64,000 bases of DNA from Acidobacteriota bacterium (lineage in GTDB: Bacteria; Acidobacteriota; Terriglobia; Terriglobales; Acidobacteriaceae): assembly GCA_003225005.1 (NCBI GenBank), contig QIAN01000138.1:3266-67265 (forward strand), given 5' to 3'. A program made the translations under genes and the position numbers. The notes under the pieces were generated by a model, which worked only from the letters and a program-made list of their open reading frames with translations, had not been told where the DNA came from and made no database searches. This document shows positions 1-64,000 of this stretch, one piece after another; the stretch's first letter is position 1; every line of letters begins with the position of its first letter.

Positions 1-129
1 CGCTCCGGTGGGATCCGTCACCGTGCCGGTGATGTTGCCAAACACCGCCTGGCCGACCCCGGCAGGAGGAAAGGCCAAGACTAGGAATATGCAAGCCACT
101 ACTGGAATAATCACTTTCGGGAAATGCAT
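1..129 (-). CDS. Oar-like TonB-dependent receptor, N-terminal end only (cut by window edge)
   Basis: Only the first 43 codons lie in the window. They encode a signal peptide (MHFPKVIIPVVACIFLVLAF followed by an Ala/Gly-rich cleavage region) and then the start of a carboxypeptidase-regulatory-like fold, VFGNITGTVTDPTGA. That opening (G-I/T-V-D-P-T/S-G-A) is the usual N-terminus of the very large acidobacterial Oar/TonB receptors, such as the complete one at 42.3-45.7 kb. The ATG at 129 is preceded by a strong GGGGGAGG ribosome site. The assignment rests on this N-terminus alone; another secreted protein with the same domain is possible. Confidence 0.6.
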   Translation of the reverse strand, partial: MHFPKVIIPVVACIFLVLAFPPAGVGQAVFGNITGTVTDPTGA

Positions 130-261
130 GATGAAAACCTCCCCCTGCAACGTTGAGTTTCACCTGTAATGCCCCGATCGACTCCCAACTGTCACTCCCG
201 AACACCCGCCGTCGCAACAAAGCGCCTCACAGTGCCTTTTGGAACTATGCTTCTCAGCAAC

Positions 262-1497
262 CTATGGTGGCATGTGACTCTCCGTCTCGATAATCTGCTG
301 GGTGACGGACGGGCCGGACAAGGGCAGGACGTTGCCAGCTCCAGCGGAATGGAGCTTCTGAAAGAATGCCATTTCCTTTTGCTGGTTGGCTGCGTCGCCC
401 AGCACCTTGTACACCGAGGCCAGCCGAAAATGCGCAACTTCATTTTGCGGCTCGATCCGAACCGCCTCCAACAAATGCCCGAGCGCTTCCCGCGATCTTC
501 CCTGGCTGATCAAGCTGCTGGCTAAAGCGATGTGAGCCTGAGCGAAGTCGGGATGATATTGAACCGCCTTAGAGAAGTGCGCCAGCGCAGGCTCGAACTC
601 GCCTCGCTGGCGATAGATCTCGCCGATTTCATATTCGGCGTCGGAGTTATCCGGCGATATGTTGAGTTCCAGTTCAAATTCCTGCAATGCTTGCTCAACC
701 GCCTTCGGTTCCTTGGAACCCTGCAGGATTGCCCGCCCCAACCGGAAGTGAATCCCTGGCATTCTGGGTTCCATTGCCAGAACATTCCTATACTCCCCGA
801 TGGCCAGATCATAGCGCTGCAGGCTGGCATGAACTTCAGCGATCGCATAATGAAGCCACACTGAGCTGGGAGCAACCCGCATCAGTTGGGTCATCAATTC
901 GTAGGCCCGGTCGGCGTACAGGCGCGATGAGTGAAACAGAATCTCGGGGTCATTGGGATAGCGTTTCAGCAACTCGTCAGCCACTGCCATGGCCTTATCC
1001 TGCTGCTGCAGGCCTTCATAGGCACGCTGAAGGTCCAAGCCGATGAGCCGTCCCATCTGCTTGTCGGACGGGTGGCGGAGCGCCGAGGCCAGGATGACAA
1101 TCGCCTGCTGGTTGCGTCCCAACTCGGCATAACACAGCCCCAACATCGTCTCGGCCTGAGTCATCTTCGGATTCAGCTTTAGTGCCCGTTCAAAGGCCTT
1201 ACTGGCCTCCAAAATTCGACCGTCCGAATAGTAAGCCAGTCCCAGGTTTGCCTGAACTTCGGAGACACCGGGGGCCAGCCCTGCGAGCTTTTCGAGGGAC
1301 TTCACGGCCACGGCCCAATCCTTCGCAGCCATAGCCTCTTGGGCCTGCTTTGAAGTGGCTTCGATTTCGGACTGATTTACGTTCTGCGCAGCAAGGCTCT
1401 TCGGGATGCTCTCGAACGCGAGCATGCAGCACAAAAAACAGAACGCGACTTGCCTTGGCTCAGCCCTCACCGGCCCCCCTCGGAACCTCAGACTCAC
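262..1497 (-). CDS. Secreted tetratricopeptide-repeat protein
   Basis: A 411-residue protein with a hydrophobic export segment near residues 17-36 ending in SLAAQ, followed almost entirely by tandem 34-residue TPR units (from about residue 45 to 385). Recurrent A-L-G-Y/A-P consensus positions are visible, for example VQANLGLAYYSDGRILEASKA and AEYEIGEIYRQRGEFEPALA. TPR arrays are protein-protein scaffolds, so no enzymatic role is implied. The listed start is the longest one; a GTG at codon 10 (VRAEPRQ...) would give a more conventional signal peptide. It lies between the partial receptor on its 3' side and the PIG-L gene, all on the same strand, with 132- and 162-bp gaps, so co-transcription is possible but not shown. 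Confidence 0.8.
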   Translation of the reverse strand: MSLRFRGGPVRAEPRQVAFCFLCCMLAFESIPKSLAAQNVNQSEIEATSKQAQEAMAAKDWAVAVKSLEKLAGLAPGVSEVQANLGLAYYSDGRILEASKAFERALKLNPKMTQAETMLGLCYAELGRNQQAIVILASALRHPSDKQMGRLIGLDLQRAYEGLQQQDKAMAVADELLKRYPNDPEILFHSSRLYADRAYELMTQLMRVAPSSVWLHYAIAEVHASLQRYDLAIGEYRNVLAMEPRMPGIHFRLGRAILQGSKEPKAVEQALQEFELELNISPDNSDAEYEIGEIYRQRGEFEPALAHFSKAVQYHPDFAQAHIALASSLISQGRSREALGHLLEAVRIEPQNEVAHFRLASVYKVLGDAANQQKEMAFFQKLHSAGAGNVLPLSGPSVTQQIIETESHMPP

Positions 1498-1659
1498 TAC
1501 TCGATCACCTTCGACTGGCGGTCAACAGAAGTTTCCGATTCCCTGTATTCGCGAAAGCTTTACACCCGCAGCCCCATTCGTGTCAAGAATATCGACGTTG
1601 CCGTGGCGTACAAAGTACCTCAACTGCGCCGGCCACGGTTCCCGACTTCCGCTGCGGTG

Positions 1660-3030
1660 CTACTGCGGAACTCCGTTGTAATCGATGTGCACTCGGAGCG
1701 TAACGGAACCAATCGTTTGACCGTCAGCTTCCGCTCTCCACGTCAATTGCTGCCAAGTGTTGTTCTGCGCTTCCGGTGCTACAACATTTATTTGGACCGG
1801 GTAGGCATCATGCGCAGCTATGGAATAAATCATCGGACCTGGTTTCTCGGTCCAGCCCGAGGGCAAGACCGAACGCAAGGTGACCTGTTTCGGCGCGTCG
1901 GAATCGTTATGAATTAGAAGTGGGACCCAAACCGTCTTGTCAGGCCCGCCTAAGGCAGTTTCAGGCGCGAGCAATTGTGACAGATGGTCGAGATTGTGTG
2001 ATCGCCAGAATGCGCCATAATAGGCCCAAGGCCCTCCGAATTCCAATGACAGTCCCTGTCGCGCTATAGGCTCGTATCCCCGTGCCCGCACGTATGGAAT
2101 CGTTCCTGGTGTGATGCCCTCGAAGACATCTCCCGTGGTGCTTCCTTTCACCAGCGATTTTCCCAATACGAAGCGCACGGGCTCATTGAGGTATTGATCC
2201 AAATATTTTTTGAGATCAGCCTGGTTCGTCGGCAACTGCGACTTGTCATTCATCCATGCGTCGGAGGCAATTTTTGCGTAGGGAACACCTTTTGAAGGCG
2301 ACACATCGCTGGTCTTGTATTGTGGTCCGCGGCCCTCAAGGAATTCGAAATGAGTGGCGTCGGAGAAGTAGTAGAGCTTTTTCGGCTGCCACGGATGCAG
2401 ACCTTCGCCGTAGTTGCTGATGGCAGTGCGGTCGCGGGGTGCTTCTACCTGTTCGGGGAATGCCACGGGATCGCCGGCGAGGTCGAAGGCTTCGGTGGCG
2501 AGCACGCCTGCGGCCTGGTGGTCGTCGTGATTTTCGCCGGCAACGTAGAGTGGGAGCCACGTCAGAATTACTTCTGGTCGTGTGAGACGCACTAACCGCA
2601 CGATCTGTTCCAAAGAGGCGCCGTGCCCCCAGGTCTCAAGCGAATGCAATACGTCCTGGCCCGGAGTATCGGGACCGTTGAGATACCAAACGTCAAGTAT
2701 CCCCATGGAGGCTAGAGCTCGACGTCCTTCAATTTCGCGTACTGCGCCAAGGGATGCAGCTTGTTCATTGCCCACGGCGTTCCCACCGGCATTGCCATGT
2801 GTGCCATAAAGCACAGATACATGTTTGTGTTCCTCGTAGATGGCCTTCGCTAAATACGGAGCAGCCAAGGAATCGTCATCCGGATGCGCGACGATAAGTA
2901 GAATGTCGGCCTTATAGCGGTCGTCCGACGGTGGATTTGGCGGGGCTGCCGGCAATTGGGCCAGCGCGAGGGAGTAAGGAAAAAAACTTAACAGCACAAA
3001 TCGTGAAGCCAGCGACATTCTTATGATCAT
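1660..3030 (-). CDS. Secreted PIG-L/LmbE family deacetylase-like protein
   Basis: The 456-residue product starts with a signal peptide (residues 1-25, ending ALAQ) and then a PIG-L/LmbE zinc deacetylase domain. The diagnostic metal motif AHPDD is at residues 48-52 and the second metal motif HDDH at 168-171. This superfamily removes N-acetyl groups from GlcNAc-type substrates such as GlcNAc-PI and mycothiol precursors. The C-terminal roughly 180 residues form an extra beta-rich module (VWVPLLIHNDSDAPKQVTL...) resembling an NPCBM/NEW3-type sugar-associated domain, so the natural substrate is probably an extracellular glycan. An in-frame ATG at codon 5 is an alternative start. The specific substrate cannot be read from the sequence. 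Confidence 0.85.
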   Translation of the reverse strand: MIIRMSLASRFVLLSFFPYSLALAQLPAAPPNPPSDDRYKADILLIVAHPDDDSLAAPYLAKAIYEEHKHVSVLYGTHGNAGGNAVGNEQAASLGAVREIEGRRALASMGILDVWYLNGPDTPGQDVLHSLETWGHGASLEQIVRLVRLTRPEVILTWLPLYVAGENHDDHQAAGVLATEAFDLAGDPVAFPEQVEAPRDRTAISNYGEGLHPWQPKKLYYFSDATHFEFLEGRGPQYKTSDVSPSKGVPYAKIASDAWMNDKSQLPTNQADLKKYLDQYLNEPVRFVLGKSLVKGSTTGDVFEGITPGTIPYVRARGYEPIARQGLSLEFGGPWAYYGAFWRSHNLDHLSQLLAPETALGGPDKTVWVPLLIHNDSDAPKQVTLRSVLPSGWTEKPGPMIYSIAAHDAYPVQINVVAPEAQNNTWQQLTWRAEADGQTIGSVTLRVHIDYNGVPQ

Positions 3031-3670
3031 GCATATTCCCCAGTTATGGCGTTACATCCTTCTGCCCCAGGCACCACACTCAGCCGGATAACCCCCGGTC
3101 GCATTAAGGCAAGTGTATTCGAGGTTGACCCAAGGGTTCTATCGAGGAATGCTCCCGAAACATTGGCGAGTCGGAGCATTTTACATCGCGCCTACGAACA
3201 TTTGTGTATTCTGATCCTGCTACCAAGCCTAGACCCTCTCCACCTTATGCTGGCAGATACACCGTGGCCTCGCGATTTCGGTGCCACTCTTACGAATGTG
3301 GGTCCATTGTCCGAGGGCTTCGAACCGTCTGTTGCCTCGCCGCTCCAACCTCGTAGGCTATGTGCGATGGGACGCACGGTCTGATCGATTTCCTCCTTGT
3401 CAGACAATCATTCCAACAGCTTTCAGGCCGCAGTCAGGGTTGCCCGTCATCCAGCCGTAATCGGCGACAGGTGCCAACCGAGCTTCCAATTTCCCGCATT
3501 TTGACTTCGAGCCTGCGTTGGCGGATAGCGGCGATCAGGACAGGAACCGAGAAAGCATCCTTGCCGTCACATTCTCGCGCTGCGAGTTCTGCTAATCTCG
3601 TTGAAAACATGATCACCTCAGAACCAATCAGGTCTGCAGCGTAAACGGCCGATCAGTCAGCGATCTCTTG
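3031..3670. other. Gene-free stretch with no recognisable content
   Basis: About 640 bp between the PIG-L gene and the first toxin-antitoxin operon. Short open frames occur on both strands but none has a ribosome site plus a recognisable motif. I see no tRNA, repeat family or intact transposase here. Its composition and position before a run of toxin-antitoxin modules and insertion sequences suggest decayed accessory DNA, which is inference only. Confidence 0.4.
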
Positions 3671-3700
3671 TTGACTAGTCATATGACTAGTCCCTATAAT
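3671..3700 (+). promoter_or_regulatory. Promoter with embedded 20-bp perfect palindrome (autoregulatory operator of the Phd/VapC operon)
   Basis: A -35 box TTGACT (3671-3676) and a perfect -10 box TATAAT (3695-3700) are separated by 18 bp. The spacer and the last four bases of the -35 box are covered by the perfect palindrome GACTAGTCATATGACTAGTC (3673-3692). Phd/YefM antitoxins repress their own operons by binding such palindromes, so occupancy here would block RNA polymerase directly. The AAGGAGG ribosome site and ATG of the antitoxin follow about 20-30 bp downstream. Confidence 0.8.
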
Positions 3701-3729
3701 TAGAGTTTCTCGAACTAAGGAGGTTTGGC

Positions 3730-3987
3730 ATGGGTTCATGGCAAGTGCAAGATGCGAAGGCCCGGTTTAGCGAATTCTTGGATGCCAGCATCCGGAAGGG
3801 TCCGCAGGTCGTCACCCGCCGGGGAGTTGAAACCGCTGTCCTTGTACCGATTAGGGAGTGGAACCGTTTGCAACAGGCTGCCCGCCCGAGTCTCAAGGAC
3901 TTGTTGTTGGCGCCGAAAACTCGCTTTGACAATTTGATCCCGGAGCGCCACAAATTGCGGCGACGCACTGTCCGGGAGAGCAAATGA
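3730..3987 (+). CDS. Type II antitoxin, Phd/YefM family
   Basis: An 85-residue protein with the Phd/YefM N-terminal fold: WQVQDAKARFSEFLDAS (residues 4-20), then the TRRGVETAVLVPIREWNRL strand-helix (29-47). The rest is a charged, probably disordered toxin-neutralising tail. It should bind DNA as a dimer at the upstream palindrome and neutralise the PIN toxin encoded next. The strong AAGGAGG site just upstream supports the ATG at 3730. Its stop codon overlaps the toxin start (ATGA), the usual arrangement for translational coupling. Confidence 0.9.
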   Translation: MGSWQVQDAKARFSEFLDASIRKGPQVVTRRGVETAVLVPIREWNRLQQAARPSLKDLLLAPKTRFDNLIPERHKLRRRTVRESK

Positions 3988-4397
3988 ACAGGTACCTCTT
4001 AGATACCAATGTCGTGTCCGAATTGCGAAAGCCGCGCCCGCATGGGGGAGTGGTCGCTTGGCTCAACAATCAAGAGGAGGACCAATTGTTTCTTTCGGCC
4101 GTGACGATGGGCGAATTACAAGCAGGCATTGCGCGGACCCGCCGCCAAGATCCATCGAAGGCGAGGGACATCGAGTCTTGGGTGGATCAGCTGGCAGCTT
4201 CGTATCAGATACTGCCAATGGATACACCGTGCTTTCGAGAGTGGGGCCGTATCATGGAGCGAAAACCAGATAGATTGCTGGAGGACGCCATGATTGCTGC
4301 CACTGCACGCGTTCACCAACTGATCGTAGCCACGAGAAATGAAGCGGATTTCCGGCAGCTGGACGTTCGAATTCTCAACCCGTTTACGACGAGCTAG
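3984..4397 (+). CDS. Type II toxin, VapC-like PIN-domain ribonuclease
   Basis: A 137-residue PIN domain with all four acidic metal-binding residues visible: D7 in LLDTNVVSEL, E44 in TMGELQAG, D101 in LLEDAMIAATA and D122 in NEADF. PIN toxins are Mg/Mn-dependent endoribonucleases that cut tRNA or rRNA when released from their antitoxin. The start overlaps the antitoxin stop by 4 bp. Pairing of a PIN toxin with a Phd-type antitoxin is common in soil bacteria. The catalytic set is complete, so the toxin is probably functional. The RNA target cannot be inferred. Confidence 0.9.
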   Translation: MNRYLLDTNVVSELRKPRPHGGVVAWLNNQEEDQLFLSAVTMGELQAGIARTRRQDPSKARDIESWVDQLAASYQILPMDTPCFREWGRIMERKPDRLLEDAMIAATARVHQLIVATRNEADFRQLDVRILNPFTTS

Positions 4398-4732
4398 CTT
4401 CCTTCCGAGATGGAATCGATTGTGTGCCGGAAGTTGCCGAACGGCACGAAGCGTGGAACGGGCATAGCAGGTATTCCGCTTACGGCCGATCGGTTGGCCA
4501 TCCTTCGCTTCCGGATTGCCAGTCACCCGAAAGCGACTGCGGAGTGAGTAAGCACACACCGCGCTGAACTTCTGGCCGCTACCGGGAAGTCTGAGCCTTT
4601 CTTGGAGGTCTCATCACAGGGTGCCCGCTTCTCAGGGCCATCTCACGTCCAAGCGCATAAATCTCGTCCCTGGCAGGGTCTCGCCCCAATGATCTGTGAG
4701 CCATGTACCACTGAGCAAAACCGTAAGGCGAA
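4398..4732. other. Intergenic stretch between two convergent toxin genes
   Basis: About 335 bp separate the two convergently oriented PIN-toxin genes. On the minus strand an open frame runs through about 4579-4740 and reads ...QWYMAHRSLGRDPARDEIYALG..., which looks protein-like, but it has no start or ribosome site of its own and I do not recognise it. It may be the relic of a gene formerly downstream of the second toxin. No terminator with a clear U-tract was found. Confidence 0.35.
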
Positions 4733-5125
4733 TTAAAACAGCTCGATGGGTGCCGCATGGCCCGAGGCAGAAGCGAGTCGACCGTCCCGTGTAACCAACG
4801 CAGCTCCGAGCTTTTCGGCCAGCACAATGTAGGCAGCATCATAGGCAGAAAAATTGTTGCGCAGTTGCCAGATCCGGGGGAGGAGCACCAGATGAGGATA
4901 CCGAGTAATGCGAAGATCCAGCAGATCGCGCACCGCGTCGTCAGCACGGTGTACAGGGACCACCCCTTGCTGTGCCAGACGCCGTAGCACTTGGATGACC
5001 TCAAGATCTAGCAGGTGAGGCGTATGCAGAGTTTCGTTTTGTGAATAAATCCGGTTCTCAATGCGCTGCCCCGCTGGTGTCTGAAGAAGCCAGTCAACTG
5101 CCGCAGACGCATCCAGCACGATCAT
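4733..5125 (-). CDS. Type II toxin, VapC/FitB-like PIN-domain ribonuclease
   Basis: A 130-residue PIN domain distinct in sequence from the one at 3984. Acidic residues are D5 (VLDASAAVDWL), E42 (LLDLEVIQVLRR), D96 (SAYDAAYI) and D114 (VTRDGRL), so the catalytic set is intact. The subfamily with the D-A-S-A start is usually paired with a ribbon-helix-helix FitA-type antitoxin, which is what lies immediately upstream with a 4-bp ATGA overlap. It is expected to act as an endoribonuclease on a structured RNA; the target is unknown. Confidence 0.9.
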   Translation of the reverse strand: MIVLDASAAVDWLLQTPAGQRIENRIYSQNETLHTPHLLDLEVIQVLRRLAQQGVVPVHRADDAVRDLLDLRITRYPHLVLLPRIWQLRNNFSAYDAAYIVLAEKLGAALVTRDGRLASASGHAAPIELF

Positions 5126-5352
5126 CGTGCCTCGCGCTCTTCTCGCACCAAGCGGGCGGTATCGAGCTGCGCCGAAACCGGCTTACGCTTATGCAGGCGG
5201 TCGCGCAATTCTGCGAGCGTTGGCCGTTCCGCGATTTCCTTCATCTCCGCCAACAGATAGTCCGAAAGTGACATGCCCGCCATGGCAGCGCGAGCTTTCA
5301 GGCCTCGGTGCAGGGCATCGGGTACATTGCGAACCTGAATCATCTTTGACAT
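5122..5352 (-). CDS. Type II antitoxin, FitA-like ribbon-helix-helix protein
   Basis: A 76-residue protein whose N-terminus MIQVRNVPDALHRGLKARA then AGMSLSDYLLAEM is the Arc/MetJ-type ribbon-helix-helix of the FitA family. The charged C-terminal half (KRKPVSAQLDTARLVREER) is the toxin-binding tail. The start at 5352 sits only about seven bases after the predicted -10 box, so the mRNA may be leaderless. A second in-frame ATG three codons later also lacks a ribosome site. The protein should dimerise on the nested inverted repeat that overlaps its own promoter. Confidence 0.88.
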   Translation of the reverse strand: MSKMIQVRNVPDALHRGLKARAAMAGMSLSDYLLAEMKEIAERPTLAELRDRLHKRKPVSAQLDTARLVREEREAR

Positions 5353-5387
5353 GTTGCAAGCATACTTTCATGCTATCCACATGTCAA
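5348..5387 (-). promoter_or_regulatory. Promoter and nested inverted-repeat operator of the FitA/VapC operon
   Basis: Read on the minus strand: -35 TTGACA (5382-5387), 17-bp spacer, -10 TATGCT (5359-5364). Two inverted repeats lie over it. The outer arms GACATGT/ACATGTC are at 5348-5354 and 5379-5385; the inner arms AGCAT/ATGCT flank the spacer around 5359-5373. Bound antitoxin would therefore cover both promoter boxes. The predicted transcription start coincides with the A of the antitoxin ATG. Confidence 0.7.
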
Positions 5388-5465
5388 CCGAGATTGCATT
5401 CCCCCCGCATTCCCCCCACGTCAATTCTTTCCCGCGGCAAATCCCGCATTCTGGCTACACGGCCT

Positions 5466-5481
5466 ACACGGCCTGGGAGTG
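5466..5481 (+). repeat. Left copy of 16-bp target-site duplication of the ISNCY element
   Basis: ACACGGCCTGGGAGTG occurs here and again at 8794-8809, directly outside the two inverted ends of the insertion sequence. The left copy is also part of a short local tandem of TACACGGCC. Long duplications of this kind are characteristic of IS1202-like ISNCY elements. Confidence 0.85.
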
Positions 5482-5507
5482 TGTCGCGCGACTTTGATAA
5501 TGTCCCC
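5482..5507 (+). repeat. Left terminal inverted repeat of the ISNCY element
   Basis: This 26-bp end begins TGTCGCGCGAC and ends AATGTCCCC. It matches the inverted right end (8768-8793) at the outer TGTC, the internal CGAC and the inner AATGTCCCC, with a few mismatches between. Confidence 0.8.
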
Positions 5508-5594
5508 ATGCGGCGACATTAGAAATGTCCCCTTTTAGCGACGTTACGACAATAGAAATGTCCCCTAATCTGGAGGTCTCCACAGGAGGCCAGA

Positions 5595-6064
5595 TTGGGA
5601 AGGACAGCGATGAGCTGTAAGGAATTGCGACGAGCCGGAGTATTGGCGCGAGTGAAAAGCGGCGAACTAAAACTGGGAAACGCCGCGGTGATGATGGGGC
5701 TGAGCTATCGCCAGACCAAGCGCTTGGCAAAACGCTATCGAGAAGAGGGAGCCAAAGGGCTGAAGCACGGAAGCGCGGGGCGGGAGTCGAACCGAAAGAA
5801 GCCGGGGAAATTCCGGGAACGAGTGTTGCGGTTAGTGGGCAAGAAGTATTCCGGGGAGGAAGGAGAGCGGTTCGGGCCGACGTTAGCGGCCGAGCACTTG
5901 GCGAGCGACGATCATGTGGAAGTGAATGCGCAGACCCTGCGGCGCTGGATGTTGTCAGAAGGGTTATGGAGTCGGGCGCGGAAGCGGCGCATGCATCGCC
6001 AGCGGCGAGAACGGAAAGAGCATGTGGGGGAACTGGTACAGATGGATGGAAGTTTCCACGACTG
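5595..6064 (+). pseudogene. ISNCY-family transposase, N-terminal part (gene split by IS110)
   Basis: Encodes the N-terminal 156 residues of an ISNCY (IS1202-group) transposase: an N-terminal helix-turn-helix (LKLGNAAVMMGLSYRQTKRLAKRY), a basic linker, and the first catalytic Asp of the DDE/rve domain in QMDGSFHD. Translation would start at TTG 5595 (AGGAGG five bases upstream) or ATG 5610 (GGAAGGA upstream). The frame runs into the IS110 left end at 6065 and stops soon after. Joining 6064 directly to 7611 restores the uninterrupted reading GSFHDWLEERG, which shows that the two halves were one gene. Confidence 0.9.
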
Positions 6065-6099
6065 TCATCTAGGGCCTGCGGCCCGCGAAATTACATGAA

Positions 6100-6305
6100 A
6101 ATTTCTCAGAGCCAAGCCATAATCCACGATGGCTCGGAGCGGCGAGATTGATCCAACAGTGGAGAGGCTGAGACCGAACGACTGTCTGATCCGGAGCGTG
6201 CGTGATAGAGCGAATAAATGGCGCGTTGTCTCTCCCCCCCGGTGGGAGCGGCGATAGCCCGAGACCCTGCTTAATGTAATCTGCGGCACGCTCTCCGCTC
6301 CCGCC
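6100..6305 (+). ncRNA. Putative bridge RNA of the IS110 element
   Basis: IS110-group elements are known to express a non-coding bridge RNA from the left end with a target-binding and a donor-binding loop. Here a lower stem AGCC/GGCT (6110-6113/6166-6169) and an upper stem CTCG/CGAG (6133-6136/6143-6146) enclose an internal loop. Its 5' side carries TCCACGA (6123-6129), identical to the target just left of the core (6055-6061). Its 3' side carries TCCAAC (6152-6157), the complement of the target right of the core (GTTGGA, 7611-7616). A second 11-bp stem (6241-6251/6295-6305, one U-G pair) encloses GACCCTG (6263-6269), matching the element's own right end GACC-CT-G (7604-7610). A right donor guide was not identified. 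RNA ends are approximate. Confidence 0.7.
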
Positions 6306-6317
6306 AGGAGGAAGCCT

Positions 6318-7589
6318 ATGGCGTATAGGATAGCCGGAATTGACGTCCACAAAAAGAAGCTGGCTGTAGTCGTGGCCGACGTCGAAGTCGACGACGCATA
6401 CCAATTTGAGCGACGCTGGTTCGGAAGCAACCCGGAGCAGTTGCAACGGCTGGCGGAGTGGCTCATTGAGCAGCGAGTCGAGGAAGTGGTGATGGAGTCC
6501 ACTGCCCAATACTGGAAACCGCTGTGGAGCGCACTCGAACGGTACTGGAAACCGAGCTGTCAAAATCGGGAAGGTGCCGGGAAAATGTCGGGAACACTCC
6601 ATCTGGCGCAAGCATTGTCCAACCGCGGACGACGCGGGCGCAAGAAAGACTTTCCGGACGCGGAACGTTTGGTGAAGTGGTTGATTTCCCAGGAGCTGAC
6701 TTTGAGCTTTGTGCCCGATACCGAACAGCGACTGTGGAGGACACTCACACGCACAAAGTATCAACGGACGCGGGACAAAGTCCGTCTGCAGAATCAACTG
6801 GAGGCACTGCTGGAAGAAGCGCATATCAAATTATCCAGTCTGGTCTCGGATCTGTTGGGGGTCAGTGCGCGTCGTATGCTGCATGCGCTAGCGGATGGAG
6901 AGACCGATCCGGCGGCTGTGGCCGCCTTGGCCCATCAGTGCTTGCGTGCCACGCCGGCCGAGTTGCGCGACGCGCTGGGCGCCTGCACCGAACTCAACCC
7001 GGTCTACCGTCGGCTCATAAGATTGGCACTGGACGACTTGCAATTGATCGAGCAGCAGATCGGCCAACTGGACCAGGAGATCGCGAGCCTGCTCCGCGAG
7101 CATCAGGATGCGGTCCAACGGCTAGCGGAAGTCCCCGGTTTAGGGGTCGATTCGGCGCAACAGATCATTGCCGAGGTGGGTGCCAAGGCAGCGACCTTCG
7201 CTTCCGCCAAGAATCTGGTCTCGTGGGTAGGAGCATGCCCGGGCGACGAGGAAAGCGCCGGCGTGAACCGCAGCAAACGCTCGCCCAAGGGCAACCGTCA
7301 AATGCGCCGCATTCTCAATCAATCTGCCAATGCTGCCGTCAAACACAAAGGAAGTATCTTCGAGATCGTCTATCGTCGTTTCGTGCCGCGTCTCGGACAC
7401 AACAAAGCCATCGGAGCCATTGCGCATCGCCTCTGTCAGTTGATCTGGATCATTTTGCACAAAGGCGTTCGCTATGAGGAACGCGGCCCCTCAGTATGCG
7501 AAAAGGCCAAGCGAGTCCGCACCTCGCGAATGATCCGGACACTCCGAGCCCTTGGCTACCGAGTCGAACCAGCAGTGATTCCGGCATGA
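6318..7589 (+). CDS. IS110-family transposase (bridge-RNA-guided recombinase)
   Basis: The 423-residue protein has the N-terminal RuvC-like DEDD domain, with catalytic acids visible in GIDVHKKKLAV (D9), VVMESTAQYWKPLW and RGRKKDFPDAERL. A coiled region precedes the C-terminal transposase_20 domain (EVPGLGVDSAQQIIAEVG ... LVSWVGACPG ... SAGVNRSKRSPKGNRQMRR), where the nucleophilic serine of this family resides. The CCAGGAGG ribosome site supports the ATG at 6318. Domain set and length are those of an intact enzyme. Together with the upstream non-coding end it would excise as a circle and reinsert at sequence-matched sites. Confidence 0.95.
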   Translation: MAYRIAGIDVHKKKLAVVVADVEVDDAYQFERRWFGSNPEQLQRLAEWLIEQRVEEVVMESTAQYWKPLWSALERYWKPSCQNREGAGKMSGTLHLAQALSNRGRRGRKKDFPDAERLVKWLISQELTLSFVPDTEQRLWRTLTRTKYQRTRDKVRLQNQLEALLEEAHIKLSSLVSDLLGVSARRMLHALADGETDPAAVAALAHQCLRATPAELRDALGACTELNPVYRRLIRLALDDLQLIEQQIGQLDQEIASLLREHQDAVQRLAEVPGLGVDSAQQIIAEVGAKAATFASAKNLVSWVGACPGDEESAGVNRSKRSPKGNRQMRRILNQSANAAVKHKGSIFEIVYRRFVPRLGHNKAIGAIAHRLCQLIWIILHKGVRYEERGPSVCEKAKRVRTSRMIRTLRALGYRVEPAVIPA

Positions 7590-7607
7590 GGAGGGGATTT
7601 TTCGACC

Positions 7608-8454
7608 CTGGTTGGAGGAACGAGGGCCGCGTGGCTGCTTGATGAACATGGTGGACGACGCCAGCGGAGACACGCTGGCACGCATGGGGAGTGAGGAGAC
7701 GATCTGGGCGGCGGCGGGAGTGTTGCGAGCTTGGGTCCAGAAATACGGCATACCGGTGGCGCTGTATACGGATTGGAAGAATGTGTATGTACGAGAGGCG
7801 AGCACGAAAGAGCAATTCCAGGGGGTGGTGCCGGTGACGCAATTTGGGCAGATGTGCCAGCGCCTGGGGATTCGCATCATCGCAGCCAATTCGCCGCAGG
7901 CGAAAGGGCGAGTGGAGAGAAACCACGGCACGCACCAGGATCGCTTGGTCAAGAAAATGCGGCTGAAGAAAATCCAAACGCATGCGGAGGCGAATAGGTT
8001 TCTGGAGAAGGAATATCTGCCCGAGCACAATCGGCGGTTTAGGCGTACCCCGGCGGAGCCCGAGGACTATCATCGAGCGGCTCCGCGGGCAGTGGAGTTG
8101 GAGGAAGTTTTTCATCTGGAAACCGGGCGAGTCATCGGCAACGACTGGGTGGTGCGGCACGACAACCGATATTTCCAGGTGAAAGCTCAAACCCGTCAGT
8201 ATGCGCCGGCCAAGGGCAAAGTCACGGGGTGCGAATGGGAGGACGGGCGATTACAGATTCGCTATCGCGGTAGGGCGGTGGTTTGGGAGGAGATTCCAGG
8301 CCCTGTTCCAGTTCAGGCAGTAAGACCCAGGGAGGCCACGTCCAAGAAACAAAAGCCACCCACTCCCCAAGCGGATCACCCTTGGCGGCAGGGCTATCGC
8401 GAGATGCGTCCCCTGGTGCAAGCCAGAGACATCGCCAGTGTCGTTGATCAATGA
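7608..8454 (+). pseudogene. ISNCY-family transposase, C-terminal part
   Basis: Continuation of the transposase split by IS110. It supplies the remaining two catalytic acids of the rve/DDE core: D in LYTDWKNVYVRE and E in SPQAKGRVERNHGTHQDRL. A C-terminal beta-rich DNA-binding module (VIGNDWVVRHDNRYFQVKAQ...) follows. A TTG at 7612 could in principle start translation, but the fragment lacks the DNA-binding domain and first Asp, so it is inactive alone. Apart from the IS110 insertion I see no frame damage, which suggests the inner insertion is fairly recent. Confidence 0.9.
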
Positions 8455-8499
8455 AATGTCGACTTTGCGGCGGTGAAGTTGGGAGAGCATGGGCAGAGT

Positions 8500-8570
8500 A
8501 TGTTTACTTACTCGAAGGCCGCGATGGAGCGGGCGATGGCGAAGAAGATCACGTGGTTGGCAGGCAGCAG
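8500..8570 (+). pseudogene. Remnant of a second ISNCY-type transposase N-terminus
   Basis: After the transposase stop, the frame beginning at 8500 reads MFTYSKAAMERAM followed by AKKITWLAG. From memory this resembles the start of another ISNCY-like transposase lineage, where MERAM is normally followed by a longer helix before KKITWWQAAEIIG. The intervening codons are missing here, so this is a deleted fragment. The downstream 150 bp to the right inverted repeat holds no gene. Confidence 0.45.
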
Positions 8571-8767
8571 AAAAAATGGCGGCGCGACGGGCTGTGGAAA
8601 AGACGCGAGGTGGAAAAGTCAAAAAACCGACTTTCCCACCCCGCTTGGAAATCCCGCAAAGCCCGCGGGATTCCCACTTTCCCACAGCCTCGGCGACTGC
8701 GGGAGATTAACTAAAACCGGACATTTCATTTGCTACGAAAAGGGGACATTTCTAATGTCGTAACGAT

Positions 8768-8793
8768 GGGGACATTTCTAATGTCGGTTGACA
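8768..8793 (-). repeat. Right terminal inverted repeat of the ISNCY element
   Basis: Reads GGGGACATT...GGTTGACA, the imperfect inverse of the 26-bp left end. It is preceded by an inverted copy of the 18-bp internal block at 8742-8759. Confidence 0.8.
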
Positions 8794-8809
8794 ACACGGC
8801 CTGGGAGTG
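8794..8809 (+). repeat. Right copy of 16-bp target-site duplication
   Basis: Identical to 5466-5481 and directly abutting the right inverted repeat. Confidence 0.85.
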
Positions 8810-8884
8810 TTCACTCCATTGCTGGTTTGTGCCATAATTATGCCCTTTCTGGACACTGGACGCCGTTCCTAGGGGAGATCTTCC

Positions 8885-9391
8885 ATGATACGTTCTGGCG
8901 CGCGCAGCATCTGTTTTTATGCGCTCTTATTCTGGGTCGTGTTTTCCTCGGCGGCGTTCGCCAAAGATAACCCTAGCTACACTCAACTGGGACGCAGTAT
9001 CAATGTTGGACCCAGTGAAAAAGTCGGCGATTTGACCTGCTTCGGCTGTAATATTCACATCCGCGGAGAGGTCGCGGGCGACGTCCTGACGTTCGGGGGA
9101 AGCGTAACCGTGGAAGACCAGGCACAAGTGGCGGGAGACGTGAGCATTTTCGGTGGTGACGCGCGGTTGGATCGAGGGGCAAGGGTTGCCGGAGATGTCT
9201 CTGTTTTCGGCGGTCAGGTTCGGCGTGATCCGCAGGCTGCCATCGCCGGTGACGTGACATCTTTCGGTGGGCACGGCTGGTTGTTGCCGATCCTACTTAT
9301 GCCGATAGTTCTATTGGGCTTGTTGGTCGCCCTGGTTGTTTGGATCGTCCAGCGCACCCGACGACCAGCTTTGCCTGCCGCGGCCGCGTAG
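8885..9391 (+). CDS. Bactofilin-like repeat protein with signal peptide and C-terminal membrane anchor
   Basis: A 168-residue protein: signal peptide (residues 1-26, ending AAFA), then a beta-helix-like array of short repeats with the recurring pattern A/G-G-D-V-x(3-4)-F-G-G (VAGDVLTFGG, VAGDVSIFGG, VAGDVSVFGG, IAGDVTSFGG). A single strong membrane segment (WLLPILLMPIVLLGLLVALVVWIV) and a basic tail complete it. The repeat resembles polymer-forming bactofilins, but those are cytosolic and lack a signal peptide, so this is probably an envelope-exposed relative. The gene begins 75 bp after the insertion-sequence duplication, so the element may sit close to its promoter. Confidence 0.7.
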   Translation: MIRSGARSICFYALLFWVVFSSAAFAKDNPSYTQLGRSINVGPSEKVGDLTCFGCNIHIRGEVAGDVLTFGGSVTVEDQAQVAGDVSIFGGDARLDRGARVAGDVSVFGGQVRRDPQAAIAGDVTSFGGHGWLLPILLMPIVLLGLLVALVVWIVQRTRRPALPAAAA

Positions 9392-9589
9392 GCGCCACGG
9401 AAACGCATGTCTTTACCAAACAACAATCGTTGATTTCGAGCCGTCTGGTTCCTGTCACCCTTTCCGCAATTCAGCCCAGCATGCCATGAGAGGCTTTTCT
9501 GAGCCTCGTGTACCCACTTCACTGTAATTGTATTTCGCTATGGCCGATGCTACCATCGCCTTGTCAGCACTGGTAAACAGGAGGTATCA

Positions 9590-9898
9590 ATGTCGGACCG
9601 TGACAGTAATAGCTTTGTGTGGTTTCTAGCTGGATTGGGTGTAGGCGCTGTGGTGGGAACCCTTTATGCACCGCGTCCAGGCAATGAGACGCGAGAAGTG
9701 CTGCGCTCCCGCGCCGAGGAAGGCAAGGACTATGTGCGAGATCGCGCGCGCGAGGCTCGTGAGCAGGCTTCCGAATTGATCGAGCGCGGCCGTGATGTAG
9801 TGGGTCGGCAAAAGGAGCAGTTCCGCGCCGCTTACGAAGCGGGTCGTCAGGCTTATCAAGAGGCAACCACAGAGAGCGGCGCGCCCAAAAATCTGTAA
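9590..9898 (+). CDS. YtxH domain protein
   Basis: A 102-residue protein with one N-terminal membrane segment containing the YtxH signature (FLAGLGVGAVVGTLYAPRPGNETREVL, about residues 12-38). A long charged amphipathic helix (RSRAEEGKDYVRDRAREAREQASELIERG) follows. YtxH proteins are small stress-related membrane proteins of unknown mechanism. AGGAGG lies seven bases before the ATG. It is followed 60 bp downstream by a YtxG/DUF948-like gene, a pairing also known from Bacillus ytxGHJ. Confidence 0.85.
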   Translation: MSDRDSNSFVWFLAGLGVGAVVGTLYAPRPGNETREVLRSRAEEGKDYVRDRAREAREQASELIERGRDVVGRQKEQFRAAYEAGRQAYQEATTESGAPKNL

Positions 9899-9958
9899 AG
9901 GTCGGCGACCGGCCCACCTCTTCCCAGGCCGGCAAGTCCGGTTCGTGGAGGCAGATTT

Positions 9959-10480
9959 ATGGAAAATCTCATACCTTTGTTCATCGCTCTCACCGGTGCA
10001 GCCGTAGTTCTGCAGGCGTGTGTCCTTCTCGCGCTCTATTTGTCCGTGCGCAAAACCAGCGCGCGCATGGAGGGACTGGCTACCGAGGTCAAAGCCAAGG
10101 CACTCCCCGCCTTGGAGTCGGCCCAGTCCATTCTGGGTGACCTGCGCCCCAAGTTAGATGTGATCGCGGAGAATTTGCACGAGACGACCATTACCATCCG
10201 GGCCGAAGTGCAACGTATGGATGCCATCGTAAACGACGCGGCCGATCGAGCACGGCTGCAAATCATTCGGGCCGACGAAATGCTCACCCGTACGCTCGAT
10301 CGGGTTGAGGAAGCTTCCGACATGGTGCACAAGACCGTGGTCTCGCCGGTGCGGCAGCTTTCCGGTCTCGTGCAAGGCCTCACCGCTGGTCTCGAGTTCC
10401 TGATCGGAAATCGCGGACGCCGCAATGGGGGCAGGCGTGAAAGCCGCCGCTCCGTCCCGCAGGATGAGATGTTTATCTGA
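9959..10480 (+). CDS. DUF948/YtxG-like membrane protein with long coiled coil
   Basis: A 173-residue protein with one N-terminal membrane helix (residues 5-30). A long heptad-like helical region follows (SARMEGLATEVKAKALPALESAQSIL...), then a short Arg/Gly-rich tail. This arrangement, and its position right after a YtxH gene, matches DUF948 (YtxG-type) proteins, which are implicated in general-stress physiology. Its biochemical function is not known. The GTTCGTGGAGG site upstream supports the start. Confidence 0.7.
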   Translation: MENLIPLFIALTGAAVVLQACVLLALYLSVRKTSARMEGLATEVKAKALPALESAQSILGDLRPKLDVIAENLHETTITIRAEVQRMDAIVNDAADRARLQIIRADEMLTRTLDRVEEASDMVHKTVVSPVRQLSGLVQGLTAGLEFLIGNRGRRNGGRRESRRSVPQDEMFI

Positions 10481-10485
10481 CGTGT

Positions 10486-10574
10486 GTGCCATGTTGATTT
10501 TTGATTGTTGATTTTAAAGCCATCAAGGCTGCCTGGACGCTTGCGACTTTAATCAAAATCAACATTCAACAATT
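10486..10574. repeat. AT-rich inverted repeat between two small genes
   Basis: The left arm near 10510-10522 (GTTGATTTTAAAG) is complementary to the right arm near 10549-10566 (CTTT...AAAATCAAC) with a 4-nt bulge, around a roughly 25-nt loop. It contrasts with the GC-rich surroundings. It could act as an mRNA hairpin, but it lacks a U-tract and ends only a few bases before the next start codon. Confidence 0.45.
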
Positions 10575-10582
10575 TTCCTCCC

Positions 10583-10963
10583 ATGCGCTATCTCGTACGT
10601 GCCCGGGTGAAACCCGACCGCGAAGCCGAACTCCTTCAGACCATCGAGGCTCAGACTCTTGGTAAGGGCTCGGTCGCGGAAGGGGAATACCTACGCAATA
10701 TGCAGGACGCGCGGCTGTGTTCCGACCAGACCGCTCGCTGGGTGGAAGTCTGCTATTGCCCCACGCCGCTCGAGGAAGAACGGCCTTACTGGGAACAGTA
10801 TTTCGAACTTACCCGCGTACAGGATGCCCATGACCGTCGCCGTTGCCGTGATCAGAACGGCTCGAAACCCTGGGCCTGCGGTGATTGTGACTGTACTGCG
10901 CGACTGGAACAGAAACTGAAGGCCTCGGGAAAGCCCTTCCTGGATTCACTGCGGAACGACTGA
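10583..10963 (+). CDS. Conserved hypothetical cysteine-rich protein
   Basis: A 126-residue soluble protein. The N-terminal half resembles a small alpha/beta (ferredoxin-like or EthD-like) fold (MRYLVRARVKPDREAELLQTI). The second half carries seven cysteines, including YCP and a cluster WACGDCDC (about residues 97-104), that could bind a metal. I do not recognise the family. The gene follows the YtxH/YtxG pair on the same strand after a 100-bp gap with an inverted repeat. It has no export signal. Confidence 0.6.
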   Translation: MRYLVRARVKPDREAELLQTIEAQTLGKGSVAEGEYLRNMQDARLCSDQTARWVEVCYCPTPLEEERPYWEQYFELTRVQDAHDRRRCRDQNGSKPWACGDCDCTARLEQKLKASGKPFLDSLRND

Positions 10964-11078
10964 AGGACTACAACTCATCTCAACAAATATCAGTGTGAAA
11001 CGCTACCCTAACGGCGGCACTCGGGTAACAAAAGGAAATCTGCGCTCTGCACAGGGCGACAATGCCCGGGCCGCAACC

Positions 11079-11215
11079 TCAGAAGTTCTGCATCATCCAC
11101 ATGTTGGCACTCATACTCCGTTCATAAAGAGCCAAGTGGCGGCCGTCCGGGGAAGGCACGATAGAAGGGGCTTCGTTCCTGGTGGAGGCGAAGCAGGGTT
11201 TTGTGCGAGTGCGGC
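11079..11215 (-). pseudogene. C-terminal fragment of a kinase-associated WD40/TolB-type protein
   Basis: On the minus strand the last codons before the stop at 11079 read APSIVPSPDGRHLALYERS, then MSANMWMMQNF. This tail (SPDGR-LA-Y ... N-W-M--F-stop) is, from memory, the usual ending of acidobacterial serine/threonine kinase or winged-helix proteins with WD40-like propellers. A stop lies a few codons upstream of the fragment, so only about 35-40 codons survive. Confidence 0.5.
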
Positions 11216-11437
11216 TCACCTTGATTCAGATCGTGATTCCAGAAGCTCCTAAGAATCTGATCGGCGACAACGCATCAACCGCAAAAACAAAACCCAGGAT
11301 CTGGGACGCCTGCGACGTTATGTTCGGTGTTGGAATATCGAGAGGTTGTTTGTTTGCCGGGGTACGAACGATACGCCGAGAACTTTCTCGGGATGCTCCA
11401 TCTTGCCTGGCTGATGATCCTATTGAGGTATCTGTGA
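11216..11437 (+). pseudogene. Decayed IS5-family transposase, C-terminal remnant
   Basis: Pieces of an IS5/IS427-like DDE transposase C-terminus are readable in different frames: LIGDNA, KTQDLGRLRRYVRCWNIERLF, and YERYAENFLGMLHLAWLMILL ending at the stop 11435-11437. The normal order in the family is the same (I-G-D-K-A-Y, then R-R-Y-R-R-R-W-x-I-E-R-L-F-A-W, then Y-E-R-x-x-E-N-F-L-G), so this is one gene with an internal deletion and a frameshift. It fills the space between the small-gene cluster and mnmA. Confidence 0.65.
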
Positions 11438-11446
11438 GATGACCCT

Positions 11447-12571
11447 CTAGGCGATCCAGCCTCCGCCAACGACAACTTCCCCGTCGTAGAACACTGCTGC
11501 CTGTCCTGGGGTAATGGCACGCTGAGGCTCATCAAAGGTCACGAGAATCTCGTCATCGCCGTCGTCGGATGAAATCCTCTCGATCATCGCTGCGGCGGGT
11601 GCATGCCGGTGGCGAATTTTCACTCCCACCCGCAAAGGTTCCCTCAACTCATCCACCGCGACCAGGTTCACTCGCCGCGTGCGTAGCGTACACGAATACA
11701 GATTCTCAGCGCCGCCCACCACGACTTGCTTATCTCGGCCATTGATCTGAATTACGTATAGCGGCGAACCTGTTGCCACGCCCAGTCCTTTGCGCTGTCC
11801 CACCGTAAAGTTGTGGATGCCGTTGTGCTCGCCGATCACTTCCCCGCTCGTGGTGACCAGTTCGCCGGCGGTATCAGGCAAGGCTCCGCCTTGCTCGGCC
11901 AGATAAGCATCGAGAAAGCGCTTGTAGTCACCACCCGGAACAAAACATATCTCCTGCGAATCAGGCTTCTCAGCCAGCGCGAGACCATGCGTGCGAGCCA
12001 GTTCCCGCACCTCTGGCTTCGTCATTCCCCCCAGCGGAAAGATGGTCCGGCTGAGCTGCTCTTGCGTCAGTCCGAAGAGAAAATAAGTCTGGTCCTTGCT
12101 TTCATCCGCTGGACGCTTGAGCAACCAGCGTCCGACGCCCGGGTCATATTCAACTCGAGCGTAATGGCCGGTGGCGACGCTATCCGCGCCAATCTGCTGT
12201 GCTACAACAAGCAACTGATCAAACTTCAAGTGATTGTTGCAAAGACTGCAAGGAATAGGCGTTCTTCCGGATAGGTACTCCCTGACAAACGGCCGCACCA
12301 CGTCGCGCTCAAATCGCTCCTCATGATTGACCACATAATAGGGAATGCCGATGTGCTCCGCCACGCGCCGCGCATCGTAAACGTCGTCCAGTGAGCAACA
12401 GCGGCCTTGAACCGACTCCGGCATGCCTTCGTGCCCTGCCAGCCGTCGCTGGTTCCACAGTTGCATCGTCAGCCCGATGACGTTGTGTCCCTCGGCGCGA
12501 AGCATTGCCGCCACGGTCGAGGAATCCACCCCGCCCGACATGGCTACTGCTATGGTCCTGGAATCTGGCAT
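11447..12571 (-). CDS. mnmA: tRNA-specific 2-thiouridylase MnmA
   Basis: A 374-residue enzyme that installs 2-thiouridine at wobble U34 of tRNA Lys, Glu and Gln using ATP and a persulfide sulfur. The PP-loop SGGVDS is at residues 12-17, the first catalytic Cys lies in PCSLCNNHLKF, and the second in DSQEICFVPGGDY. The C-terminal OB/EF-Tu-like domain with the GQRKGLGVATG signature is complete. Length is standard. It lies 11 bp after a cysteine desulfurase gene on the same strand; that enzyme supplies the persulfide sulfur, so co-transcription makes functional sense. Confidence 0.97.
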   Translation of the reverse strand: MPDSRTIAVAMSGGVDSSTVAAMLRAEGHNVIGLTMQLWNQRRLAGHEGMPESVQGRCCSLDDVYDARRVAEHIGIPYYVVNHEERFERDVVRPFVREYLSGRTPIPCSLCNNHLKFDQLLVVAQQIGADSVATGHYARVEYDPGVGRWLLKRPADESKDQTYFLFGLTQEQLSRTIFPLGGMTKPEVRELARTHGLALAEKPDSQEICFVPGGDYKRFLDAYLAEQGGALPDTAGELVTTSGEVIGEHNGIHNFTVGQRKGLGVATGSPLYVIQINGRDKQVVVGGAENLYSCTLRTRRVNLVAVDELREPLRVGVKIRHRHAPAAAMIERISSDDGDDEILVTFDEPQRAITPGQAAVFYDGEVVVGGGWIA

Positions 12572-12582
12572 GTGATTAACAG

Positions 12583-13785
12583 TTAAGAGCTAACCGTTTG
12601 CCTTCGGTAAACGGGAGACAATTCCCGCAGCCGCGATACCGTCTCGGGCACCAGCGCCAAGGCGAACTCCACATCCTCCGCCGTGTTTTGCTTGCCCAGG
12701 CTGAACCGGATGCTAGCGCGCGCCCGACCTCCGGGCAGCCCCATAGCCACCAGTACATGCGAGGGCTCCAATGCCCCCGAGGAGCAAGCCGCCCCGGTCG
12801 AGATCGCCAGTCCCTTCAGGTCGAGCGCAATCACCATGGCCTCGCCCTCGATGTGATCGAAGAAAATATTTGTCGTGTTCGGCACTCGTGGCGCTCCATC
12901 GCCATTCACGCCCGCTTCGTCTATGTGGGTCAGAATTCCCTGTTGGAGTCGATCGCGCAACGCGGCCATGTTGCGCTCCTCCCCAGGTTCGAGAGCTTCC
13001 AGCGCCAGCTCTGCTGCTTTGCCCAGGCCCACAATTCCGGGCACGTTCTCCGTACCAGCGCGACGCGAACGCTCGTGGCGCCCGCCGTAAAACAGCGGCT
13101 GCAGACGCGTTCCTTTCCGGACATATAACGCCCCCGCTCCTTGGGGCGCGTGCATCTTGTGGCCGGAGATCGAGAGCAAATCGCAGCCGATCTTTTGCAC
13201 ATTGACTGCCACTTTTCCCGCAGCCTGCACGGCGTCGGTATGAAAATAAACATCGGACTCGGCAGCAATTCGCCCAATCTCCTCGACGGGTTGGAGCACT
13301 CCTGTCTCGTTGTTGGCCATCATGATCGAGAGCAGCTTCGTGCTTGGCCGCAACGCCCGGCGAATATCATCTGGATCCACTAAACCGCGGCCGTCTACCG
13401 GCACGTACGTCACTTCACAGCCCAAAGCTTCTAAATGCTTGCAGCTGTTGAGCACTGCGTGGTGCTCGATGCTCGAACTGATGACGTGATCTCCTGCCGT
13501 AACCAGACCCGCAATCGCCAGGTTGTCGCCTTCGGTTCCACCGCTGGTGAACACAACTTCCGAAGCCCGGCAGGCTAACAATCGAGCCACCGAGTCTCGC
13601 GCCCGTTCCACCGCGGCCCGCGTCTCCTGCCCATAATGGTGGATCGACGATGCATTGCCGAAGGTCTCCCCGAAGTAGGGCCGCATGGCCTCAACTACTT
13701 CCGGCAACACCGGGGTGCTGGCGTTGTTGTCGAGATAAACCCGACGCATGCTGCTCATGGCATCTATTTTACGCTGCTTTCGCAC
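12583..13785 (-). CDS. Cysteine desulfurase (IscS/NifS type)
   Basis: A PLP enzyme that converts cysteine to alanine and an enzyme-bound persulfide, feeding Fe-S assembly and tRNA thiolation. Visible signatures are the N-terminal YLDNNASTPV, the PLP lysine in SISGHKMHAPQGAGAL, and the catalytic Cys in TGAACSSGALEPSHVL on a short loop as in the IscS/NifS group I. The most plausible start is one of the internal ATGs just before RRVYLDNNAS; the listed start is the upstream limit. It directly precedes mnmA, suggesting a dedicated sulfur donor. No iscU or iscR neighbour is present. Confidence 0.93.
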   Translation of the reverse strand: MRKQRKIDAMSSMRRVYLDNNASTPVLPEVVEAMRPYFGETFGNASSIHHYGQETRAAVERARDSVARLLACRASEVVFTSGGTEGDNLAIAGLVTAGDHVISSSIEHHAVLNSCKHLEALGCEVTYVPVDGRGLVDPDDIRRALRPSTKLLSIMMANNETGVLQPVEEIGRIAAESDVYFHTDAVQAAGKVAVNVQKIGCDLLSISGHKMHAPQGAGALYVRKGTRLQPLFYGGRHERSRRAGTENVPGIVGLGKAAELALEALEPGEERNMAALRDRLQQGILTHIDEAGVNGDGAPRVPNTTNIFFDHIEGEAMVIALDLKGLAISTGAACSSGALEPSHVLVAMGLPGGRARASIRFSLGKQNTAEDVEFALALVPETVSRLRELSPVYRRQTVSS

Positions 13786-13820
13786 ATATCAGCGCAGCAT
13801 GTCGTGCCACTGAAAAGCGA

Positions 13821-13841
13821 TGGCGCCCACCAGGGGCGCCA
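13821..13841 (-). terminator. Hairpin after the citrate synthase gene, possible terminator
   Basis: A perfect 8-bp stem TGGCGCCC/GGGCGCCA (13821-13828/13834-13841) with a 5-nt loop. On the minus strand it is followed by a short T-run (CGCTTTTC). It lies between the gltA stop and the start of the cysteine desulfurase gene. The T-tract is weak, so efficiency is uncertain. Confidence 0.5.
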
Positions 13842-13879
13842 TTCTGCGACCTTCAAAACTGTCAACCATCGCTTATCGT

Positions 13880-15034
13880 TTATCGTTTATCGATAGGCAC
13901 GTAGCGATTGGGATATTCCGGGCCCATATATTCCGCCCGTGGCCGGATCAACCGGTTGTCATCCAGTTGCTCGATCACATGCGCTGTCCATCCGCTAATG
14001 CGCGAGACCGCGAATATCGGGGTGAACAGGTCGAGATCGATTCCCAGAGTGTGGTAGGTGGAAGCCGAGTAGAAGTCGACGTTCGCGTTCAGCTTCTTCT
14101 CGGCCTTCAGGAAGTGCTCGATTTTTTCCGACATGTCGTACCACTGGCGTTGCCCGCTGGATTCGCCCAAATCATGTGACATCTTGCGCAGATGCGTCGC
14201 CCGCGGATCTTCGGTGTGGTAAACCCGGTGGCCAAAACCCGGCACCTTCTTTTTCTGTGCCAGCATATCTTTTACATATACGATCGGATCGGCCTTGGAG
14301 CGATCAATCCCTTGCAAAATCTGGAATACGGCCTCGTTCGCCCCTCCGTGCAGCGGCCCTTTAAGCGCACCGATGGCGGAGGTAATAGCCGAGTGCATGT
14401 CAGACAACGTTGCCGCGGTGACGCGAGCGGCAAAGGTGGAAGCGTTCAACTCATGGTCCGCGTGCAGAATGAGGGCGATATCCAATGCGCGTTCCGCCGT
14501 GGATGATGGTTTCGTACCATTGAGTTGCAAGAGGAAGCTCGCCGAGTGGGACAGTGACTTGTCCGGCTCCACCACGTTCTTGCCTTTGCGTATGCGGTCG
14601 TACGCCGCCACGATCATGGCGATTTCGGAAGTCAGCCGAATGGCTTTGTGCACATTGGCTTCGTGATCGTTCTTCCGGTCCTCAGGATCGTAGAATGACA
14701 GCGCTGAAACCGCTGTCCGTAACACATCCATCGGAAGCGCAGTCTTGGGAGCGCGCCGCAAAAAATCAATGATGGCCGGGTCCAACCTGCGCTCCTCCGC
14801 CAGCTTTTGTTGCAGATGTTTCAGTTCATCGCGCTTCGGTAGGCGGCCAAACCACAGCAGGTAGCAGGTCTCTTCGAAGGTGGAGTTGTCGGCCAGCTCG
14901 TGAATATCGATGCCCCGATAGGCCAGAATGCCTCGGTCGCCGTCGATGTAGCAAATGCTCGAGTTGGTGGCAACCACGCCTTCCAGACCCTTGGGCGCTG
15001 TGGTGGTTCCGCTGGACATGAGTGTCTCGCTCAA
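13880..15034 (-). CDS. gltA: Citrate synthase
   Basis: A 384-residue short-type citrate synthase condensing oxaloacetate and acetyl-CoA, the entry step of the TCA cycle. Catalytic motifs are all present: His in LKGPLHGGANEAV, His in VPGFGHRVYHTEDPRATHL, and Asp in NVDFYSASTYHTLGI. Length and the N-terminal GVVATNSSICYIDGDRGILAYRG region match the Gram-positive/archaeal type (CitZ-like), which also includes 2-methylcitrate synthases. Without prp genes nearby, citrate synthase is the better call. A plausible promoter lies about 60 bp upstream. Confidence 0.93.
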   Translation of the reverse strand: MSETLMSSGTTTAPKGLEGVVATNSSICYIDGDRGILAYRGIDIHELADNSTFEETCYLLWFGRLPKRDELKHLQQKLAEERRLDPAIIDFLRRAPKTALPMDVLRTAVSALSFYDPEDRKNDHEANVHKAIRLTSEIAMIVAAYDRIRKGKNVVEPDKSLSHSASFLLQLNGTKPSSTAERALDIALILHADHELNASTFAARVTAATLSDMHSAITSAIGALKGPLHGGANEAVFQILQGIDRSKADPIVYVKDMLAQKKKVPGFGHRVYHTEDPRATHLRKMSHDLGESSGQRQWYDMSEKIEHFLKAEKKLNANVDFYSASTYHTLGIDLDLFTPIFAVSRISGWTAHVIEQLDDNRLIRPRAEYMGPEYPNRYVPIDKR

Positions 15035-15095
15035 TCGCGTAGATGATTTTCGTTGCTGGACCGCGAGAGGAGGTACGCGGGTATCGCAACTACCT

Positions 15096-15124
15096 GTTAT
15101 ACGCCAAAAAGGTTAAGTTTCCAA
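15096..15124 (-). promoter_or_regulatory. Probable promoter of citrate synthase
   Basis: On the minus strand, -35 TTGGAA (15119-15124) and -10 TATAAC (15096-15101) are separated by 17 bp. This implies a 5' leader of roughly 55 nt. Confidence 0.5.
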
Positions 15125-15351
15125 CCGTTTGCGCCGCAGTGCCGTTTGCGATTGCCTCAAAACCAAGCATTTCGCGAATCAAAGTGAACTAAGGCGCGGC
15201 CAAGAACGGAAATGGCAGCGCGAGCCGTCCGCCCGGCTTTGTAGGAGCCGGTCGGCCAGCTCGCTGTTTCGTTTCTCGCTCATGCACTTCACCTTCATTA
15301 GGGGGATATGATGTGGATAGGCTCCGCCACTCGGCCACTCGCCTCTCGCCT

Positions 15352-15381
15352 TTGCCAGCCGCATCCGCGACGGGATATATT
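15352..15381 (+). promoter_or_regulatory. Probable promoter of the S46 peptidase gene
   Basis: -35 TTGCCA (15352-15357), 18-bp spacer, -10 TATATT (15376-15381), about 60 bp upstream of the chosen start. The rest of the 15035-15443 interval, which separates two divergent genes, shows no gene or repeat that I recognise. Confidence 0.45.
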
Positions 15382-15443
15382 AAAAAGTTCGCCCACCGTC
15401 CGCTGCGGTCTCGTTTTGTATTTCTGTGGAGAAACCATTCCCC

Positions 15444-17543
15444 ATGAAGCGTTATTGGCCAGCGTTCGTTATCGTCATTTTTCTTTTCCCTCTTGCGGCC
15501 TTAGCCGATGAGGGCATGTGGCTCTACAACCAGCCGCCGAAAGATAGGATCAAGGCCAAGTACGGCTTCGAGCTCACGCAGAAGTGGCTCGATCACGTCC
15601 GGCTTTCCTCCGTCCGCTTTAACAATGGGGGCTCCGGCTCCTTCGTTTCCGCCGACGGACTGACATTCACCAATCACCACGTCGGCGCAGGCTGCGTGCA
15701 GCAACTCTCCACCGCGGGCCACGACTACATCAAAACCGGGTTTTACGCCAAGACCCGCGCCGAAGAAACCAAATGCCCAAACCTTGAGCTCAATCAACTG
15801 GTGGGCATCGAGGACGTCACCGACAAGGTCAACGCGGGGGTCAAGCCGCGCATGTCCGCTGCCGATGCGGGACAGGCACAACGCGCCGCCATGTCCCAGG
15901 TCGAAAAGGACTGCAGCACTTCGACCCGCCTGCGCTGCGATGTCGTCGTCCTCTACTCCGGCCAGGTCTATAACCTGTACAAGTACAAGAAGTACACCGA
16001 TGTGCGTCTCGTTTTCGCTCCAGAATTTGACATCGCGTTCTTTGGTGGTGATCCCGATAATTTCACCTATCCCCGCTACGATTTGGACATCACGTTTTTC
16101 CGAGTCTACGAAAACGACAAGCCCGCACATCTTGACAACTATCTGCGATGGTCGCCCAGCGGAGTAAACGACGGCGACCTCATCTTTGTCTCCGGGCATC
16201 CCGGGAATACAGGACGCTGGCTCGCGATGGCAAATCTGGATTTTCTGCGCAACGTGCAGTATCCCGCGAACCTCCAACTCTACAGACGCCGCATTGCTCT
16301 GCTTCAGGACTTCAGTAGACAATCGGAAGAAAACGCCCGCATCGCCAAGGAAATGATATTCGGCCTCGAGAATTCGCAGAAGGCGATCACCGGTTATCAG
16401 TCGGGGCTGCTCGACAAGTCCATCAGGGATAGCAAAGCTGCCGATGAAGCCAGGCTGCGCGCAGCTTTTAGGGCCGATCCCAAGAACGCGGGCGCGCCTG
16501 ACCCATGGGAAGAAATCGCACAGGCCATGAAGCTGCAGCGCGACATCTATCCACAGCTTGCTTATCTGGAGCGAATGCGCGGCTTTGCTGGCCACCTGCC
16601 CCAAATCGCCCGGGCTCTGGTGCGAGTGGCCGTCGAGAAAACCAAGCCCAACCAGGATCGCCTGCGAGAGTATCGCGACTCCGCCCTTCCCTCCTTCGAG
16701 CAGCAACTGTTTTCCACCGAACCGATCTACAAGAATCTCGACCAGATTCTTCTCGCCGATTCCCTAGCCGAAATGCAGGATGCATTGGGCAAGAACCATC
16801 CTGACGTCCAGAAAGTGCTGAACGGCAGGACACCAGAGGATGCCGCTAAGGACATGATCGCCAATACCAAGCTCGACGACGTGGCCTTTCGTAAGCAACT
16901 CTATACAGCCGGCAAGGCAGCCGTCGAGGCCAGCGCCGATCCCCTGATGATTGTCATGCGCGCCATCGACCCGGATGCCCGCGCTGTCCGTACACAATAT
17001 GACGACAAGATCGAATCTGTCACACGTCGTGATGGAACATTGATCGCTCAGGCGCGTTTTGCCCAGAGCGGATTCACCCAGCCACCCGATGCCACTTTTA
17101 CGCTGCGCCTTAGCTACGGAGCGGTGAAGGGTTACGAGGAAAATGGCAAAGCCGTGCCTTACGAAACGAGTATTGGCGGCGCGTATCTGCATGCCGCGGA
17201 ACATAACAACCAGCCGCCATACAACCTTCCCGAGAGTTGGATGAACGCGAAGCCCAGCCTCGATCTGAAAACGCCGCTGAACTTCGTTTCCACCCCAGAC
17301 ATCATTGGCGGAAACTCCGGTTCTCCGACGGTTGACCAGAAGGGCGAAGTCGTCGGTATCATCTTCGACGGCAACATCCAATCGCTGCCTTGGAACTTCG
17401 GCTATCGTGACCTACAAGGCCGCGCGGTTTCGGTGGACTCGCGTGGGATTCAGGAGGCGCTACGCAAGATCTACGGTGCTACGGCGCTGGCCGATGAACT
17501 GACGACAGCGAGTGCAGCGGCAGCCAAGGCATCCGGGAAGTAG
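15444..17543 (+). CDS. S46-family dipeptidyl-peptidase (DPP7/DPP11-like), secreted
   Basis: A roughly 699-residue chymotrypsin-fold exopeptidase that removes dipeptides from peptide N-termini in the periplasm. The start is placed at ATG 15444, giving the signal peptide MKRYWPAFVIVIFLFPLAALA; a GTG at 15426 would add six residues. The mature start DEGMWLYNQPP is the S46 hallmark. The catalytic His is in LTFTNHHVGAG and the nucleophilic Ser in IIGGNSGSPTVD near the C-terminus. Other family blocks (FGGDPDNFTYPRYDLDITFFR, SGHPGNTGR) are intact. S46 peptidases are characteristic of bacteria that use peptides as carbon source. P1 specificity cannot be fixed by eye. Confidence 0.95.
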   Translation: MKRYWPAFVIVIFLFPLAALADEGMWLYNQPPKDRIKAKYGFELTQKWLDHVRLSSVRFNNGGSGSFVSADGLTFTNHHVGAGCVQQLSTAGHDYIKTGFYAKTRAEETKCPNLELNQLVGIEDVTDKVNAGVKPRMSAADAGQAQRAAMSQVEKDCSTSTRLRCDVVVLYSGQVYNLYKYKKYTDVRLVFAPEFDIAFFGGDPDNFTYPRYDLDITFFRVYENDKPAHLDNYLRWSPSGVNDGDLIFVSGHPGNTGRWLAMANLDFLRNVQYPANLQLYRRRIALLQDFSRQSEENARIAKEMIFGLENSQKAITGYQSGLLDKSIRDSKAADEARLRAAFRADPKNAGAPDPWEEIAQAMKLQRDIYPQLAYLERMRGFAGHLPQIARALVRVAVEKTKPNQDRLREYRDSALPSFEQQLFSTEPIYKNLDQILLADSLAEMQDALGKNHPDVQKVLNGRTPEDAAKDMIANTKLDDVAFRKQLYTAGKAAVEASADPLMIVMRAIDPDARAVRTQYDDKIESVTRRDGTLIAQARFAQSGFTQPPDATFTLRLSYGAVKGYEENGKAVPYETSIGGAYLHAAEHNNQPPYNLPESWMNAKPSLDLKTPLNFVSTPDIIGGNSGSPTVDQKGEVVGIIFDGNIQSLPWNFGYRDLQGRAVSVDSRGIQEALRKIYGATALADELTTASAAAAKASGK

Positions 17544-17627
17544 TACATAGGGGTCGTGCTTCACTGATCTCTTTGCTGCTTCGAAAAGGTTGCGCGTGGC
17601 CCAGGCTTCCCGCTGCCCTGTGCGGCT

Positions 17628-18512
17628 TCAGCTCGGCCAGATACTGGAAGCAGTCTTGCTTAGAATCTGTTGCCGTACTTCTTCGGTCAGGGGCAGCGCC
17701 CGAAACGCATCGAGATTTTTCCTGATATCAGGCACGCCCGGTCCCGGCCAGTCGGTACCAAAAAGCGTCTTCTGCGCGATCTCTTCCAGCCGCGGGAAAT
17801 ACTTCGGCAGGGTTTTAGGCGGGATACCGCTGATATCGAGGTAGACATGAGGATGCCGACGCACCAGAAAAAACGCCGTCTGCATCCACAGCGGACGCCC
17901 GCCATGCGCCAGCAGGATCTTCAGCTTGGGAAAGTCCACGGCGACATCATCGACGTAGATCGGGTCGCCGTATTTGTTGCGCGCCCCAGGAAACACCGAC
18001 GTTCCCGTGTGAAACATCACAGGGACGCCATTCGCTTCCGCTGCCCGGTAAATGATCTCCAGCTCCTTCACGCCGGTTAAGTAATCGTTGGGGAACAACA
18101 ACTGATGCGGCGGATGAATCTTGATCATCCGGATGCCGAGCCTCAGGATTTGCTCCATGTCCGCCAGCACGTTGGCTGTATGCCGAGGATGCAAACTCCC
18201 GCAGGAGATCAGCCGCTTGGGATCTGTCTTAACATAATCGGCCACGAACTGATTCACGCCATGGGTAAAGCCAATCACTTCCGGAGCCACATAGTTGATG
18301 AGCACCGCTCGGTCGACGCCGCAAACGTCAAGGTGGTTCAGGAATAGCTTGGGAGAACGGCAAAATTCAACAATCTGATCGAAGTCCGGCCGCTTCTTTT
18401 TCATCAGCTCCAGCGCCTGCGGCTTGAACATCTCGACGGGCTGGATGTGTATGTGGCAGTCGGTAATCAAGACAATGAGCCGTTTGTGGTTGCTGGTTTC
18501 ACCATCGCGCAA
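17628..18512 (-). CDS. Amidohydrolase-family metal-dependent hydrolase (TIM barrel)
   Basis: A roughly 285-residue amidohydrolase_2 protein. Metal-ligand motifs are DCHIH near the N-terminus, a His in MFHTGTSVFPGA, a His in LLAHGGRPLW, and the conserved Asp in LFGTDWPGPG. This family includes aromatic-acid decarboxylases (ACMSD, gamma-resorcylate) and lactone hydrolases. The upstream part of the frame is probably untranslated; a TTG about 17 codons in, just before ITDCHIH, is a likely start. It is the last gene of the minus-strand aromatic-CoA cluster, separated from it by about 120 bp holding palindromic repeats, so its membership in the pathway is plausible but unproven. Confidence 0.8.
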   Translation of the reverse strand: MRDGETSNHKRLIVLITDCHIHIQPVEMFKPQALELMKKKRPDFDQIVEFCRSPKLFLNHLDVCGVDRAVLINYVAPEVIGFTHGVNQFVADYVKTDPKRLISCGSLHPRHTANVLADMEQILRLGIRMIKIHPPHQLLFPNDYLTGVKELEIIYRAAEANGVPVMFHTGTSVFPGARNKYGDPIYVDDVAVDFPKLKILLAHGGRPLWMQTAFFLVRRHPHVYLDISGIPPKTLPKYFPRLEEIAQKTLFGTDWPGPGVPDIRKNLDAFRALPLTEEVRQQILSKTASSIWPS

Positions 18513-18535
18513 TTGCGGCAGTTAGGTCCGACATT

Positions 18536-18619
18536 CGTCCCGAAGGGACGATTGATAGTAGCCCAGCACTTCCGTGCTGGGAAGACTGAAAAACAGAATA
18601 ACCAGGTCCCGGCGGGACC
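18536..18619. repeat. Cluster of three short palindromic repeats (REP-like)
   Basis: Three back-to-back perfect palindromic hairpins: CGTCCCGAAGGGACG (18536-18550), CCCAGCACTTCCGTGCTGGG (18562-18581) and GGTCCCGGCGGGACC (18605-18619). The arrangement is that of dispersed REP-type intergenic elements common in acidobacterial genomes. Placed between two genes of one apparent operon, they may also stabilise or partially terminate the message. Confidence 0.7.
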
Positions 18620-18634
18620 GCAGAAAACCTGTCT

Positions 18635-19618
18635 TCAGTTGCTGGCCGCCGCCAATACCGCCCGCTTCGTGAACACCCGAATCATCTCCCGTCGATATTC
18701 CGGCGTCAGAGCTGACGTGGTCAGGGGCTTCGCCGTCCTCGCCGCGAGATCGCCCACGACCTCGGCCAGCGAATCATCCACCATCTTGCCAGCAAGAATC
18801 CCGCTCGCGGCTTTCACCAGCATCGGTGCCGGATTCACCGCCGTAATCGCCAAGCGCGCATCCACCACATGGCCATTCGATCGCTTCATCACTACCGCCA
18901 CACCGGCCAGCGGGTAATCAATCGATCCACGCACGCGTAGCTTGCGGTACACACCGTGATAATCCGCAGAAGACGTCGGCAGGAACACGCGTGTCAACAA
19001 CTCATTGGGCTGAAGTTTCCTGTAATTATCCCCAATCCCCGTATAGAACTGGGCGAGCGGCATGCGCCGTACCCCTTCCGGACCAACGATCTCAACTTCC
19101 GCTTCCAGACATAGCAGGGCCGCGGGCGTGTCGCCGGAAAACACGGCCCAGCACTTGGTTCCGCCCGGCGCCACGTGGCACAGGTCGCCGTCTTTCTTGA
19201 TACAGAAACCGCAACCCTTACGCCATGTGAGCGATTGGTTGTACCAGAGGCAGCGCGTATCCAGGCATATGTTGCCACCTACCGTGCCCATGTTGCGCAG
19301 TAAAGGAGAAGCTACGGTCGCCGCCGCCTGGGACAGGACGCTGTAGTGTCCTTGCAGGAAGCTGGAGCGCTCGATTTCACTAAGAGGCGTCGCCGCCCCA
19401 ATCTCCACTCCAGCGTTCGCCTGCGACCGAATGCCACGCAATCCCGGGATTCTGCGCAGATCCAGCACATATTCTGGCTCAAACAGCTTCTGCTGCATCG
19501 ACGGAATCAGGTCCGTGCCCCCAGCCAATATCCGAACTTTTGCCGCATGTTTGGCGAGATCACCGACCGCCTCATCGACTGTGCGCGGCCGTAGAAACTT
19601 GAATTGCGGAAGGCTCAA
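18635..19618 (-). CDS. hcrB: 4-hydroxybenzoyl-CoA reductase-like FAD subunit with extra [4Fe-4S] loop (HcrB-like)
   Basis: A 327-residue FAD-binding subunit of the xanthine oxidase family (ILAGGTDL at 30-37, NMGTVGGN at 109-116). It carries an inserted cysteine loop between residues 118 and 156: C123, C139, C147 and C156 are spaced 16, 8 and 9. As I recall, Thauera HcrB has the same spacing in the loop holding its additional [4Fe-4S] cluster (C122, C138, C146, C155). That cluster is the distinguishing feature of 4-hydroxybenzoyl-CoA reductase, which reductively removes the para-hydroxyl using low-potential electrons. The start overlaps the end of the hcrA-like gene by 4 bp. Confidence 0.8.
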   Translation of the reverse strand: MSLPQFKFLRPRTVDEAVGDLAKHAAKVRILAGGTDLIPSMQQKLFEPEYVLDLRRIPGLRGIRSQANAGVEIGAATPLSEIERSSFLQGHYSVLSQAAATVASPLLRNMGTVGGNICLDTRCLWYNQSLTWRKGCGFCIKKDGDLCHVAPGGTKCWAVFSGDTPAALLCLEAEVEIVGPEGVRRMPLAQFYTGIGDNYRKLQPNELLTRVFLPTSSADYHGVYRKLRVRGSIDYPLAGVAVVMKRSNGHVVDARLAITAVNPAPMLVKAASGILAGKMVDDSLAEVVGDLAARTAKPLTTSALTPEYRREMIRVFTKRAVLAAASN

Positions 19619-22203
19619 TCGGCGCCTCCCGCCGGCTCAGGCCCTTCGCGCCGCGATGGATCCAGCGCATGACGCTGCGGCCCCTTGCCCCTGAACCAGA
19701 GAGAGCCGCCGTGCTCGCGAAAACGCACCGGCGCGGTAGGATCGATCCCCTCGGTAAGGTTCAGTGGTTTTGCGTTCTTCTTCGCACGCAGTGCTGCCAG
19801 AACGCGCTCCGGCGTAAACGGACACTCATGTAGGCGTACCCCCACGGCGTCGTAGATCGCGTTGGCAATCGCAGGAATTGTCGCGGCCAGGGATCCCTCG
19901 CTACATTCTTTCGCACCGAATGGTCCCTCGGGATCAATACTCTCCACGATGATCGGTTCCACCTCTGGCGATTCCACCGATGAAGGACTGCGATATTCGA
20001 GCAGCCCCGGGTTCATGAGCATGCCGTCTTTCCACACCATCTCTTCGGTCAGCGCCTGACCCATGCCCATCCAGACGGAACCGATAATTTGGCCTTCCAC
20101 CGAGACCGGATTCAACGCCCGCCCGCAATCGTGCGCAGCCCAAACCTTATGCACCGTCACCTCGCCGGTCTCTTCATCGACGCTGACTTCAGCCACTTGC
20201 GCCGCATAAGAATATGCCGGCGACGGTCCCACGCCCGCTCCTTTGTGCTTGCCCCCGCGGGCTTCCTGAGGAGGCGCATAAGATCCAGTCCCGCTCAGCG
20301 CTCCGTGGAAATCAATCGCCGCCACAACCGCCTCCTCGAAGGTCATCCAATCCTTCGGCCCTTCATCTTTCCGCTTTTGCTGCAGCGATCCCCGCAGAAT
20401 CTGCCCCTCAACGCGCCCGCTGACCGTCGCTCCGGCTTGCGTTGTCTCTTCTTCTTCTCCGGGGTTGTTCTTCATGGCATGGGGTGCGCTTCCCCTTTTC
20501 GACACAACATCGTCGCGAAATAGGAGATCATCTGCCGCACAGTTCATCTTTTTCGCTGCAGCGGCCGCAATCCGCTTCTTTACCTCCTCGGCAGCGCGCA
20601 GGGTCGCATTCCCAGCCATGAAAGTTACGCGGCTGGAGTACGAGCCAATGTCGATCGGAGTGAGATCCGTATCAGCAGCGATCACTCGTACGCGAGCCAG
20701 CGAGCATCCCAGCGCCTCGGCGGCGATCTGCGCGGTCATGGTGTCCGAGCCCTGGCCAATTTCTGAAGCCCCGGTATACACAACCACGCCGCCATCGCGG
20801 TCAATCTTGATGTTCACAGTCGAATGCGGCATGTCGGAACGAATGATGGAATTTGCTGCACCACTCACATAGTGGCTACAGGCAATGCCTAACCCACGCC
20901 CCTTCGCCAGCTTACCCTTGCGCTGCTTCCAGCCGGAACGCTCCACCGTTCTCGCAATACATTCCGGCAAGCCGTAGCTCTGCACACGCAGCCCGTTGAC
21001 GGTGACGCAAGGCGGCGTGAGCAGATTGCGTTGGCGTATCTCGGCCGGATCCATGTCAATTTCAGCCGCCAGTTCATCCAGTTGGGTCTCGAAGGCGAAG
21101 CGCACGTTCACCGTGCCGTGCCCCCGCATGGCGCCGCAAGCCGGTTTGTTCGTGAGCACACGGTATCCGTCGTATTGAATGTTAGGGATGTCGTAGAGCG
21201 CCCCCAGCAGCGCACCCGAATAGAGAATTGTGACGACGCCGTATGAGCAATATGCCCCGCCATCCTGCACGACGCGCGCTTTCACTGACGTAATGCGCCC
21301 GTCATTCCTGACGCCGGTCTTGAGATCAATGATCGTTCGCGGCCGTCCGCGGTGCGCCCAGAAGACCTCCTCGCGGGTATAGGTAATTTTGACCGGGGCA
21401 TTGGCCTTGCGTGCCGCCACCGCGGCAATAATCTCCAGCGGAATTACTTCGCTCTTACCGCCGAAACCACCGCCCACCAGAGGTTTGATAACGCGAATCT
21501 GCGACATCGGCATTTCCAGCACCAGCGACAGCTTGTGCTGCAAGTAATACGGAACTTGGGTCGACGACCATACCGTCAGCCGCCCCATCTTGCCCGTGTG
21601 CGGATCGAGCTCAAAAGACGCCAGCGTGGAATGCGGCTCCATGGCGGCATGCGTCACTTCGTTCGCAATGAAGCGCGCCTCGGCAACATGGTCGGCCTCG
21701 GCAAAACCTTTTTCCGGATCGCCGAAGACATGGTGATAATCCTTTTCGATGTTGTGCGTTTTGTTGTCGTGGATGAGATGGGTCTCCGCCTTCATCGATT
21801 CTTCGGGATCGAAGTAGGCGGGCAGAACTTCATATTCAACATCGATGAGTTCCAGCGCCTTATCGGCAGTGGCATCATCCACCGCCACAACACAGGCCAC
21901 GTGATCGCCAACGTAGCGAACCTTATCGAGCGCCAGCGCGTGCTCATCGTGTCCCACAGGGAGAATGCCATAAGGATTTGGTGCGTCTTTGCCGATCACG
22001 ACCGCTACTACGCCTTCGAGCTTTTCGGCCCGGGTCGTGTCGATGCTCTTGATGTGAGCATGCGGATACGGCGAGTGCAGAATCTTACCCACGAGCATCC
22101 CAGGCAGGCTCAGATCGTCGGTGTATTTGCCCGAGCCCGTGGTCTTATAGGCAGCGTCGACCATGGCGGTCGGCTTGCCGATGATAGAGAAACCGTTATC
22201 CAT
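19615..22203 (-). CDS. hcrA: 4-hydroxybenzoyl-CoA reductase-like molybdopterin subunit (HcrA-like)
   Basis: A large molybdenum-binding subunit of the xanthine dehydrogenase family. The aldehyde oxidase/XDH N-terminal domain covers about residues 15-125, followed by the Mo-cofactor domain with VGGGFGGKSEV and, near the C-terminus, the active-site region GPFGAKECSEG. At 862 residues it is clearly longer than typical HcrA (about 770). The excess includes a charged insertion around residues 560-660 (GEEEETTQ... LQQKRKDEG...) and a roughly 40-residue C-terminal extension. With its two neighbours it forms a complete Mo/FAD/Fe-S three-gene set. The closest biochemical model is 4-hydroxybenzoyl-CoA reductase; a hydroxylating dehydrogenase for another aryl-CoA remains possible. 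Confidence 0.82.
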   Translation of the reverse strand: MDNGFSIIGKPTAMVDAAYKTTGSGKYTDDLSLPGMLVGKILHSPYPHAHIKSIDTTRAEKLEGVVAVVIGKDAPNPYGILPVGHDEHALALDKVRYVGDHVACVVAVDDATADKALELIDVEYEVLPAYFDPEESMKAETHLIHDNKTHNIEKDYHHVFGDPEKGFAEADHVAEARFIANEVTHAAMEPHSTLASFELDPHTGKMGRLTVWSSTQVPYYLQHKLSLVLEMPMSQIRVIKPLVGGGFGGKSEVIPLEIIAAVAARKANAPVKITYTREEVFWAHRGRPRTIIDLKTGVRNDGRITSVKARVVQDGGAYCSYGVVTILYSGALLGALYDIPNIQYDGYRVLTNKPACGAMRGHGTVNVRFAFETQLDELAAEIDMDPAEIRQRNLLTPPCVTVNGLRVQSYGLPECIARTVERSGWKQRKGKLAKGRGLGIACSHYVSGAANSIIRSDMPHSTVNIKIDRDGGVVVYTGASEIGQGSDTMTAQIAAEALGCSLARVRVIAADTDLTPIDIGSYSSRVTFMAGNATLRAAEEVKKRIAAAAAKKMNCAADDLLFRDDVVSKRGSAPHAMKNNPGEEEETTQAGATVSGRVEGQILRGSLQQKRKDEGPKDWMTFEEAVVAAIDFHGALSGTGSYAPPQEARGGKHKGAGVGPSPAYSYAAQVAEVSVDEETGEVTVHKVWAAHDCGRALNPVSVEGQIIGSVWMGMGQALTEEMVWKDGMLMNPGLLEYRSPSSVESPEVEPIIVESIDPEGPFGAKECSEGSLAATIPAIANAIYDAVGVRLHECPFTPERVLAALRAKKNAKPLNLTEGIDPTAPVRFREHGGSLWFRGKGPQRHALDPSRREGPEPAGGAD

Positions 22204-22231
22204 GTCTCGTCATCCTGCTGCGGCGCGAACC

Positions 22232-22792
22232 TTATGTCTTGTCATTCCGAACGCCGCGCGAAACGGGGTCGGAGAAACCTGCTGCCCTCGGAAGCAGGCA
22301 TTCCTTCGCCGCCGCCATGGCGCTGCGTTCCGCTCGAATTGCCGACCGGATCGCCTCATACATCTGGTTGTATCCAGTGCAGCGGCAGAGATTGCTGCTT
22401 AACGCGGTCCGAACGTCAGCCTCCGAGGGATCAGGATTCTCCGCCAGCAGCGCCTTCACCGTCATAATGAAACCCGGAGTGCAGTAGCCACACTGCGCCC
22501 CGCCCCAGTCGCCATAAGCCTTCTGAATCGCCGCCAGACTCCCGTGCTCGCTGACGCCTTCGATGGTAGTGATCTCCTGCCCTTCGCAACTGGCCGCCAA
22601 CAGCGTGCACGAAAGCATGGAAACCCCATCCAGCAGCACGGTGCAAGCGCCGCAAGAGGAATCGTCGCACCCGCGCTTGGATCCGGTGAGGTCCAGATCC
22701 TTACGCAACACGTCGAGCAGCAACGAGTTGGGTTCGATCGCCAATTCGCAAGAGCGGCCATTAATCTTGAGTGCAACGAGTTCTTTTTTCAT
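22232..22792 (-). CDS. hcrC: 4-hydroxybenzoyl-CoA reductase-like [2Fe-2S] subunit (HcrC-like)
   Basis: A 186-residue iron-sulfur subunit. The plant-type [2Fe-2S] ligands are in RGCDDSSCGACTVLLDG plus a downstream Cys (MLSC). The second cluster domain has CGYCTPGFI and CRCTGY. The first roughly 158 residues are standard. The last roughly 28 (MAAAKECLLPRAAGFSDPVSRGVRNDKT) are translated from a dispersed intergenic repeat that resembles the reverse complement of the common GTCATTCCGAAC...AGAAACCTGC motif, so the natural C-terminus has been replaced. It is the first gene of the three-subunit set, with 28 bp to hcrA. Confidence 0.85.
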   Translation of the reverse strand: MKKELVALKINGRSCELAIEPNSLLLDVLRKDLDLTGSKRGCDDSSCGACTVLLDGVSMLSCTLLAASCEGQEITTIEGVSEHGSLAAIQKAYGDWGGAQCGYCTPGFIMTVKALLAENPDPSEADVRTALSSNLCRCTGYNQMYEAIRSAIRAERSAMAAAKECLLPRAAGFSDPVSRGVRNDKT

Positions 22793-22867
22793 TGCCAGAT
22801 TTCGGCCTTTGAGCCTATGGTTTCTAGGCAGTGGGTTTGGCTACAGGCTAAGAGCCAAAAGCTGCGG

Positions 22868-23191
22868 CTAGTACACCGGTACCTTCCCATCCACCCGCCG
22901 CGACCACGCGTCGATCCCACCGCGCACGGACTGCGCCTTCTCAAATCCCTGCTGCCGCAACCACGCAGTCACATTCATCGAGCGCACGCCATGATGGCAA
23001 AGCACCACAATGTGATCTTCAGGATCCAGTTCCTGATGAGCTCGCACCGGCACGTCACCCATCGGGATCAGCTTGGCTCCGGCCATTTGTGCGGTCTCAC
23101 ACTCCCACGGCTCGCGGACGTCTACCAGAGTGAACTCCTCACCGGCATCCAGTTTGTCCTTCACTTCTTCGGGGCTGATCTCGTATTCCAT
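22868..23191 (-). CDS. Rhodanese-domain protein
   Basis: A 107-residue single rhodanese domain starting MEYEISPEEVKDKLDAG, with the active-site loop VLCHHGVRSM carrying the sulfur-accepting Cys and the D-V-R-E-P-W-E signature upstream. It transfers sulfane sulfur. In this setting it might help Fe-S or molybdenum-cofactor sulfuration of the adjacent molybdoenzyme, which needs a terminal sulfido ligand; that is inference. The open frame extends upstream into the enoyl-CoA hydratase gene, but the ATG at 23191 begins the recognisable domain; no strong ribosome site is visible. Confidence 0.85.
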   Translation of the reverse strand: MEYEISPEEVKDKLDAGEEFTLVDVREPWECETAQMAGAKLIPMGDVPVRAHQELDPEDHIVVLCHHGVRSMNVTAWLRQQGFEKAQSVRGGIDAWSRRVDGKVPVY

Positions 23192-23223
23192 CTGGTCGCT
23201 GGTCGCGATCGCCCACCACACAT

Positions 23224-24033
23224 CTACTTTCCCGTCCACTTGGGCTCGCGCTTCTCCATGAACGCCTGGACTCCCTCCTGCGCGTCGCCGGTCTTCATCA
23301 ATTCTTCCAAATAGATTTTCTCCGCCCGCGCCAATCCCTTGTCGAAGTGCATGGCATCCCACGCGTACGCCGCTTTCTTGGTCACCGCCAGCGTCCGGGG
23401 ACTGAGCTTGAGCAAGTGAGCAACGCACTCATCCACGGCGCCCGCCAATTCCCCGACCGGCATGGATCGATTTGCCAACCCAATCTCCGCCGCTTCCCTG
23501 CCGGCAATACTCCGTCCGGTCAGAATCAATTCAGCCGCACGCTTCTGTCCTACGAGCGCGGCCAATGCCGTACACGCCACTGGCGGATAGCAGCCGAGCT
23601 TGATTTCCGGAAACCCCCATTGCGCCGAGTCGTCCGTGTAAGCCATGTCGCAAACCATGGCCAGCTCAGCGCCACCGCCTAGACAACACCCGTGTACGGC
23701 AGCGATTGTCACTTTCTTACTGGCAACCAAAGTCCGGATCACGGTGTGAAACTGAGCGAGCATCTCTCCCACTTTGTCTGGAGTGTGAGCCGCTACGTCC
23801 ACCCCTGCGGAAAATGCCTTGCCCTGGCCGTTCAGGATGACCACAGAAACATCTGGGCGCGCTTCGATCTGCCCGAGAGTCTGAGCAAGTTCCTCCATCA
23901 TCGCCAGGTCGATGACGTTCAGTGGCGGATTATTCAGTGCAATCCGCCCGACCGGAGGCTGCACGTCCAGTGTGAGGCGCGTGATCTTATTTGACGCTAA
24001 GGTCGCCATAGCTGCGCCGTCATCTCGGAACAA
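23224..24033 (-). CDS. Enoyl-CoA hydratase/isomerase family protein
   Basis: A crotonase-fold protein of about 260 residues, with the oxyanion-hole elements KAFSAGVDVA and HGCCLGGGAELAMVCD, and a second acidic position in WGFPEIKLGCYPPVA. The CYPP in place of the usual PGAGGT loop suggests a specialised ring-opening or dienoyl-CoA activity rather than classical beta-oxidation. It sits between the BoxB-like oxygenase and the rhodanese gene. Crotonases act right after aryl-CoA epoxidation or reduction in known benzoyl-CoA pathways. The likely start is ATG a few codons in (MATLASNK). Confidence 0.85.
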   Translation of the reverse strand: MFRDDGAAMATLASNKITRLTLDVQPPVGRIALNNPPLNVIDLAMMEELAQTLGQIEARPDVSVVILNGQGKAFSAGVDVAAHTPDKVGEMLAQFHTVIRTLVASKKVTIAAVHGCCLGGGAELAMVCDMAYTDDSAQWGFPEIKLGCYPPVACTALAALVGQKRAAELILTGRSIAGREAAEIGLANRSMPVGELAGAVDECVAHLLKLSPRTLAVTKKAAYAWDAMHFDKGLARAEKIYLEELMKTGDAQEGVQAFMEKREPKWTGK

Positions 24034-24112
24034 ATCAGCTCACCAGGACGGTTCCGCCCTTCTTAAGTGTTCTCCATCCCTGTGCGCCTCTGTGGTGAGA
24101 GGCCCCCTCGAC

Positions 24113-25288
24113 TCACAAATTGATCGCCGACTTTCGCACTTCGCCAATCGTCTCCAGCGGATCACGCGCTCCTTCTTTTTCCACGATCCACTTCTTCTCG
24201 CTGCCGATGATGTCCAGCAGCAACTTCTTGTCTTCCGCCGACGGCATGTACTCCAACAAGTGCTCCTCGTAAGCGCGGTCATCCAGTGGTTCGCCGGTCT
24301 GTGCGTGGAACTTAAGACCGGCCCAGCGACCGATCTCGCGATTGAACTTTATATCCGGCGCATAAAGTTTCGGTTCGCCCGGCTTCAGCGCACTATTGAA
24401 ACGCGCAATCAATCCTGCCACTTCGTCGCGATAAAGATGCCGGTTGTAATCGTTCAAATCGTCCAGGTCGGCCGTCTTATCGTTTTTAGGCTCATCGTAG
24501 CGCCCCTTGACCCCCCAAACGTAGGCCCAATGCGCTGACGATGAATGATCTGTGCCGAACAGGTCGTAGGAGCTCGAAATCCACTTGTTGAGATATTTCT
24601 GGATCAGCCAGGCCGGAATGACCCCCGCAGCGACAATACGCCGCAACCCGTCGTTGCCGGTGCCCATGTGGAAGGCTTCCTCGCGCAGCATGTATGACAT
24701 CGACCGCCCCAGCGGCGCGAATGCCGAGTACTTGAGCATCTGCAACTGGAACTTGCCATCGCGGTCAACGAAGTCGGTATAGGTGAAGAAGTCCATCCAA
24801 TTGTCGACATCCACGTTGAAGGCGCCCAGCAGGCGCTTGTTTTCAAACGAGCGGCGCTCCAACATCTTTTGTGCCTCAACTTTTCCCGAGTAGCCGAAGT
24901 GGTCCACCAGCAGGGCGCACATCTGCCAACCGTGGCGCATTTCCTCGATCATCACCCGCAGGATTGCTCGCCGATCCCAGTCCGTGGGCGCATTTTCGAG
25001 CAGATTACGCTGCTGTTCCACGCTGGCAAATTCGGTGTCGCCCTGATAGACGATCATATTCATCAGCGCGTCGCGCATCTGCTGTGTGGGCATCTGCCGC
25101 AAGTTTTCCCACTTGCGGCGGCCTTTGTACGATCCGAACTCAATCTCTTCCGTATCGATCGCGCCGTAAAGCGTGTCAAAGTGGAAGGCATCAATCTCTC
25201 GGGAATCGATGCCAATATCCTTTCGCCAGTCGTTGAACAGGCCGACCCAGTCGCTGAAGGTTCCGATTTTTGCAACTTTCCCCGGCAT
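24113..25288 (-). CDS. BoxB-like diiron aryl-CoA oxygenase
   Basis: A 391-residue ferritin-like diiron protein related to benzoyl-CoA 2,3-epoxidase BoxB. Landmarks: YQGDTEFASVEQQRNL (residues 81-96), VMIEEMRHGWQM (112-123), TDFVDRDGKFQL (171-182) and MLREEAFHMGTG (200-211). Candidate iron ligands E86, E116, H119, D175, E204 and H207 reproduce the spacing I recall for BoxB (E120, E150, H153, D211, E240, H243), within two residues. It is about 80 residues shorter than typical BoxB and has its own N-terminus. The reaction would be O2-dependent epoxidation or hydroxylation of an aromatic CoA thioester. No BoxA-type reductase is nearby, so the electron donor is unknown. Confidence 0.8.
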   Translation of the reverse strand: MPGKVAKIGTFSDWVGLFNDWRKDIGIDSREIDAFHFDTLYGAIDTEEIEFGSYKGRRKWENLRQMPTQQMRDALMNMIVYQGDTEFASVEQQRNLLENAPTDWDRRAILRVMIEEMRHGWQMCALLVDHFGYSGKVEAQKMLERRSFENKRLLGAFNVDVDNWMDFFTYTDFVDRDGKFQLQMLKYSAFAPLGRSMSYMLREEAFHMGTGNDGLRRIVAAGVIPAWLIQKYLNKWISSSYDLFGTDHSSSAHWAYVWGVKGRYDEPKNDKTADLDDLNDYNRHLYRDEVAGLIARFNSALKPGEPKLYAPDIKFNREIGRWAGLKFHAQTGEPLDDRAYEEHLLEYMPSAEDKKLLLDIIGSEKKWIVEKEGARDPLETIGEVRKSAINL

Positions 25289-25336
25289 AAAAGTAAATCC
25301 TCACTCGCTGTTTTCGTGGGAATGAGCGATTAGCAG

Positions 25337-26077
25337 TCAGCACTCAGCATCAGACCTCAAGCAACCGCGGATGCTGATGGCTGCGTGCTTGTCGATGCCC
25401 GGATGCTTCACCATTGCTCGCCCCACTTCCCCAGGACCAGTAACAATATTGAGGACGCCAGCCGGCACTCCGGCCTCAACGGCCAGTTCTCCGAAGCATA
25501 GCGCGGTCAGAGAAGTCTGGCTCGCCGGCTTCCACACCACCGTATTGCCGCAGGCCAACGCCGGACCAAGCTTCCACGAAGCCAGCAGCAGCGGAAAGTT
25601 CCAGGGAACAATCATTCCTACAACGCCTACAGGCTCGCGCAGTGTGTAAGTGAATGCAGTCTCGAAGGTGTTGACGGTCTCCCCGTAAGTTTTGGTCGCC
25701 CATCCGGCGTAATAGCGCAGAACGTCAACCACCATCGGCATATCAACGTAGCGCGACTCGAAAATCGGTTTGCCGTTGTCGAGGGTTTCGAGTTCTGCGA
25801 ATTCATCAATGTTGTTTTCAAGCAAGTCGGCCAGCTTCCAGATCAGGCGTCCGCGTTCGCCGGCAGAGAGCTTGCGCCACGCGCCATTGCGGTCTTCAAA
25901 CGCATGCCGCGCCGCCCCGACCGCGCGATCCACATCTTCGCCGGAGGCCACGGAGATCTCGGTGAGCACCTCGGCCGTCGCCGGATTGATGCTGTCGAAC
26001 TTCTTCACGGTCTCCACCCACCGGCCCGCAATCAACAATCGTCCGGGCTCAAGCTTTACCTTGGTCGCTGCTAGCAT
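25337..26077 (-). pseudogene. Aldehyde dehydrogenase, C-terminal half deleted
   Basis: A 246-residue open frame whose first roughly 232 residues match the NAD-binding half of class 1/2 aldehyde dehydrogenases (DSINPATAEVLTEISVAS, VGVVGMIVPWNFPLLLASWK, GPALACGNTVVWKPASQTS, GVLNIVTGPGEVG). After HPGIDK the homology stops abruptly, replaced by about 14 unrelated residues and a stop. The missing half would contain the catalytic Glu (ELGGK) and Cys (GQ-C). Dehydrogenases of the BoxD type act in the aerobic benzoyl-CoA pathway, so an intact copy would fit this cluster. As it stands the enzyme cannot be active, unless the sequence here is misassembled. Confidence 0.85.
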
Positions 26078-26216
26078 CCTTGTCCTTGTACGGCGGCTCG
26101 TCGCCCATCAGTTCTAAGACTGCAAGAACCCGCGCAAGCCATTCTTCCCGCGGTCAGAAAAACTCCGCCCATGTAAGTCCTCCACCTCGACAAAATTCTC
26201 GCGAACTTCGAATACT

Positions 26217-27044
26217 CTACTTCGCCTTGAACACCGCGGGCCGCTTTTCAACGTAGGCCGCCAAACCTTCCTTCGCGTCCTCGCTCTGGAACAAGAGTTG
26301 TTGATTCTCGCGTTCAACCGCCAGCGCCGACTCCATCGGAATCTCCCAGCCAGTCTGCACCGCGCGCTTAATCCGCCCCACTGCCTTCGCTGCTTTGTTC
26401 GGGGGACAGAACTGTTTCGCATACTCCATAACGTTCTCCATGAAGTTCTCGCGCTGATAAATATCGTTGACGATGCCGAGCTCCTGCGCCTCTTCAAAGG
26501 AGAACGTATTTCCTGTGACCATGAGCTCAATCGCCTTACTCTTGCCCACCAAGCGCGACAATCGCTGCGTGCCGCCCGTCCCCGGCAGCACGCCCAGATT
26601 CACTTCCGGCAATCCAATTTTCCCTGCATCCTTGCGCGCGATGCGGATGTCGGCAGCCATTGCGATCTCCAGGCCTCCACCCACGCAATGCCCGTTGATC
26701 GCCGCAATCACCAGCTTGGGCGTGTGTTCCAGACGCAGCAGCATTTCGTTGGCGTGCAGGCAGAAGTAATACTTGAACGTTGGATCAACGCTCGAAAGCA
26801 TCTTGATGTTCGCGCCCGCTGAGAAAAACTTGTCGCCCGCGCCGGTCAGAAGAATCACGTAGACGTCATTCGCCATACGAGCCTTGAGAATCGCCTCATC
26901 GAATTGCCGGTTCATCTCGTAGGTATACGTGTTGGCGGGCGGATCGCACATCTCGATAATCGCTACACCGCTATCCGTGCGGTAATTGACCAATTGTTTA
27001 GTGGATTCTCCGGCCGTGGGCTGCATAGTAGTCGCCATGGTCAA
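26217..27044 (-). CDS. Enoyl-CoA hydratase/isomerase family protein
   Basis: A 275-residue crotonase with canonical active-site features: oxyanion loop FSAGANIKML, HCVGGGLEIAMAAD with the first catalytic Glu, and GLPEVNLGVLPGTGGTQRL with the second. Both glutamates are retained, so a hydratase activity is likely. It is the first structural gene after the TetR regulator in the aromatic-CoA cluster. It differs considerably from the crotonase at 23224, so the two probably catalyse successive or distinct steps. Confidence 0.9.
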   Translation of the reverse strand: MTMATTMQPTAGESTKQLVNYRTDSGVAIIEMCDPPANTYTYEMNRQFDEAILKARMANDVYVILLTGAGDKFFSAGANIKMLSSVDPTFKYYFCLHANEMLLRLEHTPKLVIAAINGHCVGGGLEIAMAADIRIARKDAGKIGLPEVNLGVLPGTGGTQRLSRLVGKSKAIELMVTGNTFSFEEAQELGIVNDIYQRENFMENVMEYAKQFCPPNKAAKAVGRIKRAVQTGWEIPMESALAVERENQQLLFQSEDAKEGLAAYVEKRPAVFKAK

Positions 27045-27118
27045 ACTCCTTGTTTAAGTCGATCTGATCTCTCCACAAATTCGTTTCCAACCTAATCCCA
27101 AACTGTGAATCCGCACCT

Positions 27119-27790
27119 TCATTTTCGCGCCGGGGTCTTCTCCCGATTCTTATTGCCGTTAATCACGCCTCCGAGAAAGATGTCGCCCATCTCTCCCGCC
27201 AGGTGCTCGGCGTCAGCGTCAACTCGCGGATTGTGCCAAGTGTAAATCCAGTTCATCATGCCAAACAGACTGAGCACGGCAATGCGCGTGGCGAATTCCA
27301 ATCCCTGAGCCCGTTTCAGATCTTCCAGCAGACCAACACAAATCCGGTAATATTCGCGCTTGATGGCGGCCACTTCCGATCCGAAACCATTCTTGAGCAC
27401 GTCGGCTTCATGCGACAGGACTTTCATCGCCTGCTGATTAGCCAGAAAATACTCTAGATGATTCAGAATAAAGATGCGGATACGCTCTTCATGGTCGATC
27501 ACGCCTTCCAACCGTCCCTTTAACCGCTGCACAATGGTGCTGAAGGTGTGCCTTTGGATGAGAAAAAGCAGGCGCTCTTTAGATTCGAAGTAGTAGTAAA
27601 GTCCCGCCAGCGACATGCCACTGGCCCGGGACAGATCGCGCATGGAGGCACCTTCATAACCTTTTTCGCAGAAGACGTCGGTGGCGTGGCTGAGGATCTC
27701 CGCCAGGCGCCGGTCAAAACGCGATGCCGGAGCCGATATTGCGCGGTGACGCCGGGAGGAAGCTCGTGACGCAGTCGAGGGAGTTGCCAT
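27119..27790 (-). CDS. TetR-family transcriptional regulator
   Basis: About 223 residues with an N-terminal TetR helix-turn-helix (ILSHATDVFCEKGYEGASM ... MSLAGLYYYFESKERLLF, about residues 30-80). A helical ligand-binding domain ends at residue 210. Regulators of this type in aromatic or fatty-acid clusters usually sense an acyl-CoA intermediate. The ATG at 27790 is preferred; a GTG two codons earlier is possible. A palindromic operator lies 25 bp upstream, and the downstream genes follow on the same strand after 75 bp, so it is probably both the local regulator and autoregulated. Confidence 0.9.
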   Translation of the reverse strand: MATPSTASRASSRRHRAISAPASRFDRRLAEILSHATDVFCEKGYEGASMRDLSRASGMSLAGLYYYFESKERLLFLIQRHTFSTIVQRLKGRLEGVIDHEERIRIFILNHLEYFLANQQAMKVLSHEADVLKNGFGSEVAAIKREYYRICVGLLEDLKRAQGLEFATRIAVLSLFGMMNWIYTWHNPRVDADAEHLAGEMGDIFLGGVINGNKNREKTPARK

Positions 27791-27814
27791 GTTCACCCGC
27801 GGGAAAGGCTTATT

Positions 27815-27828
27815 CGAACGTTCGTTCG
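27815..27828 (-). promoter_or_regulatory. Probable TetR operator
   Basis: Inverted repeat CGAACG-TT-CGTTCG, embedded in TATTCGAACGTTCGTTCGAG, located 25 bp before the regulator start. TetR-family operators are commonly short palindromes of this form overlapping the regulator's own promoter. Confidence 0.65.
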
Positions 27829-28069
27829 AGCCGAGTATACGCCAACGTCGTTCCAGTCACAAGCGGTAATTCCGGCAGATCAGATCAGATCCCGCGATTA
27901 CATTGCTGTTTGCCGACGATCCAGGGGTCATGGGTGGTGTGCTCGAATCGAGGGTCCGAGCACGGCCACTTCTGCAGGCAACCGATCATACGTCTATGGG
28001 AGCGACGCTTTTCTGCCGGACTATAATGGCGCACACGAATGGCGCTAGCCTCGGGAATCACGCCAGGAG

Positions 28070-29179
28070 TTAGTTGCGCAAGTCCACCATCAATTGCTCA
28101 ACCTCAGCCTTCAGCACAGCCGTAAGCGGAAGCAGTGGCAACCGCGCCGGCCCGCCGTAGTATCCATTCCAATCCAGCGCGTATTTCAGTCCCGAAATTC
28201 CCAGGTCAGATCCCACGCGCTGCGCAGCTTTAATTATGCGCTCCTGCTTCAAGCGTGCCAGATCGGCGTCGCCTTCTTTCCAAGCTGCATAGATTTCATA
28301 ACATGCCGTCGGAGCGGGACAGGCAAAAGCCAGGATCGCTCCCACTGCGCCCGCCTCGAGAGAAGGCAGCAGTTTCTGCGCCGCTCCAACTAGCACCTGG
28401 AATCCAACTTCTTTTTGCCTCGTCTTCAGATTACCGACCACCGTCACAGCAGCAGACGACGCCTTGCTGGCAGACGGCTGCGGCGAAGACTGTGGGGATG
28501 TTGCCGCACCCCCAGTCAAAGCGCCCACCTGCAGCAGTTCCCCGCCGCCATGTGCACTCGAACCGGCCGCGGCCGCCAGCATGCGGGGCGTAACCGCATC
28601 GAAAGTTTCCGTGACCGCTGCGCTGCGTTTGATATGCCGCGTCCCTTCCACCATCTTGCGAACCTTTTCCACATCCCCGCCCGATTCCTTGATGCCGATG
28701 ATGTTCGGATGCTCCGCCAGCTCCACCACGGTCTCGGCGGGAATGTCGTAGGCCGTAAACGTTGGGACGTTGTAGATCAGCACGGGCAACGGCGAGCCAT
28801 CGGCCACCGTCCGGTAAAAAGCCAGCAGGTTCGCCGCATGCATCTGCCTTCTATAGAAATGCGGGGTGCGCACGAGAGCGACGTCGTATCCGAGTTCAGC
28901 CGCGTACTCAGTCAGCCGCAGCGTCTCAATCGCCGACTCGATTCCCGCCCCCGCAATCAGAACTTTGCTGGGCGCAGCCGCCTCCCGCGCGGATTTGAGC
29001 ACATCACGGCGCTCCGAATCAGAGAGCATGACGGCCTCGCCCGTCGAGCCGAGCACAACTACGCCCGCCACAGGCGTGCGCGAGTAGCGCTCGACATTGT
29101 GTTCCAGCTTCTTGAAATACACGTTGCCGTCAGGATAGAAGGGCGTCGTGATAGGAGGAAAGATTCCGGAAAGCAGCAT
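28070..29179 (-). CDS. DapA-family (dihydrodipicolinate synthase/aldolase) protein with low-complexity insertion
   Basis: A 369-residue TIM-barrel class I aldolase of the DHDPS/N-acetylneuraminate lyase family. It shows GIFPPITTPF, GSTGEAVMLSDSER, the YNVPTFTAYDI tyrosine, and the Schiff-base lysine in IIGIKESGGD. It is about 60 residues longer than usual because of an Ala/Ser/Gly-rich insertion (about residues 205-255, GGAATSPQSSPQPSASKASS) located after the strand ending in MLAAAAG. A barrel loop could tolerate it. Substrate is undetermined; 4-hydroxy-2-oxoglutarate aldolase-like activity is one option. No lysine genes are nearby. Confidence 0.85.
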   Translation of the reverse strand: MLLSGIFPPITTPFYPDGNVYFKKLEHNVERYSRTPVAGVVVLGSTGEAVMLSDSERRDVLKSAREAAAPSKVLIAGAGIESAIETLRLTEYAAELGYDVALVRTPHFYRRQMHAANLLAFYRTVADGSPLPVLIYNVPTFTAYDIPAETVVELAEHPNIIGIKESGGDVEKVRKMVEGTRHIKRSAAVTETFDAVTPRMLAAAAGSSAHGGGELLQVGALTGGAATSPQSSPQPSASKASSAAVTVVGNLKTRQKEVGFQVLVGAAQKLLPSLEAGAVGAILAFACPAPTACYEIYAAWKEGDADLARLKQERIIKAAQRVGSDLGISGLKYALDWNGYYGGPARLPLLPLTAVLKAEVEQLMVDLRN

Positions 29180-29229
29180 GAGCGATTCTAACCTGAAGAT
29201 GGAAGATGGATGTCGAAGAAAACGGATCT

Positions 29230-29658
29230 CTACAGGAATTTGGCCGGGAGCACTGCGCCCAGCTGCACCAGCAAACTTAACTGGTCCCAGTTGTCCCAGC
29301 CTTCGACAATTTTCCCGCCGACGATACGCTGCACACTCATGCCGTTAACACTGACGCGCTTGCCCGAGGAAGGTATCCCCAGAAACGTTCCGGAATGCGT
29401 CAGGGTTGCGGTCCAGCGCGCCATGACTTTGTCGTCTTGTTCGATAGTGTCGTGGATCTCGACCTGAATATCTGAGAATCCCCTCAGAAAACTGCGCAGA
29501 AATTGTTTGAAGTGCTCCGGCCCGTGAATGTCGGCTCCATGCTGGGCTTGGCCGTGTCCAATCACATCCTGGGCGCACATCGCATCCACTGTTTCTTCCC
29601 GGCCCTTGTTCCAGACTTCGTCGAACCACTTGCGGATAAGCGCAGAATTCTGACCCAT
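29230..29658 (-). CDS. SnoaL-like ester cyclase/NTF2-fold protein
   Basis: A 142-residue SnoaL-type protein: NTF2 cone fold with FDEVWNKGREETVDAM at the start, then conserved polar residues in VIGHG and IHGPEHFKQFLRSF. It shows the VMARWTATLTHSGTFLGIPSSG signature and ends VEGWDNWDQLSLLVQLG. These proteins are often annotated as predicted ester cyclases, but most are uncharacterised small-molecule binders or isomerases. No export signal. It lies between the aldolase gene and carB on the same strand. Confidence 0.85.
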   Translation of the reverse strand: MGQNSALIRKWFDEVWNKGREETVDAMCAQDVIGHGQAQHGADIHGPEHFKQFLRSFLRGFSDIQVEIHDTIEQDDKVMARWTATLTHSGTFLGIPSSGKRVSVNGMSVQRIVGGKIVEGWDNWDQLSLLVQLGAVLPAKFL

Positions 29659-29683
29659 GACTCAGACCTCTCTCCGGGGATTT

Positions 29684-32989
<3,306 letters not shown>

Positions 32990-33140
32990 GGATGCAGTCT
33001 TGTTCTTGAATTCAGGCAGCACAGCTTCGGCGGCCGCTTTTGCGGATTCGCTCCAGGGTCCTGTGCGGCACGCCTGAAGCCGCGCTCCTTCAAAACATTG
33101 GCGCCCAGCACTCGCACGGACGAGGCGGGCACTCCGCGCT

Positions 33141-34271
33141 TCACCCCTTCCACTCCTCCATCATCCTCGTGAATTCCTTGAACAGATAATGCGAGTCATG
33201 CGGCCCGGGCGCGGCTTCCGGGTGATACTGGACGCTGAACAAAGGCAAGTTCCGGTGCCGTAGTCCTTCGAGAGTCGAGTCATTCAGATCCATGTGCGTG
33301 ACTTCGACTTCACTGTCTGACAGCGAGTCTGGATCGACGGCAAAATTATGGTTGTGCGCCGTGATTTCAATCTTGCCAGTGGCCAACCGCTTGACCGGGT
33401 GGTTCCCACCATGATGTCCAAACTTCAGCTTGAAGGTCTTGCCACCGAGTGCGATACCGGTGAGTTGATGACCCAAACAGATTCCGAAAATCGGCTGCCG
33501 TCCCATCAATCGGCGGATCGAATCGACGGCATAGGTACACGGCTCGGGATCGCCCGGCCCGTTCGACAGGAACACTCCGTCCGGCTTGAGCGCGAGAACA
33601 TCTTCCGCTCGCGTTTCAGCGGGAACCACCGTCACCCTGCATCCTTCACCACGTAACTTGCGTAGAATGTTTTGCTTAATGCCGAAATCATAAGCCACTA
33701 CATGAAATCGCGCAGGCTCGTCCTTCACCCCGACCACGGCCACTGGCTCATGAGAGCGCTCGCCCACTTCCCACACATAAGACCGCTTCGTACTTACAAC
33801 TTTCGCTAAGTCAGTCCCGTCCATTTTCGGAATCGAGCGGGCCTTTGCGATTAACTTATCCGCATCACTCTCGATGGTCGAAATCACACCCCGCATCACG
33901 CCGTGATCGCGCAAGTGCCGCACCAACGAGCGCGTGTCGATGTCGGAAAGTACTGGAACCTTGAACTGTTCCAGATACTCTTCGGCTACTTGCTGCGAGC
34001 GCCAGTTCGAGCTGACCTTCGAGAACTCGCGAACGATCAGCCCCTCGATCCATGGACGCGTGGCCTCGTTGTCGTCGTCGTTGGTTCCGTAGTTGCCGAT
34101 CTCTGGGTTGGTCAGGACAACAATCTGTCCGGAGTAGGAGGGATCAGTAAAAATTTCCTGATAGCCGGTGATGGAAGTATTAAAAACTACTTCCCCGTAA
34201 CATTCGCCTTTGGCGCCGTAGCCTTTGCCTCGGAAGACTCGGCCGTCTTCCAGCGCAAGGATTGCCTGCAT
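33141..34271 (-). CDS. carA: Carbamoyl-phosphate synthase small subunit
   Basis: The 376-residue glutaminase subunit that hydrolyses glutamine and channels ammonia to CarB. The N-terminal CPSase small-chain domain ([15 protein letters not shown] ... [16 protein letters not shown]) is followed by a class I glutamine amidotransferase domain. Its catalytic Cys lies in [12 protein letters not shown], and the His and Glu in [13 protein letters not shown]. An extended -10 (TGCTAAAAT) is readable about 30 bp before the ATG on the minus strand, suggesting a short leader. The motif set is complete. Confidence 0.97.
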
Positions 34272-34451
34272 TCTCGCTCCGGGCAGTGGATTTTAACGAT
34301 TTTAGCAGGGAACTGCTGCCAAGCTGGAACGTTTTTTATTGAAAAGAAATTTGTGCTGTCACTGAGGAGAATTGCATTTGAATCGCGAGATCGGAGAGTT
34401 TTTTCCCTTCCCGCCTAGAGACTGTAGCCCACAGCCGTGCCGCCGTAGATT

Positions 34452-35594
34452 CTAAGGACCAACCGCCGCCAAAATGTAGTCTGTCAGCAACTTTTCCGTT
34501 TGCTCGTGCATGCCTCGGGTGTTGAAATTTGTGCTGGTCACGACCACGGCCATATCGAGGCCGGGAAACACCAGAACCTTGTTCCCGCCGTTGCCATTCA
34601 TGTAAAACGCCGGATAACTCTTGCCGCCTGACTTGAACGACCTAATCCACCAGAGATAGCCATATTCGGTGTCATCGTCGATCCGGGCGTGCGCCTGGGT
34701 CGACGCTCGCACCCAGGATTCGTCAACGATTCGGCTTCCCTGCCAGATGCCGCCGTTCAAGTACAACTGTGCCATCTTCAGCAGATCCCGGCTGCGCAAA
34801 CGAAGTCCGCCGCCAGTTTGCGGAATATTCAGGGGCGAGTACACCCATTGAGCATCCCTAATTCCGAGGGGCCCGAAGAGTTTTTCTTGCGCAAAACGAT
34901 CGGTGCGCTTCCCGGTCACTTTCTCCAACACCTCGCTAAGTGTGAACACGCCCCCAGTGCAGTAGCTGAAATATCTCCCGTAAGACGGCAGTTCCACTTG
35001 CTCGCCGAGGTGCATTCTTCCGCGAATCGGCAAATCAAGGATGAACTGGCTCCAATCCTCCACCACGTACATGCGTTCTTCGTTGCCCCGCGAAGCATCG
35101 TTCCAATCATCGCATTCCAGCGGCGAACTCATGGTGAGGAAGTCCTCCACCGTGATCTTCTCTTTCCGAGGATCAGGGTTCTGGACCTTCCGCGCCCGAT
35201 CCGGCAGAAAGGCCAGCACACGGGCATCGACTCCATTCAACTTCCTCGCGCGAATAGCAATCCCAACCAGAATATCGGTGATGCTTTTGCTTGCCGAGCG
35301 AGTGTCCCGGAGTGTGTTCGCGTCGCCGTCGAAATAACCTTCATAGGCAAGCTTGCCCTGCCGCGCAATTAGAACACTCCCAATCTTCTTGAAATCGCCC
35401 GCATGAATCGCGTTCTCCATCTCCCGCAGGGGCTTCGCCGAGATTCCTGCCGACTCTAAGTTGGTGGTCGACCAGCCATCGTGCTTTGATTCGGGAGCGC
35501 CAGGCGACGCGGCCGCTTGTGCCGACAAAGAGGCGCTCCAGGCCATAGACATCGAGACAACAAAAACTGTAACCATACGGCTAGTCATATTCAT
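34452..35594 (-). CDS. Secreted beta-lactamase-fold serine hydrolase
   Basis: A class C beta-lactamase/esterase-like protein. The start at ATG 35594 (or 35588, better spaced from GGCGGAG) gives a signal peptide MVTVFVVSMSMAWSASLSAQA. The catalytic S-x-x-K is in TRSASKSITDILVG, the YxN-type tyrosine in YFSYCTGGVFTL, and the third motif equivalent lies in MNGNGGNKV. Such proteins are often esterases or D-aminopeptidases rather than antibiotic-hydrolysing enzymes. The frame extends 50 codons upstream without coding character and was trimmed. It diverges from the acetyltransferase gene at 35709. Confidence 0.87.
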   Translation of the reverse strand: MNMTSRMVTVFVVSMSMAWSASLSAQAAASPGAPESKHDGWSTTNLESAGISAKPLREMENAIHAGDFKKIGSVLIARQGKLAYEGYFDGDANTLRDTRSASKSITDILVGIAIRARKLNGVDARVLAFLPDRARKVQNPDPRKEKITVEDFLTMSSPLECDDWNDASRGNEERMYVVEDWSQFILDLPIRGRMHLGEQVELPSYGRYFSYCTGGVFTLSEVLEKVTGKRTDRFAQEKLFGPLGIRDAQWVYSPLNIPQTGGGLRLRSRDLLKMAQLYLNGGIWQGSRIVDESWVRASTQAHARIDDDTEYGYLWWIRSFKSGGKSYPAFYMNGNGGNKVLVFPGLDMAVVVTSTNFNTRGMHEQTEKLLTDYILAAVGP

Positions 35595-35708
35595 GTCTCC
35601 GCCTGGTGTAAAGACCGTCGTCCAACAAAGACTTTTGGCAAAGAAAAAGGTTTGCAGCATGCGTAAAAAAAAGGCGGAACACATTCGCCGAGCCCTATCA
35701 TCGTTGTC

Positions 35709-36260
35709 ATGGGATTTATCCTGCTGAGAACAGAAAGACTCCAACTAAGGTCCGCCACAGCGGAACTTGCCGCGGCCGACCTAAATAACCCTGCTGAATT
35801 TTCCCGTCTGCTCGAAGCCGACGTTCCTCGAGTTTGGCCACCGCCATTGAACGACGACAATACAAAGGCGTTCACGCTCAAGTACCTCAAAGAAAATCCA
35901 GATGCTGCTGGCTGGGGAACCTGGTACTTCCTGCTCCCCGGCAGAGCCGAGGAAAGGACACGAGCCATTGGGATTGGTGGCTTCAAGGGAAAGCCTTCCC
36001 GGGAAGGAATGGTGGAGATCGGTTATTCAGTCATGCCCGACTACCAGCGACTAGGTTTTGCTTCCGAAGCTGTAGCCGGCCTGATCGGTTGGGCATTTTC
36101 CCATCCCGAGGTGCGCCTGGTCACAGCGGAGACGCTGCCGGCACTGGAGGCGTCCATCCGCGTTCTTGAAAATAACGGCTTTCACTTACTGGGAAGAGGC
36201 TCCGAAGAAGGCGTCATCCGATACGGGATCGACAGAAACCAGTTTCAACCCCACGGTTAG
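35709..36260 (+). CDS. GNAT-family N-acetyltransferase (RimJ/RimL-like)
   Basis: A 183-residue GNAT fold: LRTERLQLRSAT at the N-terminus, the acetyl-CoA binding beta-4/alpha-3 region EIGYSVMPDYQRLGFASEAVAG (a Q-x-x-G-x-A pyrophosphate loop), and the C-terminal N-NGF block (RVLENNGFHLLGRG). It transfers acetyl from acetyl-CoA to an amine, probably a ribosomal protein N-terminus or small molecule. It overlaps the 3' end of the methyltransferase-like gene on the opposite strand by a few bases. Confidence 0.88.
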   Translation: MGFILLRTERLQLRSATAELAAADLNNPAEFSRLLEADVPRVWPPPLNDDNTKAFTLKYLKENPDAAGWGTWYFLLPGRAEERTRAIGIGGFKGKPSREGMVEIGYSVMPDYQRLGFASEAVAGLIGWAFSHPEVRLVTAETLPALEASIRVLENNGFHLLGRGSEEGVIRYGIDRNQFQPHG

Positions 36261-36841
36261 AACACAAAAGGCACAAACCGCTTTGTGCGTCGCATGTACT
36301 GTTCGTACCGCGCGCCCAAGTTGGCGAGAAGCGCCCGCTCTTCGACATGCACTCGGTAGATGTAGCCTAGAGCTCCCGCGACAGTAATCATCAAAACACT
36401 GAGCCAGTTCGTCAGTGCCAGTCCGGTCCCGATGTACATCAACATGCCTCCAGCGTATGAAGGATGCCTAACCCACCGGTAGGCTCCGGCTTCAATCACG
36501 GGTTGATCAGACGTCGCTTTCACATTGCCGGTGAAGTGTTTTCCTAGAACCCGCCAACAGTGACGCCGCAATAGGCTGCCGCATAGCAGAGTCACAATCC
36601 CGGCCATAAACCAGATTCTCTGCCCGCGCGCGAAGCTAAAGGCGGGAATTCCGGCGACCACGAATGCCGCCGTCATACCGATCCATCCGGCCAGGACGAT
36701 CAAACAGGTCGATCCACGATCGGTGTTTTCCCCCGGCGACGGGCGTGCGCGAGCCACTACCGAGAACTCTGGCAGGTATGCAAACAGAAAGACCGACCAA
36801 AAAACCCACGCGTAAGGAGATGTATAGGCAAGCGGCTTCAT
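36257..36841 (-). CDS. Isoprenylcysteine carboxyl methyltransferase-like membrane protein
   Basis: About 194 residues with roughly four to five membrane segments and the C-terminal ICMT/PEMT signature: VIEAGAYRWVRHPSYAGGML, then a Glu in RVHVEERALLANLGARYEQYMRRTKRF. These features define the bacterial isoprenylcysteine methyltransferase/phospholipid methyltransferase family, which uses SAM at the membrane. The bacterial substrate is unknown. ATG 36841 was chosen over a GTG 30 bp upstream because it begins directly before the first membrane segment. Confidence 0.85.
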   Translation of the reverse strand: MKPLAYTSPYAWVFWSVFLFAYLPEFSVVARARPSPGENTDRGSTCLIVLAGWIGMTAAFVVAGIPAFSFARGQRIWFMAGIVTLLCGSLLRRHCWRVLGKHFTGNVKATSDQPVIEAGAYRWVRHPSYAGGMLMYIGTGLALTNWLSVLMITVAGALGYIYRVHVEERALLANLGARYEQYMRRTKRFVPFVF

Positions 36842-36945
36842 CGCTATCCAGCCCAGGTAATACACTCGCACGCTGTCGTCGAGGCGTTGTGAGTATAACG
36901 TCGGAAACCGCAGAAAGGTACGGTACCTGAAGCTTCAAGACCGGT

Positions 36946-37563
36946 TTATCGCACCCGCCCCATCTTGTCCATGGGCCAGTAACCAAAGGCGGCCTTGCCG
37001 TAAATATAGTTCTGATTCACCGGTCCGAAATCCCGGCTGTCGTTCGACATAGAACGATGGTCACCCAGCACGAAGTAAGAATGCGCGGGCACGACTATTT
37101 CCGCATAAGACCGTGCATCGCTATAGGCCGGCGGAACATAATCCTCGTCAAGGGTCTCATCATTCACGTACACCTGTCCGCCGTCGATACGAATTCGATC
37201 TCCCGCCACCCCGATTACGCGCTTGATGTAGCTCTTCGACGGGTCCCGCGGATACCGAAATACCACCACATCGCCGCGTTCAATGGGCTCCAGGCGATAG
37301 ACAAACTTGTTGACGAAGATCCGCTCCTGGTCAGCCAACGAAGGCATCATGCTGGTACCTTCAACTTTCACCGGCTGGTAAATGAAGACAATAATGAAAG
37401 CAGAAATCGCCACAGAAATGAACAGATCACGCAGCCATAAGCCCCACCCAAACCTGGCCAATCCCAGCTTATGCGGCGCGCAGGAACCGGCCGGACCCAG
37501 GCTCGCCTCTGAGACCGCGGAGGCAGCTCCCGGAGAAGGTTCGTTTTCCGTGCTCAAGGCCAT
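36946..37563 (-). CDS. lepB: Signal peptidase I
   Basis: A roughly 205-residue type I signal peptidase that cleaves signal peptides on the outer face of the inner membrane. It has one N-terminal membrane helix (LFISVAISAFIIVFIYQPV), the nucleophilic Ser in KVEGTSMMPSLADQE, the general-base Lys in SYIKRVIGVAGDRI, and the box E region YFVLGDHRSMSNDSRDFGPV. The ATG at 37563 (MALSTENEPSPG) is preferred; the frame is open 48 codons further. A signal peptidase fits the large number of exported proteins in the window. Confidence 0.95.
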   Translation of the reverse strand: MALSTENEPSPGAASAVSEASLGPAGSCAPHKLGLARFGWGLWLRDLFISVAISAFIIVFIYQPVKVEGTSMMPSLADQERIFVNKFVYRLEPIERGDVVVFRYPRDPSKSYIKRVIGVAGDRIRIDGGQVYVNDETLDEDYVPPAYSDARSYAEIVVPAHSYFVLGDHRSMSNDSRDFGPVNQNYIYGKAAFGYWPMDKMGRVR

Positions 37564-37687
37564 TGCGGACTCTATTGTATACAGATCATCCTGCCTTGGG
37601 TTTGGTTGCCCCCATCCCAACCCCGAGAGTCTGCGGCTTTCAAGCTTTGCCCATGACAAGGTAAAATGCGAGTTGGGAGACCCCAGA

Positions 37688-38173
37688 ATGACTACTCGTG
37701 TGCGCATTCAGCCCCTGGCACTCCGCAGAATCCTCACCGTCGCTTTCCTGTTTCTGGTCACCCTCGTGATGTCGGCACCGTGGGCAACCAGCCAGGAGGA
37801 AGTTGGGGTGCCGGCTTTCAACGCCGGACCTCCGCCCAAGGGTACAAAACTGCCGCCCATCCTTGGCAAAGACCAACTCTGGGGCGCCGACGCTCAATCT
37901 CCCTATCAGACTCACGCCTACGATTTGGCAGCTGAGATTCCGACGGTGCTTCACCAGCAGCCCTGCTATTGCTATTGCGACCGCATGGGCCATAACAGCT
38001 TGCATAGTTGCTTTGAAAGCACGCACGGGGCCCGCTGTGCTATCTGCCTCAAAGAGGTTTACTATTCCTACCGACAGCACAAGAAGGGTAGGACGGCGGC
38101 ACAGATTCGTCAGGGCATCATCAAGGGCGAGTGGAAGCAGATAGACCTCGAAGCGGTTGCGGCCATTCATTAG
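37688..38173 (+). CDS. Secreted PCYCGC-motif protein
   Basis: A 161-residue protein with an N-terminal membrane/signal segment (ILTVAFLFLVTLVMSAPWATSQ). A compact domain follows: HQQPCYCYCDRMGHNSLHSCF ... HGARCAICLKEV, whose Cys/His pattern is the PCYCGC family signature. The family is small, exported and thought to bind metal, with no assigned reaction. The start is at ATG 37688, with GGGAG upstream. It is divergent from lepB. Confidence 0.8.
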   Translation: MTTRVRIQPLALRRILTVAFLFLVTLVMSAPWATSQEEVGVPAFNAGPPPKGTKLPPILGKDQLWGADAQSPYQTHAYDLAAEIPTVLHQQPCYCYCDRMGHNSLHSCFESTHGARCAICLKEVYYSYRQHKKGRTAAQIRQGIIKGEWKQIDLEAVAAIH

Positions 38174-38399
38174 CAACCGAGTTGCCAGTTTCCGAGCGCT
38201 AAAAACACCCCGTAATCGGCCTCGAACGTTCGCCAGAAGACATTTGGGATTATCCGCAGGCCGGCTGTTCACTACTCGGTACACGGTACTCGTCGACCCC
38301 AATTGCCCTAACCCGCCATTTAGGCGATACTTTACACGCAACACCGAAGCGCGCACGGAAGGAGTATCGATTACGAAGACCACAGGAAGAGTTCTGCAC

Positions 38400-38975
38400 A
38401 TGGCCCAAAAACCTACCGCGAAGAAGTCGCTGGGGGACGATCCTCAATATGCCCAGGCCGTCCAAAGCTATGAAGTCGGTCTGCGCGCCATGCAAGAGCA
38501 CAAGTTTGAGAAGGCGAAACCTCACTTCCAGAAACTCATCAGTGGCCCTAATCGAGAATTGGCTGACCGCGCCGGCGTTCATCTCAATACCTGCAACCAG
38601 CACCTCGACCGCGCTACTAGCAATCAATTCAAAAGCACCGAAGAGCATTTCGACTACGCGGTTTCCCTGATGAACGTTGGAGATTACGTCACGGCTCGCG
38701 AGCATCTCGATAAACTCCACAAACAGTCGCCCAAAGCGGATTACGTGCTTTACGGTCTTGCCGCACTAGATTGCCTTACCGGCCATGTGGAAGACTCGCT
38801 CAGGAGGCTCGACGAGTCTCTTCGCATGAATCCCAATCTGCGTTATCAAGCGCGCAACGACTCGGACTTCCAAAATCTTGCGGAAGACCCGCGCTTCACT
38901 GAACTCCTGTATCCGGACCCAGGCGCCGATCTCGGTCCCCAGGAAGACTCTGTCCGCGACGACGAAATTGTGTAG
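38400..38975 (+). CDS. TPR-containing cytosolic protein
   Basis: A 191-residue protein beginning MAQKPTAKKSLGDDPQYAQAV with GGAAGAG upstream. Two or three TPR-like helical pairs are recognisable (AVQSYEVGLRAMQEHKFEKAKPHFQKL; HFDYAVSLMNVGDYVTAREHLDKL; YGLAALDCLTGHVEDSLRRL), and the tail is acidic. No signal peptide, so it is a cytosolic scaffold of unknown partner. It lies 86 bp before the YvcK-like gene on the same strand, a neighbourhood that may reflect a shared role. Confidence 0.8.
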   Translation: MAQKPTAKKSLGDDPQYAQAVQSYEVGLRAMQEHKFEKAKPHFQKLISGPNRELADRAGVHLNTCNQHLDRATSNQFKSTEEHFDYAVSLMNVGDYVTAREHLDKLHKQSPKADYVLYGLAALDCLTGHVEDSLRRLDESLRMNPNLRYQARNDSDFQNLAEDPRFTELLYPDPGADLGPQEDSVRDDEIV

Positions 38976-39061
38976 AACTCGAACCGTGCAATCGAAGATC
39001 GCCGCCGTGAAGTCCCCTTGTTGCAGCGCGGGTTCTGCCAAAGCTGGTCGCGAACCACACC

Positions 39062-40150
39062 ATGGAAATCAAAACCTCTGAGCTTTCGGCCCCCGAGAAA
39101 GCCGCTCGCGAGCGCGGTCTCCGGGTGGTCGCCATCGGGGGCGGTACCGGCCTCTCCACCTTGCTCCAAGGCTTGAAGCGCTTCGTGCTGTATCCCGGAG
39201 AATCCCGCAGCGTCCCTGCCGACTTGCTCCCCATTCGAGAGCTCAGCGCCGTCGTCACCGTCAGCGACGACGGCGGCTCCAGCGGCCGCCTGCGCAAGGA
39301 GCTCAACATGCTCCCCCCTGGAGACATTCGCAATTGCATCGTAGCGCTCAGCGAAGACGAAGCCCTGCTCTCCAAACTGTTCCGTCACCGCTTCGATAAA
39401 GGTTCCGGCCTCGAAGGCCACAGCTTCGGCAACCTTTTTCTCGCGGCGCTCACTTCCCTCACTTGCGATTTTTCCGAAGCCGTGCGCCTCTCTTCTGAAA
39501 TTCTGCTTACACGCGGCCACATCTATCCCGCTACCACTTCCAACATCGAACTCGAAGCGCTGATGGAGGAGGGCACACGCGTGCGCGGCGAAACCAAGAT
39601 CACCGCTAGCACGGGACGCATCATTGAACTTTTCCTCATCCCTTCCGACCCCGACCCCATGCCGCAAACTCTCGATGCCATTGCCCGCGCCGACATGATC
39701 ACGATCGGTCCCGGATCGCTATTCACCAGCCTCATTCCTAACCTCCTGGTCCGAGGCATCGCCCAAGCCATCGTGGATTCTCCTGCGACCAAAGTCTATG
39801 TCTGCAATCTGATGACACAGGCGAATGAAAGTCTCGGACTCAGCGCCGCCGATCACCTTCAGGCACTCAATCGCCACGCCCAAAGGCAGCTCTTCGATTA
39901 CGCCCTTATCAACCGCACGCCAGTGTCCGATGAGCTCAAGGTCAAGTATGCCCTCGAAGGCGCTTGCCAGATCGTCGCCGACCTCGATACCATCGAGGCC
40001 CTGGGCGTAATCCCCGTCCTGGGCGAACACCTCGAAGAACATGCCGGAGTCGCTCGCCACAATACCACCAGGGTTGCTCACGATCTGCTGCAACTTGTCG
40101 CGCAAGCCCCCCGCACCGACCGCGAATCAATCTCCAACGGCGGTTCGTAA
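39062..40150 (+). CDS. yvcK: YvcK/CofD-like gluconeogenesis factor
   Basis: A 362-residue YvcK-family protein. It shows the nucleotide-binding start VVAIGGGTGLSTLLQGLK, the ELSAVVTVSDDGGSSGRLR block, and the conserved GPGSLFTSLIPNLLVRGI region. YvcK binds UDP-sugars and is needed for growth on gluconeogenic carbon and for normal cell-wall synthesis in Bacillus. The fold is shared with the F420 enzyme CofD, but no F420 genes are nearby and the motifs are of the YvcK type. Confidence 0.92.
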   Translation: MEIKTSELSAPEKAARERGLRVVAIGGGTGLSTLLQGLKRFVLYPGESRSVPADLLPIRELSAVVTVSDDGGSSGRLRKELNMLPPGDIRNCIVALSEDEALLSKLFRHRFDKGSGLEGHSFGNLFLAALTSLTCDFSEAVRLSSEILLTRGHIYPATTSNIELEALMEEGTRVRGETKITASTGRIIELFLIPSDPDPMPQTLDAIARADMITIGPGSLFTSLIPNLLVRGIAQAIVDSPATKVYVCNLMTQANESLGLSAADHLQALNRHAQRQLFDYALINRTPVSDELKVKYALEGACQIVADLDTIEALGVIPVLGEHLEEHAGVARHNTTRVAHDLLQLVAQAPRTDRESISNGGS

Positions 40151-40309
40151 GCTCCCAAGAGTCGTGCTACGAGCCATGGTTCACGAGCGAAAACGCAGGC
40201 CACCGCCGAAGTCTGCGGTCCGGTTTTCATTGTTCGCTTTGGTCGTTTTCCTGTATTGTGATTTTTTCGCCTCACATCTTCGCCCTGAATTCCGAAGTCC
40301 AAGCAAACC

Positions 40310-40900
40310 ATGCGTTCTCTGATTCCCGCCGTTGTTATCCTTTCAGCCGCTTCCGCATTCTGCCTCGCCCAAGTTGATCCGGGTCCCGCAGACAGCGCTC
40401 GAGAATTCGAGATCTGGGCCGCCGGCGGCCATTCCGTCCCGGGAGGCACCGCTCGCACGGGAGTTTTCCATGCCGGACTCCGATACGGTTGGATCCTCAC
40501 CGGCCCGCATCTTCCCAGCATTTTCCGCGGACGCCTCGAATATGCAGTTGACGCTGTGCCGGTGTTCTTGGTTTTCCAGCCTGCCCATACTGCCTATGGT
40601 GGGAGCTTCAATCCCCTCGGCCTCAAGTGGAACTTCGAGCGCCGTGGCCGTCTTTCGCCCTATCTCGAACTGGGAGGTGGCGCGCTGTTCACCAACCACA
40701 ACGTTCCCGCCTTCACCAGCAAAGTAAACTTCACGCCCTCGGCCGCCCTCGGCACACACATCCTGGGCGCGAAATATAATTGGAGCCTCGAACTACGCTA
40801 CCTGCACATCTCCAACGCAGGCCTCACCCGTATAAATCCAGGCCTCAACACAGTGGAGTTCCGCCTTGGCGTCGGCAAATTCTTCGGCGGACATCCCTAA
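40310..40900 (+). CDS. PagL-like lipid A 3-O-deacylase (acyloxyacyl hydrolase)
   Basis: A 196-residue outer-membrane beta-barrel with a signal peptide (residues 1-20, ending FCLAQ). Alternating amphipathic strands end with the PagL catalytic segment: ELRYLHISNAGLTRINPGLN contains the H-x-S pair and is followed by the Glu in TVEFRLG and a terminal aromatic (GKFFGGHP). PagL removes the 3-O-acyl chain of lipid A. Presence of the His-Ser-Glu set suggests an active enzyme. Confidence 0.85.
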   Translation: MRSLIPAVVILSAASAFCLAQVDPGPADSAREFEIWAAGGHSVPGGTARTGVFHAGLRYGWILTGPHLPSIFRGRLEYAVDAVPVFLVFQPAHTAYGGSFNPLGLKWNFERRGRLSPYLELGGGALFTNHNVPAFTSKVNFTPSAALGTHILGAKYNWSLELRYLHISNAGLTRINPGLNTVEFRLGVGKFFGGHP

Positions 40901-40909
40901 TGCTAATTT

Positions 40910-41060
40910 TGGAATGTCATCCAGAGCGAAGCAGATCGATTCGCATATTGAAGATTGAGAATTATTGTGAGGGGTGTCCCACGGAGGAGGCCCCACCCCT
41001 TCTCGCGCTTTTTGCGAGAAGGCGGGCGACGCCCGCGAACGTTTCGGGTTCCGGGAGAAA
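40910..41060. repeat. Intergenic repeat block with two hairpins
   Basis: Contains CTTCTCGC/GCGAGAAG (40999-41006/41014-41021) and directly next to it GCGGGC-GAC-GCCCGC (41022-41036), preceded by a GTCATCCAGAGCGAAGC sequence. Related GTCATCC...GCGAAG segments recur at about 22.2 and 49.2 kb, so this is probably a dispersed intergenic repeat. It separates two convergent genes and could terminate both. Confidence 0.5.
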
Positions 41061-41111
41061 CGGACAGGACCGGGTTGGATTTAGGATCGAATCGCAAAAC
41101 TGGCTCGAGGC

Positions 41112-42104
41112 TCACAGCACGATCACAGCAGCTCCGTCAATCGAATCCTCTTTGAGCGCGATCAAAGCTTCGTTGGCTTGATCGAGCGAAAACGCGGTCA
41201 CCTTCGGCCGAAGGCCGATCTGGCTAGCGACCCCTAGGAAATCCCTCGCATCATCGCGAGTCATGTTTGCGACACTTCGAATCTGGCGCTCGCCCCAAAG
41301 CAGGCGATCGTAATCGAACTGCGGAATCCGGTCGAGGTGAATGGCGTTGATGGCTACGACTCCTCCCTTCCGCAGACTGCCAAGAGCCGCTATGACCACA
41401 TCGCCGCTGGGGGCGAACGTCACTGCGCGGTCAAGTTCTACGGGGGGTTTATCTTTCTCGCTGCCCACCCAGACCGCCCCCAGAGAAGTCGCCAATTCAC
41501 GGTGCCGCGCTCCTCGTGTCGACACGTAGACCTCACAACTCCGGGAGCGCAAGACCGTAATTGCAAGATGCGCAGACGCACCGAAGCCAAACAGTCCCAC
41601 GCGCTCTCCAGGCTCGACCCCGGCCACACGAAGGCTCCGAAAACCAATAATGCCGGCGCACAATAGCGGAGCTGCGTGCAAATCATCGAGCGACTCGGGA
41701 AGCGGAAAAGCGAAATCGGATCGCACCAGGGCATACTCGGCATATCCGCCATCCACGGTGTAGCCCGTAAAAGTTGGCGAATCGCAAAGGTTCTCCAGCC
41801 CCCGACGACAGTACTGGCACGTGCCATCAATGCCCCCAATCCAGGAAACACCCACACGCGTACCCACGGGAAGTCCCTCCATAGCTCCGGCCACAACTTC
41901 GCCGACAATCTGGTGGCCGGGGATCACCCCCGCACGACGTACCGGCAATTCGCCTTCAACAATGTGCAAATCGGTGCGACAGACCCCGCAGGCCCGCACC
42001 CGCAACAGAATTTGACCTTGTTTTGGTGCAGGCTGAGCCACTTGGCCAATCCGAAGAGGCCGCTTTGAAACGGCTTGAGGCGAGGTCAGAGTAGCCGCTT
42101 TCAT
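41112..42104 (-). CDS. Zinc-dependent alcohol dehydrogenase
   Basis: A 330-residue medium-chain dehydrogenase. The catalytic zinc site is in VRACGVCRTDLHIVEG and the GHQIVGEV His. Structural-zinc cysteines lie in GTCQYCRRGLENLCDSP. The Rossmann motif VGLFGFGASAHLAI and the C-terminal segment are intact. It oxidises or reduces alcohols/aldehydes with NAD(P)(H). The sequence type (GWIGG-C-YC-RG-EN-C) is that of the AdhA/AdhP-like group with relaxed specificity. Stand-alone gene. Confidence 0.9.
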   Translation of the reverse strand: MKAATLTSPQAVSKRPLRIGQVAQPAPKQGQILLRVRACGVCRTDLHIVEGELPVRRAGVIPGHQIVGEVVAGAMEGLPVGTRVGVSWIGGIDGTCQYCRRGLENLCDSPTFTGYTVDGGYAEYALVRSDFAFPLPESLDDLHAAPLLCAGIIGFRSLRVAGVEPGERVGLFGFGASAHLAITVLRSRSCEVYVSTRGARHRELATSLGAVWVGSEKDKPPVELDRAVTFAPSGDVVIAALGSLRKGGVVAINAIHLDRIPQFDYDRLLWGERQIRSVANMTRDDARDFLGVASQIGLRPKVTAFSLDQANEALIALKEDSIDGAAVIVL

Positions 42105-42277
42105 CTAGACACCGAAGGACTTTTCTCGATCGAACAGCCGCGGATACAAGTAGTATAGCGAGCAGCGCTAAGAATCTGCATTTCAGAAACCGCACCTGAA
42201 GTGTTTCGGGCAACCATTTCCGGCTTCGCGGATTCCTTTACTAACAACCGCAATCCTGGCTCCGGGGGAGACGTCCC

Positions 42278-45200
42278 GTGAAGAGTCATTTGCCTGTTTC
42301 CCTTCTGCTTCTGCTAGCGTTCTGTTGTTCGCAGTCAGTCTTGGCCCAAAACGCTTCCATGGCTGGCACGGTGAAGGACAGCGCAGCCGCCGTCGTGCCC
42401 GAAGTGAAAGTAACCGTCCGCAACAATGCAACCAACGCGTCGCGCAGCGCTTTGACCGACCGCTCCGGAAGCTACCGCATCGCGAGTCTTGGCCCCGGCA
42501 GCTACGATGTTGTCATCGAAAAATTAGGCTTCAAGATAGTGGAATATCCGCGAGTGGAACTCACTGTCGACCAGGTCCAGTCCCTCGACGCCATCCTTAC
42601 ACCAAGCGCCATCACCGAGAAAGTGACAGTGCAGGGCGAAACAGTGGCTCCCATCGACCTCAGCGACGCCCAGGTTGGGAACATCGTAAGGAGCCAGCAA
42701 ATGGAGGATCTCCCCATGATTCTTCGAGACCCCTACCAGTTGATATTGCTTTCCCCCGGCGCGATCCAGGGCAATTCCCTGCTGCAAGGACTTTCCGTGA
42801 ATGGTTCCCGCGAGCGAAATAACAACTTCCGGCTCGACGGTACCGACAACAATGATGCCGAAATTCCTGGCTTGTCTTTGCCGCAGCCCGGCCTGACCTC
42901 ACTCAATCCGGACTCGGTCCAGGAGTTTCGCGTCATCACCAGCAATTACCTGCCCGAGTTTGGCCGCAACACCGGAGCCGTCGTGGACATCGTGAGCAAG
43001 CGGGGCACTAACGACTTTCATTCCGACCTCTACTGGTTTGGGCGCTACAGCGCGCTGGGTGCACGCGACTTTTTCAATCATCAGACCAATGTAGCCGGAC
43101 AGGTCGCCCCTAAGGACTCTTACGTCCGCAACACCTTCGGTCTCTCAGTTGGCGGTCCCATCCACCGCGACAAAACTTTCTGGTTCGCAAACTATGATGG
43201 CCAACGCTTCGTCACGACCCTCACCAACACCAGTAGCGCACCGACGGAAGCCTTCAAGTCTGGGATTTTTACCTACCTCGGCCAGCCCATTGATGTCAGC
43301 ACACCGTTGTCGCCGAACAATATCAATGGATTGCCCCTCGATCCCACCATTCAGAAGATATTAGCTCTCTATCCCGCACCGAACGGCCCCGTTGTGGACG
43401 ATGTGCGAGCCAAGCTCTTCTTTCCCAGCAAGTCCATCACCACTGGCGACAACCTGAGCGCCCGCGTGGACCACAGCTTCGCTCGGAACGAAACGGTCGC
43501 AGTGCATTACACCTTCAACCGTTTAGAAGATCCCAACTTCGACCATACCGATTTCCTTCCGGGGCTGGGAGGAACCGGAACGCTACAACGAAGACAGAAT
43601 GCCTCCGTGCAGCTCACGTCTGTGATCGATCCGAACCTGGTGAACAACTTTCGAGTCGGCGCCAACCGGATCAACTTCCCGCTGAATTGCGAAGGTTTAA
43701 ACATCCTCGACAGTTTAGGTCTCACGGATTCTCTCGGCCGCGGTGTCGATGTTCCGCTTCCCGGCGTGGACGGCTTTGGCTGTCTGCTCATCGTCGACAG
43801 AAATGGTTCCAAGCGATTCAGCGGCACCTATACCATGGCGGACGACATCACCTGGGCCCGCGGTCATCACACTTTCAAGTTCGGCGTCGAGACTCGTGAT
43901 GTCTACTCCAACAGCACCAATGATTTTCTTTCCCGGCCCACGGTTGACTTCAACAACTTTTCCAATTTTGGCAACGCTCCCGCATTTTTCACGGGAACTC
44001 AAGTAGACGCTATTCCCACGCTACAGAACATGGTTTGGTCGCTCTTCGGCACCGTGGGATCTGTCACACAAGCCCAATTCTTTTATAAGACCGGCAATCG
44101 CACCCCCGACGATCTACGAGGTTTCCGCCAGCAGGAATTCAATGCCTTCGCGCAGGACGCTTTCAAAATCCTCCCCAACCTCACTCTCAGCTATGGCCTG
44201 CGCTATCAGTTCAACGGGGTTCCTTACGAGGTGAACGATCTGCTGTCCACGCTGTTTACCAATCCCAGTGGACCGGCTGCTTTCACCTTCACTGTCGCCG
44301 GGCAGAAAGACAAGGGCCTGCCTCCGCTTTACAACAATGACTGGCACGACTTTGAGCCGCGCGTCGGCATCGCCTGGGATCCTTTCAAAAACGCTAAGAC
44401 TTCCATCCGCGCCGGCTACGGCATTTTTCACGACCGGCTCTTTGGCCAGTTGCTCGGACTCACCCGCGGCAACCCGCCCTTCCAGCAGGTGTTCTTTGAG
44501 CCCTTCTTCGGCACACCACCGTGTACTCCACCCCAGATTCAAAGTCAGGTGGGCTTCTGCGTGGGACCACCACTTTCCGGATTGCCCCTCCCGCCCTCCC
44601 TCACCACCACGTCCGTGGTCCCCCAGGGATCGGGCCTGCTGCCCTTCATCATCGATCCGCATTTGCGCATGCCCTATAGCCAAAGCTGGAACGTCGGAGT
44701 GCAACGGGAACTGCCCGGCAACGTGCTAATGGAAGTCAATTATGTAGGGTCGAGGGGAACGCGTTTGCTTAGACTCGTCGATGGCAATCCTCCGCAACCG
44801 GCTCTTGTCTCCCAATTGATAGCCGATGGGGTTCCGCCCCAGGTGTTGCAATTCAATGCTCTGTACTTCGGCGCCGAGGAAGGATTGCTCCCCTTCGATG
44901 CCGTAAACAACAACGCGTTCCTGCACGCGGAATTTTTCAACAATGCCGCTTCATCGATCTATAACGCGCTGCAAGCGAACATCACCAAGCGCATGTCCCA
45001 TGGATTAGCCATCGAAGCCGCGTACACCTGGTCGCATGCCATTGACGATTCTTCCGACCCGCTCGTGCCCGCAGCGGGCAATCAGGGATTCCCTCGCAAC
45101 TCCCTCGATCTCGCCGCCGAGCGTGGCAATTCTGACTTCGATGTAAGGCAGCGGCTGGTGCTCAACTATAGTTGGCAACTCCCGATCGGCCGCGGACGCT

Positions 45201-45700
45201 CGCATCTCACCGAAGGCATGACCGGCACGATCCTTGAAGGATGGCAAGTGGCCGGCATCACAACTTTCTCCGCCGGCCTTCCGTACGAGATCTTCACTGC
45301 CACAGACACCGCTCACACCGGGCAACCACAGCGCCCCAACTTTAATCCCGCGGGTACGCCAGTACCTATCAGTAATCCTCTCACGCAAACCGGACCGAAT
45401 CTGGGTCTGTTCTCCGACGCTCCCTTTGGAAGCGCCGGAAACCTCGGCCGCAATCACTTCTACGGCCCCGGAATCAACAACTGGGACATGGTTCTGCAAA
45501 AATCCGTCAGCCTCACCGAGCGCGTTGGACTCGATTTTCGCGCCGAGACCTATAACCTGTTCAATCGCGTCCAGTTCACCCAGCCCGGAAATCTGACCCC
45601 CGACTTCGGCACCTTCGGACAATCCACCGGAGAAGTCCGTCGAGCCGATCAGACGACCGGCGCACGGCAGATTCAGTTTGGTATGAAGCTGCGGTTCTGA
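42278..45700 (+). CDS. Oar-like TonB-dependent outer-membrane receptor
   Basis: A 1140-residue exported protein. It has a signal peptide ending VLAQ (residue 24), then a carboxypeptidase-regulatory-like domain (MAGTVKDSAAAVVPEVKVTVRN, about residues 28-110). A TonB plug with VNGSRERNNNFRLDGTDNNDAEIPG is followed by a very large barrel ending in the outer-membrane signature IQFGMKLRF. The Oar subgroup is hugely expanded in Acidobacteria and is believed to import large or complex substrates using TonB energy. The substrate is not predictable. There is no adjacent glycan operon. Confidence 0.93.
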   Translation: MKSHLPVSLLLLLAFCCSQSVLAQNASMAGTVKDSAAAVVPEVKVTVRNNATNASRSALTDRSGSYRIASLGPGSYDVVIEKLGFKIVEYPRVELTVDQVQSLDAILTPSAITEKVTVQGETVAPIDLSDAQVGNIVRSQQMEDLPMILRDPYQLILLSPGAIQGNSLLQGLSVNGSRERNNNFRLDGTDNNDAEIPGLSLPQPGLTSLNPDSVQEFRVITSNYLPEFGRNTGAVVDIVSKRGTNDFHSDLYWFGRYSALGARDFFNHQTNVAGQVAPKDSYVRNTFGLSVGGPIHRDKTFWFANYDGQRFVTTLTNTSSAPTEAFKSGIFTYLGQPIDVSTPLSPNNINGLPLDPTIQKILALYPAPNGPVVDDVRAKLFFPSKSITTGDNLSARVDHSFARNETVAVHYTFNRLEDPNFDHTDFLPGLGGTGTLQRRQNASVQLTSVIDPNLVNNFRVGANRINFPLNCEGLNILDSLGLTDSLGRGVDVPLPGVDGFGCLLIVDRNGSKRFSGTYTMADDITWARGHHTFKFGVETRDVYSNSTNDFLSRPTVDFNNFSNFGNAPAFFTGTQVDAIPTLQNMVWSLFGTVGSVTQAQFFYKTGNRTPDDLRGFRQQEFNAFAQDAFKILPNLTLSYGLRYQFNGVPYEVNDLLSTLFTNPSGPAAFTFTVAGQKDKGLPPLYNNDWHDFEPRVGIAWDPFKNAKTSIRAGYGIFHDRLFGQLLGLTRGNPPFQQVFFEPFFGTPPCTPPQIQSQVGFCVGPPLSGLPLPPSLTTTSVVPQGSGLLPFIIDPHLRMPYSQSWNVGVQRELPGNVLMEVNYVGSRGTRLLRLVDGNPPQPALVSQLIADGVPPQVLQFNALYFGAEEGLLPFDAVNNNAFLHAEFFNNAASSIYNALQANITKRMSHGLAIEAAYTWSHAIDDSSDPLVPAAGNQGFPRNSLDLAAERGNSDFDVRQRLVLNYSWQLPIGRGRSHLTEGMTGTILEGWQVAGITTFSAGLPYEIFTATDTAHTGQPQRPNFNPAGTPVPISNPLTQTGPNLGLFSDAPFGSAGNLGRNHFYGPGINNWDMVLQKSVSLTERVGLDFRAETYNLFNRVQFTQPGNLTPDFGTFGQSTGEVRRADQTTGARQIQFGMKLRF

Positions 45701-45818
45701 AAGCCTGAGGTTCGGCGACCCCGCCCATCCGCCCTCGCCACCACTTCGGGGGGCGCGAGAACCGTGTCCGCCAAATCATTGGTTGCTGCTCCACTGCAGC
45801 GGGGTCAACCATCGTCTT

Positions 45819-45837
45819 GTATTACGCAGTGTAATAC
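45819..45837 (+). promoter_or_regulatory. Palindromic operator upstream of orphan antitoxin
   Basis: Inverted repeat GTATTAC-GCAGT-GTAATAC, 27 bp before the antitoxin ATG. It is the expected position and form for ribbon-helix-helix autoregulation. It contains no clear consensus promoter. Confidence 0.6.
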
Positions 45838-45863
45838 GACACACTTTAGGCTACGGTGACCCC

Positions 45864-46130
45864 ATGGATTCTCCTTTGACCTTGAGACTCGACCCGAAGA
45901 CCAGGCAACGAATCGCGCGCATAGCTCGCCGCAGACAGGTCTCCATCTCCGAGGTAATTCGGCAGGCGATCGAAGCTTGGGCGGAGCAGCAAGAGCCGAT
46001 CGCTGCACCCTATGAAGCGATGGCCGATTTGATTGGTGTAGTCCACGGAGGGATGCGGGGGTGCTCCACCGACACGGGCCTGCGCTTCTCGGAATGTTGC
46101 CGTGCAAGTCCAGCAAGGTGTGCATCTTGA
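45864..46130 (+). pseudogene. Ribbon-helix-helix antitoxin, C-terminus replaced by IS4 remnant; toxin gene absent
   Basis: The start MDSPLTLRLDPKTRQRIARI, then RRRQVSISEVIRQAIEAWAE, is a CopG-type ribbon-helix-helix. PYEAMADLIGVVHGG ... STDTGLRF is the usual linker to the toxin-binding tail. From about codon 75 (46090) the frame reads the antisense of an IS4-family transposase and ends after CRASPARCAS. No PIN-domain gene follows. The DNA-binding part is intact, so the truncated protein could still bind the upstream palindrome, but the toxin-antitoxin module is broken. Confidence 0.7.
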
Positions 46131-46306
46131 CAGCGGCCTTGCGCCGGCGAAACTTCGCCCACGGAAACAGCGACAGGCGCAGGTCGATGGTGGTCGAATC
46201 CAGAGCATCTCTGCTCCAGATCGACGCCAATCGGATCGCGGGCATGCAGCCACCGGGCGATGGAAGGGGAAGGGGGAGATACCACTGAGAAGGATCGAGG
46301 GAACAA
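46090..46306 (-). pseudogene. IS4-family transposase remnant
   Basis: On the minus strand ARWLHARDPIGVDLEQR is followed, one frame over, by DALDSTTIDLRLSLFPWAKF and RRRKAAVKMHTLLDLHGNIP. This is the central DDE segment typical of an IS4-family transposase (L-D-S-T-T-I-D-L). Only about 70 codons survive and there is a frameshift. The remnant abuts the truncated antitoxin on one side; the gap to the next gene (to 46423) holds nothing else recognised. Confidence 0.75.
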
Positions 46307-46423
46307 AAATCTGAGCTGCGCAGACTGCCCTGAGCAGTTCTGGTGGCACTATTTTGCGGGTAGAGTTCCACAGGCACACATCTAACTACCAAGATGTCGT
46401 AAGCTAGATGTACGGAGGATAGC

Positions 46424-47791
46424 GTGCGCTGCGGCCGCTGTGGAAATGAAAATCTGGAGAGCCACCGCTTCTGCGGGATGTGTGGCACATCCCTGCTGGC
46501 TGGGGCGGAGACTCAGGCATGGCCGGGCATTTCCCCCGCAGAGAGCGCCTCGCACGGTGCGTCTTCGCCACAATCCAAGGAACCTCGGCCACCACTGCCC
46601 CCGCGAGTTGAGACTCCTGCGAACACCCCGGCCCAGCCTGGTTCGCCTCGCCCATCGCGTGTTGCCAGTTCCGCCGAGAGCCCGATTATCAGCGGACCGT
46701 CATTTCTCGGATTGAACCAGCCGAGCCCGGCTGAACGGATGCCGCGCGGTAACTCGATTTACGCGCTTGACCAGGCTCCAGCAAAATCATCTCGCAATCT
46801 GGATTATCTGCTGGAGGATGATGAACAGGAACCGAGACGCGGCCGAGGCAAGGCGCTGATGATCTTTGTCGCGCTTCTTTTGTGTGCCGGCTTCGGCTAC
46901 TTGCGCTGGAAGACCGGGGGATTCTCCTGGCTTACCGCCGAAATAAAAGCTGCGGTGCAACCCGCTGCGCGCCCCGGTCCTCCATCGCAGACTGATTCTT
47001 CGTCGCCGGCGCCCGCACCTCCGGGCACCGCAACGACTGGGACAGATCCGTCGGCGGCTCCCACTAGTGCCTCTCCCGCAGGGGAACCGTCGTCTCCCCC
47101 AGCCGGTCAAGGGGCGGGGACCACACCCGGTACCGATAACTCTTCTTCGGCGCCCGTGGGCTCTACCAGCTCAGGCCCTAACGACTCAGCCCCCGGCAAT
47201 TCCGCCCCGGCTGGATCCACGGGAGCATCGGCGGCACAGCCCGCTGCCGGAGATGCTTCATCACGTTCGACCGCCGCTCCATCCACCTCGCCGGCAGCAA
47301 CGCCCCCCGAGGCTGAATCGAAGGCTCCCGAATCGAACGAGAGCGCTTCCACTGACTCCACTGCGGCGCGTCCGGATTCGAAGACGGAAGCGCCAGCAGT
47401 ACCGCCAGCGCGCGCAAGCGCAGGAACGCCGGCGCGCAAGTCTGGCGCTGTCCCAGGTTCAAAGCCCACGCCGGCCATCCCTTCAGACTCGGTAGTGATC
47501 GATGCGGAAAGATACATTTATGGACGCGGTGGCGTGGCGCAGGATTGCGATCGCGGTCTGAAGATGCTGCGAACCAGCGCTTACCAATCGAATGAGAAGG
47601 CCATGATTTCGCTGGGTGCACTGTACTCGACCGGCCTTTGCGCACCTCGCGATTTACCTACGGCGTATCGCTGGTTTGCCGTGGCCCTGCGAAAAGAACC
47701 TGACAATCCAGCTTTGCAGCAAAATCTGCAAAAGCTCTGGAGCCAAATGACGCAGCCGGAGCGGCAATTGGCTATCAAGTTGAGCCAGTGA
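46424..47791 (+). CDS. Membrane protein with zinc ribbon, Ser/Pro/Ala-rich linker and Sel1-like repeats
   Basis: A 455-residue protein with four parts. The N-terminal zinc ribbon MRCGRCGNENLESHRFCGMCG covers residues 1-21 (two CxxC pairs). A proline-rich cytosolic segment precedes one membrane helix (ALMIFVALLLCAGFGYLRW, about residues 143-162). A roughly 190-residue low-complexity linker rich in Ser, Ala, Pro and Thr follows. The C-terminal Sel1/TPR-like module (YIYGRGGVAQDCDRGLKML ... LYSTGLCAPRDLPTAYRWFAVAL) contains a pair of Cys. The layout suggests a cytosolic sensor joined to a periplasmic protein-interaction domain; no family function is known. The listed start is a GTG codon preceded by GGAGG. 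Confidence 0.8.
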   Translation: MRCGRCGNENLESHRFCGMCGTSLLAGAETQAWPGISPAESASHGASSPQSKEPRPPLPPRVETPANTPAQPGSPRPSRVASSAESPIISGPSFLGLNQPSPAERMPRGNSIYALDQAPAKSSRNLDYLLEDDEQEPRRGRGKALMIFVALLLCAGFGYLRWKTGGFSWLTAEIKAAVQPAARPGPPSQTDSSSPAPAPPGTATTGTDPSAAPTSASPAGEPSSPPAGQGAGTTPGTDNSSSAPVGSTSSGPNDSAPGNSAPAGSTGASAAQPAAGDASSRSTAAPSTSPAATPPEAESKAPESNESASTDSTAARPDSKTEAPAVPPARASAGTPARKSGAVPGSKPTPAIPSDSVVIDAERYIYGRGGVAQDCDRGLKMLRTSAYQSNEKAMISLGALYSTGLCAPRDLPTAYRWFAVALRKEPDNPALQQNLQKLWSQMTQPERQLAIKLSQ

Positions 47792-47856
47792 GGTTGTGGC
47801 GCAGTCTCTGCGGTCATGTTCCTCCCAGCCGAGGGAAATAAAAAAGGGAAATCCAT

Positions 47857-48147
47857 TCATGCCTGTTTTTCGCGACGAATCGAGGAGAGTCCTCGCTTCA
47901 GTTCGGCGGTCAGGTCCGCTTCCCCAGTGATGACGTGCACCGGTTTGCCGGATTCTCGACCAAGCCAGGCGTTCAACTGTTCAGGTGAAGTCATCACCGA
48001 CCGGCCCTGGCGCGAGATTGGCATTCCGGTGCGTGCCCATCGCCGAACCACCGAAATCGGCTCCCCTAAGAAAGATGCGATTTGTCGCCAACCTTTGAGC
48101 GTCTCCGGCTGAGCCTTCGCTTTAACGACTTGAGTGCGCTTGCGCAT
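47857..48147 (-). CDS. Small helix-turn-helix (MerR/excisionase-like) DNA-binding protein
   Basis: A 96-residue protein. KGWRQIASFLGEPISVVRRWAR is a winged-helix/excisionase-type helix-turn-helix, followed by a short beta wing (GMPISRQGRSVMTSPEQLNAWLG) and a basic tail. Such one-domain proteins act as transcription factors or recombination-directionality factors. There is no phage or integrase context, so a regulatory role is more likely. No ligand-binding domain is present. Confidence 0.75.
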   Translation of the reverse strand: MRKRTQVVKAKAQPETLKGWRQIASFLGEPISVVRRWARTGMPISRQGRSVMTSPEQLNAWLGRESGKPVHVITGEADLTAELKRGLSSIRREKQA

Positions 48148-48307
48148 AGAAGATTATGAGAGGAATCGATAATCGTCTGGGCCTAGATATCCCTTATGCG
48201 GAATGCTCCGCTCCACCCCAGGTCTCGGGCAATACAGGATTCTCCCGATTGTTTTGAGGGCTCTAAGACGGTGCGTAACCCCGTGTTCTTGCATCGAAGT
48301 GATTGTC

Positions 48308-48988
48308 ATGTCCGTTTACACCAGGTTGAGTCTTCGCGGTTCTCGCGCGCTGGCATGGTGTGTGTTCGTTGGCAGCACGCTTGGAGTACAGCTGCAGTCA
48401 ATCGCCGAGTCGGCATCGCCCCCCGCGAAACCTCGCACGGAACATATTCGCAAGGGACACGCGATGGCTCGAAAGACCTTGCTCAAGGGCGTGGGAGAAT
48501 TTGCCGAGGTCACGCCGACGCTCTATCGCGGGTCCCAACCGACGCACGAAGGATTCAAGGAACTGGCGAAGATGGGCATCAAGATCGTCGTCGACGTCCG
48601 CGGGACCAAGCGCGACGGCGAGGGGAAAGAGGTCCGCAGTCTTGGAATGGAGCACGTTTCAATTCCATGGCATTGTCCGTTTCCGAGGGATGATGTCTTC
48701 GCGCGATTTTTGAAGCTGCTCCGCAACAATCCCGGGAAGAAAGTTTTTGTGCATTGCCGTCTGGGAGACGATCGCGACGGCATGATGATCGCCTCATACC
48801 GCATGGGGATCGAAGGATGGTCAGCGGAAGAAGCGATGAAGGAGATGCAGACATTTGGATTTACGCGAGCGCATCATTTCATCTGTCCGGGACTGGCGCG
48901 CTACGAGAAGCATTTTCCGGAACACCTAAAAAAGAATCCAATCTTCAAGGAATTTCGCGCCCAGGACGGGGCAGAGAGAACCCCATAA
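48308..48988 (+). CDS. Exported dual-specificity/tyrosine phosphatase
   Basis: A 226-residue protein with an N-terminal hydrophobic export segment (ALAWCVFVGSTLGVQLQSIAES). A cysteine phosphatase domain follows: LYRGSQPTHEGFKELAKMGIKIVVDVRG, then the P-loop VFVHCRLGDDRDGMMIA with C-x5-R. A catalytic Asp equivalent lies in the WHCPFPRDD loop. Proteins of this shape (DSP/PTP-like, often called tyrosine phosphatase family) remove phosphate from phosphotyrosine, or act on phosphoinositide- or phytate-like substrates in the periplasm. The start was chosen at ATG 48308; the frame is open 35 codons upstream. Confidence 0.85.
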   Translation: MSVYTRLSLRGSRALAWCVFVGSTLGVQLQSIAESASPPAKPRTEHIRKGHAMARKTLLKGVGEFAEVTPTLYRGSQPTHEGFKELAKMGIKIVVDVRGTKRDGEGKEVRSLGMEHVSIPWHCPFPRDDVFARFLKLLRNNPGKKVFVHCRLGDDRDGMMIASYRMGIEGWSAEEAMKEMQTFGFTRAHHFICPGLARYEKHFPEHLKKNPIFKEFRAQDGAERTP

Positions 48989-49227
48989 ACGAGCGCGTCT
49001 TTCTGTAGTCACCCCGAACCAAGCTACGCCCGCCACGGACTTAAGTGACGCCTGCGAAGCAAAACAATCGCGTTGGGTCGTCTCACCCATCCCGAGTGGA
49101 GAGATCTGGATCAATAGTGGTATGAGCGGCAAGAGTTCGAGCCGCAGGCCGCAATTTGCAAAGGTCCTTCGCTCCACTCAGGATGACAAGAGTAGAGGCG
49201 AGCGGAACTTTGCCTCCGCCAGCCTTG
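48989..49227. other. Gene-free stretch with dispersed repeat
   Basis: Holds a GGTCCTTCGCTCCACTCAGGATGAC sequence, of the class of dispersed GTCATCCTGAG...AAGGACC motifs, but no gene on either strand that I can support. It ends at the terminator of the small minus-strand gene that follows. Confidence 0.4.
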
Positions 49228-49265
49228 GGAAAAAAGCAAAAGCCCGGCCTGATCGGGACCGGGCG
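49228..49265 (-). terminator. Rho-independent terminator of the small hypothetical gene
   Basis: On the minus strand a stem with outer 6-bp arms GCCCGG/CCGGGC (49242-49247/49259-49264) is followed by CTTTTGCTTTTTTC. It lies 37 bp after the stop of the 49302-49541 gene. Confidence 0.8.
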
Positions 49266-49301
49266 TTTACTTGTTGGGGTTTGTCGGGTTGCCAAACCGT
49301 A

Positions 49302-49541
49302 CTAGGCAGCCGCGGATCTCTTTGTGCGACCCTCCGTCGTGACAGGTTGAGCTACTTTCCGCACGAGAAAGGGTTGCAGGTTCGGCTCAGAACCGGCCCA
49401 CTCCAAGCTGACAATCGAGTGTCCGGGCTGGCACGTAACGAAATAGCGCTCTCCGTTGGGGCTGGTTACTTCGAACTTGCCGGTCTCGCCCTGTAAAGCC
49501 TCGGCAACGTCATACGTCGTGATGCTTTCATTCAGTTTCAT
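49302..49541 (-). CDS. Small hypothetical protein
   Basis: A 79-residue protein starting MKLNESITTYDVAEALQGE with a strong GGAGGAAG ribosome site. It has a small beta-rich core (FEVTSPNGERYFVTCQPG) and a single Cys, and I recognise no family. It has its own clear terminator, so it is likely expressed as a monocistronic message. It lies between the phosphatase and acetyl-CoA synthetase genes. Confidence 0.6.
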   Translation of the reverse strand: MKLNESITTYDVAEALQGETGKFEVTSPNGERYFVTCQPGHSIVSLEWAGSEPNLQPFLVRKVAQPVTTEGRTKRSAAA

Positions 49542-49663
49542 GGGGACTTCCTCCAAATTTTCTATTAAGTTGTTTTGGGTTGTCCCCTACCCTAGGGAGG
49601 AGCTTTACCAAGGCGAGATAGATCCCTTAGATCCTCATAGAGAAGTGGCGCGCTACAAGACCG

Positions 49664-51640
49664 CTAGACTTCGTCGCTCTCCTTCAACCTTGCAATCACG
49701 CCGAAATCTTCCAAGGTTGTCGTGTCGCCTTTGACTTCGCCGTTCGTGGCCAGCTCGCGAAGCAGGCGACGCATGATTTTGCCGCTGCGAGTCTTGGGCA
49801 GCATGTCGGTGAAGCGGATATCGTCAGGCCTAGCCAGCGCACCAATTTCTTTCGCCACCCAGCTGCGCAACTCTTCTTTGAGCTGGGGACTGGGAGTTCG
49901 TCCGTGCTCGAGCGTAACGAACGCGGAAATGGCTTGACCTTTAAGCTCATCCGGACGCCCTACCACCGCAGCCTCGGCCACGGCTTCATGCGCCACCAGC
50001 GCTGACTCCACTTCCATGGTGCTAAGCCGGTGGCCGCTGACGTTGAGCACATCGTCCACCCGCCCCATGATCCAGAAATATCCATCTTGATCTTTGCGAG
50101 CCCCGTCGCCAGTAAAGTACATGCCGGGAATCTGTGACCAATATTGCTTCACGTAACGATCAGGATCGCCATAAATAGTCCGCGCCATCCCTGGCCACGG
50201 CTTCTTCACAACCAGAAATCCGCCAGACCCGGCTGGCACCGGCGTGCCATCCATGGTGACCACATCTGCCATAACGCCCGGGAACGGCCGCGTTGCCGAG
50301 CCCGGCTTGGTAGCAATCGCCCCCGGAATCGGGGCAATCATGATGTGCCCCGTCTCCGTCTGCCACCAAGTGTCGGTGATCGGGCAGCGGTTGTGGCCGA
50401 TGACTTCGCGATACCACATCCACGCTTCGGGATTGATCGGCTCGCCGACGGTGCCGAGGAGGCGCAGGCTTTGCAAGTTGTGTTTGTTCGGCCACTGGTC
50501 TCCCCACTTGATGAAGGTGCGAATCGCGGTGGGCGCGGTGTAGAGAATGTTTACCTGGTGACGGTCGATGATCGACCAGAAGCGGTCGGGCTCAGGAAAA
50601 TTTGGGGCGCCCTCATACATCAGAGTGGTGGCGCCGTTTTGCAGCGGGCCGTAAACGATATAGCTGTGGCCGGTGACCCACCCAATGTCGGCGGTGCACC
50701 ACAGCGTATCTTCATCCTTGAGATCGAAAATCCACTTGGTGGTGAGGTAGGTGCCAACGGAATATCCGCCAGTCGTGTGGACCAAGCCTTTGGGCTTTCC
50801 CGTGGTTCCCGAGGTATAGAGGATGTAAAGCGGATGCTCGGCGTCGAGCGGCTCGGCCGGACAAACATCAGAAGCTTTCGCCACCAACTCGTGCCACCAG
50901 TGGTCACGGCCGGCCTGCACGTTGATCGCTGACGCGGTGCGCTGGTACACGATCACATTCTTCACCGATGGACACGATCTCAGCGCTTCTTGCACTGCGG
51001 GAAAGAGTTTGACTTCGGCGCCGCGACGGTAGGATCCGTCTTGCGTGATCACGACCGAGGCCTCGGAATCGTGGATGCGATCCACCAACGCGTTCGAGGA
51101 GAATCCTCCGAAGACGACTGTATGCGGCGCGCCGATGCGGGCGCAGCTTAACATGGCGATAGCCAGTTCGGGCGTCATGCCCATGTAGATGGCGATGCGG
51201 TCACCCCTGTTCACGCCCAGCGACTTCAGCCCATTGGCGAATTTCTGCACTTCGCGATGCAGTTGCTGATAAGTCAGAGTTCGAACCTCACCGGCTTCGC
51301 TTTCCCAGATAATTGCGGCTTTATTTTTGCGCCAGGTTTCGACGTGGCGGTCGAGGCAGTTGTAAGCCAAATTGATCTCGCCACCGACAAACCACTTGGC
51401 CCACGGACAATTCCACTCCAGAACTTTGTCCCATTTCCTGAACCAGTGCAGCTCACCGGCGATGCGTCCCCAGAATTTTTCGGGTTCCTCGATGGATTCT
51501 TTGTAGATGCGCTCATACTGTTCCAAGCTCTTGATGTGCGCCTGCTGACTGAATTCAGACGGGCATTCGAATCTGCGCTGCTCTTGCAGGGTGGAATCGA
51601 TGTTGGGGCTCTGTGAGTTTCCTACCGCTTTATCAGGCAT
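49664..51640 (-). CDS. acs: Acetyl-CoA synthetase (AMP-forming)
   Basis: A roughly 658-residue enzyme converting acetate, ATP and CoA to acetyl-CoA. Visible motifs are the P-loop [21 protein letters not shown], the A5 region [13 protein letters not shown], the hinge [22 protein letters not shown], and the C-terminal catalytic/acetylatable lysine in [15 protein letters not shown]. Start ATG 51640 (or the adjacent ATG at 51643) follows GAGG. Length is standard. It would supply acetyl-CoA to citrate synthase at 13.9 kb and recycle acetate from aromatic or peptide catabolism. Confidence 0.96.
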
Positions 51641-51747
51641 CATAAAACCTCGGGACGGGCGCAATGCGACTACGAATCCGCAAACGAAGCATTTTACCCT
51701 AGGAGATTGGTATCGGCAGTTCAAGCACCTCTGAGACTGGTTGGACG

Positions 51748-52182
51748 TCAGCAGTCAATGAATTTGCTTCGGTCCCGCGCACTCGGCAGCATGCAGGTTT
51801 CAAAACGGCCAAAGACCCGATAGCGGTTACGCGCCACGACGCGGTATCCCCAGTCGCGGAGGAACCGCGGCAGGAGCTGGACGAATAAACCAAGGACCTT
51901 CCAAATTCCGCCGAGGCGTTTCAGCGCGAAGATCACCGCGTCGGAACGCGGCAGGAGACGTTCATCCGGTTGAGCTTCTTTGGTCAGATCGTGATTGAGG
52001 ACGACGTACACACTATCGAGATCCTGAGGATTGACGCCGTGGCGCGCCAAAATACGCGCAGCGAGCGGACTCTGCAACGAAGCGAAACGGACAATGCCCT
52101 CACGATCCCGTCGCAGCACGAACTGGTTTAAGCGGTTGCAGAGTCCGCAGACACCGTCGTACAGGATGATGGGGGGCAGCAT
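51748..52182 (-). CDS. DCC-family thiol-disulfide oxidoreductase-like protein (DUF393)
   Basis: A 144-residue DUF393 protein. The family signature is at the N-terminus, [21 protein letters not shown] (an exposed C-x-x-C), followed by [15 protein letters not shown] and the C-terminal [13 protein letters not shown]. The name comes from a conserved D-x-x-C-x-x-C; a redox role is presumed. Stand-alone gene with no export signal. Confidence 0.88.
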
Positions 52183-52749
52183 GCGTCATGGATGACTCTA
52201 GCATCCCCGGGGAACAAAGCCCCATGCTAGTTCCGCCAGCCTCGGTTGTGTCGTCGAAGTTCCCGTGCCTAGCCTGCGTCATCCCGGCGTAACGGGCGGC
52301 GCCGCCCGCGCAGTTGCTATGGGGGAAACAGAGTTCGATCCTCAAGATTGTCCGCGCAACGGGATGGGTTCGACGTCTCCAACCCCCGAGAGCGGCCCCA
52401 CCCGACATCTTGTCAAAACCCTGAACACGAAGTTTCCGGCTGAAGTCATTGCTCCGCTGGCAAATATAGGCCAGCCGAGCATCTTACATTTAGCTCTTCT
52501 AACTTGATACCCTGTACATGTAGGGGAAAAACAACCGCGCAGACCGTCTTAAGTCTGCGCCCTTCGTGTTTTTGCAGGCAGAAAAAGGAAGCGAGGCAAG
52601 CGCGCTTCGTTGGGTCGCAAAGAGCACGACCCTTTGCGCGGCTCGGCCAGGTCGCCTTCGGCAGGCTCAGGCCACACTCTCGTGCCCAAAGGGAGCCGCC
52701 CTGCTCCGGATGCAAAGATGTGTGGAGTACATTGCCGTGGTATATATTT
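52183..52749. other. Gene-free stretch with a hairpin and a repeat-like block
   Basis: About 570 bp with no supported gene. It contains a terminator-like hairpin GCGCAGAC/GTCTGCGC (52537-52544/52553-52560) followed by CCTTCGTGTTTTT, and a GC-rich block (about 52600-52720) that resembles dispersed intergenic repeats. The hairpin is on the + strand with no + strand gene upstream, so its role is unclear. Confidence 0.4.
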
Positions 52750-52768
52750 GTATCTACGGTATAGATAC
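52750..52768 (+). promoter_or_regulatory. Palindromic operator of the MazEF module
   Basis: Perfect inverted repeat GTATCTA-CGGTA-TAGATAC, 22 bp before the antitoxin ATG, in an AT-rich region in which TTGTAT (52748) may serve as a -35 element. AbrB-type antitoxins autorepress at such palindromes. Confidence 0.65.
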
Positions 52769-52790
52769 TTTGTATCCACAGAAAGGACCA

Positions 52791-53039
52791 ATGCCGACAA
52801 CGCAAATTGTGAAATGGGGGAACAGCCTGGCGGTGCGGATTCCGAAGCCGGTGGCGGAGGAGGCGGGGGTGCGGGAAGGCGATCCCATCGTGATTGAAGC
52901 ACGGGCAGGAGAGATCAATGTGCGGAGGAAGCAGAGAACGCCGACGCTGAAGGAGTTGGTGGCGCAGATCAGGCCGGAAAACCGCTATGACGAGATCCCA
53001 TCAGGGCCGGAGCGGGGGAAGGAACGCTTGGAGTGGTGA
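52791..53039 (+). CDS. mazE: MazE-like antitoxin (AbrB/SpoVT swapped-hairpin)
   Basis: An 82-residue antitoxin. The N-terminal AbrB hairpin TTQIVKWGNSLAVRIPKPVA, then AGVREGDPIVIEARAGEINV, binds DNA. The acidic/proline-rich tail (PTLKELVAQIRPENRYDEIPSG) inserts into the MazF dimer. GAAAGGA precedes the ATG. The stop overlaps the toxin start. With the next gene it forms a complete type II module. Confidence 0.92.
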   Translation: MPTTQIVKWGNSLAVRIPKPVAEEAGVREGDPIVIEARAGEINVRRKQRTPTLKELVAQIRPENRYDEIPSGPERGKERLEW

Positions 53040-53386
53040 CGCGCCTCGGGGCATCCTACACACCCAAAGCGGGCGACATCCTCTGGCTCGACTTCGATCC
53101 CCAGGCGGGACGGGAGCAGGCCAAGCGGCGTCCAGCACTCGTAGTGACCGACCGGAGCTACAACCGGGCTAGCGGACTTGTCGTTGTGTGTCCGCTGACC
53201 AGCCGGTGCAAGCCCTATCCGTTTGCCCTGCCAACGACCATCGATAAGATTGAGGGTGCGGTGCTGGTGGATCACCTTAAGAGTATGGACTGGGTGGCGC
53301 GCAAAGCGACGTTTCACTCCAAAGCCGATCCCGCACTTTTGAGCAGGGTCCGCGCGTATCTTGGCGTTCTGTTGGGAATTCGGTGA
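53036..53386 (+). CDS. mazF: MazF-like endoribonuclease toxin
   Basis: A 116-residue PemK/MazF fold: AGDILWLDFDPQAGREQAKRRPALVVT is the family start (with the catalytic Arg region), then VVVCPLTSRCKPYPFALP, and the C-terminal VLVDHLKSMDWVARKA with the conserved Asp/Lys. MazF cuts single-stranded mRNA at short sequence motifs. It starts at a GTG overlapping the antitoxin stop (GTGA); an adjacent GTG one codon earlier is equally possible. Confidence 0.93.
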   Translation: MTRLGASYTPKAGDILWLDFDPQAGREQAKRRPALVVTDRSYNRASGLVVVCPLTSRCKPYPFALPTTIDKIEGAVLVDHLKSMDWVARKATFHSKADPALLSRVRAYLGVLLGIR

Positions 53387-53592
53387 GGGCTGTGGGTCGG
53401 GATGGAGGTCCCCGTCCTTGTCTCTTACAATCAGCAGGGTTCGAGTCTCACCTGACCTCCAGCTGACGAATTCGCAGCCGCGGTTCGACTCCCTCAAGAC
53501 CGGACCCTTTCTCAACGCTGTTCGGCTATAGCCAGCCGTGACCGGTTCCAGGCGAATTTCGGACAATCCGGCTGCTGCCAGTTCCACGTCAT

Positions 53593-53670
53593 GAGCGGTA
53601 GCACCTATCTCTATCGCTCACATCACGCATGTTAAAGTTAAAGAGCGATAGCTAGCTTTTTCTATCGCTC
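53593..53670. repeat. Set of 9-bp CTATCGCTC motifs in alternating orientation
   Basis: CTATCGCTC at 53611-53619 and 53662-53670, with its inverse GAGCGATAG at 53643-53651 and a one-mismatch inverse GAGCGGTAG at 53593-53601. Adjacent copies can form hairpins with 23-nt and 10-nt loops. The spacing suggests a multi-site operator or an RNA structure just before the channel-like remnant. Confidence 0.5.
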
Positions 53671-53681
53671 ACCCTAGGTTT

Positions 53682-53815
53682 ATGTCTCGGAAAAGAATTA
53701 CTAAGGACGGCCGCGACGTCGGCCCTGACTTCTACGACCTTCTGATAAGCGCTTGTTGGGCGGGCCCTCCGCCCGCCGCTCTTGGTTTTCTGATTACCAA
53801 TTCCGTTCAGCGTCC
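53682..53815 (+). pseudogene. Possible N-terminal remnant of a KirBac-type potassium channel
   Basis: The short frame from ATG 53682 reads RKRITKDGRDVGPDFYDLL, then ISACWAGPPPAALGFLITNSV. From memory this resembles the cytosolic slide helix and first membrane segment of bacterial inward-rectifier channels (D-x-Y-H-x-L-L-x-x-x-W ... Y-L-L-T-N-x-x-F-A). The reading continues as unrelated residues into the 3' end of the opposite-strand transporter gene. No selectivity filter is present. Weak assignment. Confidence 0.3.
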
Positions 53816-53817
53816 CG

Positions 53818-55170
53818 CTAAGCCTTCGCTCGGCGCTCACTGTTTGGTTTCGATCCGCTGACGGCGAAAAACAGAATGTAGAGATAGCAGAAGACGGGCA
53901 CGATCAGGGCATAGTGCAGGCCCTGTCCCCAGATGGCTCCTCCGTAGGACTTTGCGTTGATGAGGTCGCCCATTTTTCCGACGATCCAGGGAATCGCAGC
54001 GCCGCCGACGATGGCCATGATCATCACGCCTGAACCGTCGCCGGTGAGCGGGCCGAGCTCCGCTACTCCCAGAGTGAAGATGCTGGGGAACATGATGGAG
54101 TTGAAGAATCCGACCAGCAGGATGGACCACATAGCGACCGGGCCGCTGCTCAAAACTGAAACCGTGACCAGCAGCATCGCCACGATGGCGCAAAAAGTGA
54201 GGACCTTGCCGGTCTTGACTTTCTGCAAGACGGCAGAGCCGATGAAGCGGCCGATCATGGCTCCTCCCCAGTAAAGTGAAATGTATTTCGCGGCGGCGTG
54301 GATCGCTTCCTGGTAGCGCAACGCCGCATCGGGGATGACGGAGCTGGAAACCAAGTGCCCAATGCTATCGAGCGCGAGATAGTTGGCGATGGAACTGCCG
54401 ATGGCGACTTCTCCGCCCACGTACACGAAGATGGCGACGCTGCCCCAGATGAGGTTGGGATGCTTCCAAATGGAGTCGTTAACCTTTTCTCCGATGTGGT
54501 GCTGCGCCGACTCAACCTTCGGAAGTTTGAAGCTTCCAATCACGACCGCGAGCAAGACCAGCGCGATGCCGAGTCCGACGTAGGGCTTGATGACAGAGGC
54601 AGCCTGCTGAGCCGGGTCTTCGGTGAGAGAGGCTGCCGCCGTGCTCAGGATCAACCACCCGCCTATCCACGGGGCGATCGTGGTTCCCAGAGAATTGAAA
54701 GCTTGCGTGAGGTTCAGACGGCTGGATGCAGTTTCCGCTTTCCCCAGCACCGTCACGTACGGATTCGCCGCGACTTGCAGAAGGGTAATCCCCGCCGCAA
54801 GCACGATGAGCGCGGTGAGGAACAGTCCGAAGGAAGGCACCTTGGCCGCCGGAACAAATAAGAACGCGCCCAACCCCATGGTGAGCAGCCCCGAAACCAT
54901 CGCTTTTTGGTAGCCCATCCAATCGATCACCTTTGCAGAAGGAATCGAGAAGACGAAGTATGCGGAGAAGAACGCAGTCTGGACCAGCATGCTCACGGCG
55001 AGCTTCAGACTGAAAATGTGCTGGAAGTGCGGGATCAGCACATCGTTCAGCGAGGTGAGCGCCCCCCACATGAAAAACAATGTGGTGACGACTGCAAGTG
55101 GGGCGGTGTAGGAAGAACTCGGCGCTGTGTGCGTGACCGAGGCGGAATTGTTTACGTTTGTGATGGCCAT
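53818..55170 (-). CDS. FucP-type sugar/H+ symporter (major facilitator superfamily)
   Basis: A 450-residue protein with about 12 membrane helices. Family markers of the glucose/galactose-fucose (FucP/GluP) group are LFFMWGALTSLNDVLIPHFQ in helix 1, LLQVAANPYVTVLGKAETASSRLNLTQAFNSLGTTIAP in helices 4-5, and NSIMFPSIFTLGVAELGPLTGDGSG in helix 10. It imports a hexose or deoxyhexose with protons. ATG 55170 (MAITNVNNS) is preferred; the frame extends 29 codons upstream. No catabolic genes are adjacent to identify the sugar. Confidence 0.92.
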   Translation of the reverse strand: MAITNVNNSASVTHTAPSSSYTAPLAVVTTLFFMWGALTSLNDVLIPHFQHIFSLKLAVSMLVQTAFFSAYFVFSIPSAKVIDWMGYQKAMVSGLLTMGLGAFLFVPAAKVPSFGLFLTALIVLAAGITLLQVAANPYVTVLGKAETASSRLNLTQAFNSLGTTIAPWIGGWLILSTAAASLTEDPAQQAASVIKPYVGLGIALVLLAVVIGSFKLPKVESAQHHIGEKVNDSIWKHPNLIWGSVAIFVYVGGEVAIGSSIANYLALDSIGHLVSSSVIPDAALRYQEAIHAAAKYISLYWGGAMIGRFIGSAVLQKVKTGKVLTFCAIVAMLLVTVSVLSSGPVAMWSILLVGFFNSIMFPSIFTLGVAELGPLTGDGSGVMIMAIVGGAAIPWIVGKMGDLINAKSYGGAIWGQGLHYALIVPVFCYLYILFFAVSGSKPNSERRAKA

Positions 55171-55310
55171 TGTGTTTATGAACCCAACCTGAGACCTGTG
55201 CTGCAGAATTCGAGCCGGACACGCCGTACAGAGTACTACGTAGCGCGGCGAGGGCAAAGAGGATAAACCATTGGGTTAGCGGACTGTTCTTGAAAAGTCA
55301 CCGCCCCGGT

Positions 55311-55820
55311 CTACTTTTCCTTCGCAAGAATCCGCTCGATCTGCTGAAGATGATTACGGTCGTGCCCGGCGAACATGTGGGTGATGCGGTCGATGGTCTC
55401 CACGCCGCGTTCCGCGTGAACTCCGTGGTGCTTCCACTGCTCGGGCGTCAGGGACTTGAGCAGAGCCAGATTCGCTTCGCGGAGCGTGCGGAATTGCTCG
55501 ACCGATTGACGCGGGTTGCGCTTGTCATAGTGTCCGCTGTACACCCAACGATCTTGGTCGAAAGCGGGGATGGGCGTGCCCGGGACTCCAAGGATCAGCC
55601 GCATGCGAAAGCCGCCAACCATCTCGGTGTCGGCCAGGTGTGCGAGAATTTCGCTCACTGACCATTTGTCAGGCGCGGGCCGCTTGCGCAGCCTGGAAAC
55701 AGGCACTCCCTTGATGAGGCGTGCGAGTTTGTTGGCAGTGGCCGCCTGCACAGCCAGGGGCTTCTTGCCTTCCACGTAGCCTAGAAGGCGTTGCGTGTAT
55801 TGCTGTGGAGTTTCCTTCAT
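55311..55820 (-). CDS. DinB-like four-helix metal-binding protein
   Basis: A 169-residue DinB/YfiT-fold protein starting MKETPQQYTQRLLGYVEG with GGAG upstream. The conserved region KWSVSEILAHLADTEMV supplies the first metal His. The C-terminal RITHMFAGHDRNHLQQIERI supplies the H-x3-H pair. These four-helix proteins act as thiol-dependent S-transferases or are of unknown function. It lies 60 bp after the ABC permease on the same strand. Confidence 0.88.
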   Translation of the reverse strand: MKETPQQYTQRLLGYVEGKKPLAVQAATANKLARLIKGVPVSRLRKRPAPDKWSVSEILAHLADTEMVGGFRMRLILGVPGTPIPAFDQDRWVYSGHYDKRNPRQSVEQFRTLREANLALLKSLTPEQWKHHGVHAERGVETIDRITHMFAGHDRNHLQQIERILAKEK

Positions 55821-55882
55821 GTGCTCGTCTCCATGAAAAGTGGCTGAAGCGACTTTCTCACAAGTGAAAAGAGAGGACAAAG

Positions 55883-57001
55883 TTATGTCCAGCGGAACCA
55901 GCGTACTGCCAGCACGAATGAAATGCCGCCCCACAGGATTAGCACGAGTAATCGCGGCCACTGATGAGACAGTGGCCGACCTTCGAGGATGCTGGCGCGA
56001 AGCGCATCGTTGAGCGCGGTGAGCGGCAGAGCTTTAATCAAAGGCTGAATCATCGCCGGAAATCTTTCATAGGAAAAGAAGACTCCGGAAAAAATCCACA
56101 TGGGCATCATCACGAGATTCATCAGCCCGCTCACGCTTTCAATCTTCTGTGCACGGCTGGCGGTGAGCAGGCCGATGCCGCCGAAGGCCACAGCCCCTGC
56201 CGAGCCTAGCAGCACAATCGAGAACAGCGACCCCATCACCTTCATGTGAAATACGACGACGCCCAGCGTCAGCAGCAATCCGATCTCAATCAGCATGAGC
56301 ACCAGCCGGCTGCTGAGCAGCGCCAGCAGGAAATCTCCCCGCCGCATGGGCGTTCCGACGAATCGCTTGAGCAGCTTGCGCTGGCGCATGTCCACAAGCG
56401 CAAAGCCGATGCCCCACATGCCGGAGTTCATCAGATTCATACCCAGAAGTCCGGGAATCAGAAAGTCGATGTAGCGTGAACCGGGGTCTGAAGACGTGAC
56501 GGCTTTAGTTTCGAGCACATCATGGCGTCCTGACGCGGTCTGTAAAGCGTCGTCCACTTGGGCACGGGCGAGAGTGCTCTCTGGGCGGGCGGGATCGTAG
56601 CGGTATTGAAAGCCGCCTTGGGCATCCGGCTCGATCACGAGATCGTACTTTCCCAGGCGGAATCCTCTTAATGCGGTGTCGGCATCCTGCACCTGAATCT
56701 TGAACGCACCAGGTTGCGGCGAATGTTCGAGCAGGGCTACGGCATCCTGCGCCCGAGGACCGGCCACGATTACGACCGGAGGCGCGTCGGCTGGCTTATT
56801 GCGGAAGGCGATGCCGAGACCAAAGGCGAGCAGCAGAGGAAACACAAACACCCAGAAGATTACTTCAGGTTCGCGCTTCAACTCTTTCATGCGAGCCATC
56901 AGCAGGTGCGTGTAACCGGCCCACCGTCGGTTGCGCTTGGCCGGCGATGCGGGCGGTTTGGCCTTCAGTTCAGCCGGCGGGATGGGTTCTGCAATGCTCA
57001 T
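55883..57001 (-). CDS. ABC-2 type exporter permease
   Basis: A 372-residue permease with one N-terminal membrane helix (VIFWVFVFPLLLAFGLGIAF). A large extracytoplasmic loop (about residues 70-190) is followed by five C-terminal membrane segments, including the ABC-2 signature around FLIPGLLGMNLMNSGMWGIGFALVDMRQRKLLKRF. It should pair with the ATPase encoded at 58265-59206; the intervening gene is thioredoxin-like. The substrate could be a lipid, drug or polymer. The extended loop is typical of the YhaP/YadH-like subtype. Confidence 0.88.
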   Translation of the reverse strand: MSIAEPIPPAELKAKPPASPAKRNRRWAGYTHLLMARMKELKREPEVIFWVFVFPLLLAFGLGIAFRNKPADAPPVVIVAGPRAQDAVALLEHSPQPGAFKIQVQDADTALRGFRLGKYDLVIEPDAQGGFQYRYDPARPESTLARAQVDDALQTASGRHDVLETKAVTSSDPGSRYIDFLIPGLLGMNLMNSGMWGIGFALVDMRQRKLLKRFVGTPMRRGDFLLALLSSRLVLMLIEIGLLLTLGVVVFHMKVMGSLFSIVLLGSAGAVAFGGIGLLTASRAQKIESVSGLMNLVMMPMWIFSGVFFSYERFPAMIQPLIKALPLTALNDALRASILEGRPLSHQWPRLLVLILWGGISFVLAVRWFRWT

Positions 57002-57084
57002 TATCGGGTCTCAAATTTTCAGGGTTGAATCAGGTTTCCAGCGTGCCGCTGAAAACGTCGCCCTTGCGTCTCGGTCAAATCCCG

Positions 57085-57139
57085 GCGGCTAAAGCCGCAG
57101 TCAGTTGTTGCCGGCATATGCGGCATGCCTAGGCATGCC
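57085..57139. repeat. Two palindromic repeats between permease and thioredoxin-like gene
   Basis: GCGGCT-AA-AGCCGC at 57085-57098 and the perfect 18-bp palindrome GGCATGCCTAGGCATGCC at 57122-57139. A related GGGCTTAAAGCCC palindrome lies at 58147-58159 on the other side of the thioredoxin-like gene. These resemble dispersed REP-type elements. Confidence 0.6.
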
Positions 57140-57230
57140 CGGATACGAATCGATGCCCGGAATCCATGCCAGGCATCGCCTCCCCTGCCCGTCGTGCCTC
57201 TTTACGATCCCCTAACGTCGATCAATGCCC

Positions 57231-58109
57231 TTAACGTGTCTGCGGTTTCCACTTATTCAAAAATTCGAGTAGGGCTTCCGGCGTCATCGCGCGCGCATTT
57301 TCAAACTCACCGTTTTTCTGACTGACTACGAGCTTGCCAGTACCGTCCAATACCGCCAGCGCCGGGATTCCTTTTTGCATCGGCACTTGAAACTCTTTCA
57401 TAAGATCTTGATTCTTGTTTCCTTCACCGATGTCCACGTGCACCACTTCGTAACCCGCTGCCAAAGCCCGAGCCAGATCAGGCCGCTGCAACGCCATATC
57501 GAGCACGTGACAGTCGTAACACCAGTTCGCACCAAAGACGATAAGCACGCGCTTGTGATCTTTCGCAGCCTTTTCCTCAGCTTCTTTAATCTCGGTACGT
57601 GCGTCCACGTCAGCGGGATAGATGTTCTTATCCTTATTGATGGGCTGTTTCAAGTGTGCTGCGCCAGTACGCTTAACGTTCAGCAGATGCCAACGTTCAC
57701 CTTGCTTCTGCCAGACTTGCGCCTCGGTCACATAGAGGGTTTGCTCTTGAGGAGTCTCCCCCGGGCGCACCTCAGCCTGAAACGCGATTACCTCGACGCC
57801 AGGCTGCGGAGCACTCGTCTGGACAACATCGATATTCATCTGTCGCGCTTTCAGGCTGATCCAGAAATTGACTTCGGCGTCGGCAGTATTCTGATCGCCC
57901 GGCGCTGCGACCTGTGCCGGCGGGCTGGTGCTGTAGAGCATCTTGAGACCCACGGGGTCTCCTAGAAGCACCGCATTCTTCCACTGCTCGAGTGGAGCGA
58001 AAGCAGTATTCGTGTTCTGTACGGGAGCGGCGGTTTGGGCAAGAGCACACGCACATCCGGCGAAAAATACAATGCCGAAGGTGCGTCGGAACCTGGCATT
58101 ACGATTCAA
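57231..58109 (-). CDS. Exported thioredoxin-like protein with N-terminal NTF2-like domain
   Basis: A 292-residue protein with a signal peptide (FGIVFFAGCACALAQ). The N-terminal half (residues 35-150) has an NTF2/SnoaL-like look (WKNAVLLGDPVGLKMLY ... VWQKQGERWHLLNVKRT). The C-terminal thioredoxin fold carries the redox motif in VLIVFGANWCYDCHVLDMAL (C-Y-D-C) and a cis-Pro region GIPALAVLDGTGKLVV. The WCYDC motif suggests a disulfide reductase or transfer function in the periplasm. The gene is inserted between the permease and ATPase genes of an ABC-2 exporter. Confidence 0.85.
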   Translation of the reverse strand: MNRNARFRRTFGIVFFAGCACALAQTAAPVQNTNTAFAPLEQWKNAVLLGDPVGLKMLYSTSPPAQVAAPGDQNTADAEVNFWISLKARQMNIDVVQTSAPQPGVEVIAFQAEVRPGETPQEQTLYVTEAQVWQKQGERWHLLNVKRTGAAHLKQPINKDKNIYPADVDARTEIKEAEEKAAKDHKRVLIVFGANWCYDCHVLDMALQRPDLARALAAGYEVVHVDIGEGNKNQDLMKEFQVPMQKGIPALAVLDGTGKLVVSQKNGEFENARAMTPEALLEFLNKWKPQTR

Positions 58110-58264
58110 TTAGGCTACGTCCTTTCCAGCCAGAAGCCGCCTCCAAGGGCTTAAAGCCCGCCATTTTCGCTGACCGCTGGCGGCACCCTTCGGCTCCGCT
58201 CAGGGCAGGCTCTTGAAGCCGTGCCTTCCCAAAACCTTTACCCCAAAGCCGTTTGCCGGACGTA

Positions 58265-59206
58265 TCACTGCTCCCGTAAATGGCGCCCCGTCAGTCGTAC
58301 GAAAACATCTTCCAGACTGGCCTGCCGCGTGGTCAGGCTCAGAAGCTCACTTTCCTGCCTTTTCACTTCGTCGAGCAGAGCGGGAATCGCCAGGTGCAGT
58401 TCTTGCACGTTGAGTGCTACCAGGCCATCGTCCTCGCGTGCCGATTCAACGCTAGGCAGCTTGCGCCACGCTTCCAGCGCCGCGCCATCCGAATTTCCAG
58501 TCACCGAAAACTCGACAACGTGATGTCCGCCCAAGCGTTCGATCAAATCTGATGGCGAACCCTCCGCAATGATCTGACCGTGGTCCACGATCGCGAGCCG
58601 GTCACACAATCTCTCCGCCTCGTCCATATAGTGAGTAGTCAGCAGGACGGTGCCGCCCTTGCGTTGGAATGCCCGAATGATATCCCATAGTTGGCGGCGG
58701 CTCTGGGGATCAAGGCCAGTCGTCGGCTCATCAAGAAACAGTATTTTCGGATTGCAGACCAGCGCGGTCGCCACTGCCAGTCTCTGCTTCTGTCCGCCCG
58801 AGAGCTTGCCCACCCAGGAATCCGCCTTCTCGGTCAGCTGTAACTCATGGAGCACTTCATCGGACGAGCGGGGTTCGCGGTAGAAACTGGCGAATAACTC
58901 GACGGTCTCGCGGACTGTGAGCTTTTCCGAAAGCCGAGTCTCTTGCAGGGAAATCCCCAGCCATTCGCGCATTTCGCGCTCGTTTTCGCGCCAGGTGTGC
59001 CCGAGGATGAAAACCTCTCCACTAGTCGGCTCGAGCAGGCCTTCAAGAATTTCAATCGTCGTTGTCTTCCCTGCCCCATTTGGACCAAGTAAGCCGAAAC
59101 ATTCACCGGCCTGGATCTCGAGGTTGAGGCCGCGCACGGCTTCGACTTTGCCGTCGTACGTCTTGCGCAGATCACGACACTGGATAGCGGCAGCCATGCT
59201 CGACAT
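58265..59206 (-). CDS. ABC transporter ATP-binding protein (ABC-2 exporter family)
   Basis: A 313-residue ATPase. Walker A is in GLLGPNGAGKTTTIEIL, the signature in VGKLSGGQKQRLAVATAL, Walker B in KILFLDEPTTGLDPQSRRQLW, and the H-loop in VLLTTHYMDEAERL. The C-terminal domain after residue 220 is the extended type found in drug and polysaccharide exporters (CcmA/NodI-like). It energises the permease encoded 1.3 kb downstream on the same strand. Confidence 0.95.
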   Translation of the reverse strand: MSSMAAAIQCRDLRKTYDGKVEAVRGLNLEIQAGECFGLLGPNGAGKTTTIEILEGLLEPTSGEVFILGHTWRENEREMREWLGISLQETRLSEKLTVRETVELFASFYREPRSSDEVLHELQLTEKADSWVGKLSGGQKQRLAVATALVCNPKILFLDEPTTGLDPQSRRQLWDIIRAFQRKGGTVLLTTHYMDEAERLCDRLAIVDHGQIIAEGSPSDLIERLGGHHVVEFSVTGNSDGAALEAWRKLPSVESAREDDGLVALNVQELHLAIPALLDEVKRQESELLSLTTRQASLEDVFVRLTGRHLREQ

Positions 59207-59534
59207 TTTAGCCTAGCTGCCGTGGGAGCAAATTTACAATCCGGGCAGCCTGCTGATCAGGGGGCTTCTGCAAACACCGATTTATACTCCACACTGGCGG
59301 ACCCGTGACCCGGGGGGAGGAATATTGGGCGGGGCCCACAGAAACATCTCTGAAGTCGCGGGGCATTGCTAAAATACCGCATCGCAGGATTCATTTCCGG
59401 CATCTTCATTCCCATGCGCACACCCAAGCGCGGCTTTACTTGACGGCGTTCCCTATAAGACGCCCGTGTGTCGTTTCCAACTGGTTATCAGTTCCACTCT
59501 CCGTTCTCGGTTGAGAACCTGAGGGAAGCCGCCT
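59207..59534. other. Divergent intergenic region
   Basis: About 330 bp between the ABC ATPase and the transglutaminase genes, transcribed in opposite directions. I see no conserved repeat, RNA or gene in it. AT-rich hexamers occur but no convincing promoter pair with proper spacing. Confidence 0.3.
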
Positions 59535-60524
59535 ATGCTGCGCAAGCTTTGCGTGCTGTCGTCCCTGTTTCTTGCTTTCGCTCTGTCCGCCTTGGCACAG
59601 GATTCGCGCCGTTTCGCTTTCCACTATGCTTTCACGGTGAAAAATCTGCCTGCGGCAAGCCGCGTCCGCGTGTGGATTCCTGCCGCTCAATCCGATGCCT
59701 ATCAGGAAGTCCGAGTCGTCTCCGCCAAAGCAGACCTGCCGCTGAAAAAGAAACGCGAGGGGAAGTACGGCAATCAAGTTTATTTCGCTGAAGTCTCCAC
59801 CAGTCAGCAGGCCGAACTGCATTTCGAGATCAACTACGACGTGCTCCGACGCGAACACATAGGGTTGCGCAACGCGGCGCATGCGGTTCCAGCTTCGCTG
59901 TCCGCCGAAGAACGCCAGAAGGATCTCCAACCCGACGTGCTAGTGCCTACCTCAGGCCTGCCCGCCGACTTGGCAGCCAAGATCACGCAAGGAAAGTCGC
60001 AGCTCCTCGAGAAAGCACGCGCCATTTACGACTACGTTTTCGCTACCATGCGCTACGACAAAACGGGCACCGGTTGGGGCCGCGGTGATGTCCTCTATGC
60101 CTGCGACGCCAAGAAGGGTAACTGCACTGATTTCCATTCGCTGTTCATCGCCATGGCCCGTTCGCAGGGCATTCCGGCACGTTTCGAGATCGGTTTCCCG
60201 CTTCCCGCCGACAAGCAGTCCTCTGAGATCGCCAGTTATCATTGCTGGTCTGACTTCTACGTCGACGGAAAGGGCTGGATCCCCGTAGATATATCCGAGG
60301 CATGGAAACACCAGGAGAAACGCGATTACTTCTTCGGCTCGCACGACGTGAATCGCGTTCAATTCAGCATAGGACGCGACTTGCGCCTGAATCCTCCACA
60401 GGACGGCAAGCCGCTAAATTATTTTGTCTATCCCTATGTGGAAGTCGATGGGCGGGAGTATCCCGACGTCTCCCTGGCCTTTTCGTTTGCCGATCGAGTT
60501 ACGGCGGTAGCGGGGAAAAAATAG
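59535..60524 (+). CDS. Secreted transglutaminase-like cysteine protease/amidase
   Basis: A 329-residue protein with a signal peptide (residues 1-21, ending SALAQ). A beta-sandwich N-terminal region precedes a transglutaminase core with the full triad: Cys in KKGNCTDFHSLFIAM, His in ASYHCWSDFYVDGKG and Asp in IPVDISEAW. Bacterial members are usually proteases or amidases of the periplasm rather than true cross-linkers. The C-terminal strand region (YPYVEVDGREYPDVSLAFSF) completes the family length. Confidence 0.9.
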   Translation: MLRKLCVLSSLFLAFALSALAQDSRRFAFHYAFTVKNLPAASRVRVWIPAAQSDAYQEVRVVSAKADLPLKKKREGKYGNQVYFAEVSTSQQAELHFEINYDVLRREHIGLRNAAHAVPASLSAEERQKDLQPDVLVPTSGLPADLAAKITQGKSQLLEKARAIYDYVFATMRYDKTGTGWGRGDVLYACDAKKGNCTDFHSLFIAMARSQGIPARFEIGFPLPADKQSSEIASYHCWSDFYVDGKGWIPVDISEAWKHQEKRDYFFGSHDVNRVQFSIGRDLRLNPPQDGKPLNYFVYPYVEVDGREYPDVSLAFSFADRVTAVAGKK

Positions 60525-60546
60525 GCGGGCATTAAGAAGTTACCGC

Positions 60547-61716
60547 TCAGCGCCCGGAGGGCGTGATTTCGCCCGGGCCAGGATTCCCCGTCGGCGAGGG
60601 ATCAGACATGGGCGGTGCGGGTCTGGTGTTCGCCGGACCGTTGGCTGGCCGCGGCACATCCTCGGAGTCTTCCCCCGGACGGCGTAAGCTCGGAGCATTC
60701 GCGGGACGCTCCTGCTGCTGTTCCCTTGCCTGTTTGTCGGGCTGATCGAGAACCACTTCCTTTTCGGTTCTCACCACTTTTTCGCCGCCCACCTTCATGG
60801 TCTCAACCCGAACGACTTCGTCGCCGGTAAAGCGCACGAAGTCCACGTCCTGGGGAGGCTCACCATAAATCCACTCTTCGTATTCGGTCTCACCGTCGCG
60901 CTCCCTGACTTTTTTCGGAGCCTTTCCCTTCGCGTAGACCACCATTTCCTGATTCATCCCCACGAGCACGCGATGATTCTGAATGGCCTCCTTTACTTTC
61001 GGAGGTACGGTATCGAGGTAGGCCTCTTGCTTTGACCTCGCATGAAAGTCGAGCACCGGCGCCAGCAGATCACGCACTTGTTGCGCTGTCAGCTCCGGAA
61101 CATGGTGGTCGAAACACACATCAACGAAAGAACCGTGCGGATTATTCTGCGGATCGCTGCTGGGGCCTATTGGCCCTCCGCCATGGGCTCCTTGAATCTG
61201 GATGTGCTGATACCATTTCTTGCGGTGGACAGGGCCGCCGTTAATCTCAAAACGAATGTGGTCGTCCTTGATCTGTACATAAGAAATATGCGCGGGATCG
61301 CCGACTTTCACTGCCGGCCCAAATAGTGCCATCTGCTGCTGCAACTCCTCCCGTCCGGGAGTAATCACGCCATCCTTCAAACGCAGTCCTTTCGCGCCTA
61401 TGGGAAACGCAGTTCGCGCATACACGATCTGCGTCTCAAAGTCCCGGATGATCTCCAGTCGCGTCTGCTTCGACATACGCTCCTGCGGAGCTGATCCAGA
61501 CTTCGGTTCAGCCGCCGATTCGGATCTGTTCTGCCCTGACGACGGATTCGGCTCAGCGGAAGAGGTTGGGTTCTGGGCTGCTGCCGGGCTCGGGTTTACT
61601 GCCGATCCTGGGTCTGGCTGCGAGCTGTTCTGGGAATAGGCGACTACCGCAATGGCAAGCCACGTTGGACAAACAAGAAGAGAAACCAGAAAGGCTTTAA
61701 TCCTATGATGCCGCAT
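60547..61716 (-). CDS. Exported hypothetical protein with proline/serine-rich ends
   Basis: A 389-residue protein with an N-terminal export signal (AFLVSLLVCPTWLAIAVVAYSQ). A low-complexity Pro/Ser/Asn segment (about residues 30-75) is followed by a folded region of about 250 residues containing VKVGDPAHISYVQIKDDHIRFEINGG. The disordered Pro-rich tail ends in EITPSGR. I do not recognise the family. It lies directly downstream of the PEP-CTERM gene (27 bp), so the two probably form one transcription unit at the cell surface. Confidence 0.65.
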   Translation of the reverse strand: MRHHRIKAFLVSLLVCPTWLAIAVVAYSQNSSQPDPGSAVNPSPAAAQNPTSSAEPNPSSGQNRSESAAEPKSGSAPQERMSKQTRLEIIRDFETQIVYARTAFPIGAKGLRLKDGVITPGREELQQQMALFGPAVKVGDPAHISYVQIKDDHIRFEINGGPVHRKKWYQHIQIQGAHGGGPIGPSSDPQNNPHGSFVDVCFDHHVPELTAQQVRDLLAPVLDFHARSKQEAYLDTVPPKVKEAIQNHRVLVGMNQEMVVYAKGKAPKKVRERDGETEYEEWIYGEPPQDVDFVRFTGDEVVRVETMKVGGEKVVRTEKEVVLDQPDKQAREQQQERPANAPSLRRPGEDSEDVPRPANGPANTRPAPPMSDPSPTGNPGPGEITPSGR

Positions 61717-61743
61717 GGAAACACCCGAGCTTACTTACAGCCA

Positions 61744-62757
61744 TTATACCGCCGGGACGGGGCCAAATTTGCGGCGAGCCTGCCAAAAAAGTCCAGCCAG
61801 ACCCGAGGCCACCAGCAGGAAGGTTCCAGGCTCGGGGACAGTGCCGCCTTCGGGCCCTCCACAAGGCCGTTCCTTCCCCTTTCCCTTCTTGCCGCTGGTG
61901 GTGATGACAGGATCGTCGCTGTCACCGTCGCCATCACTCTTCTTCTTCTTTTTTCCCGGCCCGCAAACGCCCGCAGCGCCCAGGGGCGGCGGATCGAGTG
62001 GAACGTAACTTCCGCCATAAAAAGGGCTGTACAGACTGGACGGAGGACCGGGCCCAATCTCCGGAACTCCGGGTCGATTCCGCAATGCGGACTGAAACTC
62101 AACCGGAGGATCCGGGATTGCGGTTCCGTGCCCCACGCGCATGGGTTCGTCGAGTTTCGCCGGCGGCGGCTCGGCAGTCGAAACCGCCGGTTGCGAAACT
62201 TCTTCCACCCTGTTGGCGCAACGGGTGCGCCCGGTCATCTTGCCGTCAGTGATTAACTTCTCACCCTTGCGCAGCGTCACTCGCCGTCGTGTCCAATACA
62301 CGTGATTTCCGATGCGGTAGGAAAGATAGACGGTCTTGGCCAACTCCAGGCGAACGACGCGCGCGCGATCATAGTCGAAGCCGGCGTAATGAGCCGCCAC
62401 TATCGGGTCATGTTCTGCAACCCACTTCAATTCACGAGCGTCCTCCACGCCGCCAGCCACTATCGAATAGGGATATACCGGACGCCCCTTCGCTCGGGCT
62501 TGGTGCTCCAGAGCCTCTTCGGCAAGGAGAACGCGAGTTCGGCTGGCCTCGACCTGCTGGCGATCCGGAACTCTTGCTGATCGAGAGGGGAATAGAGAAG
62601 GACCAAACTGCCGCAGAGCCGCCACGGAAAAGGCGGCGGCAAAGAAACCCAGAGTGAACACGACTAAACAGTGCCGAAGCAGACGGTTGCGGCGATGACG
62701 ACGAGTCCGGCGACGCCGAGGCGCCACAGCGTTGCTGCTTATTTCAGGGTTGGTCAC
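61744..62757 (-). CDS. PEP-CTERM-tagged surface protein
   Basis: A 337-residue protein with a basic N-terminus and one membrane/signal segment (HCLVVFTLGFFAAAFSVAAL). The middle is unrecognised (VYPYSIVAGGVEDARELKWVA ...). The C-terminus has the full PEP-CTERM sorting signal: VPEPGT, then FLLVASGLAGLFWQA, then a basic RRK tail. This tag directs processing by an exosortase and export to an extracellular matrix or outer surface. No exosortase gene is in the window. An Asp/Gly/Lys-rich low-complexity run (KKKKKSDGDGDSDD) precedes the tag. Confidence 0.8.
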   Translation of the reverse strand: MTNPEISSNAVAPRRRRTRRHRRNRLLRHCLVVFTLGFFAAAFSVAALRQFGPSLFPSRSARVPDRQQVEASRTRVLLAEEALEHQARAKGRPVYPYSIVAGGVEDARELKWVAEHDPIVAAHYAGFDYDRARVVRLELAKTVYLSYRIGNHVYWTRRRVTLRKGEKLITDGKMTGRTRCANRVEEVSQPAVSTAEPPPAKLDEPMRVGHGTAIPDPPVEFQSALRNRPGVPEIGPGPPSSLYSPFYGGSYVPLDPPPLGAAGVCGPGKKKKKSDGDGDSDDPVITTSGKKGKGKERPCGGPEGGTVPEPGTFLLVASGLAGLFWQARRKFGPVPAV

Positions 62758-63380
62758 AACTACTCCTACCGAACAGTCGCCGGGCGATCCACAAGACGTA
62801 CGATACCCTACAATCGCTGCAAGTCAGATGCCAAATCCTGGTACTGCAGCTCTCAAGAAGTTCAGAATAATGGTACTTGTGATAAGCATGCTATCAGACA
62901 GTGAATTCATTTGCACAAAATGTCTTGCAATTTCTCGTATTCTTTGTGGTTCCCGAATCGGGATTGATTGAACCACGGGTAAGCTGAGGTTTTGAGATCA
63001 GCTCGCCGCATTTCGACGGAGTGGCCATAGCGGACCTTCAACCATGCTCAAGTTCTGGCTCAATATCAAGCCCGCAAGTGCGACGCTTCACCGAAATCAC
63101 TTTCGATAATCATTCTAAGTTACTCTCGTAATGGCACTTTAGAGCCATTTCCAGGTTTTCGAAACCCGATGGTACTATGCCTTTCGTCACTGCTGCAAGC
63201 AGTCCTGCTGAAAAAGCAGGGTCGCTTTCCGCGATGGCACCCGGAAGTTGATGGACCCGTCCCCGAGGTTTCTGAGTCGATTTCCGACGCGCAAGAAGCA
63301 AAAGCTAGAGTTCGCTGTCACCCTAAAACAGCCCTAAACGTAGGACAGCAACAATCGTTGTTTGCTGAGAGCGAAACTCA
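62758..63380. other. Gene-free stretch before the PEP-CTERM remnant
   Basis: About 620 bp, relatively AT-rich, with no gene, RNA or repeat that I can support on either strand. It separates divergent genes and should contain both promoters. Confidence 0.35.
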
Positions 63381-63899
63381 ATGCGTGTAAGCCGCAACTC
63401 TCTCATCCTTTCGGTTCTGCTCGTTTCTATTCTGCTGGTAGGTTCGGCCTCTGCCTCTTCGCTCACGATGAGCTGAATCAAACCTGGAAGGCATCGGCCC
63501 TGCCTTTTCTGCAGGGTATTGCCAGCAGCATGTTCGGCTCTACGATGACGCTCGACTACAAAGCGGGATTGATCTTCAAGAGCATGTTGGCGGGCCGGAT
63601 CAGCACAAACTCGGCCCAATGGGCGATCTGGGGATTGTTTTCGACCAACGCGTCGACCAGTTCCTACTTCATTTCCAAGAACTTTGGTGCCATTGACGCC
63701 ACCTACTTGGGTCTCGCCGCGACAGCTTCTAACAGCGTCTTCAACGGGCTGGTGCTGTACACACCGACCAATGGACGGCCAGGCGTCGGTCCGCAGGAAT
63801 ACATCGGCTACACGGTGCCCGAGCCCGGAACTCTCACCCTGATGTACGGGTTTGATCGGCCTTGCCGGCTTCATTCGCCGCAAGCTGGGGCGATCGTAA
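63381..63899 (+). pseudogene. PEP-CTERM protein gene with two frameshifts
   Basis: The reading starts MRVSRNSLILSVLLVSILLV, then GSASASSLTMS and a stop (63474-63476), giving a signal peptide only. From 63470 another frame reads LNQTWKASALPFLQGIASSM ... YIGYTVPEPGTLTLM. A third frame then completes the sorting signal, TGLIGLAGFIRRKLGRS with a stop at 63897-63899. Together this is a roughly 170-residue PEP-CTERM protein with two single-base shifts, one just after the signal peptide and one inside the sorting signal. It is either a pseudogene or affected by sequencing errors; the open body argues for recent damage. Confidence 0.7.
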
Positions 63900-64000
63900 G
63901 TTTCCTGAACCGGATTGCGTCTGTTCACCCTTCTGGACGCGTCCACCCTTCTTTTTTTTATTTGCATTGGTCGGGCGGAAAAATGGTAGACCTAGTCGGG

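What the first reader, a model, noticed from the sequence alone, without database searches (positions are those of the whole stretch)
6062..7616. Bridge RNA guides of an IS110 element match the exact site it inserted into
The split host gene lets the empty target be reconstructed (TCCACGA-CT-GGTTGGA). In the element's 5' non-coding end, an internal loop bounded by two stems carries TCCACGA on its 5' side and TCCAAC on its 3' side: identity to the left flank and complementarity to the right flank, in the orientation expected for left and right target guides. A separate stem encloses GACCCTG, matching the element's own right end across the CT core. I could not find a right donor guide, and the right target guide skips one base next to the core.
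Basis: partly seen in the sequence, partly recalled or inferred. Interest (0 to 1): 0.8.

Follow-up and report, generated by a model that had tools for sequence, protein, structure and literature searches.

The report
Transposon guide RNA with swapped guides

Summary
The IS110-family element and its guide RNA are well supported, but the guide map needs correcting. The proposed left target guide (TCCACGA, 6123-6129) is rejected: near relatives keep it at unrelated targets, and over 39 relatives it matches left flanks no better than chance (73/273 bases, expected 75). A blind covariation scan puts the left guide at 6178-6183 (ACGA-CT), 3' of the right guide. It held in 29 new, deduplicated elements: 19 match 4/4, expected 0.8. 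The right guide TCCAAC-AG (6152-6159) and left donor guide GACCCT (6263-6268) are supported. Guide order is the reverse of IS621 and ISEc21 and equals that reported for IS1111, although protein length (423 aa) and upstream RNA position are IS110-type. Long-protein IS110s from plasmids show a left-guide-like repeat at the same place in 7 of 15 (expected 1.3). The left guide also equals the element's first three bases, so it spells the whole left junction (75 of 94 at 8/9 or better, permutation mean 3.5). The right donor guide is unresolved. A new variant of bridge RNA. No RNA or recombination was measured, and published figures that may show this order could not be viewed.

The parts
5610..6061 (+). 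5' part of the interrupted host gene, a transposase-like gene with helix-turn-helix domains
   Evidence: Pfam HTH_29 and HTH_28 above cut-off; uninterrupted in L245
6062..6063 (+). left CT core
6064..7607 (+). IS110-family element between the two CT cores
   Evidence: homologous ends in relatives
6136..6296 (+). conserved guide RNA core; closing helix 6136-6139 with 6293-6296
   Evidence: alignment of 37 relatives; named structure 95.5% paired
6143..6193 (+). target loop: outer stem 6143-6150 with 6187-6193, inner hairpin 6160-6176
   Evidence: 98.5% and 100% of cells paired; change is mostly on one side
6152..6159 (+). right target guide TCCAAC-AG, 5' side of the target loop, complementary to right target and core; skips one target base in this element
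   Evidence: complementarity to right flank +2 to +5 in 27, 28, 24, 24 of 34
6178..6183 (+). left target guide ACGA-CT, 3' side of the target loop, identical to left target and core
   Evidence: 35, 37, 34, 31 of 39 at -1 to -4; 19 of 29 new elements 4/4
6184..6186 (+). GTC following the left guide, equal to the first three bases of the element
   Evidence: third base agrees in 56 of 60, expected 30.7; 9-base junction match
6195..6292 (+). donor loop: outer stem 6195-6201 with 6286-6292, inner stem 6221-6259
   Evidence: two-sided changes in both stems
6263..6268 (+). left donor guide GACC-CT, 3' side of the donor loop, identical to the right end of the element and core
   Evidence: 34/34, 33/34, 31/33, 33/33 at -4, -2, -1 and first core base; both partners lie in the element, so shared descent contributes
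6203..6208 (+). candidate right donor guide TGATAG; could pair with CT-GTCA with one wobble; not established
   Evidence: family support weak: element base +4 against 6203 21/48, expected 13.4, no signal for +3
6123..6129 (+).
6318..7589 (+). DEDD recombinase, 423 aa
   Evidence: Pfam PF01548, PF02371; NCBIfam NF033542 above cut-off; D9, E60, D111, D114 invariant in A3
7598..7609 (+). right end TTTTTCGACC and right CT core (7608-7609)
7610..8454 (+). right target GGTTGGA and 3' part of the interrupted host gene

Best explanation
The element carries a bridge RNA whose guides run in the opposite order from IS621. [quoted passage not shown] In the donor loop the guide for the element's right end is on the 3' strand (6263-6268), also reversed. 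The left guide continues for three bases that equal the start of the element, so it can pair with the whole left junction of the inserted element; the likely use is to hold the recombined bottom strand during exchange or to recognise the inserted element for excision. Shown: guide-target covariation, order, fold support, empty site. Inferred: transcription, binding by the recombinase, pairing during recombination, the role of the three-base extension.
For: Scan without a prior guide position and pooled scan. Left guide 137/156 bases in 39 elements, permutation mean 44, maximum 69 of 20,000. New set of 29: 95/116 bases, mean 34.8, maximum 58. End-blind 9-base test: 75 of 94 at 8/9 or better, mean 3.5, maximum 13. 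Right guide 77/115 bases, mean 34.7, maximum 55. Structure: 26 two-sided cells against 7.2 in shuffles. IS621 under the same convention has left guide at 775, right guide at 802, gene at 903. Six elements with unequal cores keep the left-guide core at the left end (5 of 6) and the donor-guide core at the right end (5 of 6), as expected if strands are cut 3' of the core as in IS621.
Against: No RNA, binding or recombination data. Rfam lists no matching family. The right guide fits less well: 12 of 24 elements 4/4 at +2 to +5, and 8 of 24 at 2/4 or less; in the window it needs a one-base skip. 19 of 94 elements miss the 8/9 junction match. The number of base pairs with two-sided change is not unusual (7 against 5.0, reached in 71 of 500 shuffles), and the outer target-loop stem has none. 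The right donor guide is missing.
Confidence: 0.85

Rival explanations
1. One reading: TCCACGA at 6123-6129 is the left guide, in IS621 order.
For: A 7-base match to the left flank in this element.
Against: 73/273 against 75 expected over 39 elements; 5 relatives with identical TCCACGA at other targets; the stretch is of variable length.
Confidence: 0.01
2. The 9-base segment is a copy of the left junction written into the element after insertion, not a guide that chose the site.
For: The match runs without a break over host and element bases. The window and L026 differ at 8 of 15 bases around the left guide but at only 6/213 four-fold sites.
Against: The right guide, which is a complement, covaries with targets too. 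The changed block in the window includes hairpin bases that are not junction sequence and is closest to another element, L049. In L029 and L050 the left guides differ by core (CT, GT) together with the core letters of the right guide.
Confidence: 0.04
3. The repeated segments act as DNA sites for the recombinase, not as RNA guides.
For: No RNA was measured; no Rfam match.
Against: Helices around the guides have compensatory changes; RNA guidance is published for IS621 and ISEc21 (PMC11208160, PMC11187229).
Confidence: 0.03
4. The element is an IS1111-type element whose RNA moved upstream of the gene, so that the order is the ordinary IS1111 order.
For: Same order as reported for IS1111 (PMC11187229), which also names a few IS1111 elements with an upstream non-coding region.
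Against: Protein is 423 aa and 35% identical to a Streptomyces IS110 protein but 22% to IS1383 and IS5708 types of about 340 aa (that these two are IS1111-type rests on length and recall). Long-protein IS110s show the same left-guide place.
Confidence: 0.05

Closest known systems
IS621 bridge RNA (PMC11208160, PMC11208158)
   Same: RNA upstream of the gene, two guide loops, CT core, left and right guides both including the core, target core kept at the left end
   Different: [quoted passage not shown] here it is on the 3' side. Left guide 4 bases plus core here, 7 plus core in IS621. In IS621 the described handshake bases sit on the right-guide strand; here the junction-reading bases sit on the left-guide strand
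ISEc21 seekRNA (PMC11187229)
   Same: IS110-type, RNA upstream of the gene, matches both target strands
   Different: ISEc21 has the top-strand match 3' of the bottom-strand match; here it is 5'
IS1111 seekRNAs (ISEc11, ISPa11, ISKpn4; PMC11187229)
   Same: Top-strand complement precedes bottom-strand match
   Different: RNA lies downstream of the gene there; recombinases 330-350 aa; long subterminal inverted repeats
Long-protein IS110 elements on plasmids (Streptomyces, Rhodococcus, Arthrobacter ISArsp3, Alicyclobacillus)
   Same: Streptomyces protein 35% identical; left-junction repeat about 100 bases inside the element in 7 of 15
   Different: Right guide only suggestive; 6 of 15 show no repeat in the tested range, ISArsp3 among them, which has one at spacing 148

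Membership tests
IS110 family | DEDD (RuvC-type) N-terminal domain and IS116/IS110/IS902 C-terminal domain | tested here: met
   PF01548 and PF02371 above cut-off; NF033542 191 bits, cut-off 140; DEDD columns invariant in 11 proteins
IS110 family | insertion at a defined target without loss of target bases, shared core | tested here: met
   Empty site in L245
IS110 group (against IS1111) | longer non-coding region upstream of the gene | tested here: met
   254 bases before the gene, 18 after it
IS110 group (against IS1111) | bottom-strand guide precedes top-strand guide, as in ISEc21 and IS621 | tested here: not met
   Right guide 6152-6159, left guide 6178-6183
IS1111 group | top-strand guide precedes bottom-strand guide | tested here: met
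IS1111 group | RNA downstream of the gene and recombinase of 330-350 aa | tested here: not met
   RNA upstream; 423 aa
IS1111 group | subterminal inverted repeats of 7-17 bp | not tested
   Ends were read by eye only; no systematic search
Bridge RNA | target guides that covary with the insertion site | tested here: met
Bridge RNA | donor guides for both ends of the element | tested here: inconclusive
   Left donor guide supported, right donor guide not found
Bridge RNA | transcribed, bound by the recombinase, directs recombination | not testable with these tools
   needs experiment

The most novel reading that the evidence does not exclude
The branch of IS110 with long recombinases (seen here in Acidobacteriota and on actinobacterial plasmids) has its own bridge-RNA class: both loops circularly permuted relative to IS621, and a left guide that reads through the core into the element, so that RNA pairing hands over the second (bottom) strand where IS621 is described to do this for the top strand. 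Elements retarget by exchanging the target loop as a block.
Probability: 0.4. Interest if true: 0.75.

Novelty: new variant of a known kind. Interest (0 to 1): 0.6.

Why it matters
Published text ties guide order to family: IS1111 has the top-strand complement first, IS110 (ISEc21) the reverse (PMC11187229). Here an IS110-type protein with an upstream RNA has the IS1111 order, so order, RNA position and protein type are not tied together. The junction-reading bases make a concrete idea about second-strand exchange testable.

Tried and rejected
Single-sequence folding was uninformative. Rfam gave nothing relevant. Viral contigs gave no relative of the window protein and one of the Streptomyces protein, not used. 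A right donor guide was looked for over all RNA columns: no convincing signal. Faster-than-neutral change of the left guide was looked at: among the pairs listed with both genes, four are below 5% four-fold divergence and only one of them (window, L026) differs in the left guide, so no rate is claimed. In the second clade the core reads GA (22 of 94 guides); whether it is GA or AG, shifted by one base, is not settled. One search ran on a missing file and one search used a pattern that I wrote badly; their zeros mean nothing.

Rows dropped and hand choices: of 52 distinct left ends 8 poor ones were excluded and L059, a copy of L080 with a run of N, was left out; 43 were aligned, 39 had a left flank. 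Left ends of L004, L073 and L036 were set by hand, and that of L067 was moved by one base after I had seen its guide; L065 and L069 were left without one. Right ends of L062 and L036 were switched to the first motif match. A1 and A2 leave out L004, L035, L037, L038, L109 and L117. Prospective set: 98 of 100 model hits entered (L197, a copy of L206, and L092, in set one, not entered); 83 unique, 62 new, 36 with a left end by a fixed rule, 26 without, 29 after removing 7 duplicates. End-blind test: 100, then 94 elements. The 15 plasmid elements are 3 found first and 12 that I picked from 30 listed records of 71; several are close relatives of one another.

Full report
What is there. The window holds one IS110-family element, 6064-7607, between a left CT (6062-6063) and a right CT (7608-7609). 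The gene at 6318-7589 encodes 423 aa with both Pfam domains of the family and passes the NCBIfam cut-off for IS110 RNA-guided transposases.

Testing the guides. I collected left ends of relatives, 52 distinct, and right ends. Every RNA column was compared with every position of flanks and ends, for identity and for complementarity, with permutation (39 elements with a left flank, 23-24 with a right flank). Leaving aside matches of the left end with itself, the strongest signals were columns 6181, 6180, 6179 and 6178 identical to left flank -1 to -4 (35, 37, 34, 31 of 39), 6182 to the first core base (36/39), 6186 to the third base of the element (39/39, expected 24.1), and 6155 and 6156 complementary to right flank +3 and +2 (21/23, 20/24). 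In total the left guide matches at 137/156 bases against 44 expected, and no shuffle of 20,000 passed 69; 28 of 39 elements match 4/4, 7 match 3/4 and 4 match 2/4 or less. The right guide matches at 77/115 bases, expected 34.7. One of the 39, L067, was placed with knowledge of its guide.

Columns 6123-6129 match the left flank at 73/273 positions, expected 75. Five relatives keep TCCACGA exactly and two with one change, at left flanks that do not match it. Weak scattered signals exist there (column 6128 against -4: 18/39, expected 9.9) but no run.

Prospective test. A covariance model from 37 RNAs was run on 399 class, 398 family and 396 phylum genomes (overlapping draws): 30, 30 and 2 had matches. 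With a fixed rule for the left end 36 of 62 new RNAs could be scored; after removal of 7 duplicates 29 remain: 19 match 4/4, 3 match 3/4, 5 match 2/4, 2 match 0/4; 95/116 bases against 34.8 expected. In a test that needs no end call, each element's own 9-base guide was sought upstream: 75 of 94 match at 8/9 or better and 52 are perfect, against 2.9% and 0.4% for other elements' guides. In the pooled scan (88 elements; 60 with left, 34 with right ends) the same positions come out, and columns 6263, 6265, 6266 and 6267 are identical to the right end and its core (34/34, 33/34, 31/33, 33/33). Both partners of that last match lie in the element, so shared descent may account for part of it.

Fold. 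For named pairs 95.5% of cells are standard pairs, and 26 cells have two-sided changes against 7.2 in shuffles; sliding the partners gives 37-49% paired. The number of pairs with a two-sided change is not unusual (7 against 5.0, 71 of 500 shuffles). Two-sided change sits mainly in the donor-loop stems; the outer target-loop stem varies on one side only, the inner hairpin has one such cell. The target loop lies between stem 6143-6150/6187-6193 and hairpin 6160-6176, right guide on its 5' side, left guide on its 3' side. The core letters of the two guides can pair with each other, as expected if both spell the core.

Order. [quoted passage not shown] I saw passages and sections 6 and 12). Under the same convention IS621 itself (L229) has its left guide at 775, right guide at 802 and gene at 903. 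Here the right guide is at 6152, the left guide at 6178, the gene at 6318. The seekRNA paper (PMC11187229; abstract, passages, sections 6, 12, 14) reports this reversed order for IS1111 elements, with the RNA usually downstream and proteins of 330-350 aa, and the IS621-like order for ISEc21. The window's protein is 35% identical to a Streptomyces IS110 protein of 415 aa and 22% to IS1383 and IS5708 proteins of about 340 aa (their IS1111 status rests on length and recall). Among 15 plasmid elements of the long type (14 actinobacterial, 1 Alicyclobacillus) 7 have an exact direct repeat of 8-10 bases between about -240 to -255 and -133 to -147 before the gene, expected 1.3, and two more have 7 bases at that place; 6 have none. 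ISArsp3 has one of 10 bases at spacing 148, outside that test's range. Their right guides are only suggestive.

Reading into the element. The left guide is followed by three bases equal to the element's first three. The third base agrees in 56/60, expected 30.7. Rare trinucleotides change on both sides (GGA, GGC, CTC, GCC), but in those elements the end was found through the guide itself. IS621's left guide is followed by TG, the first two bases of its element. A plausible use is pairing with the recombined left junction, a bottom-strand counterpart of the handshake bases described for the top strand in IS621 (PMC11208158, passages). This is inference. Where the left and right cores differ (6 elements), the left end has the left-guide core in 5 and the right end has the donor-guide core in 5, which fits cutting 3' of the core as in IS621.

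Retargeting. 64 different four-base left guides occur among 94 elements. The window and L026 differ at 6/213 four-fold sites but at 8 of 15 bases from 6166 to 6180 (no simulation of 20,000 reached 8). The block 6151-6186 is closer to L049 (5 differences) than to L026 (9), while in the gene L026 has 18 and L049 231 differences over 1265 positions. Exchange of the target loop between elements is the simplest reading.

What remains. No right donor guide, no RNA evidence, no full tree, and a possible earlier display of the order in figures that I could not see. Five searches of the paper library listed no paper whose title, abstract or inspected passages state the reversed order for an IS110-type element with an upstream RNA; the library lacks preprints and most subscription papers.

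Noticed in passing
L163 left flank; L084 and L069 right flanks: Elements abutting another copy: L163's left flank is TTTTTCGACC-CT, the right end of a copy, and its left guide is GACC-CT; the right flanks of L084 and L069 begin with a second left end. Some elements seem to target ends of their own kind.
   Followed up: partly
L037, L038, L061, L110, L163: Five elements share the left guide GACC-CT-GTC, the same letters as the common right end, core and left end joined. In L037, L061 and L110 it does not match the left flank.
   Followed up: no
L037 and L038: The guide RNA is followed by unrelated sequence and no recombinase start was seen where one is expected, so these may be fragments or RNA-only relics.
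   Followed up: no
L151 and L200 (one genome, G183): Two copies with identical guides sit at the same target sequence, with an unusual element start CTC matched in the RNA.
   Followed up: no
L229 (IS621), left guide: IS621's left guide ATCGGGCCT is followed by TG, equal to the first two bases of IS621 after its core.
   Followed up: no
window 6071-6087: The left end holds a GC-rich palindrome (GGGCC-TGC-GGCCC) present in most of the left ends listed; its role was not examined.
   Followed up: no
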